Shown here one piece after another: positions 1 to 64,000 of a stretch of DNA of 64,000 nucleotides. Position 1 is the first letter of the stretch, and the number at the start of each line of letters is the position of its first letter. Source of the DNA: an uncultured Acetatifactor sp. Lineage in GTDB: Bacteria; Bacillota; Clostridia; Lachnospirales; Lachnospiraceae. A program made the translations under genes and the position numbers. The notes under the pieces were generated by a model, which searched no databases, was not told where the DNA came from, and worked only from the letters and a program-made list of their open reading frames with translations. The stretch lies in assembly GCA_947627115.1 (NCBI GenBank), contig CANQUQ010000003.1, forward strand, positions 114,710 to 178,709, in the 5' to 3' direction.

Positions 1-3000
1 GCACCCGCGCGCTCAAAGGCCACGGTGCTGTCATACTCACAGTTGGTTCCGGGGAACACGGGAATGAACACCTTGGGCCTGGCCACCTTATGCTTGCAGA
101 TATGAACGCTGTCCGCCTTGAAGCTGCGCTCCTCCAGGGGTGCGGCATCCCTGGCCGCCCTGGTGGGGAACACCTTCTCCAGCCTGGAGGTCCATGCCTC
201 CAGGGCCTCTTCCATGGTAATGCGCACATCGCGGCAGGTAAATACAGGCTCTTCCTGCACCGTGCCGACAAGGGTGCAGCGGAATCCGGAATCCAGCACC
301 TCCTCAAGCTTTTCGGGAATGATCTCCACCAGAATATCGCCGATGCCGTTCCCGAACAGATCTTCTCCGTGGATATCCTCCTCCACGGCAACGCCCAGCT
401 TATTTCCGAAGGCCATCTTGGATATGGCGGCCGCCACGCCTTTGGCATCCAGAGCATAGGCGGAGACCACCGTCTTCTCCCGCATCAGCTGTCGGATATA
501 GCCATACAGCTGTGCCACGTCGTCATACATGGGAATCTCAAATTCGTCCTTTTCGATCCGGAAGCGGAGCAGCCTGTCGCCGGCCTTCTTCAGCTCCGGA
601 GTCACAATATCCTGCTGCCGCGCCACATCCACGGCAAAGGATACCAGAGTGGGCGGTACGTCGATGTCATTGAACGTACCGGACATGCTGTCCTTTCCTC
701 CGATGGAGGGAAGTCCGAAACCGATCTGAGCGTCGTATGCGCCCAGCAGGGCCGCAAAGGGCTGGCTCCAGCGCCTCGGATCTTCGGTCATCTTGCGGAA
801 ATACTCCTGGAATGTGAAGCGGATCCTGCTGAAGTCGCCGCCGTTCGCCACGATCTTTGCCATAGATTCCACAACCGCGTAAATCGCGCCGTGATAGGGG
901 CTCCAGGAGGACAGATAGGGGTCAAAGCCGTAGCTCATCATAGTGACGGTATCGGTCTTTCCCTTCAGCACCGGCAGCTTTGCCACCATGGCCTGAGTCT
1001 CGGTAAGCTGATATTTCCCGCCGTAAGGCATCAGCACGCTGCCTGCGCCGATAGAGGAGTCGAACATTTCCACCAGCCCCTTCTGGGAGCAGACGTTCAG
1101 ATCGTTCAACAGGGTAAGCCATGCGCCTTTTATATCTCCCTGCTCCAGCTTTTCGCCCACTGCGGGCAGGGCCCACCTCTTAAAATAATTCTCGCTCTCA
1201 TCGGGTATATCTACCTTTACGGCAGCCTCCTGATGGGCGCCGTTGCTGTCCAGAAAAGATCTCTTGATATCCACGATCTTTTTCCCGCGCCAGTTCAGCA
1301 CCAGCCTCGGCTCCTTTGTCACCTCGGCCACGGCCACGGCCTCCAGATTTTCCTCCGCGGCATAGCTTAAGAACCGCTCTGTATCTCCGGGATCCACCAC
1401 CACGGCCATGCGCTCCTGAGACTCCGAGATCGCGAGCTCGGTGCCGTCCAATCCGGCGTACTTCTTGGGGACCTTATCCAGATCTACGGTAAGGCCGGGC
1501 GCCAGCTCTCCGATGGCGACGGATACGCCGCCTGCGCCGAAATCGTTGCATTTTTTGATGATACTGCTCACCTCAGGACGGCGGAACAGCCTCTGGATCT
1601 TTCTCTCCGTGGGCGCATTGCCCTTCTGCACCTCCGCGCCGCAGGTCTCGATGGACTGCTCCGTATGCACCTTGGAGGAGCCCGTCGCGCCGCCGCAGCC
1701 GTCACGTCCGGTACGGCCGCCCAGCAGAATGATGATATCCCCAGGATCCGAATTCCCTCTGATCACGTTCTCTCTGGGAGCCGCGCCCATAACGGCGCCA
1801 ATCTCCATACGCTTCGCCACGTAATCGGGGTGATATATTTCCTTGACAAGTCCCGTCGCCAGACCGATCTGATTTCCGTAGGAGGAATAACCGTCCGCGG
1901 CGCCGCGCACCAGCTTTTTCTGAGGCAGCTTTCCCTTGATGGTATCCGACACGGGAACAGTGGGATCGGCCGCGCCGGTAACGCGCATCGCCTGATACAC
2001 ATAGCCCCTTCCTGAGAGAGGATCCCGGATCGCACCTCCCAGACAGGTCGCTGCGCCGCCGAAGGGCTCGATCTCCGTAGGGTGATTGTGTGTCTCGTTC
2101 TTAAAGAACACGAGCCATTCCTCGGTCTCCCTGTGACTGCCGTAATCCATCTCCACAGGCACGATCACGGAGCAGGCGTTGATCTCGTCGGACTCCTCCA
2201 TATCCTGAAGTCTGCCTTCCTTTTTCAGCTTTTTCATCGCCATGAGGGCCAGGTCCATCAGACAGACAAACCTGTCCTTCCCATCCGCGTAGATCTCCTC
2301 GCGCGTGTCAAGATAGCTCTGATAGGTGGTCTCGATAGGGGAGCGGAAATAACCCTCTCCAAACTCCACGTCCGTCAGCTCGGTCAGAAAGGTGGTGTGG
2401 CGGCAGTGGTCGGACCAGTATGTATCCAGCACACGAATATCGGTCATGGAGGGATCGCGCCCCTCCTCGTTCCTGAAATAATTCTGTATATGCAAAAAAT
2501 CCTTGAACGTCATGGCAAGGGAGAGGGAATCGTACAGTGCCCTCAACGCCTCTCCGTCCATCCCGATAAATCCCTCAAAGACGGAAATATCATCCGGTTC
2601 GTCGAACACGGTGATCAGCGTGTCCGGCTTCTTCTCATCCGTCTCACGGGAATCCACCGGGTTGATGCAATAGGCCTTGATCCGCCCGAAGTCCTCCTCG
2701 GAAATATTTCCCAGGATCATATAAGTAATTGCAGTGCGGATCACCGGTTCCTGATTCTCGTCCAGGAACTGAATACACTGCACTGCGGAGTCTGCTCTCT
2801 GATCGAACTGTCCCGGCAGATATTCCACGGAGAACACCCTCGCTCCCTCCGGGATCTCTATTTTTTCCGGGTACAGATCATCCACAGGCGGCTCCGAAAA
2901 AACTGTCCTGCAGGCCATTTCAAACACCCGGTCGTCAATATTCTCCACGTCATAGCGGATAAATACGCGCACCCCTTCCGCTTCAATGCCAAGGTAATTC

Positions 3001-3080
3001 TTCAGCTCCTCGTAAAGCTCTTTTGCCCTGACCGCATAGGGGCCCTTCTTTTCCACATAGATACGCCTAACGCTTCCCAT
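1..3080 (-). CDS. purL: Phosphoribosylformylglycinamidine synthase (PurL), C-terminus truncated by window edge
   Basis: Minus-strand reading from ATG at 3080 (MGSVRRIYVEKKGPYAVRAKELYEELKNYLGI...) is open to the window start. It contains DTYWSDHCRHTTF, FKNETHNHPTEIEPFGGAATCLGGAIRDPLSGR and FPGTNCEYDS, typical of large-form PurL. Confidence 0.95.
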   Translation of the reverse strand, partial: MGSVRRIYVEKKGPYAVRAKELYEELKNYLGIEAEGVRVFIRYDVENIDDRVFEMACRTVFSEPPVDDLYPEKIEIPEGARVFSVEYLPGQFDQRADSAVQCIQFLDENQEPVIRTAITYMILGNISEEDFGRIKAYCINPVDSRETDEKKPDTLITVFDEPDDISVFEGFIGMDGEALRALYDSLSLAMTFKDFLHIQNYFRNEEGRDPSMTDIRVLDTYWSDHCRHTTFLTELTDVEFGEGYFRSPIETTYQSYLDTREEIYADGKDRFVCLMDLALMAMKKLKKEGRLQDMEESDEINACSVIVPVEMDYGSHRETEEWLVFFKNETHNHPTEIEPFGGAATCLGGAIRDPLSGRGYVYQAMRVTGAADPTVPVSDTIKGKLPQKKLVRGAADGYSSYGNQIGLATGLVKEIYHPDYVAKRMEIGAVMGAAPRENVIRGNSDPGDIIILLGGRTGRDGCGGATGSSKVHTEQSIETCGAEVQKGNAPTERKIQRLFRRPEVSSIIKKCNDFGAGGVSVAIGELAPGLTVDLDKVPKKYAGLDGTELAISESQERMAVVVDPGDTERFLSYAAEENLEAVAVAEVTKEPRLVLNWRGKKIVDIKRSFLDSNGAHQEAAVKVDIPDESENYFKRWALPAVGEKLEQGDIKGAWLTLLNDLNVCSQKGLVEMFDSSIGAGSVLMPYGGKYQLTETQAMVAKLPVLKGKTDTVTMMSYGFDPYLSSWSPYHGAIYAVVESMAKIVANGGDFSRIRFTFQEYFRKMTEDPRRWSQPFAALLGAYDAQIGFGLPSIGGKDSMSGTFNDIDVPPTLVSFAVDVARQQDIVTPELKKAGDRLLRFRIEKDEFEIPMYDDVAQLYGYIRQLMREKTVVSAYALDAKGVAAAISKMAFGNKLGVAVEEDIHGEDLFGNGIGDILVEIIPEKLEEVLDSGFRCTLVGTVQEEPVFTCRDVRITMEEALEAWTSRLEKVFPTRAARDAAPLEERSFKADSVHICKHKVARPKVFIPVFPGTNCEYDSTVAFERAG

Positions 3081-3097
3081 CTCTTTCCTCCGGATAC

Positions 3098-3682
3098 TCA
3101 GATTTCCACTCCCAAAGACTTTAATATGTACATGATCTCGCGATCCACAGTGTCCGCCGTAATACCGATCGTCTGCGCGGATATCTTCAGACCCTCCAGC
3201 ACAAATATGATATTCCGCGCCGTGCCCGCACAGTCCTCACAGTAGAACTCTCCGTTGTCCACACCGGTCTCGATCAGCTTCTCTATGATCTTCACCGCAG
3301 AATCGAACTGCTTTTTCAGCACATTGTCCTTTCTGGCGGGCTGGTTCTCAAAATAGAACTCATACACTGCCTGTGTCAGTGTATCCTTTTTTCTCAGCAG
3401 CTCCTTTTTCTGCTCCTGGAGAAAAAGGACCAGTATGTCCGCCGCCGTGGCATCCTCGGTAATGCTGTCGGAGAAAACGTCGTCCGCCTCCTCGCTCTCC
3501 AGCTTCATCACCTCCATAAAGATCTGGCTGGTACTGTCAAAATACAGGTAGAGGCCGCCCCTGCTGATATTACAGGCCTCGACGATGTCCTTCATGGTGA
3601 CCTTCTTAAAGCCCTTTTCCACGAACACCTTTCTGGCCGTCTCCAGTATGAACTTCCTCTTTTGTATTGATTTTTCTCCCAT
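3098..3682 (-). CDS. TetR/AcrR family transcriptional regulator
   Basis: N-terminal HTH: KRKFILETARKVFVEKGFKKVTMKDIVEACNISRGGLYLYF. Confidence 0.9.
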   Translation of the reverse strand: MGEKSIQKRKFILETARKVFVEKGFKKVTMKDIVEACNISRGGLYLYFDSTSQIFMEVMKLESEEADDVFSDSITEDATAADILVLFLQEQKKELLRKKDTLTQAVYEFYFENQPARKDNVLKKQFDSAVKIIEKLIETGVDNGEFYCEDCAGTARNIIFVLEGLKISAQTIGITADTVDREIMYILKSLGVEI

Positions 3683-3695
3683 GTCTGTTCCCTTT

Positions 3696-4169
3696 CTATC
3701 CGATGTCCAACGGCTTATCCCAATATTCGAAAATTTTCTGCATCTGCTTTAATATCAGGTAAAAAATGTTCTCCTGTACCGCCTGGCTCCAGAGGACTCC
3801 CTTGGTCATGCCGCCCAGCACATACTTGGACAGGATTCCCCGCAGCAGATCCCAGTCCTTCAGATCTGCGGACTCAATGATCCTTCTCTCGTCGTCATGT
3901 GTCTTGATCCTGTTTCGGGTGTATATGTAAGAATAATTGCGGTCCATCAGGGGCGATTTTGAAGCCTCTCTGACAAAGCTCAGCAGAGTGGAATCGTATA
4001 CCGGGAAGCGCAAGGTGTTCTCCGTGAACTCAGCCCCCTGATAATAGCTGCTCCCCGGCTTCCCTGCATTGCTTTCGAACCAGGGCAGATATCGCAGAAA
4101 TGGCATTGCCATCTGCTTGTACCCCTGCAGAAGTTCCTGTCGGTATTCCGTATTCCGGTCCATACACAA
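3696..4169 (-). CDS. Conserved hypothetical protein
   Basis: 157-aa ORF in the same direction as the TetR gene with a short intergenic gap. No recognised domain. Confidence 0.6.
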   Translation of the reverse strand: MCMDRNTEYRQELLQGYKQMAMPFLRYLPWFESNAGKPGSSYYQGAEFTENTLRFPVYDSTLLSFVREASKSPLMDRNYSYIYTRNRIKTHDDERRIIESADLKDWDLLRGILSKYVLGGMTKGVLWSQAVQENIFYLILKQMQKIFEYWDKPLDIG

Positions 4170-4364
4170 TCGCTCTCCCTCTTATGTTGGTCTAAAAAGT
4201 GACACATATGTATTTTTATTTTATCACAAATTTAATAAAAGTACAGTAGAAAATTGCAGATACTTTGTTGTATACTATTGTAAGGCACCTGAAAGGCCAT
4301 TTATGGTGCAATCATTCACGATAATATCCGGCCGCTTCAGGCCGGCGGGAGGGACATCGGAAAC

Positions 4365-6650
4365 ATGGCAGGAACTGCATTGAAAAAAGGGACGAAAATC
4401 TATAAGAACGGACAGCCTATGACCGCGCTGCACCTGATCACAGGCGGCGCCGTACAGGCAGAATATCCCGGAGGCACCTATCTGCTGAGGAAGGGCGACG
4501 TGATAGGCATCTGCGAGATCTGCTCGGAGATCCACTTCCTGGGCTACACCGCCGCCGAGGACACCGTCATTATGACTTATCCGGTCAACAATCTGGAGGT
4601 GCTGGACGACCTGCTTCAGAGGCATCCCGACGTGGCAAGGGTATTCATTCTGTCACTGTTCCGACAGATCAACACTCTTCTGGGACAGAGCGCGCTTTCG
4701 GAGATGAACTGCGCCGATCTGTATCAGAATCTGAAAGCAGACTATGAAAAATATCAGGCTCTCTGCAGCCGTCACCGCATTGCACCGAGGACTCTGGACG
4801 GAATACAGGACATCGCTTCCTACATCGTGGGCGAGGATCAGGATATTTGGCTGAACAGCTACTACCTGGGGCTTCAAAATGTCTACTCCAGAGAGTCCGC
4901 AAAGGCTATGACACAGGAGCCCGGCATTTCACTGGGCATGCTGCGCAAGGGGAGCCTCGATTTCCGCAAGACATACACTCTGCTGGATGAGCAGTACCAG
5001 TACTGCAGCCAGCTTCTGCAGTATTATTTCAATTCCGCCGGAAACGATCTGTTCGATTTTTATACCTCGCTCTACTATCGTCTCGGAGCAGATTCCGCAG
5101 ACGCCGCTTCCCTCCGCGCGGACATCGAGCGTATGATCCAATACCTTGAAGGGAATCCTGTGCTGGACGCCGCTCAGGTAAAACAGCGCGCGGAAGGATT
5201 CCGCAGCAAGCTCTCCGTCCCTTCCTCCGACAGGAGCGCCGAAGCAAAAAAGGACAATTCTCTCAACTCTGCCATTTTGTCCGAGCTGGCCGGCAGCCTG
5301 AACACGATCCTGGAATTTGCCGGGCCCAATTTTGAAAAGGCGGAATCGTTCCGGCAGCATGTGAACGCTTACAAGGGCATGGAGGACAGGAACGCCGTAG
5401 ACGATGTGAGCAGCCGTCTGCGCAGGAACCTGACCGCAGAATTTTACGAACTCTATTCGACCGTCTTCGAGCACTCCCTCTCAACGCCGTACATGCCCAT
5501 TCCGGTAAAAATGTTCCTGCATTTCGGATATGTGGACGAAGAGCTGGCAGGCGACGACAACTGTATGACTTTATATAATCTGATCTTCGGCATGGAGGAT
5601 CAGAGCGCTTTCGGTCTGTATACCTTCTACCAGTGGCTGATGGCTATATATAACGATCAGAAGACCCCCAGCCGCAACGAATTTGACGAGGATTATTCCG
5701 ACTATCTCCACAAGCAAAAGGCATCCGGCAAGCTCAGCGCCTCCCAGCTGAACGCTCTGGAGAATGATCCCATGAGCAAGGTGAATTATGAGCTTCAGAA
5801 TATGTTTCCCCAGGTCAACAAGATCACCTTTGGCCGAATCAGCATCTTCTGCCCTATTTTTACGGCAGACAACGTGCTGAAGGACCTGAAGGCTTCCTAT
5901 GTCAGCCTTTCACAGGTCAACAAGGCCATTGACACGATCAGAAGCGTCGATTTCTCAGCTTTTTACCGGGAGAGCCTGGACTATGACAACATGGAGCTGA
6001 TGGGCAAGCAGCCGATCCATGTGGAGTATCTGCCCGATATCATCCTGATGCCCAACGTGGGGATACGGGGCGTCATGTGGCAGGAGATCGAGGGAAAGAA
6101 GCGCAACAGCCCCGGAAGGATGTTCTTCTCCATATTTCATATGGAGGACATCAATACTTCCATGGTCCGACTGGCCGGAGAGTTCCGTTGGGAAATGTGC
6201 AAACGCATTCAGGGAGGCCGCTGGAACGATGTTTCGGAGCGTTCCCTCACCAGCGAATATTTCGACTATGTACAGTTCTACCGCAAAAATCACGACCTCA
6301 GCGCCGAGGCAAAGGAGCGCGTCCGCATCAGTCTTCAGAGGGCCAAGAACAGCTTCAAGGAGATGTTCGTCCGTGATTACATAATATGGGTATTGTTCGA
6401 GGGCAACAATTCGCCCCGGCTGAATAAGGTGGCCCGGAAAATTCTGTTCACCTACTGCCCCTTCCCTGAAAGGGTCATGGCAGGCATGTCCCAGAACCCT
6501 CTCTATTCCGAGCTTTTGGAGCGGCGCAAGATCCTGACCATGCAGCGCATCCGCCATCTGGAGATACTGGCACAGAAGATCAAAAACACCGGCGCCGACG
6601 TGCCCGACACTCTGCAAACGGAGATCCGCTTCGTGCAGGGAAAGATTTAA
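4365..6650 (+). CDS. Large protein with N-terminal cyclic-nucleotide-binding (Crp-like) fold and a long uncharacterised C-terminal region
   Basis: 761-aa ORF. N-terminus KKGTKIYKNGQPMTALHLITGGAVQAEYPGGTYLLRKGDVIGICEI resembles a cNMP-binding beta-roll. No HTH seen. Confidence 0.75.
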   Translation: MAGTALKKGTKIYKNGQPMTALHLITGGAVQAEYPGGTYLLRKGDVIGICEICSEIHFLGYTAAEDTVIMTYPVNNLEVLDDLLQRHPDVARVFILSLFRQINTLLGQSALSEMNCADLYQNLKADYEKYQALCSRHRIAPRTLDGIQDIASYIVGEDQDIWLNSYYLGLQNVYSRESAKAMTQEPGISLGMLRKGSLDFRKTYTLLDEQYQYCSQLLQYYFNSAGNDLFDFYTSLYYRLGADSADAASLRADIERMIQYLEGNPVLDAAQVKQRAEGFRSKLSVPSSDRSAEAKKDNSLNSAILSELAGSLNTILEFAGPNFEKAESFRQHVNAYKGMEDRNAVDDVSSRLRRNLTAEFYELYSTVFEHSLSTPYMPIPVKMFLHFGYVDEELAGDDNCMTLYNLIFGMEDQSAFGLYTFYQWLMAIYNDQKTPSRNEFDEDYSDYLHKQKASGKLSASQLNALENDPMSKVNYELQNMFPQVNKITFGRISIFCPIFTADNVLKDLKASYVSLSQVNKAIDTIRSVDFSAFYRESLDYDNMELMGKQPIHVEYLPDIILMPNVGIRGVMWQEIEGKKRNSPGRMFFSIFHMEDINTSMVRLAGEFRWEMCKRIQGGRWNDVSERSLTSEYFDYVQFYRKNHDLSAEAKERVRISLQRAKNSFKEMFVRDYIIWVLFEGNNSPRLNKVARKILFTYCPFPERVMAGMSQNPLYSELLERRKILTMQRIRHLEILAQKIKNTGADVPDTLQTEIRFVQGKI

Positions 6651-6687
6651 AACACAAAAAGCATTCCGTTCGGCGGAAAACAAGAAG

Positions 6688-7053
6688 TTATATTACCGAA
6701 TAGCCGGCATGAAGGAGAGCATCGCAAGCCTTGTCGAAGCTCTCCTTCTTGACAAGAATGTAATCTGTGTTATATGTGGAGACCGCAAATATCCCTATCT
6801 GACGGTCCGCAAGCACCGCTGCGATCGGAGCCAGTATTCCGATCAGGGAAAAGTCCAGAACGCCTTGGATTCGGAAGGCTTTCCAGCCGTCTTCCCGTGC
6901 CTCTGTCCGCAGCGGCACATGCTCCGTCCTGCATACCAGCGAAAGTTCTTCATCGGTCTTTGCGATAAAGAAGAATTCGTCCGCCAGGATCTCCGGACAC
7001 AATTCCCTGACTTTGCATACCGACAGGTCATATGGCAGCTTTTTCAATTCCAT
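6688..7053 (-). CDS. ACT domain-containing protein
   Basis: 121 aa; ...FSLIGILAPIAAVLADRQIGIFAVSTYNTDYILVKKESFDKACDALLHAGYSV, typical of ACT_7/CASTOR-like proteins. Confidence 0.75.
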   Translation of the reverse strand: MELKKLPYDLSVCKVRELCPEILADEFFFIAKTDEELSLVCRTEHVPLRTEAREDGWKAFRIQGVLDFSLIGILAPIAAVLADRQIGIFAVSTYNTDYILVKKESFDKACDALLHAGYSVI

Positions 7054-7188
7054 TGCCTTTTCCTCCGAAATTTTTCATTTAATTCTAGTTACTGAGGGTA
7101 CTTAAAAATCTTAAAGCAACCACGCCCATCAAATACCTATTAAATCAGATAAAACTATAGCTGGCCCAGCAATTCAAAAATAAAAATT

Positions 7189-10100
7189 CTATGTATGTTC
7201 AATTTGAGGTCTTTTATGTAGAGTATTTTCATACCAAGAGCTTAATATATTTGAACGAAGTTTCTGCATCTTCTTTATTTCTCTTGAAGCATAGTAAATA
7301 TCTGTATCAAGGTAAGGCCACGGTAATATTGCAGCCTCCGTTTGTTGTTTTAGTATTAACGGATTTTCACTATTATCTTTAAGAAGTTTGGTATACTCAC
7401 CAAATATTGCCGGACAGTTCTTCTCCAATAAAGCAGGAATAGATGGATATACAATTTTGTTAATCATATCAGATGCCCAATACCCAGTTATTGATAAGTC
7501 AATCGGGTTTACATATATATGACTATGAAAATCAATGTCAATTATGCTCCCATGAATTGTACCAACTCCACCAATTCTTTTTATCAAATCTGCAACATGT
7601 TTTTGAAATGAAGTAAACTTGTCAAGTGGTGTTTTTATCATAGAAACCATAGCGTCCATATTATCATAATAGTACTGGACATCCTGATTTTCTAATTTTT
7701 TCATAGCGCCGCCGTTAAGAATAGTGAGACGACCACTTCTTGATTTGTGAATAAAACAGTAATACCCGTTCTTTTTTAACATATAGAGTACATTTACTTC
7801 TCGCTGGAAACTCATTGATATATTTTTCCCTCGGTAGAAGTCATTATATTGCTCACTCGTAATCTCAAATATGCCATCTTCATAATCAATAAAGCAATCA
7901 TAATCGTTATCAATCAAAAAAGCTTTCAAACGAGGCGTCTCACTATGATATCCAACTTGATTGTCCGAATAAATTCTATACTCACCATCATCATGAAAGA
8001 AATTCCTGTGTGTATGTCCACTTACATAGACATAATTTTTATCATAATCTGCTTCTTTGCACCAATCTTTTTTAGGTGTATGCGTTAAAATAATCGTGTT
8101 CTTATTATCCAGAATAGGGCGTAACCGCTTATACAAATCTTCAAAAATTTTAGATTCGTTTATTTCAGTAGTCCTGTCCACAGTCATTCGATAAATACCG
8201 TTATCGGCGTTAAACTCCATATTATATCCCGAAAAACCTAATCCACCAAAAATCACATATCTTACGTTTCGTAAGCGATCAGCAATTTGCGTTTCATTCA
8301 TTTGACACAAATCATGATATTTAATCAAGTGTATTCCTGCGTTTGAAGCGGCAAAAAACCCACAATCTTCTTTGTAAAGAAGATCGTTATGAAGTAAATA
8401 CATACCATATTCTTCTAAAATAGTTCGATACTTTGAAACAATCTGCTCTATTTGAAAGTCCGGAAAACTCCATAACTCATGATTTCCAAGTGTAAACACA
8501 ACCAGTGCGTTCCGATGTAATGTTTTAGAAAGCATCTTTACAAATAACTGAAATATTCTAATATCTGATGCTACATCGCCATCAATTAATAGTAGACTGC
8601 TTGCTTCATTAGCAATCGTATCAACTATTTTTTGAATCACATATATAATATCTTCTTTTGAACGACAACCTGCGTTTTGTATTCTGTGCATAAGATGAAG
8701 ATCCGAAATATAGTGAACTCTTTGGCATTTGCAATCCAATGACATATCAAAAGCTGATAAATCTTTTCTCTCAGCTTCTTCTGTTAAGTTTCTCGATGTT
8801 TGGAGAACTAAGGCTGTTTCATTTTCATTCCTTTCTACACAATCAAAAGATTTTATCAAATTTTCATTAATTACTTGTGTATCATATTTCAAACCAAACT
8901 TTTCACATAAAGAGCTTTTCATTTTAGAATTTGTAAAGTCAATATTATCCCACTCTTCTAAAAACATCAATCCATCGCAAAAAAGTAGATTGGCTTCAGA
9001 CAAATCTCCTTTCAAAAAAGCAACAAAATCAAAGAAATAAGCAAAGGAATGTTTGTATTCTTTTATCACACTACCAGATGTACTACACCACTGTTGTGTC
9101 ACATAGAATTTTTTGTCGTGATAGTATTTTTTTATCAAATAAGTAACCTCTATATCTGTACAAACCGGCAATTTCGTCGTTTCATCAATAACGTAATTAG
9201 AAAAATCCGCATCACATTCAAGTGCGCCTGATAAATCACAATATGTTAAATCTCCGTTTCTATAACTAATAAACTCATCAAAGGTTTCAAAATACCTATA
9301 AATTGTTGCTGTAATTGGGAAATATATATTATCCTCTTGATAGCCTTGAGTTTCTTCGCAATAGTAGTGTGTTTTTTTATCAAAAAAAGCTTTTGAACGA
9401 AATTTAATTTTTCCATCTTTCAAGCAGCATACATAATCTTTCAAGTTCCTCTTATGTTTATATATCGTACACTTTGCTCCAGATGAATAATTAAATGATT
9501 GTATAACATCATCAGGATTATATATTGAACATAATTCGTTTATCAATTTGCATCTCGGATAAGCGCCGGAAGACATATATTCCATAACAATAGAGAAGCG
9601 TTGTTTATCCTTGACATCTGTAAAAATGTACTGAAAAAAGAAAAAGCTAACATCTACAATGGAATAAATCTCAGATTTTTTATAATTTTCCACCACTTTT
9701 ACCAATTCATCATAACTACTACAATTATTAAATTTTTTAATCCACTGTTGACAACATTTATGAATTTGACTTCCTTCTTCATAATTATCTTTTTCTTCAT
9801 TCGATAATGCCAATGAATATTCATCTATTGTGTCTTCGACAAACGCTTTTTTTGCCATTAACTTTTTTGCGTCAATATTTTTAGAAATAGATATTCTCGA
9901 AAAAGGACAAAATGCATAGCAAGCATTATCATAAATATCTCCATTCAAAAAGTCAAAATAAGAATCAAAATTATCAAACGATTGATAAACGCTTCTTTTG
10001 TGTTCCACACCATCTGTGTCCACATAAATTAACGTTTCTTCAACAAAGAAAGAATTGGAAATAATATCAAATCCTCTTTTCCCTGTTATACGAAAACCTG

Positions 10101-10218
10101 CTTCTCGTTCAAAAGTCACAAGCTGAATATCATCCTTATATTCTTTTGGAACATCAAAAACCCTGATTTTTTTTCTCTTCAATTGTCTAATTATTTCTTT
10201 GACTTCTGACTTTACCAT
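7189..10218 (-). CDS. Calcineurin-like metallophosphoesterase with three N-terminal repeat modules
   Basis: 1009 aa. MPE motifs ISDLHLMH, LLIDGDVASD, FTLGNHELW, ILTHTPK, YVSGHTHRNF. N-terminal half repeats FxxFxxYxxGD[LI]xxAxL three times. Confidence 0.85.
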   Translation of the reverse strand: MVKSEVKEIIRQLKRKKIRVFDVPKEYKDDIQLVTFEREAGFRITGKRGFDIISNSFFVEETLIYVDTDGVEHKRSVYQSFDNFDSYFDFLNGDIYDNACYAFCPFSRISISKNIDAKKLMAKKAFVEDTIDEYSLALSNEEKDNYEEGSQIHKCCQQWIKKFNNCSSYDELVKVVENYKKSEIYSIVDVSFFFFQYIFTDVKDKQRFSIVMEYMSSGAYPRCKLINELCSIYNPDDVIQSFNYSSGAKCTIYKHKRNLKDYVCCLKDGKIKFRSKAFFDKKTHYYCEETQGYQEDNIYFPITATIYRYFETFDEFISYRNGDLTYCDLSGALECDADFSNYVIDETTKLPVCTDIEVTYLIKKYYHDKKFYVTQQWCSTSGSVIKEYKHSFAYFFDFVAFLKGDLSEANLLFCDGLMFLEEWDNIDFTNSKMKSSLCEKFGLKYDTQVINENLIKSFDCVERNENETALVLQTSRNLTEEAERKDLSAFDMSLDCKCQRVHYISDLHLMHRIQNAGCRSKEDIIYVIQKIVDTIANEASSLLLIDGDVASDIRIFQLFVKMLSKTLHRNALVVFTLGNHELWSFPDFQIEQIVSKYRTILEEYGMYLLHNDLLYKEDCGFFAASNAGIHLIKYHDLCQMNETQIADRLRNVRYVIFGGLGFSGYNMEFNADNGIYRMTVDRTTEINESKIFEDLYKRLRPILDNKNTIILTHTPKKDWCKEADYDKNYVYVSGHTHRNFFHDDGEYRIYSDNQVGYHSETPRLKAFLIDNDYDCFIDYEDGIFEITSEQYNDFYRGKNISMSFQREVNVLYMLKKNGYYCFIHKSRSGRLTILNGGAMKKLENQDVQYYYDNMDAMVSMIKTPLDKFTSFQKHVADLIKRIGGVGTIHGSIIDIDFHSHIYVNPIDLSITGYWASDMINKIVYPSIPALLEKNCPAIFGEYTKLLKDNSENPLILKQQTEAAILPWPYLDTDIYYASREIKKMQKLRSNILSSWYENTLHKRPQIEHT

Positions 10219-10332
10219 ATCATTTCCTCCAAATATCTTGATTTTTTCTGCTTAATCAATAATTTTTTATCAAATGCTGAAACAAGTCGGCAGTTTCTTT
10301 GTCTATTGCCGCAGACTATCCAATCTATCCAG

Positions 10333-10456
10333 CAATCATCACCATTACATCGTCAACGAAAATCTGGTTTTGCTTCTGCTCCGCCAGTATGTCCCACATG
10401 GCTTGAAACATAGCAACAGTCACAGCTTCTCTAGGCGGTTCTCTGTTCTCAATTTA
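10333..10456 (-). pseudogene. Remnant C-terminal coding fragment
   Basis: Minus frame reads IENREPPREAVTVAMFQAMWDILAEQKQNQIFVDDVMVMIAG*, a coherent protein-like tail with no start and a stop just upstream. Confidence 0.35.
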
Positions 10457-10543
10457 TTCTTTTTAACATATATAAACTATCCATGATTAAATATCAACTC
10501 AGTAATCTTTGAACAGTCCCACAATTCCGAAAAGGAACATTCT

Positions 10544-11029
10544 TTAATTTGATATACACTTTAAAATACTTTCTTTAACCCTGTAATCTCCTTGGGGGGA
10601 CAATAATATATACTGAAATCTCTCTTCTGCACTTATCCTCGTTATATTTCCGTATAAATCTTTTATTTTCCAGTGGTTACCTACACCAAATGTCAAATAA
10701 ATATTGTCAAAGTCAGAGGCGGTATAATCTTCCTGACGTCCAATGATTCTCCATTCTCCTTCCAGTTTTCTATCGAATAAACTATACGAATCTAAAACCA
10801 CTAACGGAATTAGCCTTACGGCTTTTTCTATATCATTTTCATTAATACACGGTTTGTCAGACATATAATCAAAAATTTCAGCCAAGTGTCCAAAGTCCAC
10901 TTTTGCAATTATTCTCCCAAAACAATATCTGTTTTCGTCCATCTTGAAACAAAATATATCTCCGTTTTTTATAAAACGTATCATGGTTCTTTCTTTTTTA
11001 TCCCAGCCCCATATCTTTAACTTTTGCAT
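10544..11029 (-). CDS. Imm26-like immunity protein
   Basis: IRFIKNGDIFCFKMDENRYCFGRIIAKVDFGHLAEIFDYMS resembles the Imm26 family start. True start may be the internal Met (MIRFIKNGD). Confidence 0.7.
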   Translation of the reverse strand: MQKLKIWGWDKKERTMIRFIKNGDIFCFKMDENRYCFGRIIAKVDFGHLAEIFDYMSDKPCINENDIEKAVRLIPLVVLDSYSLFDRKLEGEWRIIGRQEDYTASDFDNIYLTFGVGNHWKIKDLYGNITRISAEERFQYILLSPQGDYRVKESILKCISN

Positions 11030-11106
11030 GTACTTTCTCCTTTAAAAGTATCCTGTTTCTTCAATTCCATAAGCAATCCCCATTCTCTACTGTTTGAACA
11101 CTACCG

Positions 11107-11238
11107 TTAATGCTGCTCATTTTGCTCACTGTCCCATACCAACTCGAATTTAAATCCCGTTAAATTATTCTTTTCAACCAATACCGGAACTAGATTGTCA
11201 TATTTATCCAATTCAAACTTCAATTTCCATATTTTCAA
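11107..11238 (-). pseudogene. Internally deleted DUF1629/Imm11-like immunity gene remnant
   Basis: TTG-started frame after AGAGGAAA: (M)KIWKLKFELDKYDNLVPVLVEKNNLTGFKFELVWDSEQNEQH*. Looks like family N-terminus (KIWKL..D.YDNL.PV) joined to family C-terminus (..V.KNNLTGFKFE..W). Confidence 0.45.
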
Positions 11239-11345
11239 AGCCGTTTCCTCTTTCTCTTACTGAATCAGTTGTATCGCCGATTGTTTTTGAAATTTTTTCA
11301 TCCCTGCCCTCTGTCAGATACTTATTCACTTAATAATTTTACCGC

Positions 11346-11699
11346 TCACTCCTCTGCCTTTTTATCCGGTTTTAGGATCAGCTCCTGCCACTGCCCCTGA
11401 TAATACAGCCCGCCGCAGCTGGCGCTGTTTTTCCTGTTTCCGATAATGTGATCCGGCATCAAAAATTCATATTTCCACCAGGTCGCAGTAGTTTTTCCCT
11501 CCATGATTAAAACCCTGTCCTCTCTGTAAGAGAGAACGCCGCACCCCGGAAGAGACGGACATAAACTTAATTTTTCACTTGCAAAATACAGGGCATTGTG
11601 ATCTGAGCGATATATTTCAAAATAAGCAAGCTCTACTTGCGTAAGTTCTTTTTCATTGCGTAACTCCTTTAAGAATTGTCCTATTTTCTCTAAGGACAA
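11346..11699 (-). pseudogene. Chimeric ORF: truncated XRE HTH N-terminus joined to an unrelated C-terminus
   Basis: MSLEKIGQFLKELRNEKELTQVELA is the start of an HTH_3 domain. It switches abruptly to YFEIYRSDHNALYFASEKLSLCPS..., with no remaining HTH helices. Confidence 0.5.
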
Positions 11700-11713
11700 T
11701 ATGTAACCAATCT

Positions 11714-12196
11714 TTAGGAATAAATCTCCCCTCCCTGGATATCCTGTCCCGTCTCGCCGCGCATCTTTCTGTCGAGAGGTTCCGGATCCTTTTCCAGCTG
11801 CAGCATTGTGTCAAAGGCGGAGAGCAGCAGTCTCTCCTGCCGATAGCGGTTCATGTCCTGGGGACGGTCCATGTACAGCTTGAAGTGGTCCACCTGCCAT
11901 ACCAGCGCGTCCGCCAGAGTATATCCCGCCACATTGTACTTATTTAAGAAGCTGCCGTAGTCATGGTAGTAGGCCAGCTCCTGCAAAAGTCCCCCAGAGT
12001 GCCGGATACCCTGCCACAGTTCTTCCGCGTACTCGCAGCTTACGCCCGCTCCTTCTGCGAGCTCCGCCACAAATCCGTGAAGCTCCTCCAGCGCCGCCTG
12101 CAGCGCGGCGTCCTGTTCTGCCTTCCTTGCTGTTTCCTGCTCTGCTTTCCCCGCTGTCTCCTGCGCAGGATTCGGAACATCCTTTCTCCCATTCAT
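11714..12196 (-). CDS. Conserved hypothetical protein
   Basis: ORF with likely start at MNGRKDVPN; body LADALVWQVDHFKLYMDRPQDMNRYRQERLLLSAFDTM. No function assigned. Confidence 0.6.
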   Translation of the reverse strand: MNGRKDVPNPAQETAGKAEQETARKAEQDAALQAALEELHGFVAELAEGAGVSCEYAEELWQGIRHSGGLLQELAYYHDYGSFLNKYNVAGYTLADALVWQVDHFKLYMDRPQDMNRYRQERLLLSAFDTMLQLEKDPEPLDRKMRGETGQDIQGGEIYS

Positions 12197-12249
12197 ATCG
12201 GAAATCCTCCGTCTCTCATGCCTTGCGGCAAATACAGTGACCGTGAAAC

Positions 12250-12296
12250 AAAAAGACCTTGAAAATGCTGCCGCACAGCTTTTCAAGGTCTTTTTT
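12250..12296. terminator. Strong bidirectional hairpin terminator
   Basis: aaaaagaccttgaaaatgctg-ccgca-cagcttttcaaggtctttttt; long stem with A-tract and T-tract flanks. Confidence 0.8.
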
Positions 12297-12301
12297 CACA
12301 G

Positions 12302-12372
12302 CAGGGGAAGAGAGGCTCGAACTCCCGTTTACGGTTTTGGAGACCGCCGCACTACCACTGTACTATTCCCCT
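12302..12372 (-). tRNA. tRNA-Trp (CCA)
   Basis: Minus: AGGGGAATAGTACAGTGGTAGTGCGGCGGTCTCCAAAACCGTAAACGGGAGTTCGAGCCTCTCTTCCCCTG. Cloverleaf folds; anticodon loop CTCCAAA. Confidence 0.9.
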
Positions 12373-12522
12373 GTGTCCGTGTTTTCACCGACGAAAGACA
12401 TTATAACACAGAGCAGGCAGAGTCTGCAAGGGATATTTTCAATTTACTTTCATTTCTTTTGCATTGCCGTTTCCTTATTTCATTTTGCTTTTCTTTTCGG
12501 GAATCCGGCTGCTCTGCCTTCA

Positions 12523-13905
12523 TCAAAACAGTCGGTCTATGACCTCCTGCACCGATCTCACCCCTATGATTTCTATGCCGCCGCTCTTCCTGCAGTCTTC
12601 CGCGCACACATACGGCACCACGCAGATCTCGAAGCCCAGCTTTTTGGCCTCGGCCACCCGCTGCCTCGCCTGACTCACCGCGCGGACCTCGCCGCTCAGG
12701 CCCACCTCGCCGAATGCCGCCAGCTTCTGGCTCAGCGCCCGGTTCTTAAAGCTGGACAACACCGCCAGCACGATTCCCAAGTCCAAAGCGGGTTCCTGGA
12801 TCTTCATGCCGCCGGTAATGTTCACATAGGCATCGCAGGAGGCAAGCTGCATACCGGAGCGCTTCTCCAGTACTGCCATCAGAAGATTCACGCGGTTGAA
12901 ATCCGTTCCCGTGGCCTGCCTTCTGGGAATACCGAAATTGCTGTGACATACCAGCGCCTGGATCTCTACCAGCAAAGGCCTTGTGCCCTCCACGGTACAG
13001 GCCACCACGGAGCCGCTGGCATCCTCCGGCCTTCCGTTCAGCATATACTCCGAGGCATTGAGCACCTCGGTCAGGCCCTGCTCCCGCATCTCAAAAACGC
13101 CGATCTCGTCGGTAGATCCAAAACGATTCTTCACTCCGCGCAGGATCCGGTAGGAAGCATGCCGGTCCCCCTCAAAATAAAGCACCGCATCCACCATATG
13201 TTCAAGCACTCTTGGGCCCGCCACCGTCCCCTCCTTGGTCACATGTCCCACGATCAGCACGGACACTCCCAGTCCCTTCGCCAGCTGCAGCAGGATGCCG
13301 GTGGATTCCCTGACCTGGGAAACGCTGCCGGGAGCCGCCGACACATTCTCGCAGTACATGGTCTGAATGGAGTCGATGACCACCGCCTCCGGTCTTTGGG
13401 TCCGGATGATTCCGGCGATCTCATCCAGATCGGTCGCACAGAGAAGCAGCATCCTCTCATCGAACTGACCGATCCGATCTGCGCGCATCTTGATCTGGGC
13501 CGGAGACTCCTCGCCCGATATATACAGCACCGAATGCCCGTCTGCGGAAAGATTGCGGCAGACCTGCAGAAGCAGGGTGGATTTCCCGATGCCGGGATCC
13601 CCGCCCACCAACGTCAGCGATCCCTGTACAATACCGCCTCCCAGCACCCGGTCCAGCTCCCCGATGCCTGTGGAGATCCTGTCCTCCCGTCGGATCGTGA
13701 TCTCCGAAAGCACGCTGGGCTTATTTGTTCCGCTCCTGCCGCGGCCGGAACGGGCGGCAGACACCTCCCCATAGGGAGATTTGCTGACGGTCTCCTCCAC
13801 AAAGGTATTCCACTCCCTGCAGCCCGGACACTGTCCCATCCACTTGGCGGACTCGTATCCGCAATTCTGGCAGAAAAAAACGGTTGAAGATTTTGCTTTG
13901 GTCAT
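12523..13905 (-). CDS. radA: DNA repair protein RadA
   Basis: CQNCGYESAKWMGQCPGCREWNT zinc finger, GGDPGIGKSTLLLQ Walker A, KNRFGS motif. Start set at MTKAKSSTVFF. Confidence 0.95.
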   Translation of the reverse strand: MTKAKSSTVFFCQNCGYESAKWMGQCPGCREWNTFVEETVSKSPYGEVSAARSGRGRSGTNKPSVLSEITIRREDRISTGIGELDRVLGGGIVQGSLTLVGGDPGIGKSTLLLQVCRNLSADGHSVLYISGEESPAQIKMRADRIGQFDERMLLLCATDLDEIAGIIRTQRPEAVVIDSIQTMYCENVSAAPGSVSQVRESTGILLQLAKGLGVSVLIVGHVTKEGTVAGPRVLEHMVDAVLYFEGDRHASYRILRGVKNRFGSTDEIGVFEMREQGLTEVLNASEYMLNGRPEDASGSVVACTVEGTRPLLVEIQALVCHSNFGIPRRQATGTDFNRVNLLMAVLEKRSGMQLASCDAYVNITGGMKIQEPALDLGIVLAVLSSFKNRALSQKLAAFGEVGLSGEVRAVSQARQRVAEAKKLGFEICVVPYVCAEDCRKSGGIEIIGVRSVQEVIDRLF

Positions 13906-13985
13906 CGTCTTCTCCTCTTGTACCAAACACGCCGGAAACATATGTCTCCGGCGCGTTCCGTTAAAAAATCAATATCCTTCTATGC

Positions 13986-14399
13986 TCACACCTGTTCCAC
14001 CTTCACAGGCACTTCCCCGGCAGCCTCCAGCTCCACGCTCAGGGAAAGCTTTCCGCCAAGCCCGGTCTTCATGGTGCCGATGTTCTTGCCTGCCACGAAC
14101 ACCTGATATTCCGTATCGTCCACAAGTCCGACCGTAATCTGGGCATCCTCATCGCCCTCCACGGTGAACTCCACGCCGTTCTCCTTCTCCGTAAAATCGG
14201 TCACACTGGTCCCCGGCACGGATTCATAAAGGAACATACCGTTCTTCTCCAGCTTTGTGATCTCCCGGAAAGTCTTTACCTTCAGAAGATCTCCTGCGTG
14301 CTCGTAATCCTCCACCTTCGCTTTCTGCGCCAGCTTGTGATTACCAAAGCTGATAGCACCGTCTGCTTCACTGCGGAGCAGTTCTTCCACAACTGCCAT
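13986..14399 (-). CDS. Conserved hypothetical protein (beta-rich)
   Basis: MAVVEELLRSEADGAISFGNHKLAQKAKVEDYEHAGDLLKVKTFREITKLEKNGMFLYESVPG...; start chosen at the internal Met. Confidence 0.65.
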   Translation of the reverse strand: MAVVEELLRSEADGAISFGNHKLAQKAKVEDYEHAGDLLKVKTFREITKLEKNGMFLYESVPGTSVTDFTEKENGVEFTVEGDEDAQITVGLVDDTEYQVFVAGKNIGTMKTGLGGKLSLSVELEAAGEVPVKVEQV

Positions 14400-14522
14400 G
14401 CGTATTTCCTCCTGTTCTTTCGTAGCCGAGATCACTGTGCCCGCTACTTAATTTATTATAACAGTAATATGCTTTTTCTGCAAGCCGGGGAAGAAAACAT
14501 CTGCCGGATATTTTCTGTCAGA

Positions 14523-16961
14523 TCACTTTACCGCGAACGTCACCTTCCCGTTCTTAAAGCCTGCGGACACACTGTCTCCCGGCTGGATCTTCTTGAGCAG
14601 GATCTCCTCCGCCAGCGCGTCCTCCACCACGGATTGTATCGCTCTCTTGAGAGGCCGCGCCCCCATCTTACTGTCGGCATATTTTTCTACCAGATGCTCT
14701 CTGAGGGCGGCTGTCATGGTAAGCTTAATGTCCATCTGCGCCTCGCAGCGCTTATACAGATCGGAGGCCAGAAGATTGACGATTGCCTTCATGTCCTCAT
14801 TGCTCAGCTGATGAAATACGATGATCTCGTCGATCCTGTTGATGAACTCAGGCTTGAAGCTCTTTTTCACCTCTTCCATGACGCCGGATTTCATCTTCTC
14901 ATAGTCGCGTTTTGCGTCCGTGCCCGCGGCAAATCCCAGATTCTTGGGATCTACGATCCTCTGGGCGCCCGCATTGGAGGTCATGATCAGCACGGTATTC
15001 TTAAAGCTGACCTTTCTTCCCTTGGAATCGGTAATGTGTCCGTCGTCCAGCACCTGCAGCAAAATATTGAACACGTCCGGGTGCGCTTTCTCGATCTCGT
15101 CAAAGAGCACTACGGAGTAGGGATTGCGCCGCACCTTCTCGCTGAGCTGTCCGCCCTCCTCAAAGCCCACATAGCCTGGGGGAGAACCGATCATCTTGGA
15201 GACAGAGTGTCCCTCCATATATTCAGACATATCAACACGTATAATGGCGTCCTCGGAGCCGAACATGGCCTCCGCCAGCGCCTTGGAAAGCTCTGTCTTT
15301 CCCACGCCGGTAGGTCCCAGGAACAGGAAGGACCCGATGGGACGCTTGGGATCCTTCAGCCCCACACGGCCCCGGCGCATGGCCTTTGCCACTGCGGTCA
15401 CTGCCTCCTCCTGTCCGATCACGCGCTTATGCAGGATACTCTCCAGCCTCAACAGGCGCTCACTCTCCTTCTGAGCCAGCTTCTGCACCGGGATCTTTGT
15501 CCACATGGCCACTACCTCTGCGATCTCATTCTCGCCCACGGTATATTTCTTATTGTTCTCCCGGTTCTCCAGCCGCTTCATCATACGCTGATATTTTTTT
15601 ACCAGCTCATCCTGCCTGTGCTTGATCTCAGCCGCCTGGGAAAACGCCTCCATCCGAATGGAGCGTTCGATCTGCAGATCCATATTTTTGATCTGATTCA
15701 GCAGCTCCTTCTGCTTGTCGGGCATATCCATAGCCCGCAGCCTTGCGCTGGCGGCCGCCTCGTCGATCAGATCTATGGCCTTATCCGGCAGATTTCTGTC
15801 GTTGATATATCTTGCCGACAGTCTCACGGCGGATTCCACGGCCTCCGGCGTGATGCTCACCTGATGATGCTCCTCGTATTTTTCCTTTATCCCCTCCAGA
15901 ATGCGAATGGCTTCCTCCTCGGTGGGCTCCTCCACGTTCACCGGCTGAAAACGGCGCTCCAGCGCGGCATCCTTCTCGATATATTTCCGATACTCGGCTA
16001 TGGTGGTGGCCCCGATCATCTGCAGCTCCCCTCTTGCCAGAGAAGGCTTCATGATGTTGGAGGCATCGATGGCCCCCTCTGCACCGCCTGCACCGATAAT
16101 GGTATGGAGCTCATCCAGAAAAAGGATCACATTGCCGTCATCGATCACTTCCTTGATGACCCGTTTGATCCGCTCTTCAAATTCTCCGCGGTACTTACTG
16201 CCCGCCACCATACCGGACAGATCCAGTGTCAGCAGCCGCTTCTCCCTGACGGTAAAAGGCACCTTCCCTTCCACAATGCGCAGGGCGAGTCCTTCCACCA
16301 CCGCAGTCTTGCCCACTCCGGGCTCACCGATCAGACAGGGATTGTTCTTGGTCCGGCGGCTCAGGATCTGTATCAGGCGGCGGATCTCATCTTCCCTGCC
16401 AATGACGGGATCCAGCTTTCCCTCCCGTGCCAGCGCGGTCAGATCTCTGCTGTACTGACTGAGGGTGGAAGCCTTCTGCTTTCCCGCAGGCTTTCTTCCC
16501 AGATCCTCCTTGTACAGATTACCGTCCTGACCGATGGCGATCAAGGTGTCCACATAGATCTTCTGCACATTGACGCCTATTGTATTCAACAGGCGCACAG
16601 CCACATTCTCGCCCTCCTTGATCAGCGCCATCAGAATGTGCTCTGTGCCCGTCGCTTTCTGCCCGAATCTGGCCGCCTGCCTGTGAGCTTCCTCCAGGAC
16701 CTTCCGCGCTCTCGGCGAATAGCCCTCCCGCTCCCGCAGGCTCACCCCGCTCTCAAAAGCGATCAGCTCCTGTATCATATCCAGCACCTGGGATGCGTCA
16801 ACTCCGTTGTCCGTCAACACCTTATGTGCCACTCCGCCCGGTTCCTTCAGAAGTCCTACCAGAATATGCTCTGTGCCCACATAACCCTGCTTCAGGCTCC
16901 TGGCACATTTTGAGGCAAGATTCAAAGACTCCTGCGCCCTGTCCGTAAACTGTGACTGCAT
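14523..16961 (-). CDS. clpC: ATP-dependent Clp protease ATP-binding subunit ClpC
   Basis: [40 protein letters not shown] Clp_N, two AAA+ modules ([31 protein letters not shown]), UVR-like middle region. Confidence 0.95.
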
Positions 16962-17119
16962 TTTCTCCTCCAATCCGATAGCTATCCTTTTGACCGTGTT
17001 CTCTCGATTTCTTTCTGATAGTTTATAACAAACAGTCAACTTGTGTCAATCGAAGAGAGGACACTCCTTTAAAGAGTATCCCCTCCCTGTCATCTCTATT
17101 CCATATCCGGCATATTTGA

Positions 17120-18769
17120 TCATTGCTCATGGTCGCCGTCATAATTCAGAAATTCGAAATCAAATTCATCCTCATCTTCCGTCATGAAATTCTTAGGTTG
17201 AGGCCTTGACTGGCTCTGTTCGTTTCTCTGACTCTGAGGCGTTCCCGCGGGCCTGTGTCCCTGAGATGCCCCTGCAGGACGCTGACCCTGAGGCGTTCCC
17301 GCCGGCCTGTGATCCTGAGGCGCTCCCGCAGGACGCTGGCCCTGAGGTGCCCCTGCCGGGCGCTGGCCCTGAGATGCTCCCGCTGGACGCTGACCCTGAG
17401 GCGCTCCCGCTGGGCGCTGGCCCTGAGGCGTCCCTGCCGGCCTATGACCCTGAGGCGCTCCCGCTGGACGCTGACCCTGACCTCCTGCCGGGCGCTGGCC
17501 CTGAGACGCTCCCGCAGGGCGCTGGCCCTGACCTCCTGCCGGGCGCTGGCCCTGAGACGCTCCTGCCGGGCGCTGGCCCTGACCTCCTGCCGGGCGTGGG
17601 CTCCCGCCTCTGCTGCCCGCTTCCCCGCTCTGCGCGTTTCTCTGATACTTCATCGCGTTCCTTCTGCGGATTGTCTCATTCTCCACCTGACTAAAATATG
17701 CGGAATCTTCCATGTCCCTGATCTTAAATATCAGATACGCCACGGCTCCGCCTGCCACTACCAGCAGAATGATCAGAATGATAATGGCGATCGTCTGGCT
17801 GCGCTTACTCTTTTCCAGCTCCTCCAGAGCTTGCTTGTTGCCCTGTATTGTCTCCAGAATATCATCTATCGTCCAGCTGTCGTTCGTCTCCGTTACGACG
17901 AGTCTCCACTGTCCGTCATATAATACCGTGTCATAGGGCTTTTCCTCCGCAGGTGCCGGCGTTTCCGGCTCAGCGTCATCCGACGGCTCCGGTTCGGGCT
18001 CCGGCTCCGTATACGGCGTGGGCTCCTCTGACAGCTCCGCATAATCGGAACGGATAAAGCCTGTGACCTCCGTGCCGTTGGAGATAAAGCTGACCTGCCA
18101 CCACAGCTTGCCGTCAGAACCGTTCACCTGTCCGATGACCGTCAGCGCCAATCCGCTCTGAACGGTCGTGAGGATCTGACTTGCCGCAGAGGTAGAAGGC
18201 ATGCTGCGGATCCTCACATTGTCGCTGCCCTTCACGATCGCGCTGACCGGATTGACCTTCGTCACACTGATCTCAGGCGTATCGGTGCCCGTGCCGGATT
18301 CCGGCTGCTGTGTGCTTGCCGCAGGCTGTTGTGTAGCAGTCGGCTCCTGCGTGGCGGCCGGTGGCTGCTGCGTGGCGGCCGGTGGCTGCTGTGTGGCGGC
18401 CGGTGCCTGTGAAGCGGCCGGCGGAGTCGAACCGTCGGTGATCTCCACCAGATCGGACCGGATATAGCCCAGCGTATTCGCATCCGCCCACACCTCATAC
18501 CAGGTATAACCGTCGCTGCCCTGGACCTGCCCCCGGATAGATATGACGGCGCCCTTCTCATAGCTTGTCACCGCGTTTCCGCCGGTGCTTGCGCTGCTCC
18601 GCACTATGGCGCCCCCCTGCGAGGTGACGCGCGCTGCGCTTTCTGCGCGGCTTACGAAGGAAAAGATTCCTGCAAACAGCCACAGTGAAAGTACCAGCGC
18701 CAACGTAAAGACCGTTGACAGGATGATCTGTCCTGACCTTAACTCATGTAACTCTCTCGTCTTTTTCAT
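17120..18769 (-). CDS. Membrane-anchored bacterial SH3-domain protein with GQRPAG-type repeat tail
   Basis: TM segment, two SH3b-like domains (GGAIVRSSAS...YTWYEVWA; DNVRIRSMPS...LWWQVSF), PPAATQQ repeats, second TM (TIAIIILIILLVVAGGAVAYLIF), (GQRPAGAPQ)n tail, acidic C-terminus. Confidence 0.85.
   Translation of the reverse strand: MKKTRELHELRSGQIILSTVFTLALVLSLWLFAGIFSFVSRAESAARVTSQGGAIVRSSASTGGNAVTSYEKGAVISIRGQVQGSDGYTWYEVWADANTLGYIRSDLVEITDGSTPPAASQAPAATQQPPAATQQPPAATQEPTATQQPAASTQQPESGTGTDTPEISVTKVNPVSAIVKGSDNVRIRSMPSTSAASQILTTVQSGLALTVIGQVNGSDGKLWWQVSFISNGTEVTGFIRSDYAELSEEPTPYTEPEPEPEPSDDAEPETPAPAEEKPYDTVLYDGQWRLVVTETNDSWTIDDILETIQGNKQALEELEKSKRSQTIAIIILIILLVVAGGAVAYLIFKIRDMEDSAYFSQVENETIRRRNAMKYQRNAQSGEAGSRGGSPRPAGGQGQRPAGASQGQRPAGGQGQRPAGASQGQRPAGGQGQRPAGAPQGHRPAGTPQGQRPAGAPQGQRPAGASQGQRPAGAPQGQRPAGAPQDHRPAGTPQGQRPAGASQGHRPAGTPQSQRNEQSQSRPQPKNFMTEDEDEFDFEFLNYDGDHEQ
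17206..17600 (-). repeat. Degenerate tandem repeat encoding (G/S)Q(G/D)(Q/H)RPAG(A/T/G)PQ units
   Basis: DNA repeat of ggcgctcccgcaggacgctggccctga-like units, read as QGQRPAGAPQ repeats in the SH3 protein. Confidence 0.9.
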
Positions 18770-18793
18770 CTGTTTTCCTTTCTCTCTTGTTCT

Positions 18794-19258
18794 CTACTCT
18801 CCGCGCATAAATCTCCGATGGCCTTCGTCGCCCTTCTGTCCCAGACTGAAGCCATGCACGTCCTTATGATGGGATGCCCTCTGTTTTGCCTCCAGATTGC
18901 GATGCAGCTTCATCTCACACTCAGGACAGTAGCGTCCGGACCGAATGGCCTTGTCGCAGATCTCACAGTGCAGAAAAGTCCTTGACCCCTCGGCCACCTC
19001 AAGTCTTCCGTCCCGCAAAAGCCGGCGTATGGTCTTTTGAGATATACCGATAGCATCCTCGATCTCCGCCGCGGTAGCTCCCTTATGCTCCTCAATATAT
19101 GCTCTCACCTTTCCGTAATCATCATAATCCAAACGGCCGCAGTCTTCGCACTTATACTCGCCCAGCCCTTGAAATACCATCACTCCGCCGCACTTTTCAC
19201 ATGTGCGGGGGATATTGTAAGTCTCCGGCGACAACAAACGATCCAGTTTTTGATCCAT
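18794..19258 (-). CDS. Zinc-ribbon/HTH regulator-like protein (flagellar operon protein YvyF-like)
   Basis: CEKCGGVMVFQGLGEYKCEDCG ... IGISQKTIRRLLRDGRLEV ... CEICDKAIRSGRYCPEC. Confidence 0.6.
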   Translation of the reverse strand: MDQKLDRLLSPETYNIPRTCEKCGGVMVFQGLGEYKCEDCGRLDYDDYGKVRAYIEEHKGATAAEIEDAIGISQKTIRRLLRDGRLEVAEGSRTFLHCEICDKAIRSGRYCPECEMKLHRNLEAKQRASHHKDVHGFSLGQKGDEGHRRFMRGE

Positions 19259-19306
19259 AACACATGCCTCCTGTCCGCCGCTTTCCGCAGCCCTCTGCTG
19301 TTTCCC

Positions 19307-20584
19307 TTACGCCTCGTCAATGGATTTTCCGATATCATGACGCATGTATTTATTGGCAAAGGTGACCCATTCCGCAGCCTCGTAAGCCTTCTCTCTGGCC
19401 TCCCTCAGGGTGGCTCCCTTGGCGGTCACTCCCAGCACCCGTCCGCCGTTCGTCACAATGCGTCCCTTATCGTCAAATTTGCTCCCCGCATGGAAACAAT
19501 AATAATCCTCTTTTCCGTCAAAGTTCTCCAGCCCCTTGATCTCGAAGCCCTTCTCATAGGATACAGGATAGCCGTCCGAAGCCAGCACCACACACACTGC
19601 CGCATTGTCCTCGAACTGCAGATCTATCTGGTCCAGGCGGCCGTCAATACAGGCGTCCACCACATCGCAGAGATCGTTCTTCATCCTGCACAGCACGACC
19701 TGTGCTTCCGGATCCCCGAATCTGGCATTGTATTCCAGCACCTTGGGGCCGTCCTGAGTGAGCATCAGTCCGAAAAAGATCACGCCCTTGAATTCGCGTC
19801 CCTCCGCCGCCATGGCGTCCACGGTGGGCTGGTAGATATACTTCCTGCAGAATTCATCCACCTCTTTTGTGTAAAAGGGACTGGGCGAAAAATTTCCCAT
19901 GCCGCCGGTATTCAGTCCCTGATCCCCATCCTTTGCGCGCTTGTGGTCCTGTGCGGAGGTCATTGGCTTTACGGTCTTTCCGTCCACAAAGGAGAGCACG
20001 GACACCTCCCGGCCCGTCATGTATTCCTCAATGACCATGCGGTTCCCGGCACTGCCAAAGTGCTTATCCAGCATGATCTCTTTCACGCCCGCTTCCGCCT
20101 CCTGAAGCGTATTGCAGATCAGTACGCCCTTGCCCAGCGCCAGCCCGTCAGCCTTCAGGACAATAGGCATCTTCGCAGTCTTAAGATATTCCAGGGCTTT
20201 CTGCGGATCGTCAAAGGTCTCGTACGCAGCCGTAGGAATATTGTACTTTTTCATCAGCTCCTTGGAGAAAGCCTTGCTGCCCTCCAGGATGGCCGCCTTC
20301 CTGTCGGGCCCGAACACCCGAAAGCCTGCGGCCTTCAACTCGTCCACCAGACCTCCCACCAGAGGGTCGTCCGGCGCCACGAACACAAGATCTACTGCCT
20401 TTTCCTTTGCATAGGCAATAATCCTGTCAAATTCCATCACACCGATGGACGGCTCGCACTCTGCGATCTGTGCAATACCCGCATTCCCAGGCACACAGTA
20501 GAGCTTTTCCACCCGGCTGCTCTTTTTCATACTGACCGCAATGGCGTGTTCCCTGCCGCCTCCTCCTACGATCAAAACCTTCAT
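19307..20584 (-). CDS. purD: Phosphoribosylamine-glycine ligase
   Basis: MKVLIVGGGGREHAIA...; EYMTGREVSVLSFVDGKTVKPMTSAQDHKR; GMGNFSPSP; EYNARFGDPEAQ. Confidence 0.97.
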   Translation of the reverse strand: MKVLIVGGGGREHAIAVSMKKSSRVEKLYCVPGNAGIAQIAECEPSIGVMEFDRIIAYAKEKAVDLVFVAPDDPLVGGLVDELKAAGFRVFGPDRKAAILEGSKAFSKELMKKYNIPTAAYETFDDPQKALEYLKTAKMPIVLKADGLALGKGVLICNTLQEAEAGVKEIMLDKHFGSAGNRMVIEEYMTGREVSVLSFVDGKTVKPMTSAQDHKRAKDGDQGLNTGGMGNFSPSPFYTKEVDEFCRKYIYQPTVDAMAAEGREFKGVIFFGLMLTQDGPKVLEYNARFGDPEAQVVLCRMKNDLCDVVDACIDGRLDQIDLQFEDNAAVCVVLASDGYPVSYEKGFEIKGLENFDGKEDYYCFHAGSKFDDKGRIVTNGGRVLGVTAKGATLREAREKAYEAAEWVTFANKYMRHDIGKSIDEA

Positions 20585-20588
20585 GACG

Positions 20589-21230
20589 TTACCTCGCTTT
20601 ATCCTGTCTTTTGTGCTTTACCTTTCCGTTCTCCACGGAGATCCGGCCGTTGGCAATATCGTCGATGGCCTGGGGCAGCAGAATCCATTCTGCCTGCTCC
20701 ATGACCCGCCGCTGCAGGATCTCAGGAGTATCGTCTTCCGTCACTTCCACTGCCTTCTGCGCAATGATGGGGCCCTGGTCCATACCTTCATTCACAAAAT
20801 GCACCGTGGCGCCCGTCACCTTCACACCGCGCTCCAATGCTCTCTCGTGCACCGTCAGCCCGTAGTAACCGACACCGCAGAAGGAGGGAATCAGAGAGGG
20901 GTGGATATTGATGATCCTGTTGCTGAATTCCCTTACCATCTCCTCAGGTATTTTTACCAGAAATCCCGCAAGCACCACGAGACCCGGCGCGAGCCGGCAC
21001 ATTTCTTCCGTGAAGGCCCGGTCGAAGGCCGCCCTGTCAGGGTAATCCCTGGGGCTCATCACAATGCCGGGGATCCCGTGCGCCTTTGCCCTTTCCAGAG
21101 CCCTGGCGCCGGCATTATTGCTGATCACCGCAAGGACCTCCGTTTTGGTGATACTTCCGCTGTCTATGGCATCCAGGATGGCCTGTAGATTGGTGCCGCC
21201 GCCCGATACGCACACTACGATCTTCAGCAT
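20589..21230 (-). CDS. purN: Phosphoribosylglycinamide formyltransferase
   Basis: [55 protein letters not shown]. Confidence 0.97.
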
Positions 21231-22249
21231 AGGATCACTTCTTTCTCTCCGGCCTCGCAGCTTCCCACGATCCAGGCCTGCTCGCCCGCTGCCGCCAGGG
21301 CCTTCAGGGTCCCGTCCGCATCCTGCGGATCCACTGCCAGCACCATGCCGAGACCCATGTTGTAGGTGTTGTACATCATCTTCTCCTCGATGGCGCCTTT
21401 TTTCTGAAGCAGTCCGAAGATCGGCGGAACCGGATAGCTGTCCTTCCTTACCGCCGCCCGGATGCCGTCGGGCAGCATTCGGGGAATATTTTCATAAAAT
21501 CCGCCGCCCGTGATATGGCTGCAGCCCTTTACGGTGACTCCGGCCTCCTTCACGGCCTTCAGTCCCTTCACATAGATCCTGGTGGGCGCAAGCAGCGCCT
21601 CGCCCAGGGTAGTCCCCAGCTCTTCGTAATATGTCTCCAGGCTTTCCCTGGTCATCTCGAACACCTTCCGCACCAGAGAGAAACCGTTGGAATGTACGCC
21701 GGAGGAAGCGATGCCGATCAGCGTATCCCCCGCCTTGATCTTCTCTCCGGTAATCAGGTCTTTCTCGTCCGCGACGCCCACCGCAAAGCCTGCCAGATCG
21801 TACTCGTCCTCCGGCATCAGGCCGGGATGCTCCGCAGTCTCGCCGCCGATCAGCGCCGCTCCCGCCTGTCTGCAGCCCTCGGCCACTCCCTTTACGATAG
21901 ACGCGATCTTCTCCGGATAGTTCTTTCCGCACGCAATATAATCGAGAAAGAACAACGGCTCACCTCCGGCGCACGCCACGTCGTTCACGCACATGGCGAC
22001 GCAGTCAATACCGATCGTATCGTGCTTATCCAGCAAGAACGCCAGCTTTATCTTGGTGCCCACACCGTCCGTTCCCGACAGCAGAACGGGATTCTCCATA
22101 TTCTTGAAGGCGGCCATGGAAAATGCTCCGGAGAATCCTCCCAGACCTCCCAGCACCTCCGGGCGCACTGTACCTTTTACGTGTTGTTTTATCAGTTCCA
22201 CCGACCGATATCCGGCCTCAATATCCACTCCGGCCTTTTTGTAATCCAT
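21224..22249 (-). CDS. purM: Phosphoribosylformylglycinamidine cyclo-ligase
   Basis: [55 protein letters not shown]. Confidence 0.97.
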
Positions 22250-22283
22250 GCTTCCTCTTTTCCGCCGCAGCCGCGGCTGTCAC

Positions 22284-22799
22284 CTATTTCGTCATGCTCT
22301 CCAGATAAGCCTTGCGGCCCTCTTTCTGCAGTCTGGCATCCTTTGCCTCCACCTGTTCCTTCAGCTTTGCGCTGTAATTTTTCAGCTTTTCCAGAAGTCC
22401 GGGATCGGAAGTCGCCAGTATCTTCGCAGCCAAAAGCCCGGCGTTCGCACCGCCGTTTATGGCTACGGTCGCCACCGGAATACCGGAGGGCATCTGCACG
22501 ATGGAATACAGAGAGTCTCTTCCGCCCAGCGAGCTCGTGTGCATGGGAATGCCTATCACCGGCATGGGAAAAATTGCGGCACACATGCCGGGAAGATGAG
22601 CTGCCATGCCCGCTCCGGCAATGATCACCTTGAAGCCCCTGCTCTCCGCACTTTTCGCATATTCAAAGAAGACATCCGGCTCCCTGTGGGCGCTGATGAT
22701 GGCCATCTCATAGGAGATGCCCAGCTCCTCCAATATATCTGCTGCCTTAGCCATGACGGGCATATCGGAATCGCTGCCCATTACAATACCTACTTTTGC
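22284..22799 (-). CDS. purE: 5-(carboxyamino)imidazole ribonucleotide mutase
   Basis: MAKVGIVMGSDSDMPVMAKAADILEELGISYEMAIISAHREP; start reset to the internal Met. Confidence 0.96.
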   Translation of the reverse strand, partial: AKVGIVMGSDSDMPVMAKAADILEELGISYEMAIISAHREPDVFFEYAKSAESRGFKVIIAGAGMAAHLPGMCAAIFPMPVIGIPMHTSSLGGRDSLYSIVQMPSGIPVATVAINGGANAGLLAAKILATSDPGLLEKLKNYSAKLKEQVEAKDARLQKEGRKAYLESMTK

Positions 22800-22876
22800 C
22801 ATAATGTCCTCCCGAAAAAACAAGATGTTGTGTTCTCACATTCTAGTTTACTAGATTTCGGGCCTATGTGCAAGCC

Positions 22877-24949
22877 CTATTTCGATTCCCCGAACGCTTT
22901 GTTGAGAGGTTCCGTCCCCGGCAGGACGAACCTGCCGTCCCTGATGATATCGATGCGGCTGCCGTCCCTGCACACCGCAGTCAGCAGGCCCAGCTCGTCA
23001 TAGGGCACCGTGATATCCGTATGGCAGTTAAAATAAGCCTCCAGAGGCTTTTCGCTCCGAAGCGCCGCCCTCTCATTCTCCTTGGCCACGATCTCCTTGC
23101 CGTCGGGATTGTACACCCTGGTCTCCTCCTCATGGGAATAGCAGGTATCTCCCAACGCAAAGTGAGGGCCCATCTTCTCCGCGATCAGGATCGGGAGCTT
23201 CGCCTCCACCCCCAGCCGCCTTGCGGCCACATAGGCGGTGGTGTTGGTGCCGATGGCAAATTCGCCCATGGGAAGCGTCTCATGCCGGAACAGCACATTT
23301 TCCTTCACGAACCTTTTATTTTCTTCCGGATCCTCAAAATTGCCGCAGTCGTAATCGGTGACCATACCGTCCTCAAAGACCACGGACAGATCCCTGTACT
23401 CCAATCCGTCCAGAAATACCCTTGTCACGTGGAGCACGCCGTTCGTCCCCTTCAGAACGGGGGATGTGAACACCTCTCCCACCGGGATATTCACGTCCGC
23501 CACACAGTTCTCAAATATGGTCTCCCTGCTGGGATCGGACAGCTTCCAGAGATTTACCCTCAGATCGGTGCGATTGCGGCCCATGCCCTTGACCTCGCAG
23601 TAGTCCGCCCGGTCCAGCGCATCGATCATCTTTTGCTGCACGTCCCGATACAGCCTGTAATCCAGCGTGTTGATCCGCACAGTCTCCCTGAACAGTTCCC
23701 GGAACACCGGCCCGATCTCAGGCACCGGAAACGCGATGATCGTGAAGCTGTACTCCTCCTGCGGAATATACTCGCGGGTCATCAGCCCCGACCGCGAGCG
23801 GTACTCCACCCACAGACTGTTCTGCCTGTCGGTAAGCCTTAGAGCCTGCGGCTTCATCACCGGATCGAAGCTCCTTCTTCCAAAGGTCTCTACCACCGCA
23901 GGTCCCGCGTACTGCCGCACCTCCCGCGCATACTTTTCAAAAGCGGCGTGGGCGGCCTCCAGCCGCCGGTTCACATAGTTCCTGTCCAGAAAGATCGCCC
24001 TGTCTTCCCTGTGATCGTATTCGTACTGCCGGTTCACATCGCCCCCGCTGAAGCCGTACCCCCGCGGCGCAATGCACTGCAGGCCCATCTTTTCAAAGTT
24101 CTCCGCGGCGCGCCGAAGCATCCTCTCAAAGCCCAGGCGGTACGCGATGAGGACAGTCTTCTTTTGGGACAGGTCCTTTCCGGCCACCTCGAATCCCATG
24201 CGGAAGCCCTCCGTGTATGTGTCCGCCATAAGAGCCACCGTATCCTCGTCCAGTCCGGCCAGAAATTCCGCTGTCTCCAATTCGTTCTCGCTGACATACT
24301 CTCCGTAGGCATAGAGATAGCGCACATCGGTCAGATCGCTCTCCCGCAGGAGCCTGATGCCAAGCCGGTTCCCTTCCCGCGTAAAACGGTCCCGGATTTC
24401 GCGCAGGCCGGTCTCCTCCGCATAGTCACAGACAGACCAGTAACAGATCTGCCGGACGGCCTCTCCTTGGGGCAGTCTGCCGCTCTCCTTCCACTCATAG
24501 ACAAAAAGCGTGTAGACCTGAACGAACAGCTCCAGACAGATCACCTGCGCCTCCCATGTGCCGTCATATACATACCCGATCATATCCCGGAGCTGCGCAT
24601 AAATACAGCAAAGCAGCGGCCCCAGCTCTTCGCCCAGCTCCTTCGCCGCGTACTGCGGATTTGCGTAGCTCTCCTCATAGTGCACAGGCAGGATGTCCGC
24701 GTACAGCAAGTGATTCCGCCGGGCCAGCTCCTCCACGGTCGCTTTTTCGGGACCGCCCTCCGCCAGGAATCCTGCGGTCTCCTCCATCATCAGGAGGAAC
24801 CTTGCCGCAGAGGAAAAATACCGTTCAAAGGCGGGCGCGCCAAAGTGCTCCTCCGGGATCCGGCGGATCCGCTCCATCGCCAGCCCGTAACGCTCCCTCA
24901 GCAGACCTTCCTCACTGTTCTCATTTACCGTCTTATCAGGTTCGCTCAT
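22877..24949 (-). CDS. Aminopeptidase-like protein (M29/AmpS-type) with N-terminal extension
   Basis: C-terminal half: EYIPQEEYSFTIIAFPVPEIG..., VADVNIPVGEVFTSPVLKGTNGVLHV, EFAIGTNTTAYVAARR, HFALGDTCYSHEEE. Confidence 0.75.
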   Translation of the reverse strand: MSEPDKTVNENSEEGLLRERYGLAMERIRRIPEEHFGAPAFERYFSSAARFLLMMEETAGFLAEGGPEKATVEELARRNHLLYADILPVHYEESYANPQYAAKELGEELGPLLCCIYAQLRDMIGYVYDGTWEAQVICLELFVQVYTLFVYEWKESGRLPQGEAVRQICYWSVCDYAEETGLREIRDRFTREGNRLGIRLLRESDLTDVRYLYAYGEYVSENELETAEFLAGLDEDTVALMADTYTEGFRMGFEVAGKDLSQKKTVLIAYRLGFERMLRRAAENFEKMGLQCIAPRGYGFSGGDVNRQYEYDHREDRAIFLDRNYVNRRLEAAHAAFEKYAREVRQYAGPAVVETFGRRSFDPVMKPQALRLTDRQNSLWVEYRSRSGLMTREYIPQEEYSFTIIAFPVPEIGPVFRELFRETVRINTLDYRLYRDVQQKMIDALDRADYCEVKGMGRNRTDLRVNLWKLSDPSRETIFENCVADVNIPVGEVFTSPVLKGTNGVLHVTRVFLDGLEYRDLSVVFEDGMVTDYDCGNFEDPEENKRFVKENVLFRHETLPMGEFAIGTNTTAYVAARRLGVEAKLPILIAEKMGPHFALGDTCYSHEEETRVYNPDGKEIVAKENERAALRSEKPLEAYFNCHTDITVPYDELGLLTAVCRDGSRIDIIRDGRFVLPGTEPLNKAFGESK

Positions 24950-25025
24950 ATTTCTCACCGGCCTCCGATCGTTGCGTCGATTTGTCTCTTTGTCATCCGG
25001 GCGCTCCAACGGCAGCATTGCGGTC

Positions 25026-25346
25026 CTACAAATTGACCCCTGCGTAAAGGATCAGACTCAGAATGCACAGAGACAAGAGATTCAGAATGATCCCCAGCAC
25101 CGGGAACAGCCTGTAGTAATCCTTTTCCCTGACGGTCACGACTCCCAGGCAAAGTCCGACCAGGGAGAAGATCAGGGCCAGCACCCCCGTAAAGCCGAAG
25201 CCTACAGCCGCCTCTCCTCCGCTCAGATAGGCTCTGAAGACTACGATCCCCAGGGAGACAAGACTTATGATGCCCAGGATCGTTGCCATGGCCCCACGGT
25301 TTGAATGCTTTTTGTTGGTAAATATATAGCCTTTTCTTTTCTTCAT
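25026..25346 (-). CDS. Small multi-pass membrane protein
   Basis: Three hydrophobic segments: ATILGIISLVSLGIVVF; VGFGFTGVLALIFSLVGLCLG; VLGIILNLLSLCILSLIL. Confidence 0.7.
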   Translation of the reverse strand: MKKRKGYIFTNKKHSNRGAMATILGIISLVSLGIVVFRAYLSGGEAAVGFGFTGVLALIFSLVGLCLGVVTVREKDYYRLFPVLGIILNLLSLCILSLILYAGVNL

Positions 25347-25405
25347 AAAACCCTAAAAGGGCATTCCCCCAGAACAACGGGAAATGCCCTCCATGATCCC
25401 TTCTA

Positions 25406-25630
25406 TTAAAATAACAGCTTGGATTTGCCGGCGATCAGCTTTGCTCCCGTGACGATCAGCAGGATCCCTGACACGATGCCCACTACCATGGTGATCACGC
25501 CCACGGCAATATTGGCGGCGCCTGCACCCTTCATTATCTTATATACTTTCTGCTCCATGACCTTGCTCCCTTCCTGTTTTTTCTCGCCCGTCATCAGTAT
25601 GTCATGTTTTTCATGCTCCATATGTTTCAT
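25406..25630 (-). CDS. Small membrane protein
   Basis: GAANIAVGVITMVVGIVSGILLIVTGAKLI hydrophobic segments. Start possibly internal (MEQKVYKIMKG). Confidence 0.6.
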   Translation of the reverse strand: MKHMEHEKHDILMTGEKKQEGSKVMEQKVYKIMKGAGAANIAVGVITMVVGIVSGILLIVTGAKLIAGKSKLLF

Positions 25631-26285
25631 AGTATTTGTCTATCTCCGCTTTTATTCTGTCATCAATATATATCTGTCCTTTGTATTCCCTGTTATACAG
25701 GTGTTCCACGACCTCCGCCATGGTCACGATGGCGTTCGTCTCAAATCCGTACTTCTGCCTGATCTCCTCCAGGGCGCTCACGGTCCCGCTCTGTCCCTTC
25801 TCCATGCGGTTCAGGGAGACCATCAGACCCTTGATCTCCACATCGGCCTGCTCTTTCAGAATGGGGAACGTCTCCTCAATGGACTTCCCGGAGGTAGTCA
25901 CGTCTTCGATGATCACGACCCTGTCGCCGTCCTTCAGACTGCTGCCCAGCAGAATCCCCACGTCTCCGTGGTCCTTGAACTCTTTGCGGTTGGAGCAGTA
26001 ACGGATCTCCTTGCCATAGAGTTCGCTGTAGGCAATGGCTGCGGCAACGCTCAAAGGAATTCCCTTGTAAGCCGGTCCGAACAGTACGTCGAAATCGTCG
26101 CCGTAATTCTGGTGGATGGCCTTTGCATAGTACTCGCCCAGCTTCCGCAGCTGCGTGCCGGTCACATATGCCCCCGCATTCATAAAGAACGGGGACTGCC
26201 TGCCGCTCTTTAAGGTGAACCGGCCGAATTTCAGCACTCCGCTGTCCACCATGAACTCGATAAATTCCTGCTTGTACTGTTCCAT
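25611..26285 (-). CDS. pyrE: Orotate phosphoribosyltransferase
   Basis: LKFGRFTLKSGRQSPFFMNAG; FGPAYKGIPLSVAAA; RVVIIEDVTTSGKSI PRPP motif. Confidence 0.96.
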   Translation of the reverse strand: MEQYKQEFIEFMVDSGVLKFGRFTLKSGRQSPFFMNAGAYVTGTQLRKLGEYYAKAIHQNYGDDFDVLFGPAYKGIPLSVAAAIAYSELYGKEIRYCSNRKEFKDHGDVGILLGSSLKDGDRVVIIEDVTTSGKSIEETFPILKEQADVEIKGLMVSLNRMEKGQSGTVSALEEIRQKYGFETNAIVTMAEVVEHLYNREYKGQIYIDDRIKAEIDKYYETYGA

Positions 26286-26476
26286 ACCGCCCTGGGCCTC
26301 CCACATTCTTTATTTCCTTCATACTACCATGAAATTCGGAAAAATACAATCGGAAATCAGGATTAATCTCCGGGGTAAAAGGATCCGTCAGGAAAACGCC
26401 GGTCCAAGAAGGACCGACGTTCCCATTTTGATCTTAGTGCTGTCTATCTCTTTCGAGGCTCTGCTCTTCCCCTGTC

Positions 26477-29400
26477 TTATCTTCCGGGAATCACAAGCGT
26501 TTCGCCCACATAGATCCGGTCCGCATTCCTGATCTGCGGATTTGCCTTCCGCAGAGCCCGCAGTGTGACGCCGTTCTTGGCGGCGATTCCGGAAAGGGTA
26601 TCCCCCGGAAGGACCCGATAACCTGCGGCCTGATCCGTGACGACGATTACATACTCATCGCCGCGCAGCAGCGGGAACAATGCCAGACCGTTCTCCGTGA
26701 TGCGGAAGGAATTCTCATACCGCATCTTACCGGTGATCTCATCGTAAGAATACATCACCGCCAGCCTGCCCGCATACTGCTCACCCAGCACCATATGCAT
26801 ATTTATCTTCTGCGGGAAAAGGCTCTTTGGCCCGATATTCAGCACTCTGCTGAACACTGCCGTGTCCGTCACCTCTCTGCTTACAGCCGCCGGGATATCC
26901 GCCTGGTTGGAAACACTGAGTGCCATGTCCTTTTTCGGCCTTTTCATATCGCGCGTGGAAAGAGTGAAGGTAATATCCGTGCCCGCGGCCTGACAGGCCA
27001 ATGTGGCCTTGTCTTTCCATACGCGCTCCTGTACGGAAACGGGAATTACGAACTCCGTACCTGTAGAAACATTCACGTCGGAGCCTCTTCCCGCCGCATC
27101 CAGAGCAGATGCGACCGCGTTCCAGTCCACATCGACCCTGCTGTTCCACACAGCGGAGGATGCACTGCTGTTTCCCGAACCGCCGCGGCCCGCATTCCCG
27201 CTGCCGCGGCTTACAATGTTGAAGTCCACCTTCTTGCTGCTTCCGGCAAAGGAACCCATGCCGGTGATAATTACCGATGCAGTACCCGTCTCCACATTGT
27301 TGCTGTATGACAGGCTGTAATCCACGCCTTCCGTCAGTGTCTGACCGCCGTTGATCGTCAATTTCACGGAGGGTCTTATCTCAGAGCCGGTGCGGGTCTG
27401 ATCCGGAATGGCTTCCGCCGTAGCCTGAGAAATGTCGTTGCTGGCGCAGACAGCAAAGGTCGAGAACTTGTCGGTCATGAAGTACACGGTATTGCCCTCG
27501 ACCCAGCAGGGGATAGCCTCCACCCTGCCCTCGTGGGCCCGCAGTACCCGGATGATCCGTCCGCCCTCCGGAAGCTGAGCGTTGAACGTCATAGATTCCT
27601 CCGTCTCGGTAATGCGCCCGATGTTCTCGCCGCCGGCTTTGACCAGAATATCAATGTCCATATAGAAGACCTTGGAGCCGCTGCCCAGTATCGCATTGAA
27701 CTTGTCGGCATCGGAGTCATTCTCCGGCGCCGCCACCGACATGACGCTGATCTCGGTAGATATCCCCTGCTGCCGGATGGCGGCAAAAAGGATATCCTCG
27801 CCCAGTATGCTGCCGTTGCCAAGCAGCTTATCCACAGTCTTTTTAATAGCGGCATCTGCCTGTGGCCGGTCCGCGATCCAATAGGAGCCGGACAGCATCA
27901 TCCCGTCGATGATGGCGGAGCTGTCCACCGTATAGGACGTAGGCGGAATTGTGCGGATCTCCTTCACACCGCATACGGAACAGGTGCGGCTCCGCTGCCC
28001 CTCCGTTGTATCGGTCGCCTCGGTCTCCACCACCCATGCGCTCCAGGCATGCAGCGAAGGGTCCGCCGGAATCACAACGCTGCTGTCCGGCTTCGTAGCA
28101 CCGCAGCTCAGGCATTTGATGGACTGGCTGCCCTCATCCTGACAGGTGGGCCGTTTATCCACAGTGTAATAGGAGGCCCAGTTGTGAGAAGCCGCACTGG
28201 GGTCGCTGCTGACCTCGGTGTAACCGCAAGTCTGGCAGACCTTGGTAGTCGTAGTACCGCTGCAGCCGGTGGCAATGAAAGTCTTAAAATCATGTCCCTT
28301 TGCCTGTCCGCGGATCATATCTCCCTGAGGATCTAACAGACCGCAGACCTTACAGTAGTGCACCCATTTGTGAGGCTCGGTACAGGTGGCCGGGGCATCA
28401 CGGTAGGCGTATTTGTGCTGACTGTAGGTCTCGCGCACCTCCACCTTACCGCAGTATACACAGGTATAGCGGACGCGGGTAGGAATGACGCAGTTGCCCT
28501 GCTGAATAAGCTCGCTCTTGTCAAAGGCATGACCGCCGGTATCCACGGTCACGCTGTCGGAACAGCCGTTCCCGGATCTGACAGTGACGATGGCCTTGCC
28601 CGCTTTGCCGGTGGCAGACACGGTGGCCCGCAGACCGTCATCCAGGACCTCCACTCTGACAGCATCTCTGTCGCCGGTGACCTCCCACTTCAGCTTTGTC
28701 ACACCGCAGTCGGCAGGACCGACCTCCACGGAAATCGTCTTGGAGTTCTGAGCACAGGAATGCAGCAGCAGAGTATCGCCAAGATCCCTCGCACCGCTGC
28801 CTAAGGTCCCGTCCTTCATTGTGAGCCGGTTCACTTCACTGTAGCCCAGTTCCCGGTAGTTCTCCCATGTGACTCCCCTGCCGTCCGTGCTGTGCCAGTG
28901 GGCCACGTAGCACGTTCCGTCCACAGGGATATCATAGAATGTCATCGGTCCTGTGCCGTCTTCGGAATACCAGCCGTCGAACTCAAAGCCGGACCAGCCG
29001 TTCTTATCCACATCGTCATTGCCAAAGGGCGTGCCGTACTGGCGGCTGCAGGACATGACCCCTGTCTTCCTTCCCCACCCGCTGTAGTTCAATGTATAAT
29101 GGATTTCGGTGGGCTCGTAGAGAGCATATAGCGCTGTCTCATTCTCAGCCAGTGTGTCGCCGGGCTCCACCTTCCTGCCCTCTCCCTGCAGAGTGGACAG
29201 CCAGTACCAGTAACCCGTCATCGAATGGGACGCATCCGGATACTCCTCCTTATTCACCTTAAAGTCATATTTTTGGCCATTGCAGTCCTCCGTAAAGGGA
29301 AGCGGTTCGGCCTGCCAGGTCGAATTGGTCTTGTCGCCCCAGAAGGCGTACCTGACAGGAGCCGTGTACCAGGCCACGAACCTCCATCCGGCCACATCGG

Positions 29401-29752
29401 GCGCCTTCTCGTTCAGATCGGCGGGCAGCACCCTGCCCTCCGCCAGAACGGCGGAAGTATCCTGCATGTACTGCTGGGGCATCTCGCGCACCGTATCGCT
29501 TATGAGGCTCTGTCCGCCCTTGATGTCCAGCACCTTGAGCGTCACGGATTGAGCGTCCGACCCGCTGTCTCCGTCAGTGACGTTCCTGCCCGCAGGAGCG
29601 TCCGTCCTCTGCGACAGCGACTCTTCCGCAGACACCATTCCCGTCGACGACAGCAGCATTGCCCCGCACAGCAGCAACGCCAGATTTCTGCGCAATTGTT
29701 TCATCATTTTATTCTTCACTGTCCTGCTCCTTTCCAGTTCACTCTTGTGCAA
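26477..29752 (-). CDS. Large secreted surface protein with InlB-like repeats, zinc-ribbon-like modules and C-terminal LysM
   Basis: Signal peptide (LALLLCGAMLLSSTGMVSAEE), repeated CxxCG modules (YTCVYCGKVEVRE, CSVCGVKEIRTIP), C-terminal YRVLPGDTLSGIAAKNGVTLRALRKANPQIRNADRIYVGETLVIPGR. Confidence 0.85.
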   Translation of the reverse strand: MHKSELERSRTVKNKMMKQLRRNLALLLCGAMLLSSTGMVSAEESLSQRTDAPAGRNVTDGDSGSDAQSVTLKVLDIKGGQSLISDTVREMPQQYMQDTSAVLAEGRVLPADLNEKAPDVAGWRFVAWYTAPVRYAFWGDKTNSTWQAEPLPFTEDCNGQKYDFKVNKEEYPDASHSMTGYWYWLSTLQGEGRKVEPGDTLAENETALYALYEPTEIHYTLNYSGWGRKTGVMSCSRQYGTPFGNDDVDKNGWSGFEFDGWYSEDGTGPMTFYDIPVDGTCYVAHWHSTDGRGVTWENYRELGYSEVNRLTMKDGTLGSGARDLGDTLLLHSCAQNSKTISVEVGPADCGVTKLKWEVTGDRDAVRVEVLDDGLRATVSATGKAGKAIVTVRSGNGCSDSVTVDTGGHAFDKSELIQQGNCVIPTRVRYTCVYCGKVEVRETYSQHKYAYRDAPATCTEPHKWVHYCKVCGLLDPQGDMIRGQAKGHDFKTFIATGCSGTTTTKVCQTCGYTEVSSDPSAASHNWASYYTVDKRPTCQDEGSQSIKCLSCGATKPDSSVVIPADPSLHAWSAWVVETEATDTTEGQRSRTCSVCGVKEIRTIPPTSYTVDSSAIIDGMMLSGSYWIADRPQADAAIKKTVDKLLGNGSILGEDILFAAIRQQGISTEISVMSVAAPENDSDADKFNAILGSGSKVFYMDIDILVKAGGENIGRITETEESMTFNAQLPEGGRIIRVLRAHEGRVEAIPCWVEGNTVYFMTDKFSTFAVCASNDISQATAEAIPDQTRTGSEIRPSVKLTINGGQTLTEGVDYSLSYSNNVETGTASVIITGMGSFAGSSKKVDFNIVSRGSGNAGRGGSGNSSASSAVWNSRVDVDWNAVASALDAAGRGSDVNVSTGTEFVIPVSVQERVWKDKATLACQAAGTDITFTLSTRDMKRPKKDMALSVSNQADIPAAVSREVTDTAVFSRVLNIGPKSLFPQKINMHMVLGEQYAGRLAVMYSYDEITGKMRYENSFRITENGLALFPLLRGDEYVIVVTDQAAGYRVLPGDTLSGIAAKNGVTLRALRKANPQIRNADRIYVGETLVIPGR

Positions 29753-29917
29753 CCATCATATCATAGTTCGGCAGGTTCGGCAAGCACCGTTATTCCTCCT
29801 TCTGAGAATTATGAAAATGCTTTGGCAGAAAAACAGGTTTTGCCTCTGGAAATCGAACGTATTTTCTGTTATGATTATCTTACCTCGGATGAAATCTTTC
29901 GGAAGGGAGGAGCCTCT

Positions 29918-31444
29918 GTGAACGGAGAACACTGCTATCTTGCCATCGATCTGAAGTCCTTTTACGCCTCCGTGGAGTGCGTGGAGAGACACTTGGACCC
30001 GCTCACCGTGAATCTGGTGGTAGCAGATCCCTCCCGGACGGAAAAGACCATCTGTCTCGCCGTGTCGCCGTCCCTGAAGGCCTGCGGCATTCCCGGCAGA
30101 GCAAGGCTTTTCGAGGTCGTGCAGCGCATGCGGGAGATGAACGGGGAGCGCAGGTCGAAGGCTCCCGGAGGAAGGTTCACAGGCTCCTCCTGCGATATCT
30201 CCGAGCTGGAGGCGCATCCGGAGCTGGAGGCCTCCTACATCGTCGCCCCTCCCCGCATGGCCTTCTATCTGGAATACAGTACCCGCATCTACAATATCTA
30301 CCTAAAATATATTGCCCCGGAGGACATCCATGTGTACTCCGTCGACGAGGTATTTCTGGACGTGACCCACTATCTCCCCGCCCGGAATCTGACGCCAAGG
30401 GAGCTGGCCGCAGGGATCGTCCGGGATATCCTTGACACCACCGGCATCACCGCCACCGCCGGCATCGGGACCAACCTGTACCTGTGCAAAGTAGCCATGG
30501 ATATTGTGGCAAAACACGTGGAGCCGGACGAAAACGGGGTCCGCATCGCCTCCCTGGACGAGATGAGCTACCGGAGGCTTCTCTGGGGCCACCGGCCCCT
30601 GACGGACTTCTGGCGGGTGGGAAGCGGCTACCGCAAAAAGCTGGAGGAGAACGGCCTGTTCACCATGGGCGATATCGCCCGATGCTCTCTGGGCGGCCCC
30701 GGCGATTATCACAACGAGGACCTTTTATATCGGCTGTTCGGGGTCAATGCGGAGCTGCTCATAGACCACGCCTGGGGCTGGGAGCCCGTGACCATGGACC
30801 TGATCAAGGCTTATCGGCCGGAGAACAACAGCATATGCTCCGGCCAGGTGCTCCAGTGCCCATACGATTTTCAAAAGGGAATGCTGATCGTCCGGGAGAT
30901 GGCCGATCTGCTGGCTCTGGACCTGGTAGAAAAACGGCTGGTGACGGACCGGATCGTGCTGACCGTGGGATACGATGTCGAAAATCTCACCGACCCCCGC
31001 ATCCGGAAGCAGTATCGTGGAGAAGTGACAACGGACCGTTACGGGCGAAAAACGCCGAAGCATGCCCACGGGACAGCCCACCTTGGGCGCTTTACCTCCT
31101 CCGCGCGGCTGATTGCCGACGCCGCCGAGAGACTGTACCGGCAGACCGTGGATCCCGCGCTCCTGATCCGGCGGGTCACGATTACGGCGGATCACCTGAC
31201 AGAGGAAGACCGTTCAGAAGAGCCCGCTTCCTGCGAACAGCTGGAGCTGTTCACCGACTATGAGGCCATTGAAAGGGAAAAGGCGGAAGAGAACGCCATG
31301 CTGGAAAAGGAGCGAAGGCTGCAGGAGGCCGTGCTGCGCATGAAAAAGAAATACGGAAAGAACGCTGTCTTAAAGGGGATGAACCTGCAGGAGGGAGCTA
31401 TGACCAGAGAGCGGAACAATCAGATCGGAGGACACAAGGCATGA
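29918..31444 (+). CDS. Y-family DNA polymerase (UvrX/UmuC-like)
   Basis: GTG start after GGAAGGGAGGA; YLAIDLKSFYASVECVERHLDPL, VYSVDEVFLDVTHYL, ITATAGIGTNLYLCKVAMD. The track ORF start at 29225 is too far upstream. Confidence 0.93.
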   Translation: MNGEHCYLAIDLKSFYASVECVERHLDPLTVNLVVADPSRTEKTICLAVSPSLKACGIPGRARLFEVVQRMREMNGERRSKAPGGRFTGSSCDISELEAHPELEASYIVAPPRMAFYLEYSTRIYNIYLKYIAPEDIHVYSVDEVFLDVTHYLPARNLTPRELAAGIVRDILDTTGITATAGIGTNLYLCKVAMDIVAKHVEPDENGVRIASLDEMSYRRLLWGHRPLTDFWRVGSGYRKKLEENGLFTMGDIARCSLGGPGDYHNEDLLYRLFGVNAELLIDHAWGWEPVTMDLIKAYRPENNSICSGQVLQCPYDFQKGMLIVREMADLLALDLVEKRLVTDRIVLTVGYDVENLTDPRIRKQYRGEVTTDRYGRKTPKHAHGTAHLGRFTSSARLIADAAERLYRQTVDPALLIRRVTITADHLTEEDRSEEPASCEQLELFTDYEAIEREKAEENAMLEKERRLQEAVLRMKKKYGKNAVLKGMNLQEGAMTRERNNQIGGHKA

Positions 31445-31914
31445 GAGAGGAGCATCGCTACGACGACATCATCCTTCTGCCCCATCCCACCTCCCGGAGT
31501 CATCCCAGAATGCCCCTGGAGGACCGCGCCGCCCAGTTTTCCCCCTTTGCCGCCCTCACCGGACACGAGGCGGCGATCCGGGAGACGGCGCGCCTGACAG
31601 ACCGATGGGCGGAGCCCGCGGAGGACGAGAGGGAATATCTGGACCTGCAGCTTTGCCGCATCCGTACGGCCCTTTCCCGCCGCCCCGACGGGGTCCCCGC
31701 AGGAGAGGACGACGAGGACCGGCTGCCCGAAGCCGTCTTCACATACTTTCAGCCGGACGAGAGAAAAGAAGGCGGCAGATATGTGACCGTGAAGGGGAGG
31801 GTAAAAAAGATAGACGAAAACGCCCGCAAGGTGATCCTTGCGGACGGAAGCGCCCTTGACACGGACCGCCTCTGTGCCGTCACGGACATCCGGCTCCGGC
31901 ACGCGCGGTCTTAA
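31441..31914 (+). CDS. YolD-like protein
   Basis: ATGA overlap with the Y-polymerase stop; YDDIILLPHPTSRSHPRMPLEDRAAQFSPFAALTGHEAAIRET is the YolD-like signature. Confidence 0.88.
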   Translation: MREEHRYDDIILLPHPTSRSHPRMPLEDRAAQFSPFAALTGHEAAIRETARLTDRWAEPAEDEREYLDLQLCRIRTALSRRPDGVPAGEDDEDRLPEAVFTYFQPDERKEGGRYVTVKGRVKKIDENARKVILADGSALDTDRLCAVTDIRLRHARS

Positions 31915-31950
31915 GAGCTGCTCTGACGAGAGGGCCGCGAAAAGCAGAGC

Positions 31951-32424
31951 CTACAGTATCGTCTCCATACCGATCTTCTGGGGCTTCATGCCGCAGCTTT
32001 CGTAAAAGCTGATGGCGGAAGGATTGCAGCTCCAGGCGTTCAGGGTCACATTATAGCAGCCCTGTTCTCTGGCATACCGCAGCACGTACTCATAGAGGGA
32101 CCTGCCCACACGCTGCCTGCGGATCTTCTCGTCCACGCAGAGATCGTCGATGTACAGCGTTCGTATGTCCGTGAGGACATTGTCGTGGGGGTGCTGCTGC
32201 ATGACACAGAACGCATAGCCCAATACCTTCTGCGCCTCATCCACCGCCACAAAAATAGGACGCTCCCCATCGGTCATCATTTCCTTTAACTGCACGTCGG
32301 TATATTTCCGGTTGTGATTTCCCTGAAACAGGTCCGGCCTGCCCATGTGGTGCACCATGCAGACCTGCTCCAGCAGGCTGTCGATCCCCGGTATATCCTG
32401 TTCTTTTGCTCTCCTGATCTCCAT
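31951..32424 (-). CDS. GNAT family N-acetyltransferase
   Basis: MEIRRAKEQDIPGIDSLLEQVC...; YIDDLCVDEKIRRQRVGRSLYEYVLRYAREQGCYNVTLNAWSCNPSAISFYESCGMKP. Confidence 0.92.
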   Translation of the reverse strand: MEIRRAKEQDIPGIDSLLEQVCMVHHMGRPDLFQGNHNRKYTDVQLKEMMTDGERPIFVAVDEAQKVLGYAFCVMQQHPHDNVLTDIRTLYIDDLCVDEKIRRQRVGRSLYEYVLRYAREQGCYNVTLNAWSCNPSAISFYESCGMKPQKIGMETIL

Positions 32425-32473
32425 GACCTCTCCCTTTCGCCGGACTGTCTTTCTCCTCCGGTCTCGCCGCGGC

Positions 32474-33403
32474 CTAACGCCTGTCCAGCGCCGCCGCGAT
32501 ATCCTCCCGCATAGCTTCCACCGCCGCTCTGGCTGCGTCCGCATAGCCCTGTTCTCCGAAACGGGCGTACTGCTCCTGCCGGTATGCCGCAATGATTCCT
32601 CTGGAGGAATTGACAATGGCCCCCAGACCGTCCTCGTTGAAGAAATGCACCAGGTCTGCGCCCTTTCCTCCCTGAGCGCCGTACCCAGGCACCAGGATAA
32701 AGGTCTCCGGCATGATCCTTCTCAGGATCCTCCCCTGCTCCGGATAGGTGGCTCCCACCACCGCGCCCACCCGGCTGTAGGAACCGGTGCCCATACACTC
32801 CTTTCCCCATTCGGCCACCTTTTCGCCCACCAGCTCGTAGAGAGGCCTCCCGTCTACAAGCCTGTCCTGAAACTCTCCGCTGCTGGGATTGGAAGTCTTC
32901 ACCAGCACGAAGATGCCCTTCTTCTCCTCATCGCACACCTTCAGAAAGGGTCTGACCCCGTCGGATCCCAGGTAGGGGTTCACCGTGGCAAAATCCTCGT
33001 CAAAACCGCTGCAGATCTTACTGCCCACCCGGACCTTTCCAAGATGTGCCGCCGCATAGGCCTCCGAGGTGGATCCGATATCTCCCCGCTTCACGTCTCC
33101 GATGACCACCAGGCCCTTTTCCTTGCAGTAGGCCACCGTCCTCTGAAATACCTCCATGCCCGGTATGCCGAACTGCTCATACATGGCGATCTGCGGCTTC
33201 ACCGCAGGAATCAGATCATATATGGCGTCCACAATGCCCTTGTTGTACTGCCAGACGGCCTCCGCCGCTCCTTCCGGCGTCTCGCCGTACTCCCTGAACG
33301 CCTTCTGCAGGATATGCTCCGGCACGAACTTCAGCATAGGATCCAGCCCCACCACAATGGGGGCGTTCGTAGATTTGATCTTTTCTATCAGTCTGTCAAT
33401 CAT
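32474..33403 (-). CDS. pyrF: Orotidine 5'-phosphate decarboxylase
   Basis: PIVVGLDPMLKFVP; KGLVVIGDVKRGDIGSTSEAYAAAHLG; FILVPGYGAQGG. Confidence 0.95.
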   Translation of the reverse strand: MIDRLIEKIKSTNAPIVVGLDPMLKFVPEHILQKAFREYGETPEGAAEAVWQYNKGIVDAIYDLIPAVKPQIAMYEQFGIPGMEVFQRTVAYCKEKGLVVIGDVKRGDIGSTSEAYAAAHLGKVRVGSKICSGFDEDFATVNPYLGSDGVRPFLKVCDEEKKGIFVLVKTSNPSSGEFQDRLVDGRPLYELVGEKVAEWGKECMGTGSYSRVGAVVGATYPEQGRILRRIMPETFILVPGYGAQGGKGADLVHFFNEDGLGAIVNSSRGIIAAYRQEQYARFGEQGYADAARAAVEAMREDIAAALDRR

Positions 33404-33597
33404 GCTTTACCTCTCCGTCATTGAAATTCCACTGAAATAAATAAATTTTATCACAGACCCCCGCCTTTCGCAACGCTTTCTTTGGCTGTTTTTACTCCCT
33501 CCGGTACTTTTGGTGTTTTTATCTTAGGAATTTTGTATATTTCTCTTGAGATTTGTGCCGTTCTATTGTACAATATTATTCATAAGATAATGTACTA

Positions 33598-35574
33598 ATG
33601 TTTCAAAGGAGAAAAGAGATGGCAGAGACAAAGCAATCATTGGTTTTTACCAACGATAACTGCATCGGCTGCAACAAGTGCACCCGCGTATGCAGTTGTG
33701 AAGGTGCCTGCGTAACAAAGGTAGCGCCTGACGGTACCACAAGGATCGAAGTGGACGGCAACCGCTGTGTGGCCTGCGGAGCATGCTTCGATGTCTGTGA
33801 GCATCATGCCAGAGAATACTACGACGACACGGAGCGCTTCTTCCACGATCTTCAGGCAGGCGAAAAAATTTCCGTACTGATCGCCCCCGCCTTCAAGGCG
33901 AACTATCCGGATGAATACGAATCCGTTCTGGGCGGCCTGAAGGAGCTGGGCGCCAACCACCTGATCAGCGTATCCTTCGGTGCAGACATCACCACCTGGG
34001 GATATCTGAACTATGTCCAGCAGCACAATTTCGTGGGCGGAATTTCCCAGCCCTGCCCCGCGGTGGTAAGGTATATCGAACACTACACGCCGGAGCTGAT
34101 CCCGAAGCTCTTTCCGGTACAGAGCCCCCTGATGTGTGCGGCGATCTACGCGCGCAACGAGATGAAGATCACGGATAAGCTGGCCTTCATCAGCCCCTGT
34201 ATCGCAAAGAAAATGGAGATAGAGGATCCCAATAACCACGGCATCGTCAACTACAACGTGACCTTCGACCATCTGATGAAATACGTTCATGAGCACCATA
34301 TCAAGGGCGCCCTGAAATCCGACGAGATCGAGTACGGTCTCGGATCCATCTACCCCATGCCCGGCGGTCTGAAGGAAAATGTATACTGGTTCCTGGGCGA
34401 AAGCGTCTTCATCCGTCAGGTGGAGGGCGAAAAGCATATGTACCATTATCTGGAGGAGAACAAAAAGCGCATTGCGAACGGACAGACGCCCTACCTGTTC
34501 ATCGACGCGCTGAACTGTTCCTCCGGCTGCATCTACGGCACCGGCTGCGACGCAGATAAGACCGATAATGACGACGTGCTCTGCAGCCTGCTGCGGATCA
34601 GGGAGGCCTCCAAGAAAAACAATGCCTCCAGCGCCTGGTCCAAAAAGCTCTCTCCCGAAAAGCGCTTAAAGAACCTGAACAAGCAGTTCAAGAACCTGCG
34701 TCTGGAGGATTATCTGCGGGGCTACACCGACCGCTCTGCGGAATGCAGGCGGAAAACCCCTACCGCCGCTGAGGAGGATGCGATCTTTAAAGAGATGATG
34801 AAATTCACCGCCGTCGAGCGCAGCATCAACTGCTCCTGCTGCGGATATGACTCCTGTAAGCAGATGGCGGACGCGATCTTCAACGGCTTCAGCCGCAAGG
34901 AGAACTGCATCTACTACATCAAGAAGGAAGTGGAGCTGCAGGGCGAGGAATCCCGCAAGCTGGCAGAGCAGCTGGAGCAGGATACCGTGGCCATGCAGAA
35001 GCAGAAGGATCTGATCCTGGAGACCATACACAGCATCAACGAAGAGTTCTCCAATCTGTACCAGTTCGTGGACGACATGGCTGCCGGGAACGACAGCAAC
35101 GCCAATGAAAGCACCGGTATCTCCTGCGATATCGTTGAGGTATCCAATTTCTGCGAGGTCCTGGCCAAGGCGATGGATGCCATCCGGGACGTGCTGCAGG
35201 AACTGGTGAACAACAACAACGAGGTGGTCAGCATTGCCAGCCAGACCAACCTGCTGGCGCTGAACGCCAGCATCGAAGCCGCCCGTGCCGGTGAGGCCGG
35301 AAGAGGCTTCGCCGTTGTTGCAGGGGAGATCAACAGCCTGGCGGCCAACTCCCGTGAGACGGCCAACCGGAGCAATGAGAGCCAGAGTAAGATCATGGAT
35401 GCCATCAATAAGATCATCGGCGACACCAACACGCTGCGCGACACGATCTCCGCAGTGAACGGAAGGGCCCAGAATCTGGCGGCATCCACCGAAGAGATCG
35501 CCGCGTCCGTGGCCATGGTGCTTCAGGCCGCCAACAGCGTCCGCGAGAAGCTGAAGGTTCTGGAGGATCTGTAA
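33598..35574 (+). CDS. [FeFe]-hydrogenase-like sensor: 2x[4Fe-4S] ferredoxin + H-cluster-like domain + Fe-S domain + methyl-accepting chemotaxis signalling domain
   Basis: [23 protein letters not shown]1-like [13 protein letters not shown]2-like [13 protein letters not shown]3-like [33 protein letters not shown] hairpin [31 protein letters not shown]. No TM segment evident. Confidence 0.92.
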
Positions 35575-35590
35575 TTACATAACCGACACA

Positions 35591-35627
35591 AAAACCGCTC
35601 AGTTCAAACAACTGAGCGGTTTTCTTT
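35591..35627 (+). terminator. Rho-independent terminator
   Basis: aaaccgctcagttcaaacaactgagcggttttctttg. Confidence 0.85.
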
Positions 35628-35703
35628 GTCTTTGTATTCGTCCGCCGGCACGGCGTCGGAGGGCGGCACCTCTCCCGGCCTCCTGCGCTCAGGGCGCTGT
35701 CTC

Positions 35704-38094
35704 TCAGGACATCGCCACTGCCGTCAGATCTTCAGCATATTTTTTGATATTGGATGCATTGACATATTTTTTATGGCTCTCACCGTCCACGACCACCAGC
35801 GTAGGCGCCTGCATCACGCCGTACCTCGCGGCCAGCTCCATGTTCTCCTCCGCATCAATGACCACATAGGGCACATCCTTCAGATATTCCTTGGCGAGCT
35901 TGCAGTTGGGACAGGTCTTGGTCGTAAACAGATATCTCACGTTCTGCGGCTGCTCCACGCTGACCTCCACATCCTCCGCAAAGTTGGACAGTGTCACGAC
36001 GCTTCTGGCAGGACGCTTCAGAACAGAATTTGCGATGTCATACTCTGTGCGGTTCGCATACTCCTGCAGCTTGCCGTCATTCCAATTCTGTACCGGCCGA
36101 TAGTAGCCTGTGATACGGCTGTAGACCTCCGTCTTGGCCCCGCAGTGAGGACACGTCTTCACTTCCCCGGCCAAATAGCCGTGATCTCTGCATATGGAAT
36201 AGGTAGGCGACAGAGTGTAGTATGGCAGCTTGTAATTATGTGCAATGGTACGTACCAGCGACGCCGCAGCCTTCCAGTCGGGCAGCTTCTCACCCAGAAA
36301 AGCGTGGAACACGGTGCCGGAGGTGTACAGGGTCTGCAGTTCATCCTGAATATCCAGAGCATCAAAGATATCCGTGGTATAGTCCACCGGCAGATGAGAG
36401 GAATTGGTATAGTAAGGAGTATCTCCCGGTCTGCCCGCAGTCTTGATGGCAGGGAACTGCTTCCTGTCGTGCTTCGCCAGACGGTACGAAGTACTCTCCG
36501 CCGGAGTTGCCTCCAGATTATACAGATCACCGTACTGCTCCTGGTAATCGGACAGACGGTTCCTCATATGATTCAGCACCTCCACCGCGAATTCCTGGGT
36601 CTTTCTGCTGGTCATATCCTCTCTCAGCCAGTTGGCATTGAGGCCCGCCTCATTCATGCCCACCAGTCCGATGGTGGAAAAATGGTTGTCAAAGGAACCC
36701 AGATATCTTTTGGTGTAAGGATAGAGGCCCTCATCCAAAAGCCTGGTGATCACGCCCCTCTTGATCTTCAGGGAGCGGGCGGCGATATCCATCATATGAT
36801 TCAGCCTTGCGTAAAACTCATCCTTGTTTGCAGAAAGGTACGCGATCCTGGGCAGATTGATCGTCACAACGCCCACGCTTCCCGTGCTCTCACCGGAGCC
36901 GAAGAATCCGCCGGTCTTTTTTCTCAATTCGCGCAGATCCAGACGCAAGCGGCAGCACATACTGCGCACGTCGCTGGGCTGCATATCGGAATTGATATAG
37001 TTGGAGAAGTAAGGCGTGCCGTACTTTGCCGTCATCTCAAAGAGCAGCCTGTTGTTCTCCGTATCGGACCAGTCGAAATCTTTGGTGATGGAATAGGTAG
37101 GGATCGGATACTGAAAACCTCTGCCGTTGGAGTCCCCCTCGATCATGGTCTCAATGAACGCCTTATTGACCATGTCCATCTCCTTCTTGCAGTCCTTGTA
37201 TTTGAAAGGCATCTCCTCGCCGCCGACAATGGCAGGCAGCTCCGCAAGATCGTCAGGCACGGTCCAGTCCAGCGTAATGTTGGAGAAAGGCGCCTGGGTG
37301 CCCCAGCGGCTGGGAGTGTTCACTCCGTAGATAAATGCCTCGATACACTTTTTCACATCATAATAGCTTAAATTGTCTACCTTCACAAAGGGCGCCAGAT
37401 AGGTGTCAAAGGAGGAAAACGCCTGTGCGCCTGCCCACTCGTTCTGCATGATTCCCAAAAAGTTCACCATCTGGTTGCACAAAACGGAAAGATGCTTCGC
37501 AGGTGCCGATGTGATCTTGCCGGTGATACCGCCCAGCCCCTCCTGGATCAGCTGCTTCAGAGACCAGCCGGCACAGTAACCGGTGAGCATGGACAGGTCA
37601 TGGATATGGATATCGGCATTTCTGTGGGCATCCGCGATCTCCTGATCGTAGATCTCGGACAGCCAGTAGTTTGCCGTCACGGCGCCGGAATTGCTCAAGA
37701 TCAGGCCGCCTACAGAGTATGTGACCGTAGAATTTTCCTTGACACGCCAATCCTCCACCTTCACGTAGCTGTTGACCACATCCTTGTAGTCCAGGATAGT
37801 GGATGTCATGGTCCGCATCTTTTCACGCTGTTTGCGATAGAGGATATAGGCCTTGGCGACCTCCTCATAGCCCGCCTGTCCCAGCACTTTTTCCACGCTG
37901 TCCTGGATATCCTCCACCTGAATGCCGCCGTCCTTTACCTTGTCCTGAAAGTCAGCGGTCACCCGCAGCGCAAGCAAATCTATGATGTCGTTGGTGTAGC
38001 TCATCTGTGTGGCAGTGAATGCCTTCATGATCGCATCGTTGATCTTGGTCAAAGTAAATTCGGCTCTGTCCCCATTTCTTTTGATTACCTGCAT
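35704..38094 (-). CDS. nrdD: Anaerobic ribonucleoside-triphosphate reductase with ATP-cone and C-terminal thioredoxin/glutaredoxin-like domain
   Basis: MQVIKRNGDRAEFTLTKINDAIMKAF ATP-cone; CPHCGAKTEVYSRITGYYRPVQNWNDGK; C-terminal RYLFTTKTCPNCKLAKEYLKDVPYVVIDAEENMELAARYGVMQAPTLVVVDG. Confidence 0.94.
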   Translation of the reverse strand: MQVIKRNGDRAEFTLTKINDAIMKAFTATQMSYTNDIIDLLALRVTADFQDKVKDGGIQVEDIQDSVEKVLGQAGYEEVAKAYILYRKQREKMRTMTSTILDYKDVVNSYVKVEDWRVKENSTVTYSVGGLILSNSGAVTANYWLSEIYDQEIADAHRNADIHIHDLSMLTGYCAGWSLKQLIQEGLGGITGKITSAPAKHLSVLCNQMVNFLGIMQNEWAGAQAFSSFDTYLAPFVKVDNLSYYDVKKCIEAFIYGVNTPSRWGTQAPFSNITLDWTVPDDLAELPAIVGGEEMPFKYKDCKKEMDMVNKAFIETMIEGDSNGRGFQYPIPTYSITKDFDWSDTENNRLLFEMTAKYGTPYFSNYINSDMQPSDVRSMCCRLRLDLRELRKKTGGFFGSGESTGSVGVVTINLPRIAYLSANKDEFYARLNHMMDIAARSLKIKRGVITRLLDEGLYPYTKRYLGSFDNHFSTIGLVGMNEAGLNANWLREDMTSRKTQEFAVEVLNHMRNRLSDYQEQYGDLYNLEATPAESTSYRLAKHDRKQFPAIKTAGRPGDTPYYTNSSHLPVDYTTDIFDALDIQDELQTLYTSGTVFHAFLGEKLPDWKAAASLVRTIAHNYKLPYYTLSPTYSICRDHGYLAGEVKTCPHCGAKTEVYSRITGYYRPVQNWNDGKLQEYANRTEYDIANSVLKRPARSVVTLSNFAEDVEVSVEQPQNVRYLFTTKTCPNCKLAKEYLKDVPYVVIDAEENMELAARYGVMQAPTLVVVDGESHKKYVNASNIKKYAEDLTAVAMS

Positions 38095-38372
38095 TTTCCC
38101 TCATACCTTTCCATAAGTAATAAATAAAAAGTAATAAAAAGACGGCTTTGCATTTTATTGTATCACTATGATTGATAAAAGTCAACGGTATATACAAGAT
38201 ATGGGGGTCTTTTTTCGCAGTACGCATAATATATTGTGGGTGCTGTCTGAAATAAGAGAAAAATAACGACAATTTCGTGAAATTAGCTTTTGTAAATTTT
38301 TTACTGTATTTTCCTTGGTTTTATAAAATAGTATTTCAGAAATTGTGAAACACTCTAAAATATAGTTTAGCT

Positions 38373-38783
38373 TTGATAAACAGTCACATCGAACAAAGGA
38401 CGGTAATTGACGTGAAGGTTGGAGAAATTCTTGCGATGCTCCGCAGAGAAAGGAATCTTGGACAAAAGGAGTTGGCCGCCTATCTGAATCTATCTACGGG
38501 CACCATCTCCAATTACGAGAACAGCGTGCACTCGCCGGACCTGGACACCCTGTGCAGGCTGGCGGATTTCTTCGGCGTCACCACGGATTATCTCCTGAAC
38601 CGCACCGAGCTGCGCTACGACCTAAAGAAAATGAACCAGCATGTAAGCAGGGAATACACCTTGTCCGAGGTGATGGACATCATACTGGCCTGCAATGCCG
38701 GTTCGATCAATCATCTGATGGAATATGCTCTTTTCCTCAAATCCAAACAGAACGAACAGAATACCAGGCACAAGCCGAGCTGA
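38373..38783 (+). CDS. XRE family HTH transcriptional regulator
   Basis: VGEILAMLRRERNLGQKELAAYLNLSTGTISNYENSVHSPDLDTLCRLADFFGVTTDYLL. Confidence 0.93.
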   Translation: MINSHIEQRTVIDVKVGEILAMLRRERNLGQKELAAYLNLSTGTISNYENSVHSPDLDTLCRLADFFGVTTDYLLNRTELRYDLKKMNQHVSREYTLSEVMDIILACNAGSINHLMEYALFLKSKQNEQNTRHKPS

Positions 38784-38795
38784 CCTTCCCTGCTC

Positions 38796-39851
38796 CTATC
38801 TGGTGCTGAGAAAATCATGCTCTCTTGCCGCCTGCGCATCGTCAGGATAATTCCTCAGATAATTATCCAGGAGCGCGTAGGCTTTTTCGTATTCGCCCAG
38901 ATATTCATACGCTACGATCTCATTGAAGGACAACGTCTGCACCATATCACTGTCCTCCAGCTGCATCCCGGCCTGAAATGCCTCCAGCGCCTTCTGATAG
39001 TCGCCCTTTGCCATTTCGCAAAGTCCCAGCTGGTTGTACAGCTCGGCGCTGCCCTCATAGCTGTTCAGATAACCGGTATACACGTTGGACGCATAGTTAT
39101 AATCTCCGGTCGCTTCGTAGGCCCTGCCCAGATACAGATAGCTCTCCTCGCCGCCCTTCTCCGTGGCCTGCTCCAGCGCCAGATATGCTTTCTCATATTC
39201 TCCCAGATAGTAGTAGATCCGGCCAATACAAAAATTGTCCATCTTTTTGCCGCCGGTCTCCAGCGCAGTCCTCAGATATTCCTGCCCGACGGACTCATAC
39301 CCAAAGTGCTCCAGAACCTTGTAGATCTCTATCAGCCTGTCGTAATTGGCCGGTTCCATGGCCAGAGCCTTGTCAAAATCCTCCTTGGCCTCCGGGAAAT
39401 CCGACAGGTTCATCCTGACATTTCCCCGCAGGAAATAAGCATCCGCTTCGTTCTGCCGCAGAGCCAGAATGGCATTGTAGGTCTCCTCCGCCTCGCTGTA
39501 CCGGCCGCTCTTGCAGTAGGCCGCCGCCATATAATAGTTCAGGTCAAAGTCCATGTTCTCCACCAGGCCATTGCTGCCGGAAAGCGCGGACTGAAAGCTC
39601 TCTATCGCTTGGTCATACTCGGCGAGCCCCATATAGGCGATCCCTCTGGCGCGGTCGATGGACCTGCCGTCCTCGCCGCCCTCCTCCGCCGCATCCAGAT
39701 CGGCGAGCGCCCCCTGATAGTCAAAGCTCTGGATCCGCTCGACCGCGCTCTGCGTCTTCTCTCCCGCCTGCCCGCAGCCGGCGAGCATCCCCGCGGCCAA
39801 AAGACACAGCGCAGTAATATGTATTTTTTTCAGGTTCGTACACAATCGCAT
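38796..39851 (-). CDS. TPR-repeat lipoprotein
   Basis: Lipobox LLAAGMLAGCGQ; repeated TPR motifs (ARGIAYMGLAEYDQAIESFQSAL etc.). Start reset to MRLCTNLKK. Confidence 0.88.
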   Translation of the reverse strand: MRLCTNLKKIHITALCLLAAGMLAGCGQAGEKTQSAVERIQSFDYQGALADLDAAEEGGEDGRSIDRARGIAYMGLAEYDQAIESFQSALSGSNGLVENMDFDLNYYMAAAYCKSGRYSEAEETYNAILALRQNEADAYFLRGNVRMNLSDFPEAKEDFDKALAMEPANYDRLIEIYKVLEHFGYESVGQEYLRTALETGGKKMDNFCIGRIYYYLGEYEKAYLALEQATEKGGEESYLYLGRAYEATGDYNYASNVYTGYLNSYEGSAELYNQLGLCEMAKGDYQKALEAFQAGMQLEDSDMVQTLSFNEIVAYEYLGEYEKAYALLDNYLRNYPDDAQAAREHDFLSTR

Positions 39852-39870
39852 GTTTTCTCGCCGCCTGTAC

Positions 39871-40320
39871 TTATTGTTCCGCCTCCTCAAGCTGGGAGGT
39901 ACAGTGGGGACATCTTGTTGCGTCAAGAGCGATATCGCTCTTGCAGAAAGGGCACTTTTTTGTAGTGGGCGCCGGCTCTTCCTCATGGCTGAGCTTGCTG
40001 CTGATGCTGTTGATGCCCTTAAGCAGCAGAAAGATCACAAGGGCCGTGATAAGGAAATTTATGACCGCCGTGATAAAATTTCCGTAGTACAGGACCGGAG
40101 CAGCCTCGCCTTTTCCCAGTACCACATACAGATTTGAAAAATCCGTGCCCCCGAAAATGCCGAGCACCGGGGCAAGAATATCTTCGTTCAGCGAGGTGAC
40201 GATCGCGGTGAACGCGCCGCCCACGATAACGCCTACCGCCATGTCCATCACATTGCCGCGCATGATAAATTTCTTGAATTCGGCCATAAAGCCTTTGCCT
40301 TTTTCTTTCTTGTCGCTCAT
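39871..40320 (-). CDS. mscL: Large-conductance mechanosensitive channel MscL
   Basis: [44 protein letters not shown], plus C-terminal zinc-ribbon [18 protein letters not shown]. Confidence 0.95.
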
Positions 40321-40550
40321 TTGTATTCTCCTTCTTATGACGTTCAGGGCCGCGCCGGCATGTCCGGCCGGACTGTATCTATTATCTTACCACAACAGAC
40401 CTGTGTAAACAAGAGTCCCCGTCCACTTTTCAAAAAAGGAAAGTTATGATACAATGCTCACACACAAGAACAGAGATGAAGGCCTGAAGGCTAAAATTTT
40501 CAGGCCGTTATGAAATGGCCGCTGAAGCAGCGACAGAATGAGAGGAACAC

Positions 40551-41705
40551 ATGACAAAACAGGAAATTGCAGAGATCAAAAAGCTCCTTACCCCCAAAAG
40601 ATGCTCCATCACCCGTATCTGCGGCTGCTACGTGGACGGCGAGAAAAACAAAAAGACTGAGTTGAAGCAGGCCTTTCTGGCCCTTCCCGAAGAGGAGATG
40701 TTCAAATATTTTGAGATCTTCCGCAAGACCCTTTCCGGCAGTCTCGGCAAAAATCTGATGACTCTGGAATTCCCGCTCTCCAGCGAGGACAGCGGCGGCA
40801 CCCAGGATTTTCTCCTTCGGCTTCGGGACAGCAGGCTGAAGGACGATATCCTGCTGGAGGAATTCTACGACCGCATCATAGACCATTACGAATACGTGGG
40901 CAATTATCTGATCCTGGTCGTCCACGACGCATACGACGTTCCGGGCCGCGCTCTGGACGGCATGGAGATGGAGGATGCCTCCGACGAGGTGTATGAGTAC
41001 ATACTGGCCTGCATCTGTCCCGTGGAGCTTTCCAAGCCGGGCTTGAGCTACGACGCTGCGGAAAACACCTTCCGGAACCGCATCCGGGACTGGGTGGTAG
41101 GGCTGCCCGACTCCGGCTTCCTCTTCCCCGCCTTCAACGACAGATGCGCCGACATTCACAGCACCTTATATTACACCAGGGATCCGGAGGAGCTGAAGGA
41201 CAGCCTCGTGGAGCAGCTTCTGGGCTGTCCCCTTCCCCTGTCCGCCGGGAACCAGAGGGAGACCTTCCAGACTCTGGTGGAGGAGACACTGGGAGCGGAC
41301 TGCGAATTTGAGACCGTGAAGAACATTCATGACAGGCTGAACGAAATGGCCGAGGAACACAAGGACGAGCCCCAGCCCCTGATGCTGGACAAGAACGAAG
41401 TGAAGACCATCTTGGCAGACAGCGGCGTCTCCGACCGCCGGCTGGAGCAGTTCGAACGCCGCTACGACGAGACCGCCGGGGAGTCTACATCCCTTTTCGC
41501 CGGCAACGTGATGAATACCAAGACCTTTGAGGTCAAGACGCCCGACGTGGTCATCAAGGTAAACCCGGAGCGGACGGACCTGATAGAGACAAAGATCATC
41601 AACGGCCGGGAATGCCTGGTGATCGAACTTGGCGGGAATGTGGAGGTGAACGGGATCACGGTGCGCCCCGGCGGAGCCGACGGCGCGGAGGAGGAAGAGC
41701 TGTAG
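40551..41705 (+). CDS. DUF4317 family protein
   Basis: MTKQEIAEIKKLLTPKRCSITRICGCYVDGEKNKKTELKQAFLALPEEEMFKY. Confidence 0.85.
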   Translation: MTKQEIAEIKKLLTPKRCSITRICGCYVDGEKNKKTELKQAFLALPEEEMFKYFEIFRKTLSGSLGKNLMTLEFPLSSEDSGGTQDFLLRLRDSRLKDDILLEEFYDRIIDHYEYVGNYLILVVHDAYDVPGRALDGMEMEDASDEVYEYILACICPVELSKPGLSYDAAENTFRNRIRDWVVGLPDSGFLFPAFNDRCADIHSTLYYTRDPEELKDSLVEQLLGCPLPLSAGNQRETFQTLVEETLGADCEFETVKNIHDRLNEMAEEHKDEPQPLMLDKNEVKTILADSGVSDRRLEQFERRYDETAGESTSLFAGNVMNTKTFEVKTPDVVIKVNPERTDLIETKIINGRECLVIELGGNVEVNGITVRPGGADGAEEEEL

Positions 41706-41772
41706 ACCTGCGGGACGGTCGGACCCTTCCGGCAGGGCCGCACCGTTTCCGTTTTCTCCGCCACATTTTCTC

Positions 41773-43614
41773 TCACAGGGGCAGGCTCTCCGCCAGGCAG
41801 AGCCTGCCCCAGCCTACGCGCGCATTGGGGTAGACGCTCTCGCCACGCAATGGCTGCGCCCCTCTTCTCAGATACGCTTTCACCTTCTCCCCATACAGAA
41901 AAGGATCATTTCCCCGGACAATTCCCCATTCCATGAGCAGGGCCGCGCTTCCCGCGACAATAGGCGTCGCAAAGGAAGTCCCTGTGACGGGAAGGTAGCC
42001 CCCGTAAATATCCGGCGCCGCAATACCGACTCCGGGCGCCGCAAGATCCGGCTTCGCCAGACCGGACGTGACCGGTCCCAGCGTCCGCTGGGGGTCCGCG
42101 TATCCTCTTCCGGAGAAATCCGCATAAGCGTCATAGGTGCTGTCATAGGCGCCCACCGTGACGACCTTGGCGGCGGTAGAGGGGACAGTCAGGGTAGCCT
42201 CCGGCGTGGACAGAAAAAATCCGGTGCCGCTGTTGCGCACCGCGTTGGAGGGGAGGTAAAAATAATACTTTCCCGTGACCACCCGGACCGGCTCCAGCCG
42301 GAATGTCCACACACCGCCGTTGATATAGGGCCGGTCCGCGGGAAGCAGCTCCAGATATATCTCCTGCGCCGCCGAATAAGGCGCGGGCTCCCCGATAAAG
42401 ACCAGCACTTCCGTCTGCTCCAGACGCAGGGTGTACTTTCCGCTCTCCGTCTGCGGTGAGAGCTCCGCCTCCCGCCCTCCGGGCGAGCGCAGGAAGATCC
42501 GATATTCGTCGCTGTAGTTCTTCCAAAGCTGCACATTCAGATTTCTCTCATACTCCGCCACCGCCAGTTCTATCACTGCTGCCTGGGGCGTTGTCCCTTC
42601 TGACACATTACCTGACACACCACCTGACACTCTATCCGGCATGTCTGTCAGTCTGCCTGCCACATGTCCGCCGGCTGCCCCTTCGTTCCCGCTTCCCACG
42701 CAGATCACGGTCCGCCCTATCTCGGCCGCATTGTCCAGAAATCGCTCCAACAGCGAGCTTCCGTCGTGGGCGCCGTAACTGTTGCCGAAGCTTAAATTAA
42801 TCACCAGCGGCATCTGCAGCTCCAAAGACTTATTGACCGCATAAGTCAATCCCTGCATGATCTCTGTCGTCCTGGGAAAGGAGGATGCATCCGGCAGACC
42901 GAGCTTCACAATCAGCAGATCCGCAGACTGCGCCACTCCCCGGTAGCTTGTGCTGCTTCCCGCAGCAATTCCCGCCACGGCGGTGCCGTGTCCACTCACA
43001 TCCACGGTGGGCAGGAGCCTGAACTGTTCCTGTGGGCTGGTCTGCGAAAGCGCCAGATTGATCTTACGTGCGTCAAATTCCACTCCCTGGGCAAAGCCCT
43101 GGGGCGGTCGAAATTCCTCCTCGCTCCGGTCCGCCGCGCCGCCTCCGGCGGGCCTGAGCGTCTGGTCCCAGAGGTAGCGTATCCTGGTAGTCCCGTCCGC
43201 ATTCCGGAACTCCGGCAGTCTGTAATCGATCCCCGAATCCAGGACCGCCACAAGCACCCCTTTTCCCGTCAGAAAAGGATCCCGCCTCGTCACCTGCGGA
43301 ATGCAGGATTCCTCGGCGGGACCTGTCTCTTCATAAAAAAATCTCTTGGGCATTTCCACATATTCGATCTGCTCCAGCTCCGCCACCCGCTCTACCAGGC
43401 CTTCCGGCACCGTCAACAGCGCATAGCCCGCCAGCAGATACTCCACCGTCACGCCCAGCAGCTCCAGCTCGTCAAGGCTGCCGTGGTACTTTACGATCAG
43501 CTCCCAGGTGCGGCGTACCCCGTCAAAGCCCACATTCAGGTCTTCCGTCCGCTCTCTGTCCTCCTCCGATGTCTCCAGCGCAAGCTGCAGCAGGTCCTCA
43601 AGCTTCTGATTCAT
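41773..43614 (-). CDS. S8 subtilisin-like serine peptidase (Csp-like)
   Basis: Asp: VAVLDSGIDYRLPEF; His: DVSGHGTAVAGIAAGSS; Ser: VTGTSFATPIVAGSAALLMEW. No obvious signal peptide. Confidence 0.92.
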   Translation of the reverse strand: MNQKLEDLLQLALETSEEDRERTEDLNVGFDGVRRTWELIVKYHGSLDELELLGVTVEYLLAGYALLTVPEGLVERVAELEQIEYVEMPKRFFYEETGPAEESCIPQVTRRDPFLTGKGVLVAVLDSGIDYRLPEFRNADGTTRIRYLWDQTLRPAGGGAADRSEEEFRPPQGFAQGVEFDARKINLALSQTSPQEQFRLLPTVDVSGHGTAVAGIAAGSSTSYRGVAQSADLLIVKLGLPDASSFPRTTEIMQGLTYAVNKSLELQMPLVINLSFGNSYGAHDGSSLLERFLDNAAEIGRTVICVGSGNEGAAGGHVAGRLTDMPDRVSGGVSGNVSEGTTPQAAVIELAVAEYERNLNVQLWKNYSDEYRIFLRSPGGREAELSPQTESGKYTLRLEQTEVLVFIGEPAPYSAAQEIYLELLPADRPYINGGVWTFRLEPVRVVTGKYYFYLPSNAVRNSGTGFFLSTPEATLTVPSTAAKVVTVGAYDSTYDAYADFSGRGYADPQRTLGPVTSGLAKPDLAAPGVGIAAPDIYGGYLPVTGTSFATPIVAGSAALLMEWGIVRGNDPFLYGEKVKAYLRRGAQPLRGESVYPNARVGWGRLCLAESLPL

Positions 43615-43749
43615 ACAATTCTCTCTTTGACGCCTTTATTGATATTGTATGAGAAGAACTCGCCTTTCGGAATATTGATGATCATAAAATTATTTCCTGA
43701 AGCGGTCTAAGGTTTCTCATAGATAGACATAGAATCTCTATTTTTCTCA

Positions 43750-44355
43750 TTAGGGCTGTTCTTCAAAATGAAAACATGTAAACTCATTCTCTTTAATTAT
43801 GTCGTAAAATTTTTCAGACACATAAATCCCAGCCACACTCTTACTGCATCGAAAAATATCATATCCCAGGCAATTCTTCCTATCCACAAAAGTTTGTTTC
43901 GGTAGAAATGTATATAGGTCATATTTCTCATTATATTTATACTTACTTTTGACCAAATCAAAAGCATCAATAAAATTTTCTATATACATAACATAATAAT
44001 TGGTATTGACCTGTCCTGTTACGACATCACAAAGATAAATGCCATAAAATTGTATCCCCCCGATATTCTCTTTTTCCAAGATTCGCTTGACTCTCTCATG
44101 TATCACAGGCCATCTATGGACATTCAGCAGATAATCACTTTCTCTGTTAGATGCTTGGGAACTATAATAAAACATCACCTCAGGCCAGTCAATATTGTTG
44201 AGCTTTTGAAAAATTATATTATGAAAAGATCCTTTTTTAACACCAGGGTATTCGATTTCTTCTAAATTTGTTTCTTCGGCATAGATATAACTTTGCCCTT
44301 GTTCAACCAATTTATCGATACTATCCATATCATAAGTTAGTTTATAGAATTTCAA
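43750..44355 (-). CDS. DUF1629/Imm11-like immunity protein
   Basis: MKFYKLTYDMDSIDKLVEQ...GYDIFRCSKSVAGIYVSEKFYDIIKENEFTCFHFEE; family-like architecture. Confidence 0.55.
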   Translation of the reverse strand: MKFYKLTYDMDSIDKLVEQGQSYIYAEETNLEEIEYPGVKKGSFHNIIFQKLNNIDWPEVMFYYSSQASNRESDYLLNVHRWPVIHERVKRILEKENIGGIQFYGIYLCDVVTGQVNTNYYVMYIENFIDAFDLVKSKYKYNEKYDLYTFLPKQTFVDRKNCLGYDIFRCSKSVAGIYVSEKFYDIIKENEFTCFHFEEQP

Positions 44356-44358
44356 TTC

Positions 44359-45549
44359 TCACATCTCCAGACTCTGGACTCGCATCTCTCCATCCTGTAT
44401 GCCCCATATGATCAAGTGATTCCCCTGCCAGCCAAAATATATCTCATACCCTCCCTCCACTGGTAAGTCCCAGCCGGCATCCTGCAGGCTTAACAGCTCT
44501 TCTCTGTTCTCCCCATCCAATGTCTCCCTGCTGATCATGCCGCCTTCCCGCATCTGTACCAAATATATCCAGCCGTCACTGTAGCCTATGATTCTGGTCC
44601 CACTGTTTCTTTTCGTCTCATAAATGATACGGCTGGTGTCCGTTTCCGTATCGATCTCGAACAAGATATCATGTGTGAACGAAGGAAGCGCCTTTACAAA
44701 TATTCCAGGCGGCTTCTCATATACTTCCATTCGTCCGATCACTTTCTGACCCTCAACCGTTAAATCATTTTTAAATAAGTAAGACTCTTCATATTTTTTC
44801 CCCTGCAGACAATCAATGTCATGCCATTCATCGTCTGATTCCGTCGATTTTAAGTAGCTGAAATCAGGAAAGACCACCGTTCCTCCTGCCAGCCATGTCC
44901 CTCTCATCTCTGCTACAGCAGTTGTCCCACGCTTCGCTTTATCAGCTCCATTATCCCAATTATAAATCGTTTCATTGCTTTCCCCATCTACAACTGCCGG
45001 CGCACATTGACGGTTATTTGCATATACCTTCCACCCATTGAATTCAGACAGCCTAGCCAGACTGAAACTGTCTGTTTCACAATCACCGTCCACAGGGCAT
45101 GCATAAATCTCTCCATTTGTCCCATACAATAAATATCCGTCCTTCAAAGCAATGGATTCCGAGTTATTGCCGTTAAAGAACTGTGTCCAAAGAACACACT
45201 CCCTTGTCTGTCTGTCTATCCTCCACAACTTCCCGTCACAGCCTAACTTAAAAATATAATCTTCATCTGCTGCGATCGAAGCTCTCCAGCTAATATCGGG
45301 GTGCTCCTCTTCCTCCATTTCATATATATCCAGAACCTTCTGTTCGGAAACAGAATACACCCCGATCTGGTCCCGGTAGATTACATAATATTCATCTCCC
45401 TGATCCGCACTGTTCATTTCTTTTAGCATTCCACGGTAATAGTTATACTCATACGGCTCTTCCTTTTCACAGCCGCATAAAAGGCAGAGGGAAAGCAGGA
45501 GCATTGCCGATAATATATAGATTTTCTTATGGGCTTTCGTCCGCATCAT
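44359..45549 (-). CDS. Lipoprotein, paralog A of a tandem pair (beta-propeller-like)
   Basis: Lipobox LLLSLCLLCGCEKEEPYEYNYY; highly similar to 45622..46833. Confidence 0.85.
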   Translation of the reverse strand: MMRTKAHKKIYILSAMLLLSLCLLCGCEKEEPYEYNYYRGMLKEMNSADQGDEYYVIYRDQIGVYSVSEQKVLDIYEMEEEEHPDISWRASIAADEDYIFKLGCDGKLWRIDRQTRECVLWTQFFNGNNSESIALKDGYLLYGTNGEIYACPVDGDCETDSFSLARLSEFNGWKVYANNRQCAPAVVDGESNETIYNWDNGADKAKRGTTAVAEMRGTWLAGGTVVFPDFSYLKSTESDDEWHDIDCLQGKKYEESYLFKNDLTVEGQKVIGRMEVYEKPPGIFVKALPSFTHDILFEIDTETDTSRIIYETKRNSGTRIIGYSDGWIYLVQMREGGMISRETLDGENREELLSLQDAGWDLPVEGGYEIYFGWQGNHLIIWGIQDGEMRVQSLEM

Positions 45550-45621
45550 TATTTTCCTCTTATGTATTCTTCCATAACTTAATTGAAGAACGCTTCTGTA
45601 GTATACACCAAGTTAGATTTC

Positions 45622-46833
45622 TCACATCTCCAGACTCTCGACTCGCATCCCTTCATCCTGTTTGCCCCATATGATCAAGTGATTCCCTTGCCAGCCAAAA
45701 TATATATAATAATCCTCTTCCTTCCCTGACAATTTCCAGCCGGCATCCTGCAGGCTTAACAGATCCTCTCTGTTCTCCCCATCCAATGTCTCCCTGCTGA
45801 TCATGCCGCCTTCCCGCATCTGTGCCAAATATACCCAGCCGTCACTGTAGCCTATGATTCTGGTCCCACTGTTTCTTTTCGTCTCATAAATGATACGGCT
45901 GGTGTCCGTTTCCGTATCGATCTCGAACAAGATATCATGTGTGAACGAAGGAAAACTTCTTCCCGGACCGTCATTTACTTCCATTCGTCCGATCACTTTC
46001 TGACCCTCAACCGTTAAATCATTTTTATATAAGTAAGACTCATCATATTTTTTCCCCTGCAGACAATCAATGTCATGCCATTCATCGCCTGATTCCGTCG
46101 ATTTTAAGTAGCTGTAATCAGGAAATATCACCGTTCCTCCATCCAGCCATGTCCCCATCATCTCTGCTCCACGCTTCACTTTGGCAACCCCACTATCCCA
46201 AGTATAAATCGTTTCATTGCTTTCCCTATCTACAACTGCCGTCACACAGTTACGTGCATATACCTCCCACCCATTAAATTCTGCTTTCCGCCACTCCTTT
46301 ATCCGTTGCCGCACCCCTTTATAAATAACATCTTCAAACAGCCCCGCCAGACTGACTCTGTCTGTTTCACAATCACCGTCCACAGGGCATGCATAAATAT
46401 CTCCACCTGCTCCATACAATAAATATCCGTCCTTTAAAGCAATGCAGTGCGATAACTCAGAATCTCCTGCGATACAATGCGCCCAAAGAGTACATTCCCC
46501 TGTCTGCCTGTCTATCCTCCACAGTTCATTGGCAAACGATAAAAAATATATATAATTCTCATCTGCCACAATTGATATCATACCCTCCACATCTTCATTC
46601 GTTTCGTAAACGCCCGTTACTGTCTGTTCGGAGAGCGAATACTGCAAGATCCTGTTCCCTTCACTTATATAATACTCATCTCCCTGCTCCATACCGTTGA
46701 ATGTATCTCTTACTATCGAATGGTAATCGTAATAATCATACGGCTCTTCCTTTTCACAGCCGCATAACAGGCAAAGGGAAAGCAAGAGCATTGCCGATAA
46801 TATATAGATTTTCTTATGGGATTTCGTCAACAT
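45622..46833 (-). CDS. Lipoprotein, paralog B of a tandem pair (beta-propeller-like)
   Basis: Same signal peptide KKIYILSAMLLLSLCLLCGCEKEEPY and C-terminus ENREDLLSLQDAGW...YIYFGWQGNHLIIWGKQDEGMRVESLEM. Confidence 0.85.
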   Translation of the reverse strand: MLTKSHKKIYILSAMLLLSLCLLCGCEKEEPYDYYDYHSIVRDTFNGMEQGDEYYISEGNRILQYSLSEQTVTGVYETNEDVEGMISIVADENYIYFLSFANELWRIDRQTGECTLWAHCIAGDSELSHCIALKDGYLLYGAGGDIYACPVDGDCETDRVSLAGLFEDVIYKGVRQRIKEWRKAEFNGWEVYARNCVTAVVDRESNETIYTWDSGVAKVKRGAEMMGTWLDGGTVIFPDYSYLKSTESGDEWHDIDCLQGKKYDESYLYKNDLTVEGQKVIGRMEVNDGPGRSFPSFTHDILFEIDTETDTSRIIYETKRNSGTRIIGYSDGWVYLAQMREGGMISRETLDGENREDLLSLQDAGWKLSGKEEDYYIYFGWQGNHLIIWGKQDEGMRVESLEM

Positions 46834-47080
46834 CTTTACTCTCCTTCCTGTTGATTCCTATCATGCTAAAATGAAATGGTCCCTCCTTATAATCATCCAT
46901 AATATAATGTGCTCGCTTTTCCTTGCATAAATGAAACGCTTCTATACCAAATTCTTTTAGTGGACCGGCGTATTTATCATCTTGAAAAGCCAATGCCAAC
47001 AATCTCTGATTTAATATTGCAAGACAGGTCGATACTGTATTTTTAACATATTTGATAAACGAATCGATAACCTTATTGCC
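46814..47080 (-). pseudogene. 3' fragment of a decayed gene
   Basis: Frame open upstream of the ATG at 47002 (SNKGNKVIDSFIKYVKNTVSTCLAILNQRLLALAFQDDKYAGPLKEFGIEAFHLCKEKRAHYIMDDYKEG...) with no ATG start. Abuts a second gene fragment. Confidence 0.45.
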
Positions 47081-47093
47081 TTTATTACTGGGT

Positions 47094-47136
47094 TGTCAGT
47101 ATTTTTTCTATCATAGATTCCAGATCCGAAAATTCT
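47094..47136 (-). pseudogene. 3'-end fragment homologous to the gene end at 49489-49565
   Basis: tcagtattttttctatcatagattccagatccgaaaattcttcactgactgtccctg vs tcagtactttttctaccatagattccagattgggaaattcttcacagactgtccctg. Homology may extend to about 47152, into the 3' end of the 47137 ORF. Confidence 0.55.
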
Positions 47137-47652
47137 TCACTGACTGTCCCTGCCTTGTCTTTTTCTTTCCTCAGCATTTCTCATAAATTTCATGAATAGA
47201 TCCTCTGCTTCTTTTGAAATTCCGCTTTTTTCCTTAAGCATTCGAATTATTTCTTTCAGCATGTCTCCGAAATTTTCAAACTCATCATTTACTTTTCCTT
47301 CAAACCACCGTATAAAATTTCCATTTTCTTTTGAAAAACAAAGTAGTTCTCCGTCCCCGATCAACCAGCCGATGATAACTAACTCTGACGGAACAATTTC
47401 CGAAAATCGTGGAAAATAAAAACCGGCCAAATTCTGTCTTATTTGACAATCAGCCGAAAACCTTAACCATTCTTTGTAAGACTCAGGTATCCTTATTTCA
47501 TTGTTTTCTTCCCATTGTGTCATTTCTTCTTCAGATGCACCTTGACTAAAGAACGATGCCTTTTCACCATATTCAGGCACAGCTTTCTCACATAAGTTTA
47601 CAATTTCTTCAATTTCCCTTTTTAAACTATTGTTTTCCGGTACTTTTCTCAT
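47137..47652 (-). CDS. SMI1/KNR4 (SUKH) family immunity protein
   Basis: MTQWEENNEIRIPESYKEWLRFSADCQI...FPRFSEIVPSELVIIGWLIGDGELLCFSKENGNFIRWFEGKVNDEFENFGDML. Confidence 0.82.
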   Translation of the reverse strand: MRKVPENNSLKREIEEIVNLCEKAVPEYGEKASFFSQGASEEEMTQWEENNEIRIPESYKEWLRFSADCQIRQNLAGFYFPRFSEIVPSELVIIGWLIGDGELLCFSKENGNFIRWFEGKVNDEFENFGDMLKEIIRMLKEKSGISKEAEDLFMKFMRNAEERKRQGRDSQ

Positions 47653-47773
47653 TTTGTATTTTCCCTTCTATTTTCTTAATTCACTGCACTATGGGTCTTC
47701 CGGCTTCCTTTTCACAATCATCCGTATCCATATTAATATTCAGACAGCATGGTTTGAAATTTAAGAAAAAATG

Positions 47774-48190
47774 TTACATAGGTTTAATTTTCATGCTGGC
47801 ATTCTTTTCTTTCGCTTTCTCTAATGCATGAAAAAACACAGTTAAAAAATCATTGCCATCACTTGTCACAAAATAATTAGATAAATCTGTAATGTCTTCA
47901 CTAATATCATTTCCCCATGGCGGCTGTTTGGATAAATCCTCTATATCCCATACTACTTTTTGGGGGCTGAGCACTTGCAGTTCCTTTTTAATTACACTCA
48001 ATTCCTCTAAGGCATTATCTATATCCTTAGGGCCTATTTCCCCCTGATATAACTCGTTCATAATGATTGGAAAACGACTTCCCCAGTTTTCGTTCTCTAA
48101 ATTAAATGCTACTGTTGAAAAAAAGGAGTGCAAAAAATCAGCACTTCCTATTTCATACCAACAAAACTTTACTTTAAATCCAACTGCCAT
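47774..48190 (-). CDS. Imm70-like immunity protein
   Basis: MAVGFKVKFCWYEIGSADFLHSFFSTVAFNLENENWGSRFPIIMNELYQGEI...; start reset to MAVGF. Confidence 0.7.
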   Translation of the reverse strand: MAVGFKVKFCWYEIGSADFLHSFFSTVAFNLENENWGSRFPIIMNELYQGEIGPKDIDNALEELSVIKKELQVLSPQKVVWDIEDLSKQPPWGNDISEDITDLSNYFVTSDGNDFLTVFFHALEKAKEKNASMKIKPM

Positions 48191-48253
48191 GTAAACCTCC
48201 AAAAGCTGTTAGGAATATTGGAATAGATATATTCCAAATTAAATAGTAACACT

Positions 48254-49291
48254 TCAGACATGCTCTTCCAGCCAGCGGGAAACGGCCGTCTCCTCCGGTC
48301 CGCAGGCCGCATAGGCCTCACAGATCCGGCGGATCTGCGCTTCGTCCGCCAGAAGATCCTCCGCAATCTTCTCCGGGCTCTCCCCCTTCTCCAGCTTGCC
48401 GCAGACCTGACGGATCAAAAGACGACGTTCCCCCTGAGAGATGCCCTGGGAGATGCCCTGTTCCAGTCCCTGCTCCATCCCTTGCTTCCTTCCCTGGGTC
48501 AGGCCGCGCTCCATGCCGTCCTCCACGCCCTCTTCATACCTTACCTCCAGCGCGTCATCCATGTTGAACTGTGTGTACAGCATATTCTCCACCTCCGTCC
48601 CGTGTTCTCTCACGAAGTCCGTAAAGATCCCCTCCCGGACACTGTCCTTCACCGCAAGCGTGACCGCGGTATCCCGGTCCAGCCCCTCTTGTCTGTATGT
48701 CCTGATCCGTTCTATGAACCAGGAATACTCATACAGCGGCAGACAGTCCCGCAGCAGCCGGTGTCCTGCCGGGAGATTGATATTGATCATTCTCACTTTT
48801 AATTCTAGCATAGGCGCTTCCGTTTTAGCAATATACCCATCCGAAAGTTTTAATACTTTTTCTGCCGGCACGTTCTTTGTCCCGTTATAGAACAGATAGA
48901 ATTCCGGCGTGGGGATGGGAAGGCGCTTCTCCCGGTACAGGTTCCTGTCCTGCAGGAGCTTCTCCATGGTGCGCCCGTAGTAGAGCATGCTCCGCAGGGG
49001 CATGTTCTCGTTCACCGTGGACTGGTGCTCGCTGATCACAAGCATCCTCCCCTTCACGGTAAAGCCCAGGTCGTTCTTCCTGGCCAGGAACAGCACGCCC
49101 TCCAGGGTCGTGATCTGAATGTCCTCCGGGACGGTCTCCTCCCCGGACAGGGCCGCATAGAGCTTGGCGGCATTTTCCGGCTCGCTGAAAAGAGTGGTGA
49201 ACACATCGGATTTCAGTTCCCGGTTGGACACCTCCTTCCTGCCTTTTTTCGTCCCGGCCTTGGCCAGGTCATTTGTCCTGTCCTCTGTCAT
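48254..49291 (-). CDS. Rpn family PD-(D/E)XK nuclease / putative transposase
   Basis: SDVFTTLFSEPENAAKLYAALSG...; DLGFTVKGRMLVISEHQSTVNENMPLRSMLYYGRTMEKLL; EGVEDGMERGLTQGRKQGMEQGLEQGISQGISQGERRLL. Confidence 0.85.
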   Translation of the reverse strand: MTEDRTNDLAKAGTKKGRKEVSNRELKSDVFTTLFSEPENAAKLYAALSGEETVPEDIQITTLEGVLFLARKNDLGFTVKGRMLVISEHQSTVNENMPLRSMLYYGRTMEKLLQDRNLYREKRLPIPTPEFYLFYNGTKNVPAEKVLKLSDGYIAKTEAPMLELKVRMININLPAGHRLLRDCLPLYEYSWFIERIRTYRQEGLDRDTAVTLAVKDSVREGIFTDFVREHGTEVENMLYTQFNMDDALEVRYEEGVEDGMERGLTQGRKQGMEQGLEQGISQGISQGERRLLIRQVCGKLEKGESPEKIAEDLLADEAQIRRICEAYAACGPEETAVSRWLEEHV

Positions 49292-49488
49292 AGGCAGACT
49301 CCTCCTGTAAAATTAGATTTTTGTCTTGAAAAATGCCGCAGAATTTGCGTGAAATGAAAGATTTGATTTTTCAAGGATAGGATGATTGTAACAGGAAAGA
49401 AAAGCTTTGTAAAGAAAAAAATTCGTGGTTCTTTTTATCATTAATAAACAATTCTAATCTAATTTCCTGCCATCTGCTTTTACCATGG

Positions 49489-49805
49489 TTACATTAACGC
49501 ATCAGTCAGTACTTTTTCTACCATAGATTCCAGATTGGGAAATTCTTCACAGACTGTCCCTGAGGGATTATCTAATTCATAATACTTTTGATCAATACTG
49601 TCATATACATACCAGCTGATACTGCTTTCGCCCAAAAAGACATATTGCTTCTGCCACTCATTCTCATACCAGGTCTTATTAAGCTCAATGAAACCATTAA
49701 TGCTTTGCTTTGGTGTTTTTTCCAACAACTCTTCATCATTGCCATTTCATGGATCACTTGTTTTAATTTTTCTTCAAAAAGTCTTTCTCTACCAAACTTG
49801 AACAT
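49489..49805 (-). pseudogene. Frameshifted SUKH/YrhA-like immunity gene
   Basis: MFKFGRERLFEEKLKQVIHEMA in one frame continues as NGNDEELLEKTPKQSINGFIELNKTWYENEWQKQYVFLGESSISWYVYDSIDQKYYELDNPSGTVCEEFPNLESMVEKVLTDALM in another. Apparent break near 49745. Confidence 0.6.
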
Positions 49806-49844
49806 TTCGCCTTATGAGTCTCCCTTCCTGCATCCCTGCGCCGG

Positions 49845-51065
49845 CTACTCCAGATTGTGACACAGTGCGATCACAAGCACATCGTCCACGGATGGGTTCT
49901 TCACAAAATAATCCGCCGTCTCCACTCTGCGATAAATACCGTCGTCCCCGATCTGTCTGGTAACGACGCTGACGCACTTCTCTCCTCTATTGTAGGCTGC
50001 CATAAGGTTGGGGATACTGAAGGTATTGCGAAACAGCTCCCTGTCCTCCGGGTGCATGGTGGATGCGCCGTGCTGTATCAGTTCATCGAACACGCCGGTA
50101 GAGGGACAGGAAGTGCTGGTGAAATTCTCATATTCCATCATGTAGAAGCTGTTCCGTGTCAAATTTGCCAGTATCACGAGAGCATATCTGGTAAAGACCG
50201 CGTCCAGGAGCAGCTGGGTCGCGCTGGAGGGCGCCTGTGTCATCAGGATGTCCTCCTTGGGTTCCTCGTCGATGCCCTTCTGACACAATTCCGTAAAATC
50301 CTGCTCCGGCATGGGCCTTGCGAACAGAAAGCCCTGTATGATCTTGCAGTCACAGGTCCTGAGGAAGCCGAGCTGTTCTCTGGTCTCCACGCCCTCCGCC
50401 ACCGTTGTCAGCTTCAGGCGGTGGGCAAAGTTAAAGATGCTCTCCAGTACGATCCTCTCTTTTTCGTCCTCGCAGTTCCTGCTCAGAAGAGACTTGTCAA
50501 TCTTGAGCACGTCCACCGAGATATCCTTCACAAAGCTCAAGGAGGAAAGCCCGCTGCCGAAGTCGTCAATGGCCACACGGAATCCGGCGTCACGTATCTT
50601 GCGGATACTGTCTGCGATCTTGTCCGACTGATCCGTCAACGCGGACTCCGTGATCTCCACCTCGATCAGCCTGTGAGATATGCCATACTCATCCACGATG
50701 CCGCCAAGCATCGTGACAAAATGCTCCTCAAAGGCATGTATTCTGGAAAAATTCACCGCGATGGGAACCCTGCGGACCTGCGCCTTCTCCTGACGGTCCA
50801 GGAACGCGCATACCTCCTTTAGCACATACCAGTCCAGCGCCAGGATTCCGTCGCCTTCCTCCAGCCGGGGGATGAAATCACCCGGCATCACCACCGTGCC
50901 GTCTGGCCTGATCCACCGCACCAGCGCTTCCGCCCCGGTCATTTTGCCGGTCAGCGCGTCAAATTTAGGCTGGTAGTACACTGCCAGTTCACGGTCGTCC
51001 ATCGCCCTGCGGATCTCTGCAGCCAGTCCGTCCGCTCCGGTTCTTGCAGCCATCTTATCCGACAT
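49845..51065 (-). CDS. EAL-domain cyclic-di-GMP phosphodiesterase
   Basis: GAEALVRW, VNFSRIH, EITESAL, AIDDFGSGLSSL, LKIDKSLL, AEGVET, IQGFLFARPMP; no GGDEF. C-terminal PAS-like segment. Confidence 0.92.
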   Translation of the reverse strand: MSDKMAARTGADGLAAEIRRAMDDRELAVYYQPKFDALTGKMTGAEALVRWIRPDGTVVMPGDFIPRLEEGDGILALDWYVLKEVCAFLDRQEKAQVRRVPIAVNFSRIHAFEEHFVTMLGGIVDEYGISHRLIEVEITESALTDQSDKIADSIRKIRDAGFRVAIDDFGSGLSSLSFVKDISVDVLKIDKSLLSRNCEDEKERIVLESIFNFAHRLKLTTVAEGVETREQLGFLRTCDCKIIQGFLFARPMPEQDFTELCQKGIDEEPKEDILMTQAPSSATQLLLDAVFTRYALVILANLTRNSFYMMEYENFTSTSCPSTGVFDELIQHGASTMHPEDRELFRNTFSIPNLMAAYNRGEKCVSVVTRQIGDDGIYRRVETADYFVKNPSVDDVLVIALCHNLE

Positions 51066-51081
51066 ACCTGCCTCCTTATCC

Positions 51082-52479
51082 TCAGTCGTTGCGGAGTGCC
51101 TTGATCTTCTCTGCGATCTCCTCCACCTTCTCCTCGGTCAGACAATACTTTTTGCGAAAATAAATCACTGCGATCAAAAGCACGATGACAGGCAGCACCG
51201 TCATGGTCATGCGCAGCCCCACCACGGAACTTTGCGCGATCCGGACCACCTGATCCGACTCAGTGTCCTGACTGATGTGGAATACACCGAGACAGACGGA
51301 AGCGATCAGAGCCGCCACACCGGAGGCCAGTTTTACGACAAACGTCTGCATGGAAAAAATCACACTCTCGTCGCGCCGCTTGTTCTTCAGCTCGCCGTAG
51401 TCCACCGTGTTCGCCAGAAATACCGTGGTCAGCACTGTGAGCATTCCGTTGGCGGCAAAGATGAAGAAGCCGGGAATGAACAGCAGATACACGTTGGACA
51501 TATTGGTAAAGGCCAGGACCAGCAGGGAGACATACCCTGCGATGGCCATGCCGAAGCTTACATAAAAAATTTTCAGAGCGCTCATGAATTTTCTCAGCAG
51601 AGGGAACAGCAGCATCATCGCCAGTATCTGGACGCCGCCCCCGAAGGTATTGAACAGGGTATATGCCCCTCTCCAGCCCTCTCCGCCGAAATCGTATTTA
51701 AAGAAATAGATCACCAGATTGGATGTGATGTACACGGCACTGTTCACCAACACTATGGCGATCACAACCGTCATGGCCTGGTCGTTCTGCACCAGTGCCT
51801 TGAACATCTGGCCCACGGAGGGAGTCTCCATATTGACCGTAGACTTCTCTTTAATATTGATACATGTCACCAGAATGAACACCACGAACAGTACTGCGAT
51901 GATCAGCGAGAACCACATGAAGCCCTGCCTCTCACTGATGCCGCCGGGTGCCCCCGCATTGGCTCCCAGAGCCGCCACGCACATCATCGTGATAATGGTG
52001 ATAATGGCAGAGCCCACGCCCGCACAGGAACGTGCCAGGGTCGTCAGTCCCTCCCGCTCCTTACCGCCCTCGGTAAAGGCCGGTATCATGGACCAATAGG
52101 GAATATCCATCATGGTGTATGTTACGCCCCACAAAATATAAATAACAGCCGCATAGGCCACCAGTCCGCCTCCGTTCAATTTCGGCGGAGCCGTGAACAG
52201 CAGGAACAGCACGACTGCATTCAACAGGGTCCCTATCAGCAGCCAGGGGCGGAACTTTCCCCATCTGGTCTTGGTCTTTGCCACCAGCACGCCCATAATG
52301 GGATCGTTGAAGGCGTCAAATACCCTGGCGGCCATCAGGATCATTCCCATGGCAATGGCGTTTATGCCAAGCACATCCTGATAATAGTAGAGCACGTAGC
52401 TGGCGGACAACATATATACCATATCCTTGCCCACTGCGCCCAATCCGTAAGAAGCTTTTTCTCTTCCCGATAATTTCAT
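51082..52479 (-). CDS. MFS transporter, glycoside-pentoside-hexuronide (GPH/MelB-like) family
   Basis: GREKASYGLGAVGKDMVYMLSASYVLYYYQDVLGINA...ARVFDAFNDPIMGVLVAKTKTRWGKFRPWLLIG. Confidence 0.92.
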   Translation of the reverse strand: MKLSGREKASYGLGAVGKDMVYMLSASYVLYYYQDVLGINAIAMGMILMAARVFDAFNDPIMGVLVAKTKTRWGKFRPWLLIGTLLNAVVLFLLFTAPPKLNGGGLVAYAAVIYILWGVTYTMMDIPYWSMIPAFTEGGKEREGLTTLARSCAGVGSAIITIITMMCVAALGANAGAPGGISERQGFMWFSLIIAVLFVVFILVTCINIKEKSTVNMETPSVGQMFKALVQNDQAMTVVIAIVLVNSAVYITSNLVIYFFKYDFGGEGWRGAYTLFNTFGGGVQILAMMLLFPLLRKFMSALKIFYVSFGMAIAGYVSLLVLAFTNMSNVYLLFIPGFFIFAANGMLTVLTTVFLANTVDYGELKNKRRDESVIFSMQTFVVKLASGVAALIASVCLGVFHISQDTESDQVVRIAQSSVVGLRMTMTVLPVIVLLIAVIYFRKKYCLTEEKVEEIAEKIKALRND

Positions 52480-52572
52480 CTCTTTACCACACCTTTCTCT
52501 ATCCCGGCATTTGTCAAAGCGGATCTCATTTACTCCGGCGCGCCTGCGGTCAGACTGACAGTCCGCATTCCG

Positions 52573-53517
52573 TCAGCGCTCCGCCCTCATGGGATTTTCC
52601 AGGAAATCCCTGTAGGCCAGCCGGATACCGTCCTCCAGTTCCGTGGTATAATGATAGCCCAGACTCTCCAGCTTGCTCACATCCAACAGCTTCCTGGGCG
52701 TTCCGTCCGGCTTGGAGGGATCCCATCTGATCTCCCCCGTATAGCCCACGACCTTGGCGACCAGTTCGGTCAGTTCCCTTATGGTCAGCTCTTTGCCCGT
52801 TCCCAGATTCACCGTCTCGTTGCCGCTGTAGTTGTTCATAAGGTATACACAGGCTTCCGCCAGATCGTCCACGTACATAAACTCCCTCAAAGGCGTGCCG
52901 GTCCCCCAGCACACAACTTCCCTGGCTCCGGCCTCCTTTGCCTCATGGAAACGGCGGATCAACGCAGGCAGCACGTGGCTGTGAGTAGGATGATAGTTGT
53001 CGTTGGGCCCGTATAAGTTGGTAGGCATCACGCTGATGTAATCCGTACCGTACTGCCGGTTCAGATATTCGCAGTACTTCAGCCCGGATATTTTGGCCAA
53101 CGCGTAGGCCTCGTTGGTCTGCTCCAGCTCCCCTGTCAGCAGACAGCTCTCCTTCATAGGCTGAGGCGCCATCCTTGGATAAATACAGCTGCTTCCCAAG
53201 AACAGCAGCTTCTTACAGCCGTTCTGCCACGCAGCATGGATCACATTCATCTCCAGGGTCATGTTCTCATACATAAAATCTGCCAGCGCCTGACTGTTGG
53301 CCATAATACCGCCCACCTTAGCCGCCGCCAGGAACACATAATCCGGTCTCTCCTGCTCAAAGAACGCCTCCACCTCAGCCTGCCGGCAGAGATTCATCTC
53401 CTGATGGGTCCTGGTGACGATATTCCCGTAACCGTTCTTTTCCAATGCGCGGCAGATGGCGCTTCCTACCATCCCCCGATGTCCTGCCACATATATTTTC
53501 CCGTTCTTATCCATCAT
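52573..53517 (-). CDS. fcl: GDP-L-fucose synthase
   Basis: [93 protein letters not shown]. Confidence 0.96.
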
Positions 53518-53547
53518 GGTATTGTCATCCCCGTTTCTGCTCTCCTG

Positions 53548-54102
53548 TCAGTCCTGCCGATATACGATGGTCTTCGCCGTCTCCTGCGCCTTCTCTTCAC
53601 CGCAGAGCACTCCCACAATAGCCAGGCTAAAATCTATGGCTGTCCCCATACCTCTGGAGGTGATCACATGATCTGAAATTTCCACAGGACCCTCCGTAAC
53701 TTTGGCGCCCACCAGATGGCTTTCAAAGCTCGGATAACTGCATGCCCTTCTGCCGTTCAGGAAGCCTCTGTGTCCGAAGATGCTGGGTGCCGCACAGATT
53801 GCCGCAATATATTTCCCGTCGCGGTAAAAAGCGCCCAGCTGTTCCATGAGCCCCTGATGAGCCTCAAGATTTTCCGTTCCCAGCTTGCCGCCGGGCAGGA
53901 CCAGCATATCATACTCCGAAAAATCCAACTGGGAAAAAAGCTTATCCATTTCCACATTGATACCGTGGGATCCGGCCACCGCCCACTCGTTATTCATCGA
54001 GACCATATCCACCTGTATCTCACATCTGCGGCAGATATCTACCACCGTTAAGGCTTCGATCTCCTCATATCCCTCCGCAAAGAAAACTGCCAGCTTGCTC
54101 AT
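53548..54102 (-). CDS. DJ-1/PfpI family protein
   Basis: KLAVFFAEGYEEIEALTVVDICRR; LVLPGGKLGTENLE; AAICAAPSIFGHRGFLNGRRACSYPSFE. Confidence 0.93.
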   Translation of the reverse strand: MSKLAVFFAEGYEEIEALTVVDICRRCEIQVDMVSMNNEWAVAGSHGINVEMDKLFSQLDFSEYDMLVLPGGKLGTENLEAHQGLMEQLGAFYRDGKYIAAICAAPSIFGHRGFLNGRRACSYPSFESHLVGAKVTEGPVEISDHVITSRGMGTAIDFSLAIVGVLCGEEKAQETAKTIVYRQD

Positions 54103-54285
54103 TTCCGTCGTCCTCTCTTTCTTTAGACTTTTCTTTCATAGCCTCCTGTCAGCAAAATTCATAGTTATAATAAGTATACACACTTGCGGAAAAGATTGCA
54201 AATTATTCTTGCTATTTACCCGCATTTCAAACTATGGTATACTAACTAATAAGGTCAGAATGGCGCAAAGGGGAAATACGAACAT

Positions 54286-54774
54286 ATGGAAATAGAAAGA
54301 AAATTCACGATCAAACAGCTTCCCGACGATCTCGAAAGCTATCCCTCCCACCACATTGAACAGGGGTATCTTTGCGACTCTCCCGTGGTAAGAGTGCGCA
54401 AGGAGGACGACGAATATTATCTCACCTATAAGGGAAGCGGTCTGATGGCGAGAGAAGAAGTCAATTTAATTCTGAATAAAGAAGCCTATGAACATTTGCG
54501 AAATAAAGTGGACGGCAAAATCATCTCCAAACGGCGCTACCTGATCCCCCTGCTGCATCCGGCGGTCCGGGAGGGTCTCCCAAAACCGCCCGAAGACTAT
54601 TGCCTGACCATTGAGCTCGACGTTTTTGACCCTCCGTTTGCACCTCTGGTCATGGCGGAGGTAGAGTTCGGCAGCAAGGAGGCGGCGGAGGCGTTCATGC
54701 CCCCGGAGTGGTTTGACGAAGAAGTGACCTATCTCCGTGAATACCATAATTCTTATATGGCTCTAAACAGATGA
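54286..54774 (+). CDS. CYTH domain-containing protein
   Basis: MEIERKFTIKQLPDDLESYPSHHIEQGYLCDSPVVRVRKEDDEYYLTYKGSG. Confidence 0.93.
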   Translation: MEIERKFTIKQLPDDLESYPSHHIEQGYLCDSPVVRVRKEDDEYYLTYKGSGLMAREEVNLILNKEAYEHLRNKVDGKIISKRRYLIPLLHPAVREGLPKPPEDYCLTIELDVFDPPFAPLVMAEVEFGSKEAAEAFMPPEWFDEEVTYLREYHNSYMALNR

Positions 54775-54780
54775 AGCCCT

Positions 54781-55719
54781 TTACGCTTTCATCAGATATA
54801 TAAAATATCCTATATAGCCGATCAGCATGATGCTGCCGCCCAGTCTGGTAAGTTTCCGGGTCCTCAGCACGCACAGAAAGAGTAGTACCGCCGCGGCAAT
54901 GGCTATGATGCTGTCCGCCAAAAAGCTCGCGTTGTACGGCACGGGAGTGATGACTGCGGTCGTTCCCACGACAAACAGGATATTAAAGATATTGCTGCCA
55001 ACGATATTGCCCATGGCAATGTCCGATTTTCCCTTGACAGCAGCGGTCGCACTGGTCACAAGCTCCGGCAGGGATGTCCCCAGCGCCACGATCGTCAGGC
55101 CGATGAATCTCTCGCTCATGCCGAAAATGGTCGCCAGCGTTGTAGCCGCGTCCACCGTCACATCGCTGCCGAACACGATCATCACCGCTCCTACTATCAC
55201 CATCAGAAGCATTTGCCAGACGCGAATCTTTTTCTTTTCCTCATTCTCCCCCGAATCCGTTCCCGCTTTGGCCATTCTTAAAAGATACACCATGTAAACT
55301 CCCAGAAGCGCCCATAACAGAATACCGTCCAGGCGTCCCACCGTGTTGTCGAATAAGCCCATCAGGGCGAGAGTGACTGTGATGATGATCATAAAGGGGA
55401 TCTCACATTTTACCGTGGACTGCTGCACCGGCACCGCGCGGATCACCGATGTCAGGCCCAATATGATCAGGATATTCAGGATATTGCTGCCGACCACGTT
55501 GCCCACGGTAATATCCGCACTGCCTTTCAATGCCGCGGAAATACTCACCGCTGCCTCCGGCAGGGAAGTGCCGATGGCCACGATCGTCAGACCGATGACA
55601 AGCTGCGGGATCCCGAACTTATCCGCAATTCCGGAGGCTCCCTCCACGAACCAGTCGGCGCCCTTCATCAACAGGCAAAAGCCGATTACCAACAATAACA
55701 TTTGAATTACGATCTGCAT
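54781..55719 (-). CDS. CaCA family calcium/sodium-type antiporter (YrbG-like)
   Basis: Start reset to MQIVIQMLLLV with GGAGGAAC RBS; two alpha repeats TIVAIGTSLPEAAVS...GNVVGSNILNI and TIVALGTSLPELVTS...GNIVGSNIFNI. Confidence 0.93.
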   Translation of the reverse strand: MQIVIQMLLLVIGFCLLMKGADWFVEGASGIADKFGIPQLVIGLTIVAIGTSLPEAAVSISAALKGSADITVGNVVGSNILNILIILGLTSVIRAVPVQQSTVKCEIPFMIIITVTLALMGLFDNTVGRLDGILLWALLGVYMVYLLRMAKAGTDSGENEEKKKIRVWQMLLMVIVGAVMIVFGSDVTVDAATTLATIFGMSERFIGLTIVALGTSLPELVTSATAAVKGKSDIAMGNIVGSNIFNILFVVGTTAVITPVPYNASFLADSIIAIAAAVLLFLCVLRTRKLTRLGGSIMLIGYIGYFIYLMKA

Positions 55720-55773
55720 TTGTTCCTCCGTTCCGCCGTACAAAACGGCGTCTTCATAGCAGCATTCCAAAAA

Positions 55774-55810
55774 GAAAAAAGACTTCCGCACTCTCGTGCT
55801 AAAAGTCTTG
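55774..55810 (-). terminator. Intrinsic terminator overlapping the 3' strand of the riboswitch candidate
   Basis: Minus: AAGACTTTTAGCACGAGAGTGCGGAAGTCTTTTTTCTTTT; hairpin plus U-tract between aptamer and antiporter start. Confidence 0.8.
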
Positions 55811-55888
55811 TTCTTTCTCCGCCGGAAAGCGTACAACCACGGCTCATCGCCGGGGCATGTTGATTGCACGTCACAACTACTCCCTTTT
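55801..55888 (-). promoter_or_regulatory. Candidate yybP-ykoY (Mn2+-sensing) riboswitch aptamer
   Basis: Minus: AAAAGGGAGTAGTTGTGACGTGCAATCAACATGCCCCGGCGATGAGCCGTGGTTGTACGCTTTCCGGCGGAGAAAGAACAAGACTTTT. The 5' (A)AAAGGGAGUAG and 3' CAAGACUUUU match the family's paired ends; located upstream of a cation antiporter. Confidence 0.65.
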
Positions 55889-55950
55889 AACAAGTTTAAA
55901 TTAACATTGTCCGGGAAAAATGTCAAGTACCTGTTCCAACTATGCGCCAA

Positions 55951-56032
55951 TGCGGATAACAGGACTTGAACCTGCACGTCTGCTGACACCAGAACCTAAA
56001 TCTGGCGCGTCTGCCAATTCCGCCATATCCGC
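55951..56032 (-). tRNA. tRNA-Leu (TAG)
   Basis: Minus: GCGGATATGGCGGAATTGGCAGACGCGCCAGATTTAGGTTCTGGTGTCAGCAGACGTGCAGGTTCAAGTCCTGTTATCCGCA; long variable arm. Confidence 0.93.
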
Positions 56033-56137
56033 TGATCTATGCCTGAATATGAGTATATAACCGCCCTGTGTTCTTTGTCAATACACGAGACAGCATATAA
56101 CAGTCTGCCCTCCGGCCGATGTCATCTGCGGCGTCCG

Positions 56138-57523
56138 CTAATCTGCCGGCTCCGCGTTCTCACCGATATGGCTGATAATGTTCTTGTTGATCCTGATCAA
56201 AAAGAACGTGCCAAGGCTGAGACTGAACAGCTCCGCTATGGGGAACGACCACCAGATCAGATCCACATTGCCGCTCAGGGAGAACAGATACGCCACCGGA
56301 AGCAGCACGCAGAGCTGTCTGACAATGGAGATGATCATACTGTAAATTCCGTTCCCCAGCGCCTGAAATACGCTTCCCACCACAATACAGTAGCCTGCAA
56401 AGATAAAACTCAGGCAAATGATCCTCAGCGCCGGAATACCGATATCGAGAAGCTCCGGCGGCGCATCGAACAGACGGATCAGCGGCCCCGGAATGAGTTC
56501 CATGACCAATACGCCGATCAGCATAATGCCCACCGCGAATTTTATACTGCTCTTTATCGTATTAATGACTCTGTCACGCTTACCTGCGCCATAGTTGTAA
56601 GCAATGATAGGCACCATACCGTTGTTCAGACCGAACACGGGCATGAAGATAAAGCTCTGCAGTTTAAAATAGATACCAAACACGGTCTGGGCGGAGCCGA
56701 AGGCCTCCAGGATCAGATTCATCCCGTAGGTCATGACGGAACCGATGGCCTGCATGATAATGGACGGAATGCCCACCTGATAGATGCGCAGGATCAGAGC
56801 GCCCACAGGTCTGAAGCCCTTGAAAGAAAGACTCAGTTCCTTATTCTTGGTCAGATTGAACAGAATGGCCAAGGCGGCGGCAATGATCTGTCCCGCCACG
56901 GTCGCGGTGGCCGCTCCCGCAACACCCATGGCCGGAAGGCCGAACAGACCGAAGATCAGAATGGGATCCAGGATCAAATTGATGATGGCGCCTACGCCCT
57001 GCGTGATCATCGCATAAAAGGTCATGCCGGTAGACTGCAGCAGCCGCTCAAAGGTGGTCTGCATGAAAATGCCCACGCCCGCCACACAGCAGATAGTCAG
57101 GTAAGTGGTGCCATACTCCCTCACCTGCGCGATCTGCGTCTGACTGGCATAGAAGGGACCGCTGACAAAAATGCCTATCAGAACAAAGATCAGATAACTG
57201 ACGATCTCAATAAAAATACCGTTCACGGCAATGGTATTTGCTTTCTTGTACTCCTTTTCCCCCAAAGTCTTGGAGAGAAAGGCATTGATACCTACAGCGG
57301 TCCCTCCGGAGACCGCTATCATCAGGGTCTGTATGGGGAACGCAAGAGATACGGCCCGAAGCGCATACTCATTGATCCTGGACACAAAAATACTGTCCAC
57401 AATATTATACATGGCCTGCACCAGCATAGAGATCATCATCGGCAGCGACATGGATATCAAAAGCTTATTTGTAGGCATAATGCCCATTTTGTTTTCCTGG
57501 GGTATTTCCTTTTCGTTCTGCAT
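56138..57523 (-). CDS. MATE family efflux transporter
   Basis: Start reset to MQNEKEIPQENKMGIMPTNKLLISMSLPMMISMLVQAMYNIVDSIFVSRINEYALRAVSLAFPIQ; RBS GGGAGGAAC upstream. Confidence 0.93.
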   Translation of the reverse strand: MQNEKEIPQENKMGIMPTNKLLISMSLPMMISMLVQAMYNIVDSIFVSRINEYALRAVSLAFPIQTLMIAVSGGTAVGINAFLSKTLGEKEYKKANTIAVNGIFIEIVSYLIFVLIGIFVSGPFYASQTQIAQVREYGTTYLTICCVAGVGIFMQTTFERLLQSTGMTFYAMITQGVGAIINLILDPILIFGLFGLPAMGVAGAATATVAGQIIAAALAILFNLTKNKELSLSFKGFRPVGALILRIYQVGIPSIIMQAIGSVMTYGMNLILEAFGSAQTVFGIYFKLQSFIFMPVFGLNNGMVPIIAYNYGAGKRDRVINTIKSSIKFAVGIMLIGVLVMELIPGPLIRLFDAPPELLDIGIPALRIICLSFIFAGYCIVVGSVFQALGNGIYSMIISIVRQLCVLLPVAYLFSLSGNVDLIWWSFPIAELFSLSLGTFFLIRINKNIISHIGENAEPAD

Positions 57524-57531
57524 GAAGTTCC

Positions 57532-57716
57532 TCCCTGCCGGCGCGCACTCCTCTTCTCCGGCGCTGCGCACGCTTCTCCTGGCCGGCATCGCGCACTCCT
57601 TTTCTCCGGCACCGCGCACGCTTCTCCTGGCCGGCGCTGCGCACGCTTCTCCTGGCCGGCATCGCGCACACTCCTCTTCTCCGACGCTGCGCACGCTGCG
57701 TCCGCATTGCCCGCGC
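57532..57716. repeat. GC-rich degenerate tandem repeat upstream of MATE gene
   Basis: Repeated modules of the type ctcctggccggcatcgcgcactcc / tctccggcgctgcgcacgcttctcctggccggc. Confidence 0.8.
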
Positions 57717-57778
57717 AAAAAAAGCCCCTGTGATGAATCACTGGGGCATATCAGCATTCTTTACTGCATTCTGCCGAA

Positions 57779-57851
57779 TGAGATATGGGGGATTCGAACC
57801 CCCGACACCTTGATTAAAAGTCAAGTGCTCTACCGACTGAGCTAATATCCC
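57779..57851 (-). tRNA. tRNA-Lys (TTT)
   Basis: Minus: GGGATATTAGCTCAGTCGGTAGAGCACTTGACTTTTAATCAAGGTGTCGGGGGTTCGAATCCCCCATATCTCA. Confidence 0.94.
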
Positions 57852-57863
57852 ATGAGATATAAA

Positions 57864-57935
57864 CAGGGCTAGCTGGATTCGAACCAGCGAATGCAGCAGT
57901 CAAAGTGCTGTGCCTTACCGCTTGGCGATAGCCCT
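57864..57935 (-). tRNA. tRNA-Gln (TTG)
   Basis: Minus: AGGGCTATCGCCAAGCGGTAAGGCACAGCACTTTGACTGCTGCATTCGCTGGTTCGAATCCAGCTAGCCCTG. Confidence 0.93.
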
Positions 57936-57981
57936 ATATATGACACCAAGCATGTCACCATGACACATACGTACCGGCGAA

Positions 57982-58056
57982 GGTGGATAAAGGGATTCGA
58001 ACCCTTGGCCTCCAGAGCCACAATCTGGCGCGCTAACCAGCTGCGCTATACCCACC
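57982..58056 (-). tRNA. tRNA-His (GTG)
   Basis: Minus: GGTGGGTATAGCGCAGCTGGTTAGCGCGCCAGATTGTGGCTCTGGAGGCCAAGGGTTCGAATCCCTTTATCCACC; loop TTGTGGC. Confidence 0.92.
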
Positions 58057-58099
58057 ATATAACAGACAGGACTGCCGGAACCGGCATTCCATATCTCAA

Positions 58100-58173
<74 letters not shown>

Positions 58174-58277
58174 ACTTCGGCCTGCAACAGAGCCGACGAA
58201 AGATATTTTAACTTATTATCTGATGCTTGTCAACTGTTTTGTATGGAAAACCGGGCTTATACTGTGCGCAGGTCCGG

Positions 58278-58817
58278 TCAGTTCCCCTTCAGATAAGTCA
58301 CATTTCTCTCAGCACTGTACTCGTGAGGTTCCTTCTCTACCGCCTTGTGACCGACCGCGACGGCAATGACAAACTCATATCCCTCAGGGAACTTCAGCGC
58401 ATCGGCGAACTCTTCCTTTCTTGTCCCGGTCAGGGCATCCCTGATACAGCCGATGATAAGGCTTCCCAGGCCCAGGCCCTCCGCCGCCAGCGCAATGTTC
58501 TCCACAGCAATTCCCGCATCTACGGGACTCCAGCCAAAGGCCTTTTCGGCGCTCAGGAGCAGGACCACCGGCGCCTCATAATAAAAATTATGCGGAGGGT
58601 CCTGAATTCCTCTCTCAATATTTTTCTGGTCCTCGATCTGTCTCAAGATCGGATCGTTCCCGTCCACTACCGTAATATGAATCTCCTGCCTGTTCGTGGC
58701 CGTGGGTGCCTGGAGCCCGGCACGGATCAGGCTGTCCAGCTCCTCCTTGGTAAGCTTCTCCGCCGTATAACCGCGGGTGGAAGATCTTTGCTCCATCGCC
58801 TTCAACACTTCGTTCAT
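58278..58817 (-). CDS. Nitroreductase family protein
   Basis: MNEVLKAMEQRSSTRGYTAEKLTKEELDSLIRAGLQAPTATNRQ...DAGIAVENIALAAEGLGLGSLIIGCIRDAL. Confidence 0.93.
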   Translation of the reverse strand: MNEVLKAMEQRSSTRGYTAEKLTKEELDSLIRAGLQAPTATNRQEIHITVVDGNDPILRQIEDQKNIERGIQDPPHNFYYEAPVVLLLSAEKAFGWSPVDAGIAVENIALAAEGLGLGSLIIGCIRDALTGTRKEEFADALKFPEGYEFVIAVAVGHKAVEKEPHEYSAERNVTYLKGN

Positions 58818-58933
58818 TTCGCTCCTCCGTTCCTGTCCTTGCGCAGTTCTGCCGCCTCTGTCCTATGGCTGGCATCAGCGGTCATTATCACTGTATCACG
58901 AATGTGCACTTTTGCAAAGCATTTACAGATATA

Positions 58934-59746
58934 TTATGACCGATATTTTTTGTTCCGGCCGTGCAGCAGCGTCAGGAGGCCGTATGGCAGAAGGATGAGA
59001 GTGCAGCAGCCCACGATAAGGACCGTATACTCCGTGAATTTTGCCGCGCCCTTCAGATAGGAGCCGCCGAGCAGCGGCAGCCCCAGCGTCATGACAAAAT
59101 ACCAAAAGAGCGGAGGTATGAATTTGTGCACAAGGAGCGGAGATAACCGCTCTTTTTCGGCATGGGCCTGTCTTTCCACAAGAGCTCCCGCCAGGCGGTA
59201 AAGGGAGAGCAGCGCCGCAAAATACACCGTAATTCCGATCATGGTGTGAAGTCTGTCCGGTGTCAGCATTCCTTTCATCAGCCCCGCACGCTCCAGATAT
59301 ATGGGAAAGTAAATGGCCGCAATGATCCGCAGACCGTTGACAAGCACGGTATACAGCCAGGAGAAAACAATACTGGCCCCGATCCATCCAAGACCTCTTC
59401 GGAGCCTCCCGAAAGAGCCGGCGGCGTCATTCCCCTGGGGCGCCGCCGCTCTGTGTACGAAGGAAAAGACCAGAGTCGCAATGGCGGTGATCATAAATCT
59501 GACGCCGGAACATGTCGGCGCGATCAGAAGGCGCAGGCTATGATTTACATAGCCTGTGCCTGGTATATAGACAAATGGAATTCCGCTCAAAAGCTCTACC
59601 CACCGGGTCGTGGGCGCTAGGATCCACAGCAGGGAATCACAGTCCGCCCGACTGTAATAAAGCTTGATTCCCAGCACAACAAGGATCCCTGTCAGGTAAA
59701 AGATAAAATTCTGACGCAGGAAAACATACTTTTTCTGTGAAATCAT
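58934..59746 (-). CDS. Exosortase family protein
   Basis: Multi-pass membrane protein with ordered Cys/Arg/His motifs: LLIAPTCSGVRFMITAIATLVF, YTVLVNGLRIIAAIYFPIY, TPDRLHTMIGITVYFAALL. Confidence 0.85.
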   Translation of the reverse strand: MISQKKYVFLRQNFIFYLTGILVVLGIKLYYSRADCDSLLWILAPTTRWVELLSGIPFVYIPGTGYVNHSLRLLIAPTCSGVRFMITAIATLVFSFVHRAAAPQGNDAAGSFGRLRRGLGWIGASIVFSWLYTVLVNGLRIIAAIYFPIYLERAGLMKGMLTPDRLHTMIGITVYFAALLSLYRLAGALVERQAHAEKERLSPLLVHKFIPPLFWYFVMTLGLPLLGGSYLKGAAKFTEYTVLIVGCCTLILLPYGLLTLLHGRNKKYRS

Positions 59747-61806
59747 GATCCGCTCCTCTTATTTTTCCGCCTTTTTCCGATGACAGCAGCGGCAAGGGGC
59801 AGGACCAGCATCAAAAGCTCCGGCTCCGAGTATTTTGAATAGCCGCCGCCCACGGCAAGATTGGATACTCTCTGAGGGAGCGGCAGCGCCTGATCCACAT
59901 CGCTGCTTTCACCGCTCGTGTTCCTGACAGTTTCCGTCACGGCTACAAAAGAGGTATAGGGCGTGACCATATTATATTCCAAGCCCAGCCGGATGATCTC
60001 CTCCTTTACAGAGTCGTCGTTGCGCACACTTCCGTATCCCGCGATTCTGTCCAGATGGGTCCGTGCCCACAAATAGCGCAGCGCTTCGCTTTCCATATCC
60101 ACGGTCACGTTGGCGACGGGAATCTTCTGCGTATACTCCTGACCTCCCGCTTTACCGGTCACCGTGACGGTTCCTTCCGGATCTCCCTTCCATTTGCCGA
60201 ACAATACAATGGGCTGTCTGGCATACAGGATCGACGGGACTGCGGGCTCCACATCATAGACATCAAATCCCTCGTACGATATAGAGATATCCGTGAGCAG
60301 AGGCGCCTCTATATAGGTGCGGAAACGGGCCGCCGCATCCGCCGCATCTTCTTCATCCGTTACAATAAAGGATTCTCCAAGCCCGCACCCGGCAATCTGC
60401 TTGATCAGATAGTCGTTGACAGAAGTGCCGATCCCAAAGGAGAAGAAGTTTGCCTCATCCATGTTGTCACACACATAATCAACAATTTCCCTGTCATTAA
60501 GAACATAACCGTCGGTGACGATCACAACGCTTCTCGCGTAATCCTCCTGCTGCGGTATGGAAACGGCTTTTTCCAGTGCGGGAAGCAGTGAAGTCCCGCC
60601 TCCTCCCTCCAGGCTGTCAATGAGCCTTACGGCTTCTCTTACACTTTTCTTCGAGGCGGGAAGAGAATGCCGGGACAGCGTAGTCACCTCGTTGTCAAAC
60701 AATATCAGATTGAAGGTATCCGTCTCCCGCAGACCGGATACCAGGCCGCGGATCAGATCCTTTGCGGTATCCAGGGGATAACCGCTCATAGAGCCGGATA
60801 TATCCAGCACAAAAATGTATTCGCGGGGCGGTATGTCTTCCGGTTCAAATCTTTCCGGCGGCTGAAGGGTCAGCATAAAGAAATTTTCGTTGCCGGCCCC
60901 TTCGCTTCCCGGCTGCCCGCCGGCAAGCACAAGACCGCTCTGTATTTCCTCACCGGAGAGCCGGTATTTTAAGATAAAGTCCCTGTTTCCGGCGTAATCC
61001 TCCTGATTGGCCAGAGTGATACAGGCATGTCCGGCATCGGATTTCCTGACAACGATCTCATGTGATTTGCTTGTCACTTCGGCAATGGGGACGCCGGTGG
61101 AAAGATTCACCGTGATACTATATTTTCCGGGAGGGGTATCTCCGTCCGGAAGATAAGGGACTTCAGCTCCGTCACTGTCGCCGTCGCTGACAAGGTCGCC
61201 GTCGGACACGGTGGTATCCACATAGCGGGGACCTACAACGGTAGGAAAGACGAACTGGTAAATGCCCTCCTCCGGAGTGATCAGCTGTGTGTAATGCAGC
61301 TCAATGGATATCGTATCTCCGGGCATGATATTGGCAACATCCATTGTGAACATGTTCGGTCTTTTCTGTTCCATCAGGGACGCACTCTTGCCTTCGCTCT
61401 TTGCCTCCTCGTATTCCGCCTTTGCCTCTTCCTTTTCTCTGATCTCAGCGGTTATGACCTCATTGCCGATCGTCATTTTCATCCCGTGGACCGCCACATC
61501 GGATGAGGTGGGAAATACATATCTGGCATTGATCGGCGCTTCACCTTCGTTCGCATAGACCTGCGTCACATAGATCTCGGCGATCATCCCGTTGACATTT
61601 GCCACTACATCGGTAGCTTTCAGAGGAAAGTGTTCGAGAGAAGAAGCATCCTCATCACTGCCCTGAATGATAAAATAGGGGGCCAGCATTTTCTCCTCAT
61701 CCTCGCTCTCCTCTTCCGCCGCATAAGCCTTCGGAGCATATGGAGCGAGCATCAGAAATACCAGCAGACAGCATAGTATTTTTTTCCTTTTTGTCACCGT
61801 TTTCAT
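59743..61806 (-). CDS. Secreted VIT + VWA domain protein with PEP-CTERM-like C-terminal sorting signal
   Basis: Signal peptide KKILCCLLVFLMLAPYAPKAYAAEE; VIT-like ATDVVANVNGMIAEIYVTQVYANEGEAPINARYVFPTSSDVAVHGMKMTIG; VWA YIFVLDISGSMSGYPLDTAKDLIRGLVSGL; tail YSEPELLMLVLPLAAAVIGKRRKNKRSGS. Confidence 0.9.
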   Translation of the reverse strand: MKTVTKRKKILCCLLVFLMLAPYAPKAYAAEEESEDEEKMLAPYFIIQGSDEDASSLEHFPLKATDVVANVNGMIAEIYVTQVYANEGEAPINARYVFPTSSDVAVHGMKMTIGNEVITAEIREKEEAKAEYEEAKSEGKSASLMEQKRPNMFTMDVANIMPGDTISIELHYTQLITPEEGIYQFVFPTVVGPRYVDTTVSDGDLVSDGDSDGAEVPYLPDGDTPPGKYSITVNLSTGVPIAEVTSKSHEIVVRKSDAGHACITLANQEDYAGNRDFILKYRLSGEEIQSGLVLAGGQPGSEGAGNENFFMLTLQPPERFEPEDIPPREYIFVLDISGSMSGYPLDTAKDLIRGLVSGLRETDTFNLILFDNEVTTLSRHSLPASKKSVREAVRLIDSLEGGGGTSLLPALEKAVSIPQQEDYARSVVIVTDGYVLNDREIVDYVCDNMDEANFFSFGIGTSVNDYLIKQIAGCGLGESFIVTDEEDAADAAARFRTYIEAPLLTDISISYEGFDVYDVEPAVPSILYARQPIVLFGKWKGDPEGTVTVTGKAGGQEYTQKIPVANVTVDMESEALRYLWARTHLDRIAGYGSVRNDDSVKEEIIRLGLEYNMVTPYTSFVAVTETVRNTSGESSDVDQALPLPQRVSNLAVGGGYSKYSEPELLMLVLPLAAAVIGKRRKNKRSGS

Positions 61807-61953
61807 TGGGAACCTCCTTGAAATAGCATGAGCTTTCATATTTCATGAGGCATCATAAAATGGCAATGCACAAAAACTGCATCAAATTTTCTATATTTTT
61901 CCATCAAATTTGCGACATTTTTGCATCATAATAATAACGGAGGGTACAAGAAC

Positions 61954-62106
61954 ATGAAATTCACCGAAAAAAAGAAAGCTGTCCAAACGATTCCCAAGGG
62001 CGTATGGGAGAGCAGCCGGCCTGTCCCCGATAAGAACAGATCGAACGCCGCAGCTGCGTCCACCGACCTTCAGGGAAACGGATATCCCAAAAACAAAAAA
62101 AGCTGA
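61954..62106 (+). CDS. Small basic hypothetical protein (50 aa)
   Basis: ATG with AACGGAGGG upstream: MKFTEKKKAVQTIPKGVWESSRPVPDKNRSNAAAASTDLQGNGYPKNKKS*; terminator hairpin follows. Confidence 0.45.
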   Translation: MKFTEKKKAVQTIPKGVWESSRPVPDKNRSNAAAASTDLQGNGYPKNKKS

Positions 62107-62147
62107 TGCCTCTGCACATAATGCTTGCAGAAGACATCAGCTTTTCA
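62094..62147. terminator. Bidirectional hairpin terminator
   Basis: aaaaaaagctgatgcctctgcacataatgcttgcagaagacatcagcttttc; nested complementary arms agctgatg/catcagct and ctctgca/tgcagaag. Confidence 0.7.
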
Positions 62148-62157
62148 ATCGGATCCG

Positions 62158-62424
62158 TTATTCCGCTGCGCTCATGAATCCCATGATTGCGCCAGCGACA
62201 GAATTGATCAGAGTAAAGACCAATGTAATGGCGCACATAACGACTCCGGCAACCGCCATACCCTTTGTGCCTCTACTGATGGCTACGATGCCCAATATCA
62301 ATCCGACGATGGTCACAGGAAAGCCTACGATAGGCAGACACCATGCAACAAATCCCACAATGCCCAGCACCATGGATGCGATTGCCAGACCTCTGGCTGA
62401 ATTTTGTGGCGTATACTGATCCAC
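62158..62424 (-). CDS. DUF4190-like small membrane protein
   Basis: NSARGLAIASMVLGIVGFVAWCLPIVGFPVTIVGLILGIVAISRGTKGMAVAGVVMCAITLVFTLINSVAGAIMGF. Confidence 0.8.
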   Translation of the reverse strand: MDQYTPQNSARGLAIASMVLGIVGFVAWCLPIVGFPVTIVGLILGIVAISRGTKGMAVAGVVMCAITLVFTLINSVAGAIMGFMSAAE

Positions 62425-62795
62425 ACGACCCCCTCCTCTCTTTCGTATTGCCCATAAAATGGGTCTAACATTTTTTTCATTATATTACAATCTCACTGAA
62501 ATAGCAAGAACTGATACATAGAGCACCGCCGATCAACACATTTTTGCTATTGATTTTTTCACATTTTTGTATAATAATTTTAAGTGGATATCATAAATTC
62601 ATGCTTTATGGATATGTAAAATAACATAAAAGATTGCACGGAGAAAATACCTGCGTATATGGCAAAGGCGATGCCGCCTGCAGACGGCTCAGGACGTACT
62701 GCGAAGAAGTTGAACGACTCTTCAGCAACCCTGCTTATATACCTATGTTCGAAAGAAATCAATGACAACAAAATATAAAAAGGAAAAGACCAATT

Positions 62796-63410
62796 ATGAA
62801 AAATCCAAAACTAAGATGCTCAATTTGCTTAATAATATTAACGGCTTTGCTGTCTGCCTGCACGTCACCAACATTTTCAACCGACAAATTTGCTGATTCC
62901 TTACATTCCAATGTTCAACAGGACATGAATTTGCCCGAATCTGAAGATATTACTGAGTCTTCACAAAGCTTAACGAAAGATACCATTAAAGACACTGAAC
63001 GTACCGCTGCCCCCACTCTGGAACCTACGCCGGAACCCACTTTGGCGCCTACGCCGGAGCTCACTTTGGTGCCTACGCCGGAACCCACTTTGGCGCCTAC
63101 GCCGGAGCCCACTCTGGCGCCTACACCGGAGCCTACTCTGGCGCCTACACCGGAGCCCACTCTGGAACCTACACCGGAGCCCACTCTGGCACCTACACCG
63201 GAGCCCACTCTGGAACCTACACCGGAACCCACTCTGGAGTCACAGTCGCAGACTGTTTATATCTTAAATACTAATACTATGAAAATTCACAATACTTGGT
63301 GTCGCTCCGTTAAAAAGATAAAGCCGCAGAATTATAAGGAGACTACGGAAAGTATTGAAGAATTAGAAAAAATAGGATATGTAAAATGTAAGCAAAAAGG
63401 AGATTGGTGA
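62796..63410 (+). CDS. Lipoprotein with (PTPEPTLA)n spacer and C-terminal Cys/His-containing module
   Basis: Lipobox ILTALLSACTSP; repeats PTPEPTLAPTPEPTLE; C-terminus TVYILNTNTMKIHNTWCRSVKKIKPQNYKETTESIEELEKIGYVKCKQKG. Confidence 0.85.
   Translation: MKNPKLRCSICLIILTALLSACTSPTFSTDKFADSLHSNVQQDMNLPESEDITESSQSLTKDTIKDTERTAAPTLEPTPEPTLAPTPELTLVPTPEPTLAPTPEPTLAPTPEPTLAPTPEPTLEPTPEPTLAPTPEPTLEPTPEPTLESQSQTVYILNTNTMKIHNTWCRSVKKIKPQNYKETTESIEELEKIGYVKCKQKGDW
63018..63240 (+). repeat. Tandem repeat encoding PTPEPTL(A/E/V)
   Basis: Repeated cctacgccggaacccactttggcg-type units. Confidence 0.92.
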
Positions 63411-63422
63411 CTAAAAGAACAT

Positions 63423-63442
63423 CTGTTGCGACGTCGCAACAG
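63423..63442. repeat. 20-bp perfect palindrome
   Basis: ctgttgcgacgtcgcaacag is identical to its reverse complement. Confidence 0.9.
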
Positions 63443-63562
63443 GAATCTCAATACCGCCCCGCTAACACCGGAGCACCTGAGCAATGACAATATAATATGC
63501 TTACCAGGCAGCCGGGAGGGCGACTGCCATCCGTCCTGAGTCTTGACAGGAGGATGATGCTT

Positions 63563-63643
63563 ATGAGTACATATGAAGAATTAATGATCATTATAGCTTC
63601 TGCTGGATTGATTGTTGCAATTCTGAATCTGAAAAATAAGTAA
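63563..63643 (+). CDS. Putative holin-like type I toxin (26 aa)
   Basis: RBS acaggagg, then MSTYEELMIIIASAGLIVAILNLKNK*; short hydrophobic peptide with the MSTYExLM start typical of holin-like toxins. Confidence 0.65.
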   Translation: MSTYEELMIIIASAGLIVAILNLKNK

Positions 63644-63681
63644 GCCGCCCTGCTCCTTGGCCGGATGGGCGACTTACTAAG
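63640..63681. terminator. Hairpin downstream of toxin ORF
   Basis: taagccgccctgctccttggccggatgggcgactta; aagccgccc/gggcgactt with one mismatch. Confidence 0.6.
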
Positions 63682-63922
63682 TTCGTTATAATTCGCCGGG
63701 ACGGATAGGCTTCATCTATCTTCCGGCTGTCCTGTTAAGCACATTATAAGGCACAAATAAAAAAAATACAATACCAAAAACACAAAAAGAGGTGCTGCAG
63801 GAGCTGACTCTTGTTATATTTGACAAACCCGCATCTATTGAGACTGAATTTTTGCGGATATACTAATAGGGAGAAGCGCCTGATCATAAGCACTTCTCCC
63901 TGTTTTTTCTTGTTTCCCACTC

Positions 63923-63950
63923 GTCGGGGTGACAGGATTCGAACCCGTAT
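63923..63950 (-). pseudogene. Truncated tRNA 3' end (T-arm + acceptor strand); possible att site
   Basis: Minus: ACGGGTTCGAATCCTGTCACCCCGA. T-arm folds (ACGGG/CCTGT), but upstream sequence has no D-arm, anticodon arm or CGGGGTG partner. Confidence 0.55.
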
Positions 63951-64000
63951 TATCATGGGTCAAATATCCAGTAAAATAGGCACTTTTCGTAATTCGTGAC

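Follow-up and report, generated by a model that had tools for sequence, protein, structure and literature searches.

The gene for a 1009-aa metallophosphoesterase (MPE) protein in the window, which is the whole 64,000-nucleotide stretch of DNA from a gut bacterium analysed here, is best explained, judging from sequence comparison, as horizontally acquired cargo left by a decayed integrative and mobilizable element. Its product may be a horizontally spread, stand-alone phosphodiesterase or nuclease effector, most likely directed against phages or plasmids, a reading to which we assign a probability of about 0.5. The anatomy of the gene and its mobility are well supported; we infer the nuclease activity, the triggering through the N-terminal region and the role in defence. 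The coordinates of all features are collected in Table 1.

Table 1. Features of the MPE gene and its surroundings (window positions; aa numbers refer to the 1009-aa protein)
Feature	Position	Strand	Basis
MPE gene, 1009 aa: N-terminal repeats, helical domain, MPE and C-terminal domain (CTD)	7189..10218	-	ORF list, Pfam, dN/dS
Module 1, aa 43-91, predicted EEE-H	9946..10092	-	AlphaFold2 model, profile-profile comparison, shuffle test
Predicted all-helical domain, aa 140-267, pLDDT mostly 71-91	9418..9801	-	AlphaFold2 model
Module 2, aa 271-319, predicted EEE-H	9262..9408	-	AlphaFold2 model, profile-profile comparison
Module 3, aa 358-401, predicted EEE-H	9016..9147	-	AlphaFold2 model, profile-profile comparison
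Calcineurin-like MPE catalytic domain, aa 498-751, full metal-ligand set	7966..8727	-	Pfam, AlphaFold2 model, homolog alignment
Conserved CTD, aa 752-1000, signature G-x-[IV]-H-G-x-I-[IV]-D-...-H-...-P	7219..7965	-	Homolog alignments, AlphaFold2 model
xre/HTH remnant, 3' end, of mobilizable element	10219..10462	-	Match to aa 193-260 of 271-aa Xre; blastn
Orphan Imm26 immunity-like gene, low GC, within AT-rich island	10544..11029	-	Pfam, E 1.4e-13
Decayed HTH fragment, island edge	11346..11699	-	Weak HTH matches
ACT-domain gene, chromosomal-side flank	6688..7053	-	Pfam/profile scan
761-aa chromosomal gene, one side of relatives' near-empty site	4365..6650	+	Relatives' locus comparison
190-aa chromosomal gene, other side of relatives' near-empty site	11714..12286	-	Relatives' locus comparison

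The gene is a single intact frame, as the first-pass annotation of this DNA had proposed without naming the strand; it runs from 10218 to 7189, is preceded by a good Shine-Dalgarno sequence and is present in a single copy in its genome. Scans for promoters and terminators gave results no better than shuffles. The gene had been described as AT-richer than its neighbours, and its GC content of 0.31 and GC3 of 0.25, compared with a GC3 of 0.60-0.74 in the flanking chromosomal genes, bear this out; it lies in an AT-rich island of approximately 7.1-11.6 kb with a GC content of 0.27-0.44, compared with 0.50-0.60 outside. The dN/dS ratio between the window gene and its close homologs is around 0.19 (0.15-0.21 in each domain), which shows purifying selection on the MPE protein and indicates that it is under selection across the family.

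The catalytic domain matches PF00149 over aa 500-738 (E 2.9e-9, 38.1 bits against a gathering score of 21.5), the sole Pfam domain found in the window protein. The eight metal ligands D506, H508, D548, N579, H580, H713, H735 and H737 (motifs DxH, GD, GNHE, H and GHTH) are invariant in the aligned MPE homologs, one of which (L051; homologous loci carry L numbers throughout) is N-terminally truncated, and the full motif set reported earlier for the C-terminal half is thereby confirmed. The MPE superfamily also includes the SbcD/Mre11 nucleases, and Mre11 chains are among the top, albeit weak (E 0.04), Foldseek matches of the window protein. Nevertheless, the flanking domains are wholly different, the TIGR00619 score of 15.6 bits lies below the curated cut-off of 77.65, and no gene for an SbcC/Rad50 ATPase partner was found beside the window copy.

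The most conserved part of the protein, overlooked in the first-pass annotation, is a CTD of around 250 aa. In the homolog alignment the conserved core comprises the MPE domain and these C-terminal residues, and the N-terminal 480 residues are variable. The D-G, K, H-G, D, H and P positions of the CTD are invariant across all aligned members, including the MPE-less L052. Modelled separately with AlphaFold2, the CTD gave a reasonable model (pLDDT 79, pTM 0.72), for which Foldseek returned no match at E <= 1e-3 in PDB or BFVD; the domain matched no Pfam family either. A profile search of PDB returned PARP-1 chains alone (E 0.03-0.12), which were taken as chance matches.

A threefold repeat had been proposed for the N-terminal half, and profile-profile comparison substantiates it: modules 2 and 3 match with a probability of 94% (E 1.8e-7), modules 1 and 3 with 51% (E 1.5e-4) and modules 1 and 2 with 42% (E 2.6e-4); in 18 of 18 control pairs of segments the probability was below 1% and E at least 0.05. 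The weaker, single-sequence shuffle test mostly agrees, the observed score being reached by 0 of 2000 shuffles for modules 1-2, 82 of 2000 for 1-3 and 10 of 2000 for 2-3. AlphaFold2 predicts the same order of three strands and a helix (EEE-H) in module 1 (strands 43-51, 56-66 and 72-81, helix 84-91), module 2 (271-280, 285-294 and 301-310, helix 313-319) and module 3 (358-367, 370-379 and 384-392, helix 395-401), so the repeats resemble one another in predicted structure. Since the confidence is modest (pLDDT around 50-80 in the modules and below 50 in the linkers), the match represents an agreement of predicted secondary structure rather than a solved fold. Each module passes from its helix into a short pentapeptide-like stretch (GDLSEANLLF and similar), as seen by eye. 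The module profile found no match in PDB at E <= 10, and a WGR- or AP2-like DNA-binding fold, considered from the order of strands and helix, was backed by no search. Of the sensing or binding array suggested previously, the array of alike predicted modules stands, and sensing is the part that we infer.

Comparison of the family indicates that the parts of the protein are exchanged. In L052, L059 and L070 the CTD is kept and the MPE domain is replaced by one with GD-x-DYLT, D-x-K and Q motifs, which on inspection of these motifs reads as a putative PD-(D/E)XK nuclease; a Pfam scan of L052 and L059 gave no match. L059 is the Limosilactobacillus reuteri plasmid pAN417A and L070 a viral contig, and the N-terminal part of such proteins also stands alone, as a protein of around 250 aa, on many plasmids. 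Within the MPE branch the N-terminus is sometimes formed by DUF4116 repeats (nine in L033, three in L054), members of the L054/L069 type show one module-like stretch in the alignment, and L043 carries a NUMOD-like tail that scores under the Pfam cut-off. NUMOD domains are associated with homing endonucleases. Between close relatives the N-terminal half is often far more divergent than the C-terminal half: L027 is identical to the window protein at 67% of residues in the former and 86% in the latter, with dS of 1.2-1.4 and 0.36-0.44, respectively. This gap points to recombination between the halves, the N-terminal one having a recombination history unlike that of the C-terminal one. The N-terminus is interchangeable. 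In L031 the MPE and CTD half alone is in frame (7968-9632), and in L032 the homolog is split into several frames (8001-11028).

The homologs are distributed patchily, in 15 of 299 sampled genomes of the family and 7 of 391 of the class, and their GC content is low in any host (0.25-0.44, mostly around 0.32), even where that of the host is around 0.6. No conserved housekeeping neighbourhood accompanies them. The MPE cargo of L024 (3838-7109) and L025 (99-3379) shares 97.2% nucleotide identity over 3.3 kb, and the two records are named as different genera, a rabbit-gut Eisenbergiella MAG and Blautia luti, which is evidence for a recent cross-genus transfer. The loci of relatives share the layout of integrative and mobilizable elements (reviewed in PMC5704250), consisting of a relaxase-like gene, xre, a cargo slot and a large serine recombinase, with common flanks around variable cargo; the recombinase was identified by Pfam/PHROG and the relaxase was recognised by its sequence alone. 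The MPE gene directly follows a gene for a 271-aa Xre-type protein in L024, L026 and L029, and homologous sequence is retained upstream in L021, L027 and L028. The downstream HTH gene and serine recombinase are present in L026 and L029, and likewise in L025. In L028 the unit of xre remnant and MPE gene lies between two copies of tRNA-Leu(caa), each together with its upstream region and nearly identical to the other (6993-7170 and 10965-11143). This duplication may be a scar of integration or may stem from the assembly.

Other genes fill the slot in MPE-less elements in which both flanks match (L096, L108, L109, L111 and L112), namely genes for ANT(9) (above the curated cut-off), a Mef(A)-like efflux protein, methyltransferases and a hydrolase; L110 and a second element of L111, in which the left flank matches, contain AAC(2')-IIb-like and class C beta-lactamase-like genes. 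One of these, L096 (contig C5, 7245-10990), belongs to the window's own genome, and this sister element has ANT(9) in its slot, together with genes for a phosphorylase-like and a small kinase-like protein. The slot is thus a general cargo slot rich in antibiotic-resistance genes, so that being cargo need not by itself mean defence.

At the window locus just the xre remnant and the cargo are left of such an element. The gene had been said to stand alone, which needs qualification: the approximately 200 bp directly upstream are a remnant of xre with three stops (two TAG and one TAA), and xre abuts intact homologs elsewhere. Neither a recombinase nor the right flank of the element was found in the window locus. 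Genus relatives have the two island-flanking genes 13 bp (G681) or 304 bp (G683) apart, compared with 5.1 kb in the window. Integration at tRNA-Trp was considered and rejected, as the 3' end of the tRNA is not duplicated at the island. Horizontal acquisition, suggested from the start, is upheld by the patchy distribution, the transfer between L024 and L025, the mobile cargo slot and the near-empty sites in relatives. The orphan immunity gene noticed previously is an Imm26 gene; no toxin partner for it was found in the island, and Imm26 was absent from all other fetched loci.

The search for defence genes around the homologs, proposed with the earlier suggestion of a defence function, found them beside several distant homologs, at around 6 of around 30 loci by raw count (the PADLOC tally covers 139 neighbours, also as raw counts). 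In L043 Wadjet jetA, jetC and jetD lie upstream of the MPE gene, with jetD adjacent, and a dynamin-family gene lies downstream. PDC-M33A and B, and by the PADLOC tally PDC-M33C, are directly upstream in L048, and an AbiL-like AAA and RloB pair lies 360 bp downstream in L022. A type II restriction endonuclease match is found two genes away in L044, with a Macro gene also near, an Eco57I-type gene at 4.7 kb in L059, and a Cas9 C-terminal-like ORF (4813-5982; PADLOC Cas9, E 2e-19) just upstream in L033, from Ruminococcus flavefaciens. Other homologs adjoin metabolic genes. Hence the defence neighbourhoods of distant homologs are suggestive. No defence gene was found beside the MPE gene at the window's own locus, and the window protein matched none of the PADLOC 2023 models at E <= 1. 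Some family members lie on viral or proviral contigs: a viral search with the CTD profile gave four relatives, and no match was obtained with the whole protein in the viral search or with the window protein in the INPHARED phage collection. The defence role is made plausible by the neighbours of distant homologs and by the nuclease-like domain that takes the place of MPE in some members, whereas the slot of close relatives is mainly one for antibiotic resistance.

Metallophosphatase domains occur in the defence systems DS-8 (metallophosphatase-NACHT) and DS-9 (metallophosphatase and HAD), which need their catalytic residues to protect against phages (PMC13092281); the window protein is likened to them by catalytic superfamily alone. 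DS-8 is a single-gene system with a NACHT domain and resembles SMPDL3A (PMC13092281). Unlike DS-8, the window protein has repeat modules and the CTD, and no NACHT domain was found in it by the Pfam scan.

We propose that the MPE gene product would act as an effector by itself, through three functional regions. Recognition would be the task of the variable N-terminal region, composed of three EEE-H modules around a helical domain here and of DUF4116 repeats elsewhere, which would sense an invader-linked signal, and the CTD would couple sensing to catalysis or position the substrate. The central MPE domain would be a two-metal phosphodiesterase, probably a nuclease, cutting phosphodiester bonds, most likely in nucleic acid; two features point to this substrate, namely the NUMOD-like tail and the PD-(D/E)XK-type nuclease that stands in for MPE in relatives. 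Cleavage of nucleic acid upon sensing of an invader may protect the host or the mobile element against phages or other incoming DNA. Carriage by mobile elements and the occasional anti-virus neighbours suggest that this is probably an uncharacterised bacterial immune protein. More tentatively, with odds somewhat below even, it may represent an undescribed single-gene immune family built on the CTD, in which MPE and PD-(D/E)XK-type domains, as well as EEE-H modules and DUF4116 repeats, are interchangeable, and which has spread via mobilizable elements, plasmids and phages through Clostridia and beyond. The novelty is at the family level and moderate, as a known catalytic superfamily is joined to an undescribed, partner-swapping domain. 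If the defence reading is true, the CTD is the hallmark of a modular family of immune proteins that escaped the 2023 defence library, two unrelated hydrolases serve one conserved domain, and both the CTD and the trigger are directly testable. What remains if it is false is an undescribed domain family, which also clearly exemplifies a single gene moving as cargo through a slot that in gut Clostridia otherwise serves antibiotic resistance.

Other functions of the cargo were weighed against this anti-phage or anti-plasmid reading. The nuclease could serve the element rather than general host defence, competing at the target, inhibiting superinfection or processing DNA for mobility, as its occurrence in mobilizable elements, a plasmid and phage-like contigs and the NUMOD-like tail of L043, typical of homing endonucleases, would suggest. 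We consider this unlikely, as the element backbone is present without MPE in other genomes, so that MPE is unneeded for mobility, and the MPE gene is intact though the window's element has decayed. Resistance or detoxification cargo, with MPE hydrolysing an antibiotic, a modified nucleotide or another small phosphoester, would suit a slot filled in MPE-less elements by ANT(9), Mef(A)-like efflux and an AAC(2')-IIb-like acetyltransferase. However, relatives exchange the catalytic domain for a PD-(D/E)XK-type nuclease, several distant homologs lie in proviruses or by defence systems, and we know of no resistance enzyme that resembles this protein of 1009 aa, with its several domains, repeats and CTD, which makes this function distinctly unlikely.

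A toxin to which Imm26 or the Xre protein would be the antidote is very unlikely, although Imm26 lies in the same island and an intact xre directly adjoins the start of the MPE gene in L026 and L029. Imm26 is near no other homolog, so that the conserved adjacent immunity gene of polymorphic toxins is lacking and the Imm26 pair was rejected; likewise, xre is a backbone gene that is found without MPE and carries other cargo elsewhere and is decayed in the window, which led us to reject an obligate two-gene system of Xre and MPE. No secretion or delivery domain was found. Equally improbable is counter-defence, in which MPE would degrade a nucleotide immune signal. Phosphoesterases of some phages are reported to aid the evasion of immunity, MPE-family enzymes act both in immunity and in counter-immunity (PMC12287305, PMC13092281), and some members of the family lie on viral contigs; nevertheless, such a function would be lost once a PD-(D/E)XK-type nuclease took the place of MPE, and several copies adjoin defence genes on chromosomes.

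Two other parts of the window deserve mention. Positions 43000-48000 form a second AT-rich stretch, with a GC content of 0.34-0.49 against a background of 0.55 and a strong negative GC skew, and positions 17120-18769 encode an SH3-like membrane protein of 549 aa that has a long tail of Gln/Pro/Ala/Gly repeats.

Follow-up and report, generated by a model that had tools for sequence, protein, structure and literature searches.

An exosortase K enzyme paired with a single VIT-VWA protein in Lachnospiraceae: a probable one-enzyme, one-substrate sorting cassette

Introduction

The best-known exosortase systems serve many substrates and are found in bacteria with an outer membrane. To our knowledge, the acceptor chemistry of bacterial exosortases is largely unsettled. 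The locus described here lies in a 64,000-nucleotide stretch of DNA (the window) from an uncultured Acetatifactor sp. of the Lachnospiraceae, and raises the question of whether an exosortase can be dedicated to one adjacent substrate in a Gram-positive lineage. The initial annotation had proposed exactly this: a multi-pass enzyme encoded next to a secreted VIT+VWA protein that carries a PEP-CTERM-like tail.

A one-enzyme, one-substrate Gram-positive cassette with a predicted switch would permit clean tests of cleavage, acceptor and control. Because related genomes hold both genes or neither, the cassette lends itself well to the study of exosortases in the absence of an outer membrane. Further, it extends the set of sorting enzymes known to act on this VIT-VWA body, and the use of several such enzymes suggests that display of the body is of more importance than how it is achieved.

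The enzyme and its substrate

The enzyme gene (58934..59746, minus strand) encodes a multi-pass protein of 270 amino acids that belongs to the exosortase K (XrtK) family. In a profile search, it matched the family model TIGR04287 at 100 bits, above the curated cut-off of 55, and the superfamily signature TIGR04178 at 27.5 bits, a margin of 4.5 bits over the cut-off of 23. The Pfam exosortase model PF09721 gave no match to the protein, nor to anything else in the genome. The catalytic residues Cys79 (59510-59512), Arg140 (59327-59329) and His167 (59246-59248, all minus strand) stand in the exosortase order already recognised in the initial annotation and are 100% conserved in an alignment of 40 XrtK sequences covering two XrtK groups. 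Beyond them, the window enzyme has a conserved C-terminal extension (approximately residues 205-265) with the pattern PxFWY...LP. The predicted structure is of moderate confidence (pLDDT 71), and no relative was found in the PDB by sequence or by fold. The source genome, which is 99.6% complete, contains one XrtK copy together with four sortases of the ordinary type.

The adjacent gene (59743..61806, minus strand) encodes a secreted protein of 687 amino acids with a signal peptide, a VIT domain (Pfam, 120.6 bits), a VWA domain with DxSGS (VWA_3, 74.2 bits) and a C-terminal sorting tail. The longest open reading frame opens at 61839; the right start is ATG 61806, which is preceded at a distance of 6 nt by the Shine-Dalgarno sequence AAGGAGG (61813..61819, minus strand). 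The stop of this gene and the start of the XrtK gene overlap as ATGA (59743..59746, minus strand), with GAGGAG 5' of the XrtK ATG, and each of the two genes has a Shine-Dalgarno-like sequence ahead of it. The coordinates, strand, overlap and tail are as first described. The overlap, present in the window, is not universal and was found in only 7 of 35 loci; the two genes are probably co-transcribed.

The body of the VIT-VWA protein resembles the sortase-target family TIGR03788, with 435.1 bits over residues 76-658, which is below the cut-off of 551.65. Its predicted structure (pLDDT 48) is too weak for use. Distant VIT-VWA homologs with 23-33% identity (loci L143-L150) from other Clostridia have no sorting tail, and hence are not substrates lacking an enzyme.

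The sorting tail

The C-terminal sorting signal (59746..59844, minus strand) consists of GGYSKYSEP, with the SEP codons at 59821-59829, followed by a hydrophobic helix and then a cluster of basic residues; with one more G in front (GGGYSKYSEP), the end of the protein reads ...GGGYSKYSEPELLMLVLPLAAAVIGKRRKNKRSGS. Among 24 aligned tails, E and P are invariant, while the residue before them is S in nearly all and otherwise A or P. The motif had originally been given as SEPE. The SEP-type motif is real, but the conserved part is xEP, mostly SEP, and the fourth residue is variable. In all 35 of the 35 tails, xEP lies 23-37 residues from the C-terminus and is followed by a hydrophobic stretch and a net charge of +3 to +7.

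A profile of the tail gave one strong match per genome (E 3e-17 to 4e-11) in 25 XrtK genomes, with an extra match in one genome (G519) that is a decayed second copy. The next-best matches in these genomes had E values of 0.02 or worse and lacked the motif. Judged from the sequences, the tail is not due to chance, given the invariant EP, the consistent layout and the single strong match per genome. A separate script run over 1.99 Mb of the source genome returned two more endings with EP, helix and basic residues, which look like portions of unrelated proteins, and, by strict criteria, no LPXTG tail. The VIT-VWA protein was the sole protein found by the tail-profile search to carry a strong sorting tail of the XrtK type in its genome.

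Pairing and distribution

XrtK is sparsely distributed: it was found in 27 of 138 genus genomes, and in 6/397, 6/392 and 4/399 genomes of the family, class and phylum samples, respectively; the named relatives are Lachnospiraceae and related Clostridia. A search of the genus for the VIT-VWA protein returned exactly the same 27 of 138 genomes. There are about 10^28.6 ways of drawing 27 genomes from 138, a figure that is not a p-value because the genomes are related. Both genes are present at 35 loci (two of them duplicates), always on the same strand with the substrate first. They are adjacent in nearly all genomes and mostly spaced within 160 bp. The flanking genes mostly differ between loci, and no conserved third gene, including an acceptor gene, was found beside the pair among the loci compared. 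On the evidence of gene content and order, the two genes form a single unit of inheritance. The profile matches, the co-occurrence and the tail scan together bear out the proposal that, in this Gram-positive lineage, an enzyme of the exosortase family serves a single VIT-VWA substrate encoded beside it.

Some loci depart from this arrangement. At L075, XrtK adjoins another gene, and the VIT-VWA gene with its tail lies on a separate short contig of the same genome. At L066 (6829-7581), a truncated XrtK remnant has lost its Cys half and has no VIT-VWA gene nearby; none is known on any other contig for this locus. XrtK homologs lacking the VIT-VWA partner were limited to this remnant and to a second, MSEP-type group of XrtKs (see below). 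Separately, L138:5931-6853 is a decayed second VIT-VWA copy without XrtK that has kept its SEP tail and lost its middle; the genes beside it may be recombinase-like.

Relation to known sorting systems

The closest known system is the pair of XrtK and MSEP-CTERM (TIGR04287/TIGR04286), which shares with the window pair the enzyme family, the Cys/Arg/His residues and a single adjacent target with xEP, helix and basic residues. The other XrtKs found (L046, L047, L049, L135, L136 and L137, from the class and phylum samples) are 162-194 amino acids long, and their genes precede that of a protein of ~900 amino acids. The three targets tested (at L046, L047 and L049) are MSEP-CTERM proteins by TIGR04286, with 719-870 bits, and their tails contain DEPPLE, DEPAIL and SEPGLI. 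In contrast to the window pair, the MSEP-type enzyme lacks the C-terminal extension and is encoded ahead of its target, which is ~900 amino acids long and has an N-terminal hydrophobic part. The MSEP-type partner shows a weak VIT match, and the VIT-VWA protein gave no match to TIGR04286 up to E 1. The VIT-VWA-paired XrtKs form one clade (FastTree support 0.81 on a 0-1 scale), and residues P212, W215, Y216, L221 and P224 of the extension are common to this clade and absent from other XrtKs.

VIT-VWA proteins are likewise familiar as sorting substrates. The same body with GlyGly-CTERM, LPXTG and PEP-CTERM tails was described in 2011, the LPXTG forms lying beside a dedicated sortase (PMC3237569), and in Verrucomicrobium spinosum the form with a PEP-CTERM tail has an exosortase as its sorting enzyme (PMC3237569, Fig. 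3C). The system of target TIGR03788 and sortase TIGR03784 has, like the window pair, a VIT-VWA body as single target beside its sorting enzyme. However, it uses an LPXTG tail and a true sortase, termed strictly Gram-negative (PMC3237569), whereas the window pair uses a SEP tail and an exosortase. The GlyGly-CTERM and PEP-CTERM forms of VIT-VWA proteins (PMC3237569) similarly illustrate one body with exchangeable sorting tails, but their hosts are outer-membrane bacteria, and not Lachnospiraceae with an XrtK-type enzyme. PEP-CTERM/EpsH systems share the tripartite tail with an EP motif; they belong to bacteria with outer membranes and exopolysaccharide genes, unlike the window lineage, and none was found in Firmicutes in a 2006 survey (PMC1569441).

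Hence, XrtK with another dedicated target (MSEP-CTERM) is already known, as are VIT-VWA proteins as targets of sortases, rhombosortases and exosortases. What is new is the combination of an extended XrtK clade, a reversed gene order, a VIT-VWA body of the sortase-target type and a Lachnospiraceae host. The novelty of the general theme had been overstated, because NCBIfam already includes the XrtK and MSEP-CTERM families and dedicated sorting enzymes for VIT-VWA proteins were on record in 2011 (PMC3237569). The terms 'Exosortase K' and 'MSEP-CTERM' received no mention in the literature searched, which did not cover the 2012 survey of exosortase families; the window variant may have been noted already in that survey.

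The upstream repeat array

Upstream of the VIT-VWA gene, direct repeats of 11 bp form an operator-like array, TGATGCANNNN (TGATGCA; 61862..61930, minus strand), which ends just 5' of TATGAT (61852-61857) and does not figure in the initial annotation. TGATG units spaced 11, 22 or 44 bp precede the VIT-VWA start in 28 of 32 distinct loci, an array of this type being absent from the other 4. As a background, 125 short gaps elsewhere in the same loci included 2 of 11 bp and 0 of 22 bp. A repeat matrix built without the window was scanned over 1.99 Mb, equal to 69% of the source genome. The window array scored 41.8, one other site 40.0 and the next 24.4, and the shuffled maximum was 17.1. The second site (contig C7, L230:13612, plus strand) comes after an operon encoding a Response_reg+Trans_reg_C regulator (L230:10672-11322) and a HisKA kinase; it is followed in turn by an Amidase_3+Polysacc_deac_1 gene. 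In two related genomes (L072:4709 and L073:685, minus strand), a second array-like match in the opposite orientation lies close to the VIT-VWA array, which suggests that a divergent neighbour may share control.

For ArcA, of the OmpR/PhoB family, the sites described consist of three to five direct repeats spaced by 11 or 22 bp (PMC3798270). The window array, with several direct repeats at these spacings, is an OmpR/PhoB-box-like candidate operator. Given a single additional site within the 69% of one genome that was scanned, we infer control of the VIT-VWA/XrtK pair by the C7 regulator. It is quite conceivable, although we lean against it, that the array is read by another regulator family or another OmpR-type system, and that the C7 two-component system and the amidase gene beside the second site are irrelevant to the pair; this would concern the regulation only. 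Direct repeats are used by other families too, LytTR among them (PMC6193735), the C7 link depends on just one other site in part of one genome, and that site overlaps a terminator-like hairpin. However, three to five short repeats with an 11-bp period are the OmpR/PhoB pattern (PMC3798270), the direct-repeat sites described for LytTR are two 9-bp repeats with ~12 bp between them (PMC6193735), and the C7 site lies directly 3' of an OmpR-type operon.

Proposed mechanism and alternatives

We consider it likely that the two genes form a dedicated sorting cassette in which one substrate is cleaved, transferred to an acceptor and displayed under the control of a regulatory switch. Judging by the sequence, the signal peptide would direct export of the VIT-VWA protein and the SEP-helix-basic tail would keep it in the membrane; XrtK, in the same membrane, would recognise the xEP motif. 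By homology with archaeosortase A, Cys79 with Arg140 and His167 would cut near xEP and hold the protein as a thioester, which an amine-bearing envelope acceptor would resolve, leaving the VIT-VWA body displayed outside. An OmpR/PhoB-type response regulator would probably switch the pair through the 11-bp array, and the peptidoglycan amidase/deacetylase gene may be under the same switch.

Archaeosortase A with PGF-CTERM offers a mechanistic model of Cys-based tail processing, in which an ethanolamine lipid serves as acceptor (PMC7157517). Its proposed acceptor is archaetidylethanolamine, whereas the route to an ethanolamine lipid through phosphatidylserine (PS) decarboxylase is not required in the window genome. 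PS decarboxylase is absent from this 99.6% complete genome, and all pssA matches fall short of the cut-off and carry no information. Within the genus, the decarboxylase is present in 10/27 genomes with XrtK vs 42/111 without, its presence being unrelated to XrtK. Since phosphatidylethanolamine is usually made by this decarboxylase, which a nearly complete genome does without, the acceptor need not be this lipid, and an ethanolamine-lipid acceptor is unsupported. A more specific and rather doubtful version of the cassette would have the VIT-VWA protein joined to a Gram-positive acceptor other than phosphatidylethanolamine, possibly linked to peptidoglycan, under a wall-remodelling two-component regulon, as an exosortase-based counterpart of sortases where sortases already exist.

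The same observations could be read as hydrolysis only, with XrtK removing the tail and releasing the VIT-VWA protein from the membrane, attached to nothing. The search for acceptor pathways yielded none that varies together with XrtK, PS decarboxylase included, and an acceptor gene is not conserved beside the pair. We nevertheless regard this as unlikely, since related enzymes are believed to pass their substrates on to an acceptor (PMC7157517; PMC11980579) and an envelope molecule common to all cells, which needs no special gene, may fill this role. It is more improbable still, and by a clear step, that the tail merely anchors the protein in the membrane in the ordinary way and that XrtK modifies or chaperones the VIT-VWA protein without cleavage. 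A tail of this kind could by itself anchor a protein, but an invariant EP ahead of a variable helix, an invariant catalytic triad and the perfect co-occurrence of enzyme and substrate in 27 genomes all argue against this reading.

Other features of the window

Two further repeats were seen in the window. A lipoprotein-like open reading frame (62796-63410, plus strand) contains a 24-bp tandem repeat of 9.4 copies that encodes units of the TPEPTLAP type. GC-rich tandem repeats of 25, 48 and 73 bp (57541-57697) lie over the 5' end of a transporter-like multi-pass open reading frame (56138-57757, minus strand), the true start of which is probably downstream of these repeats.
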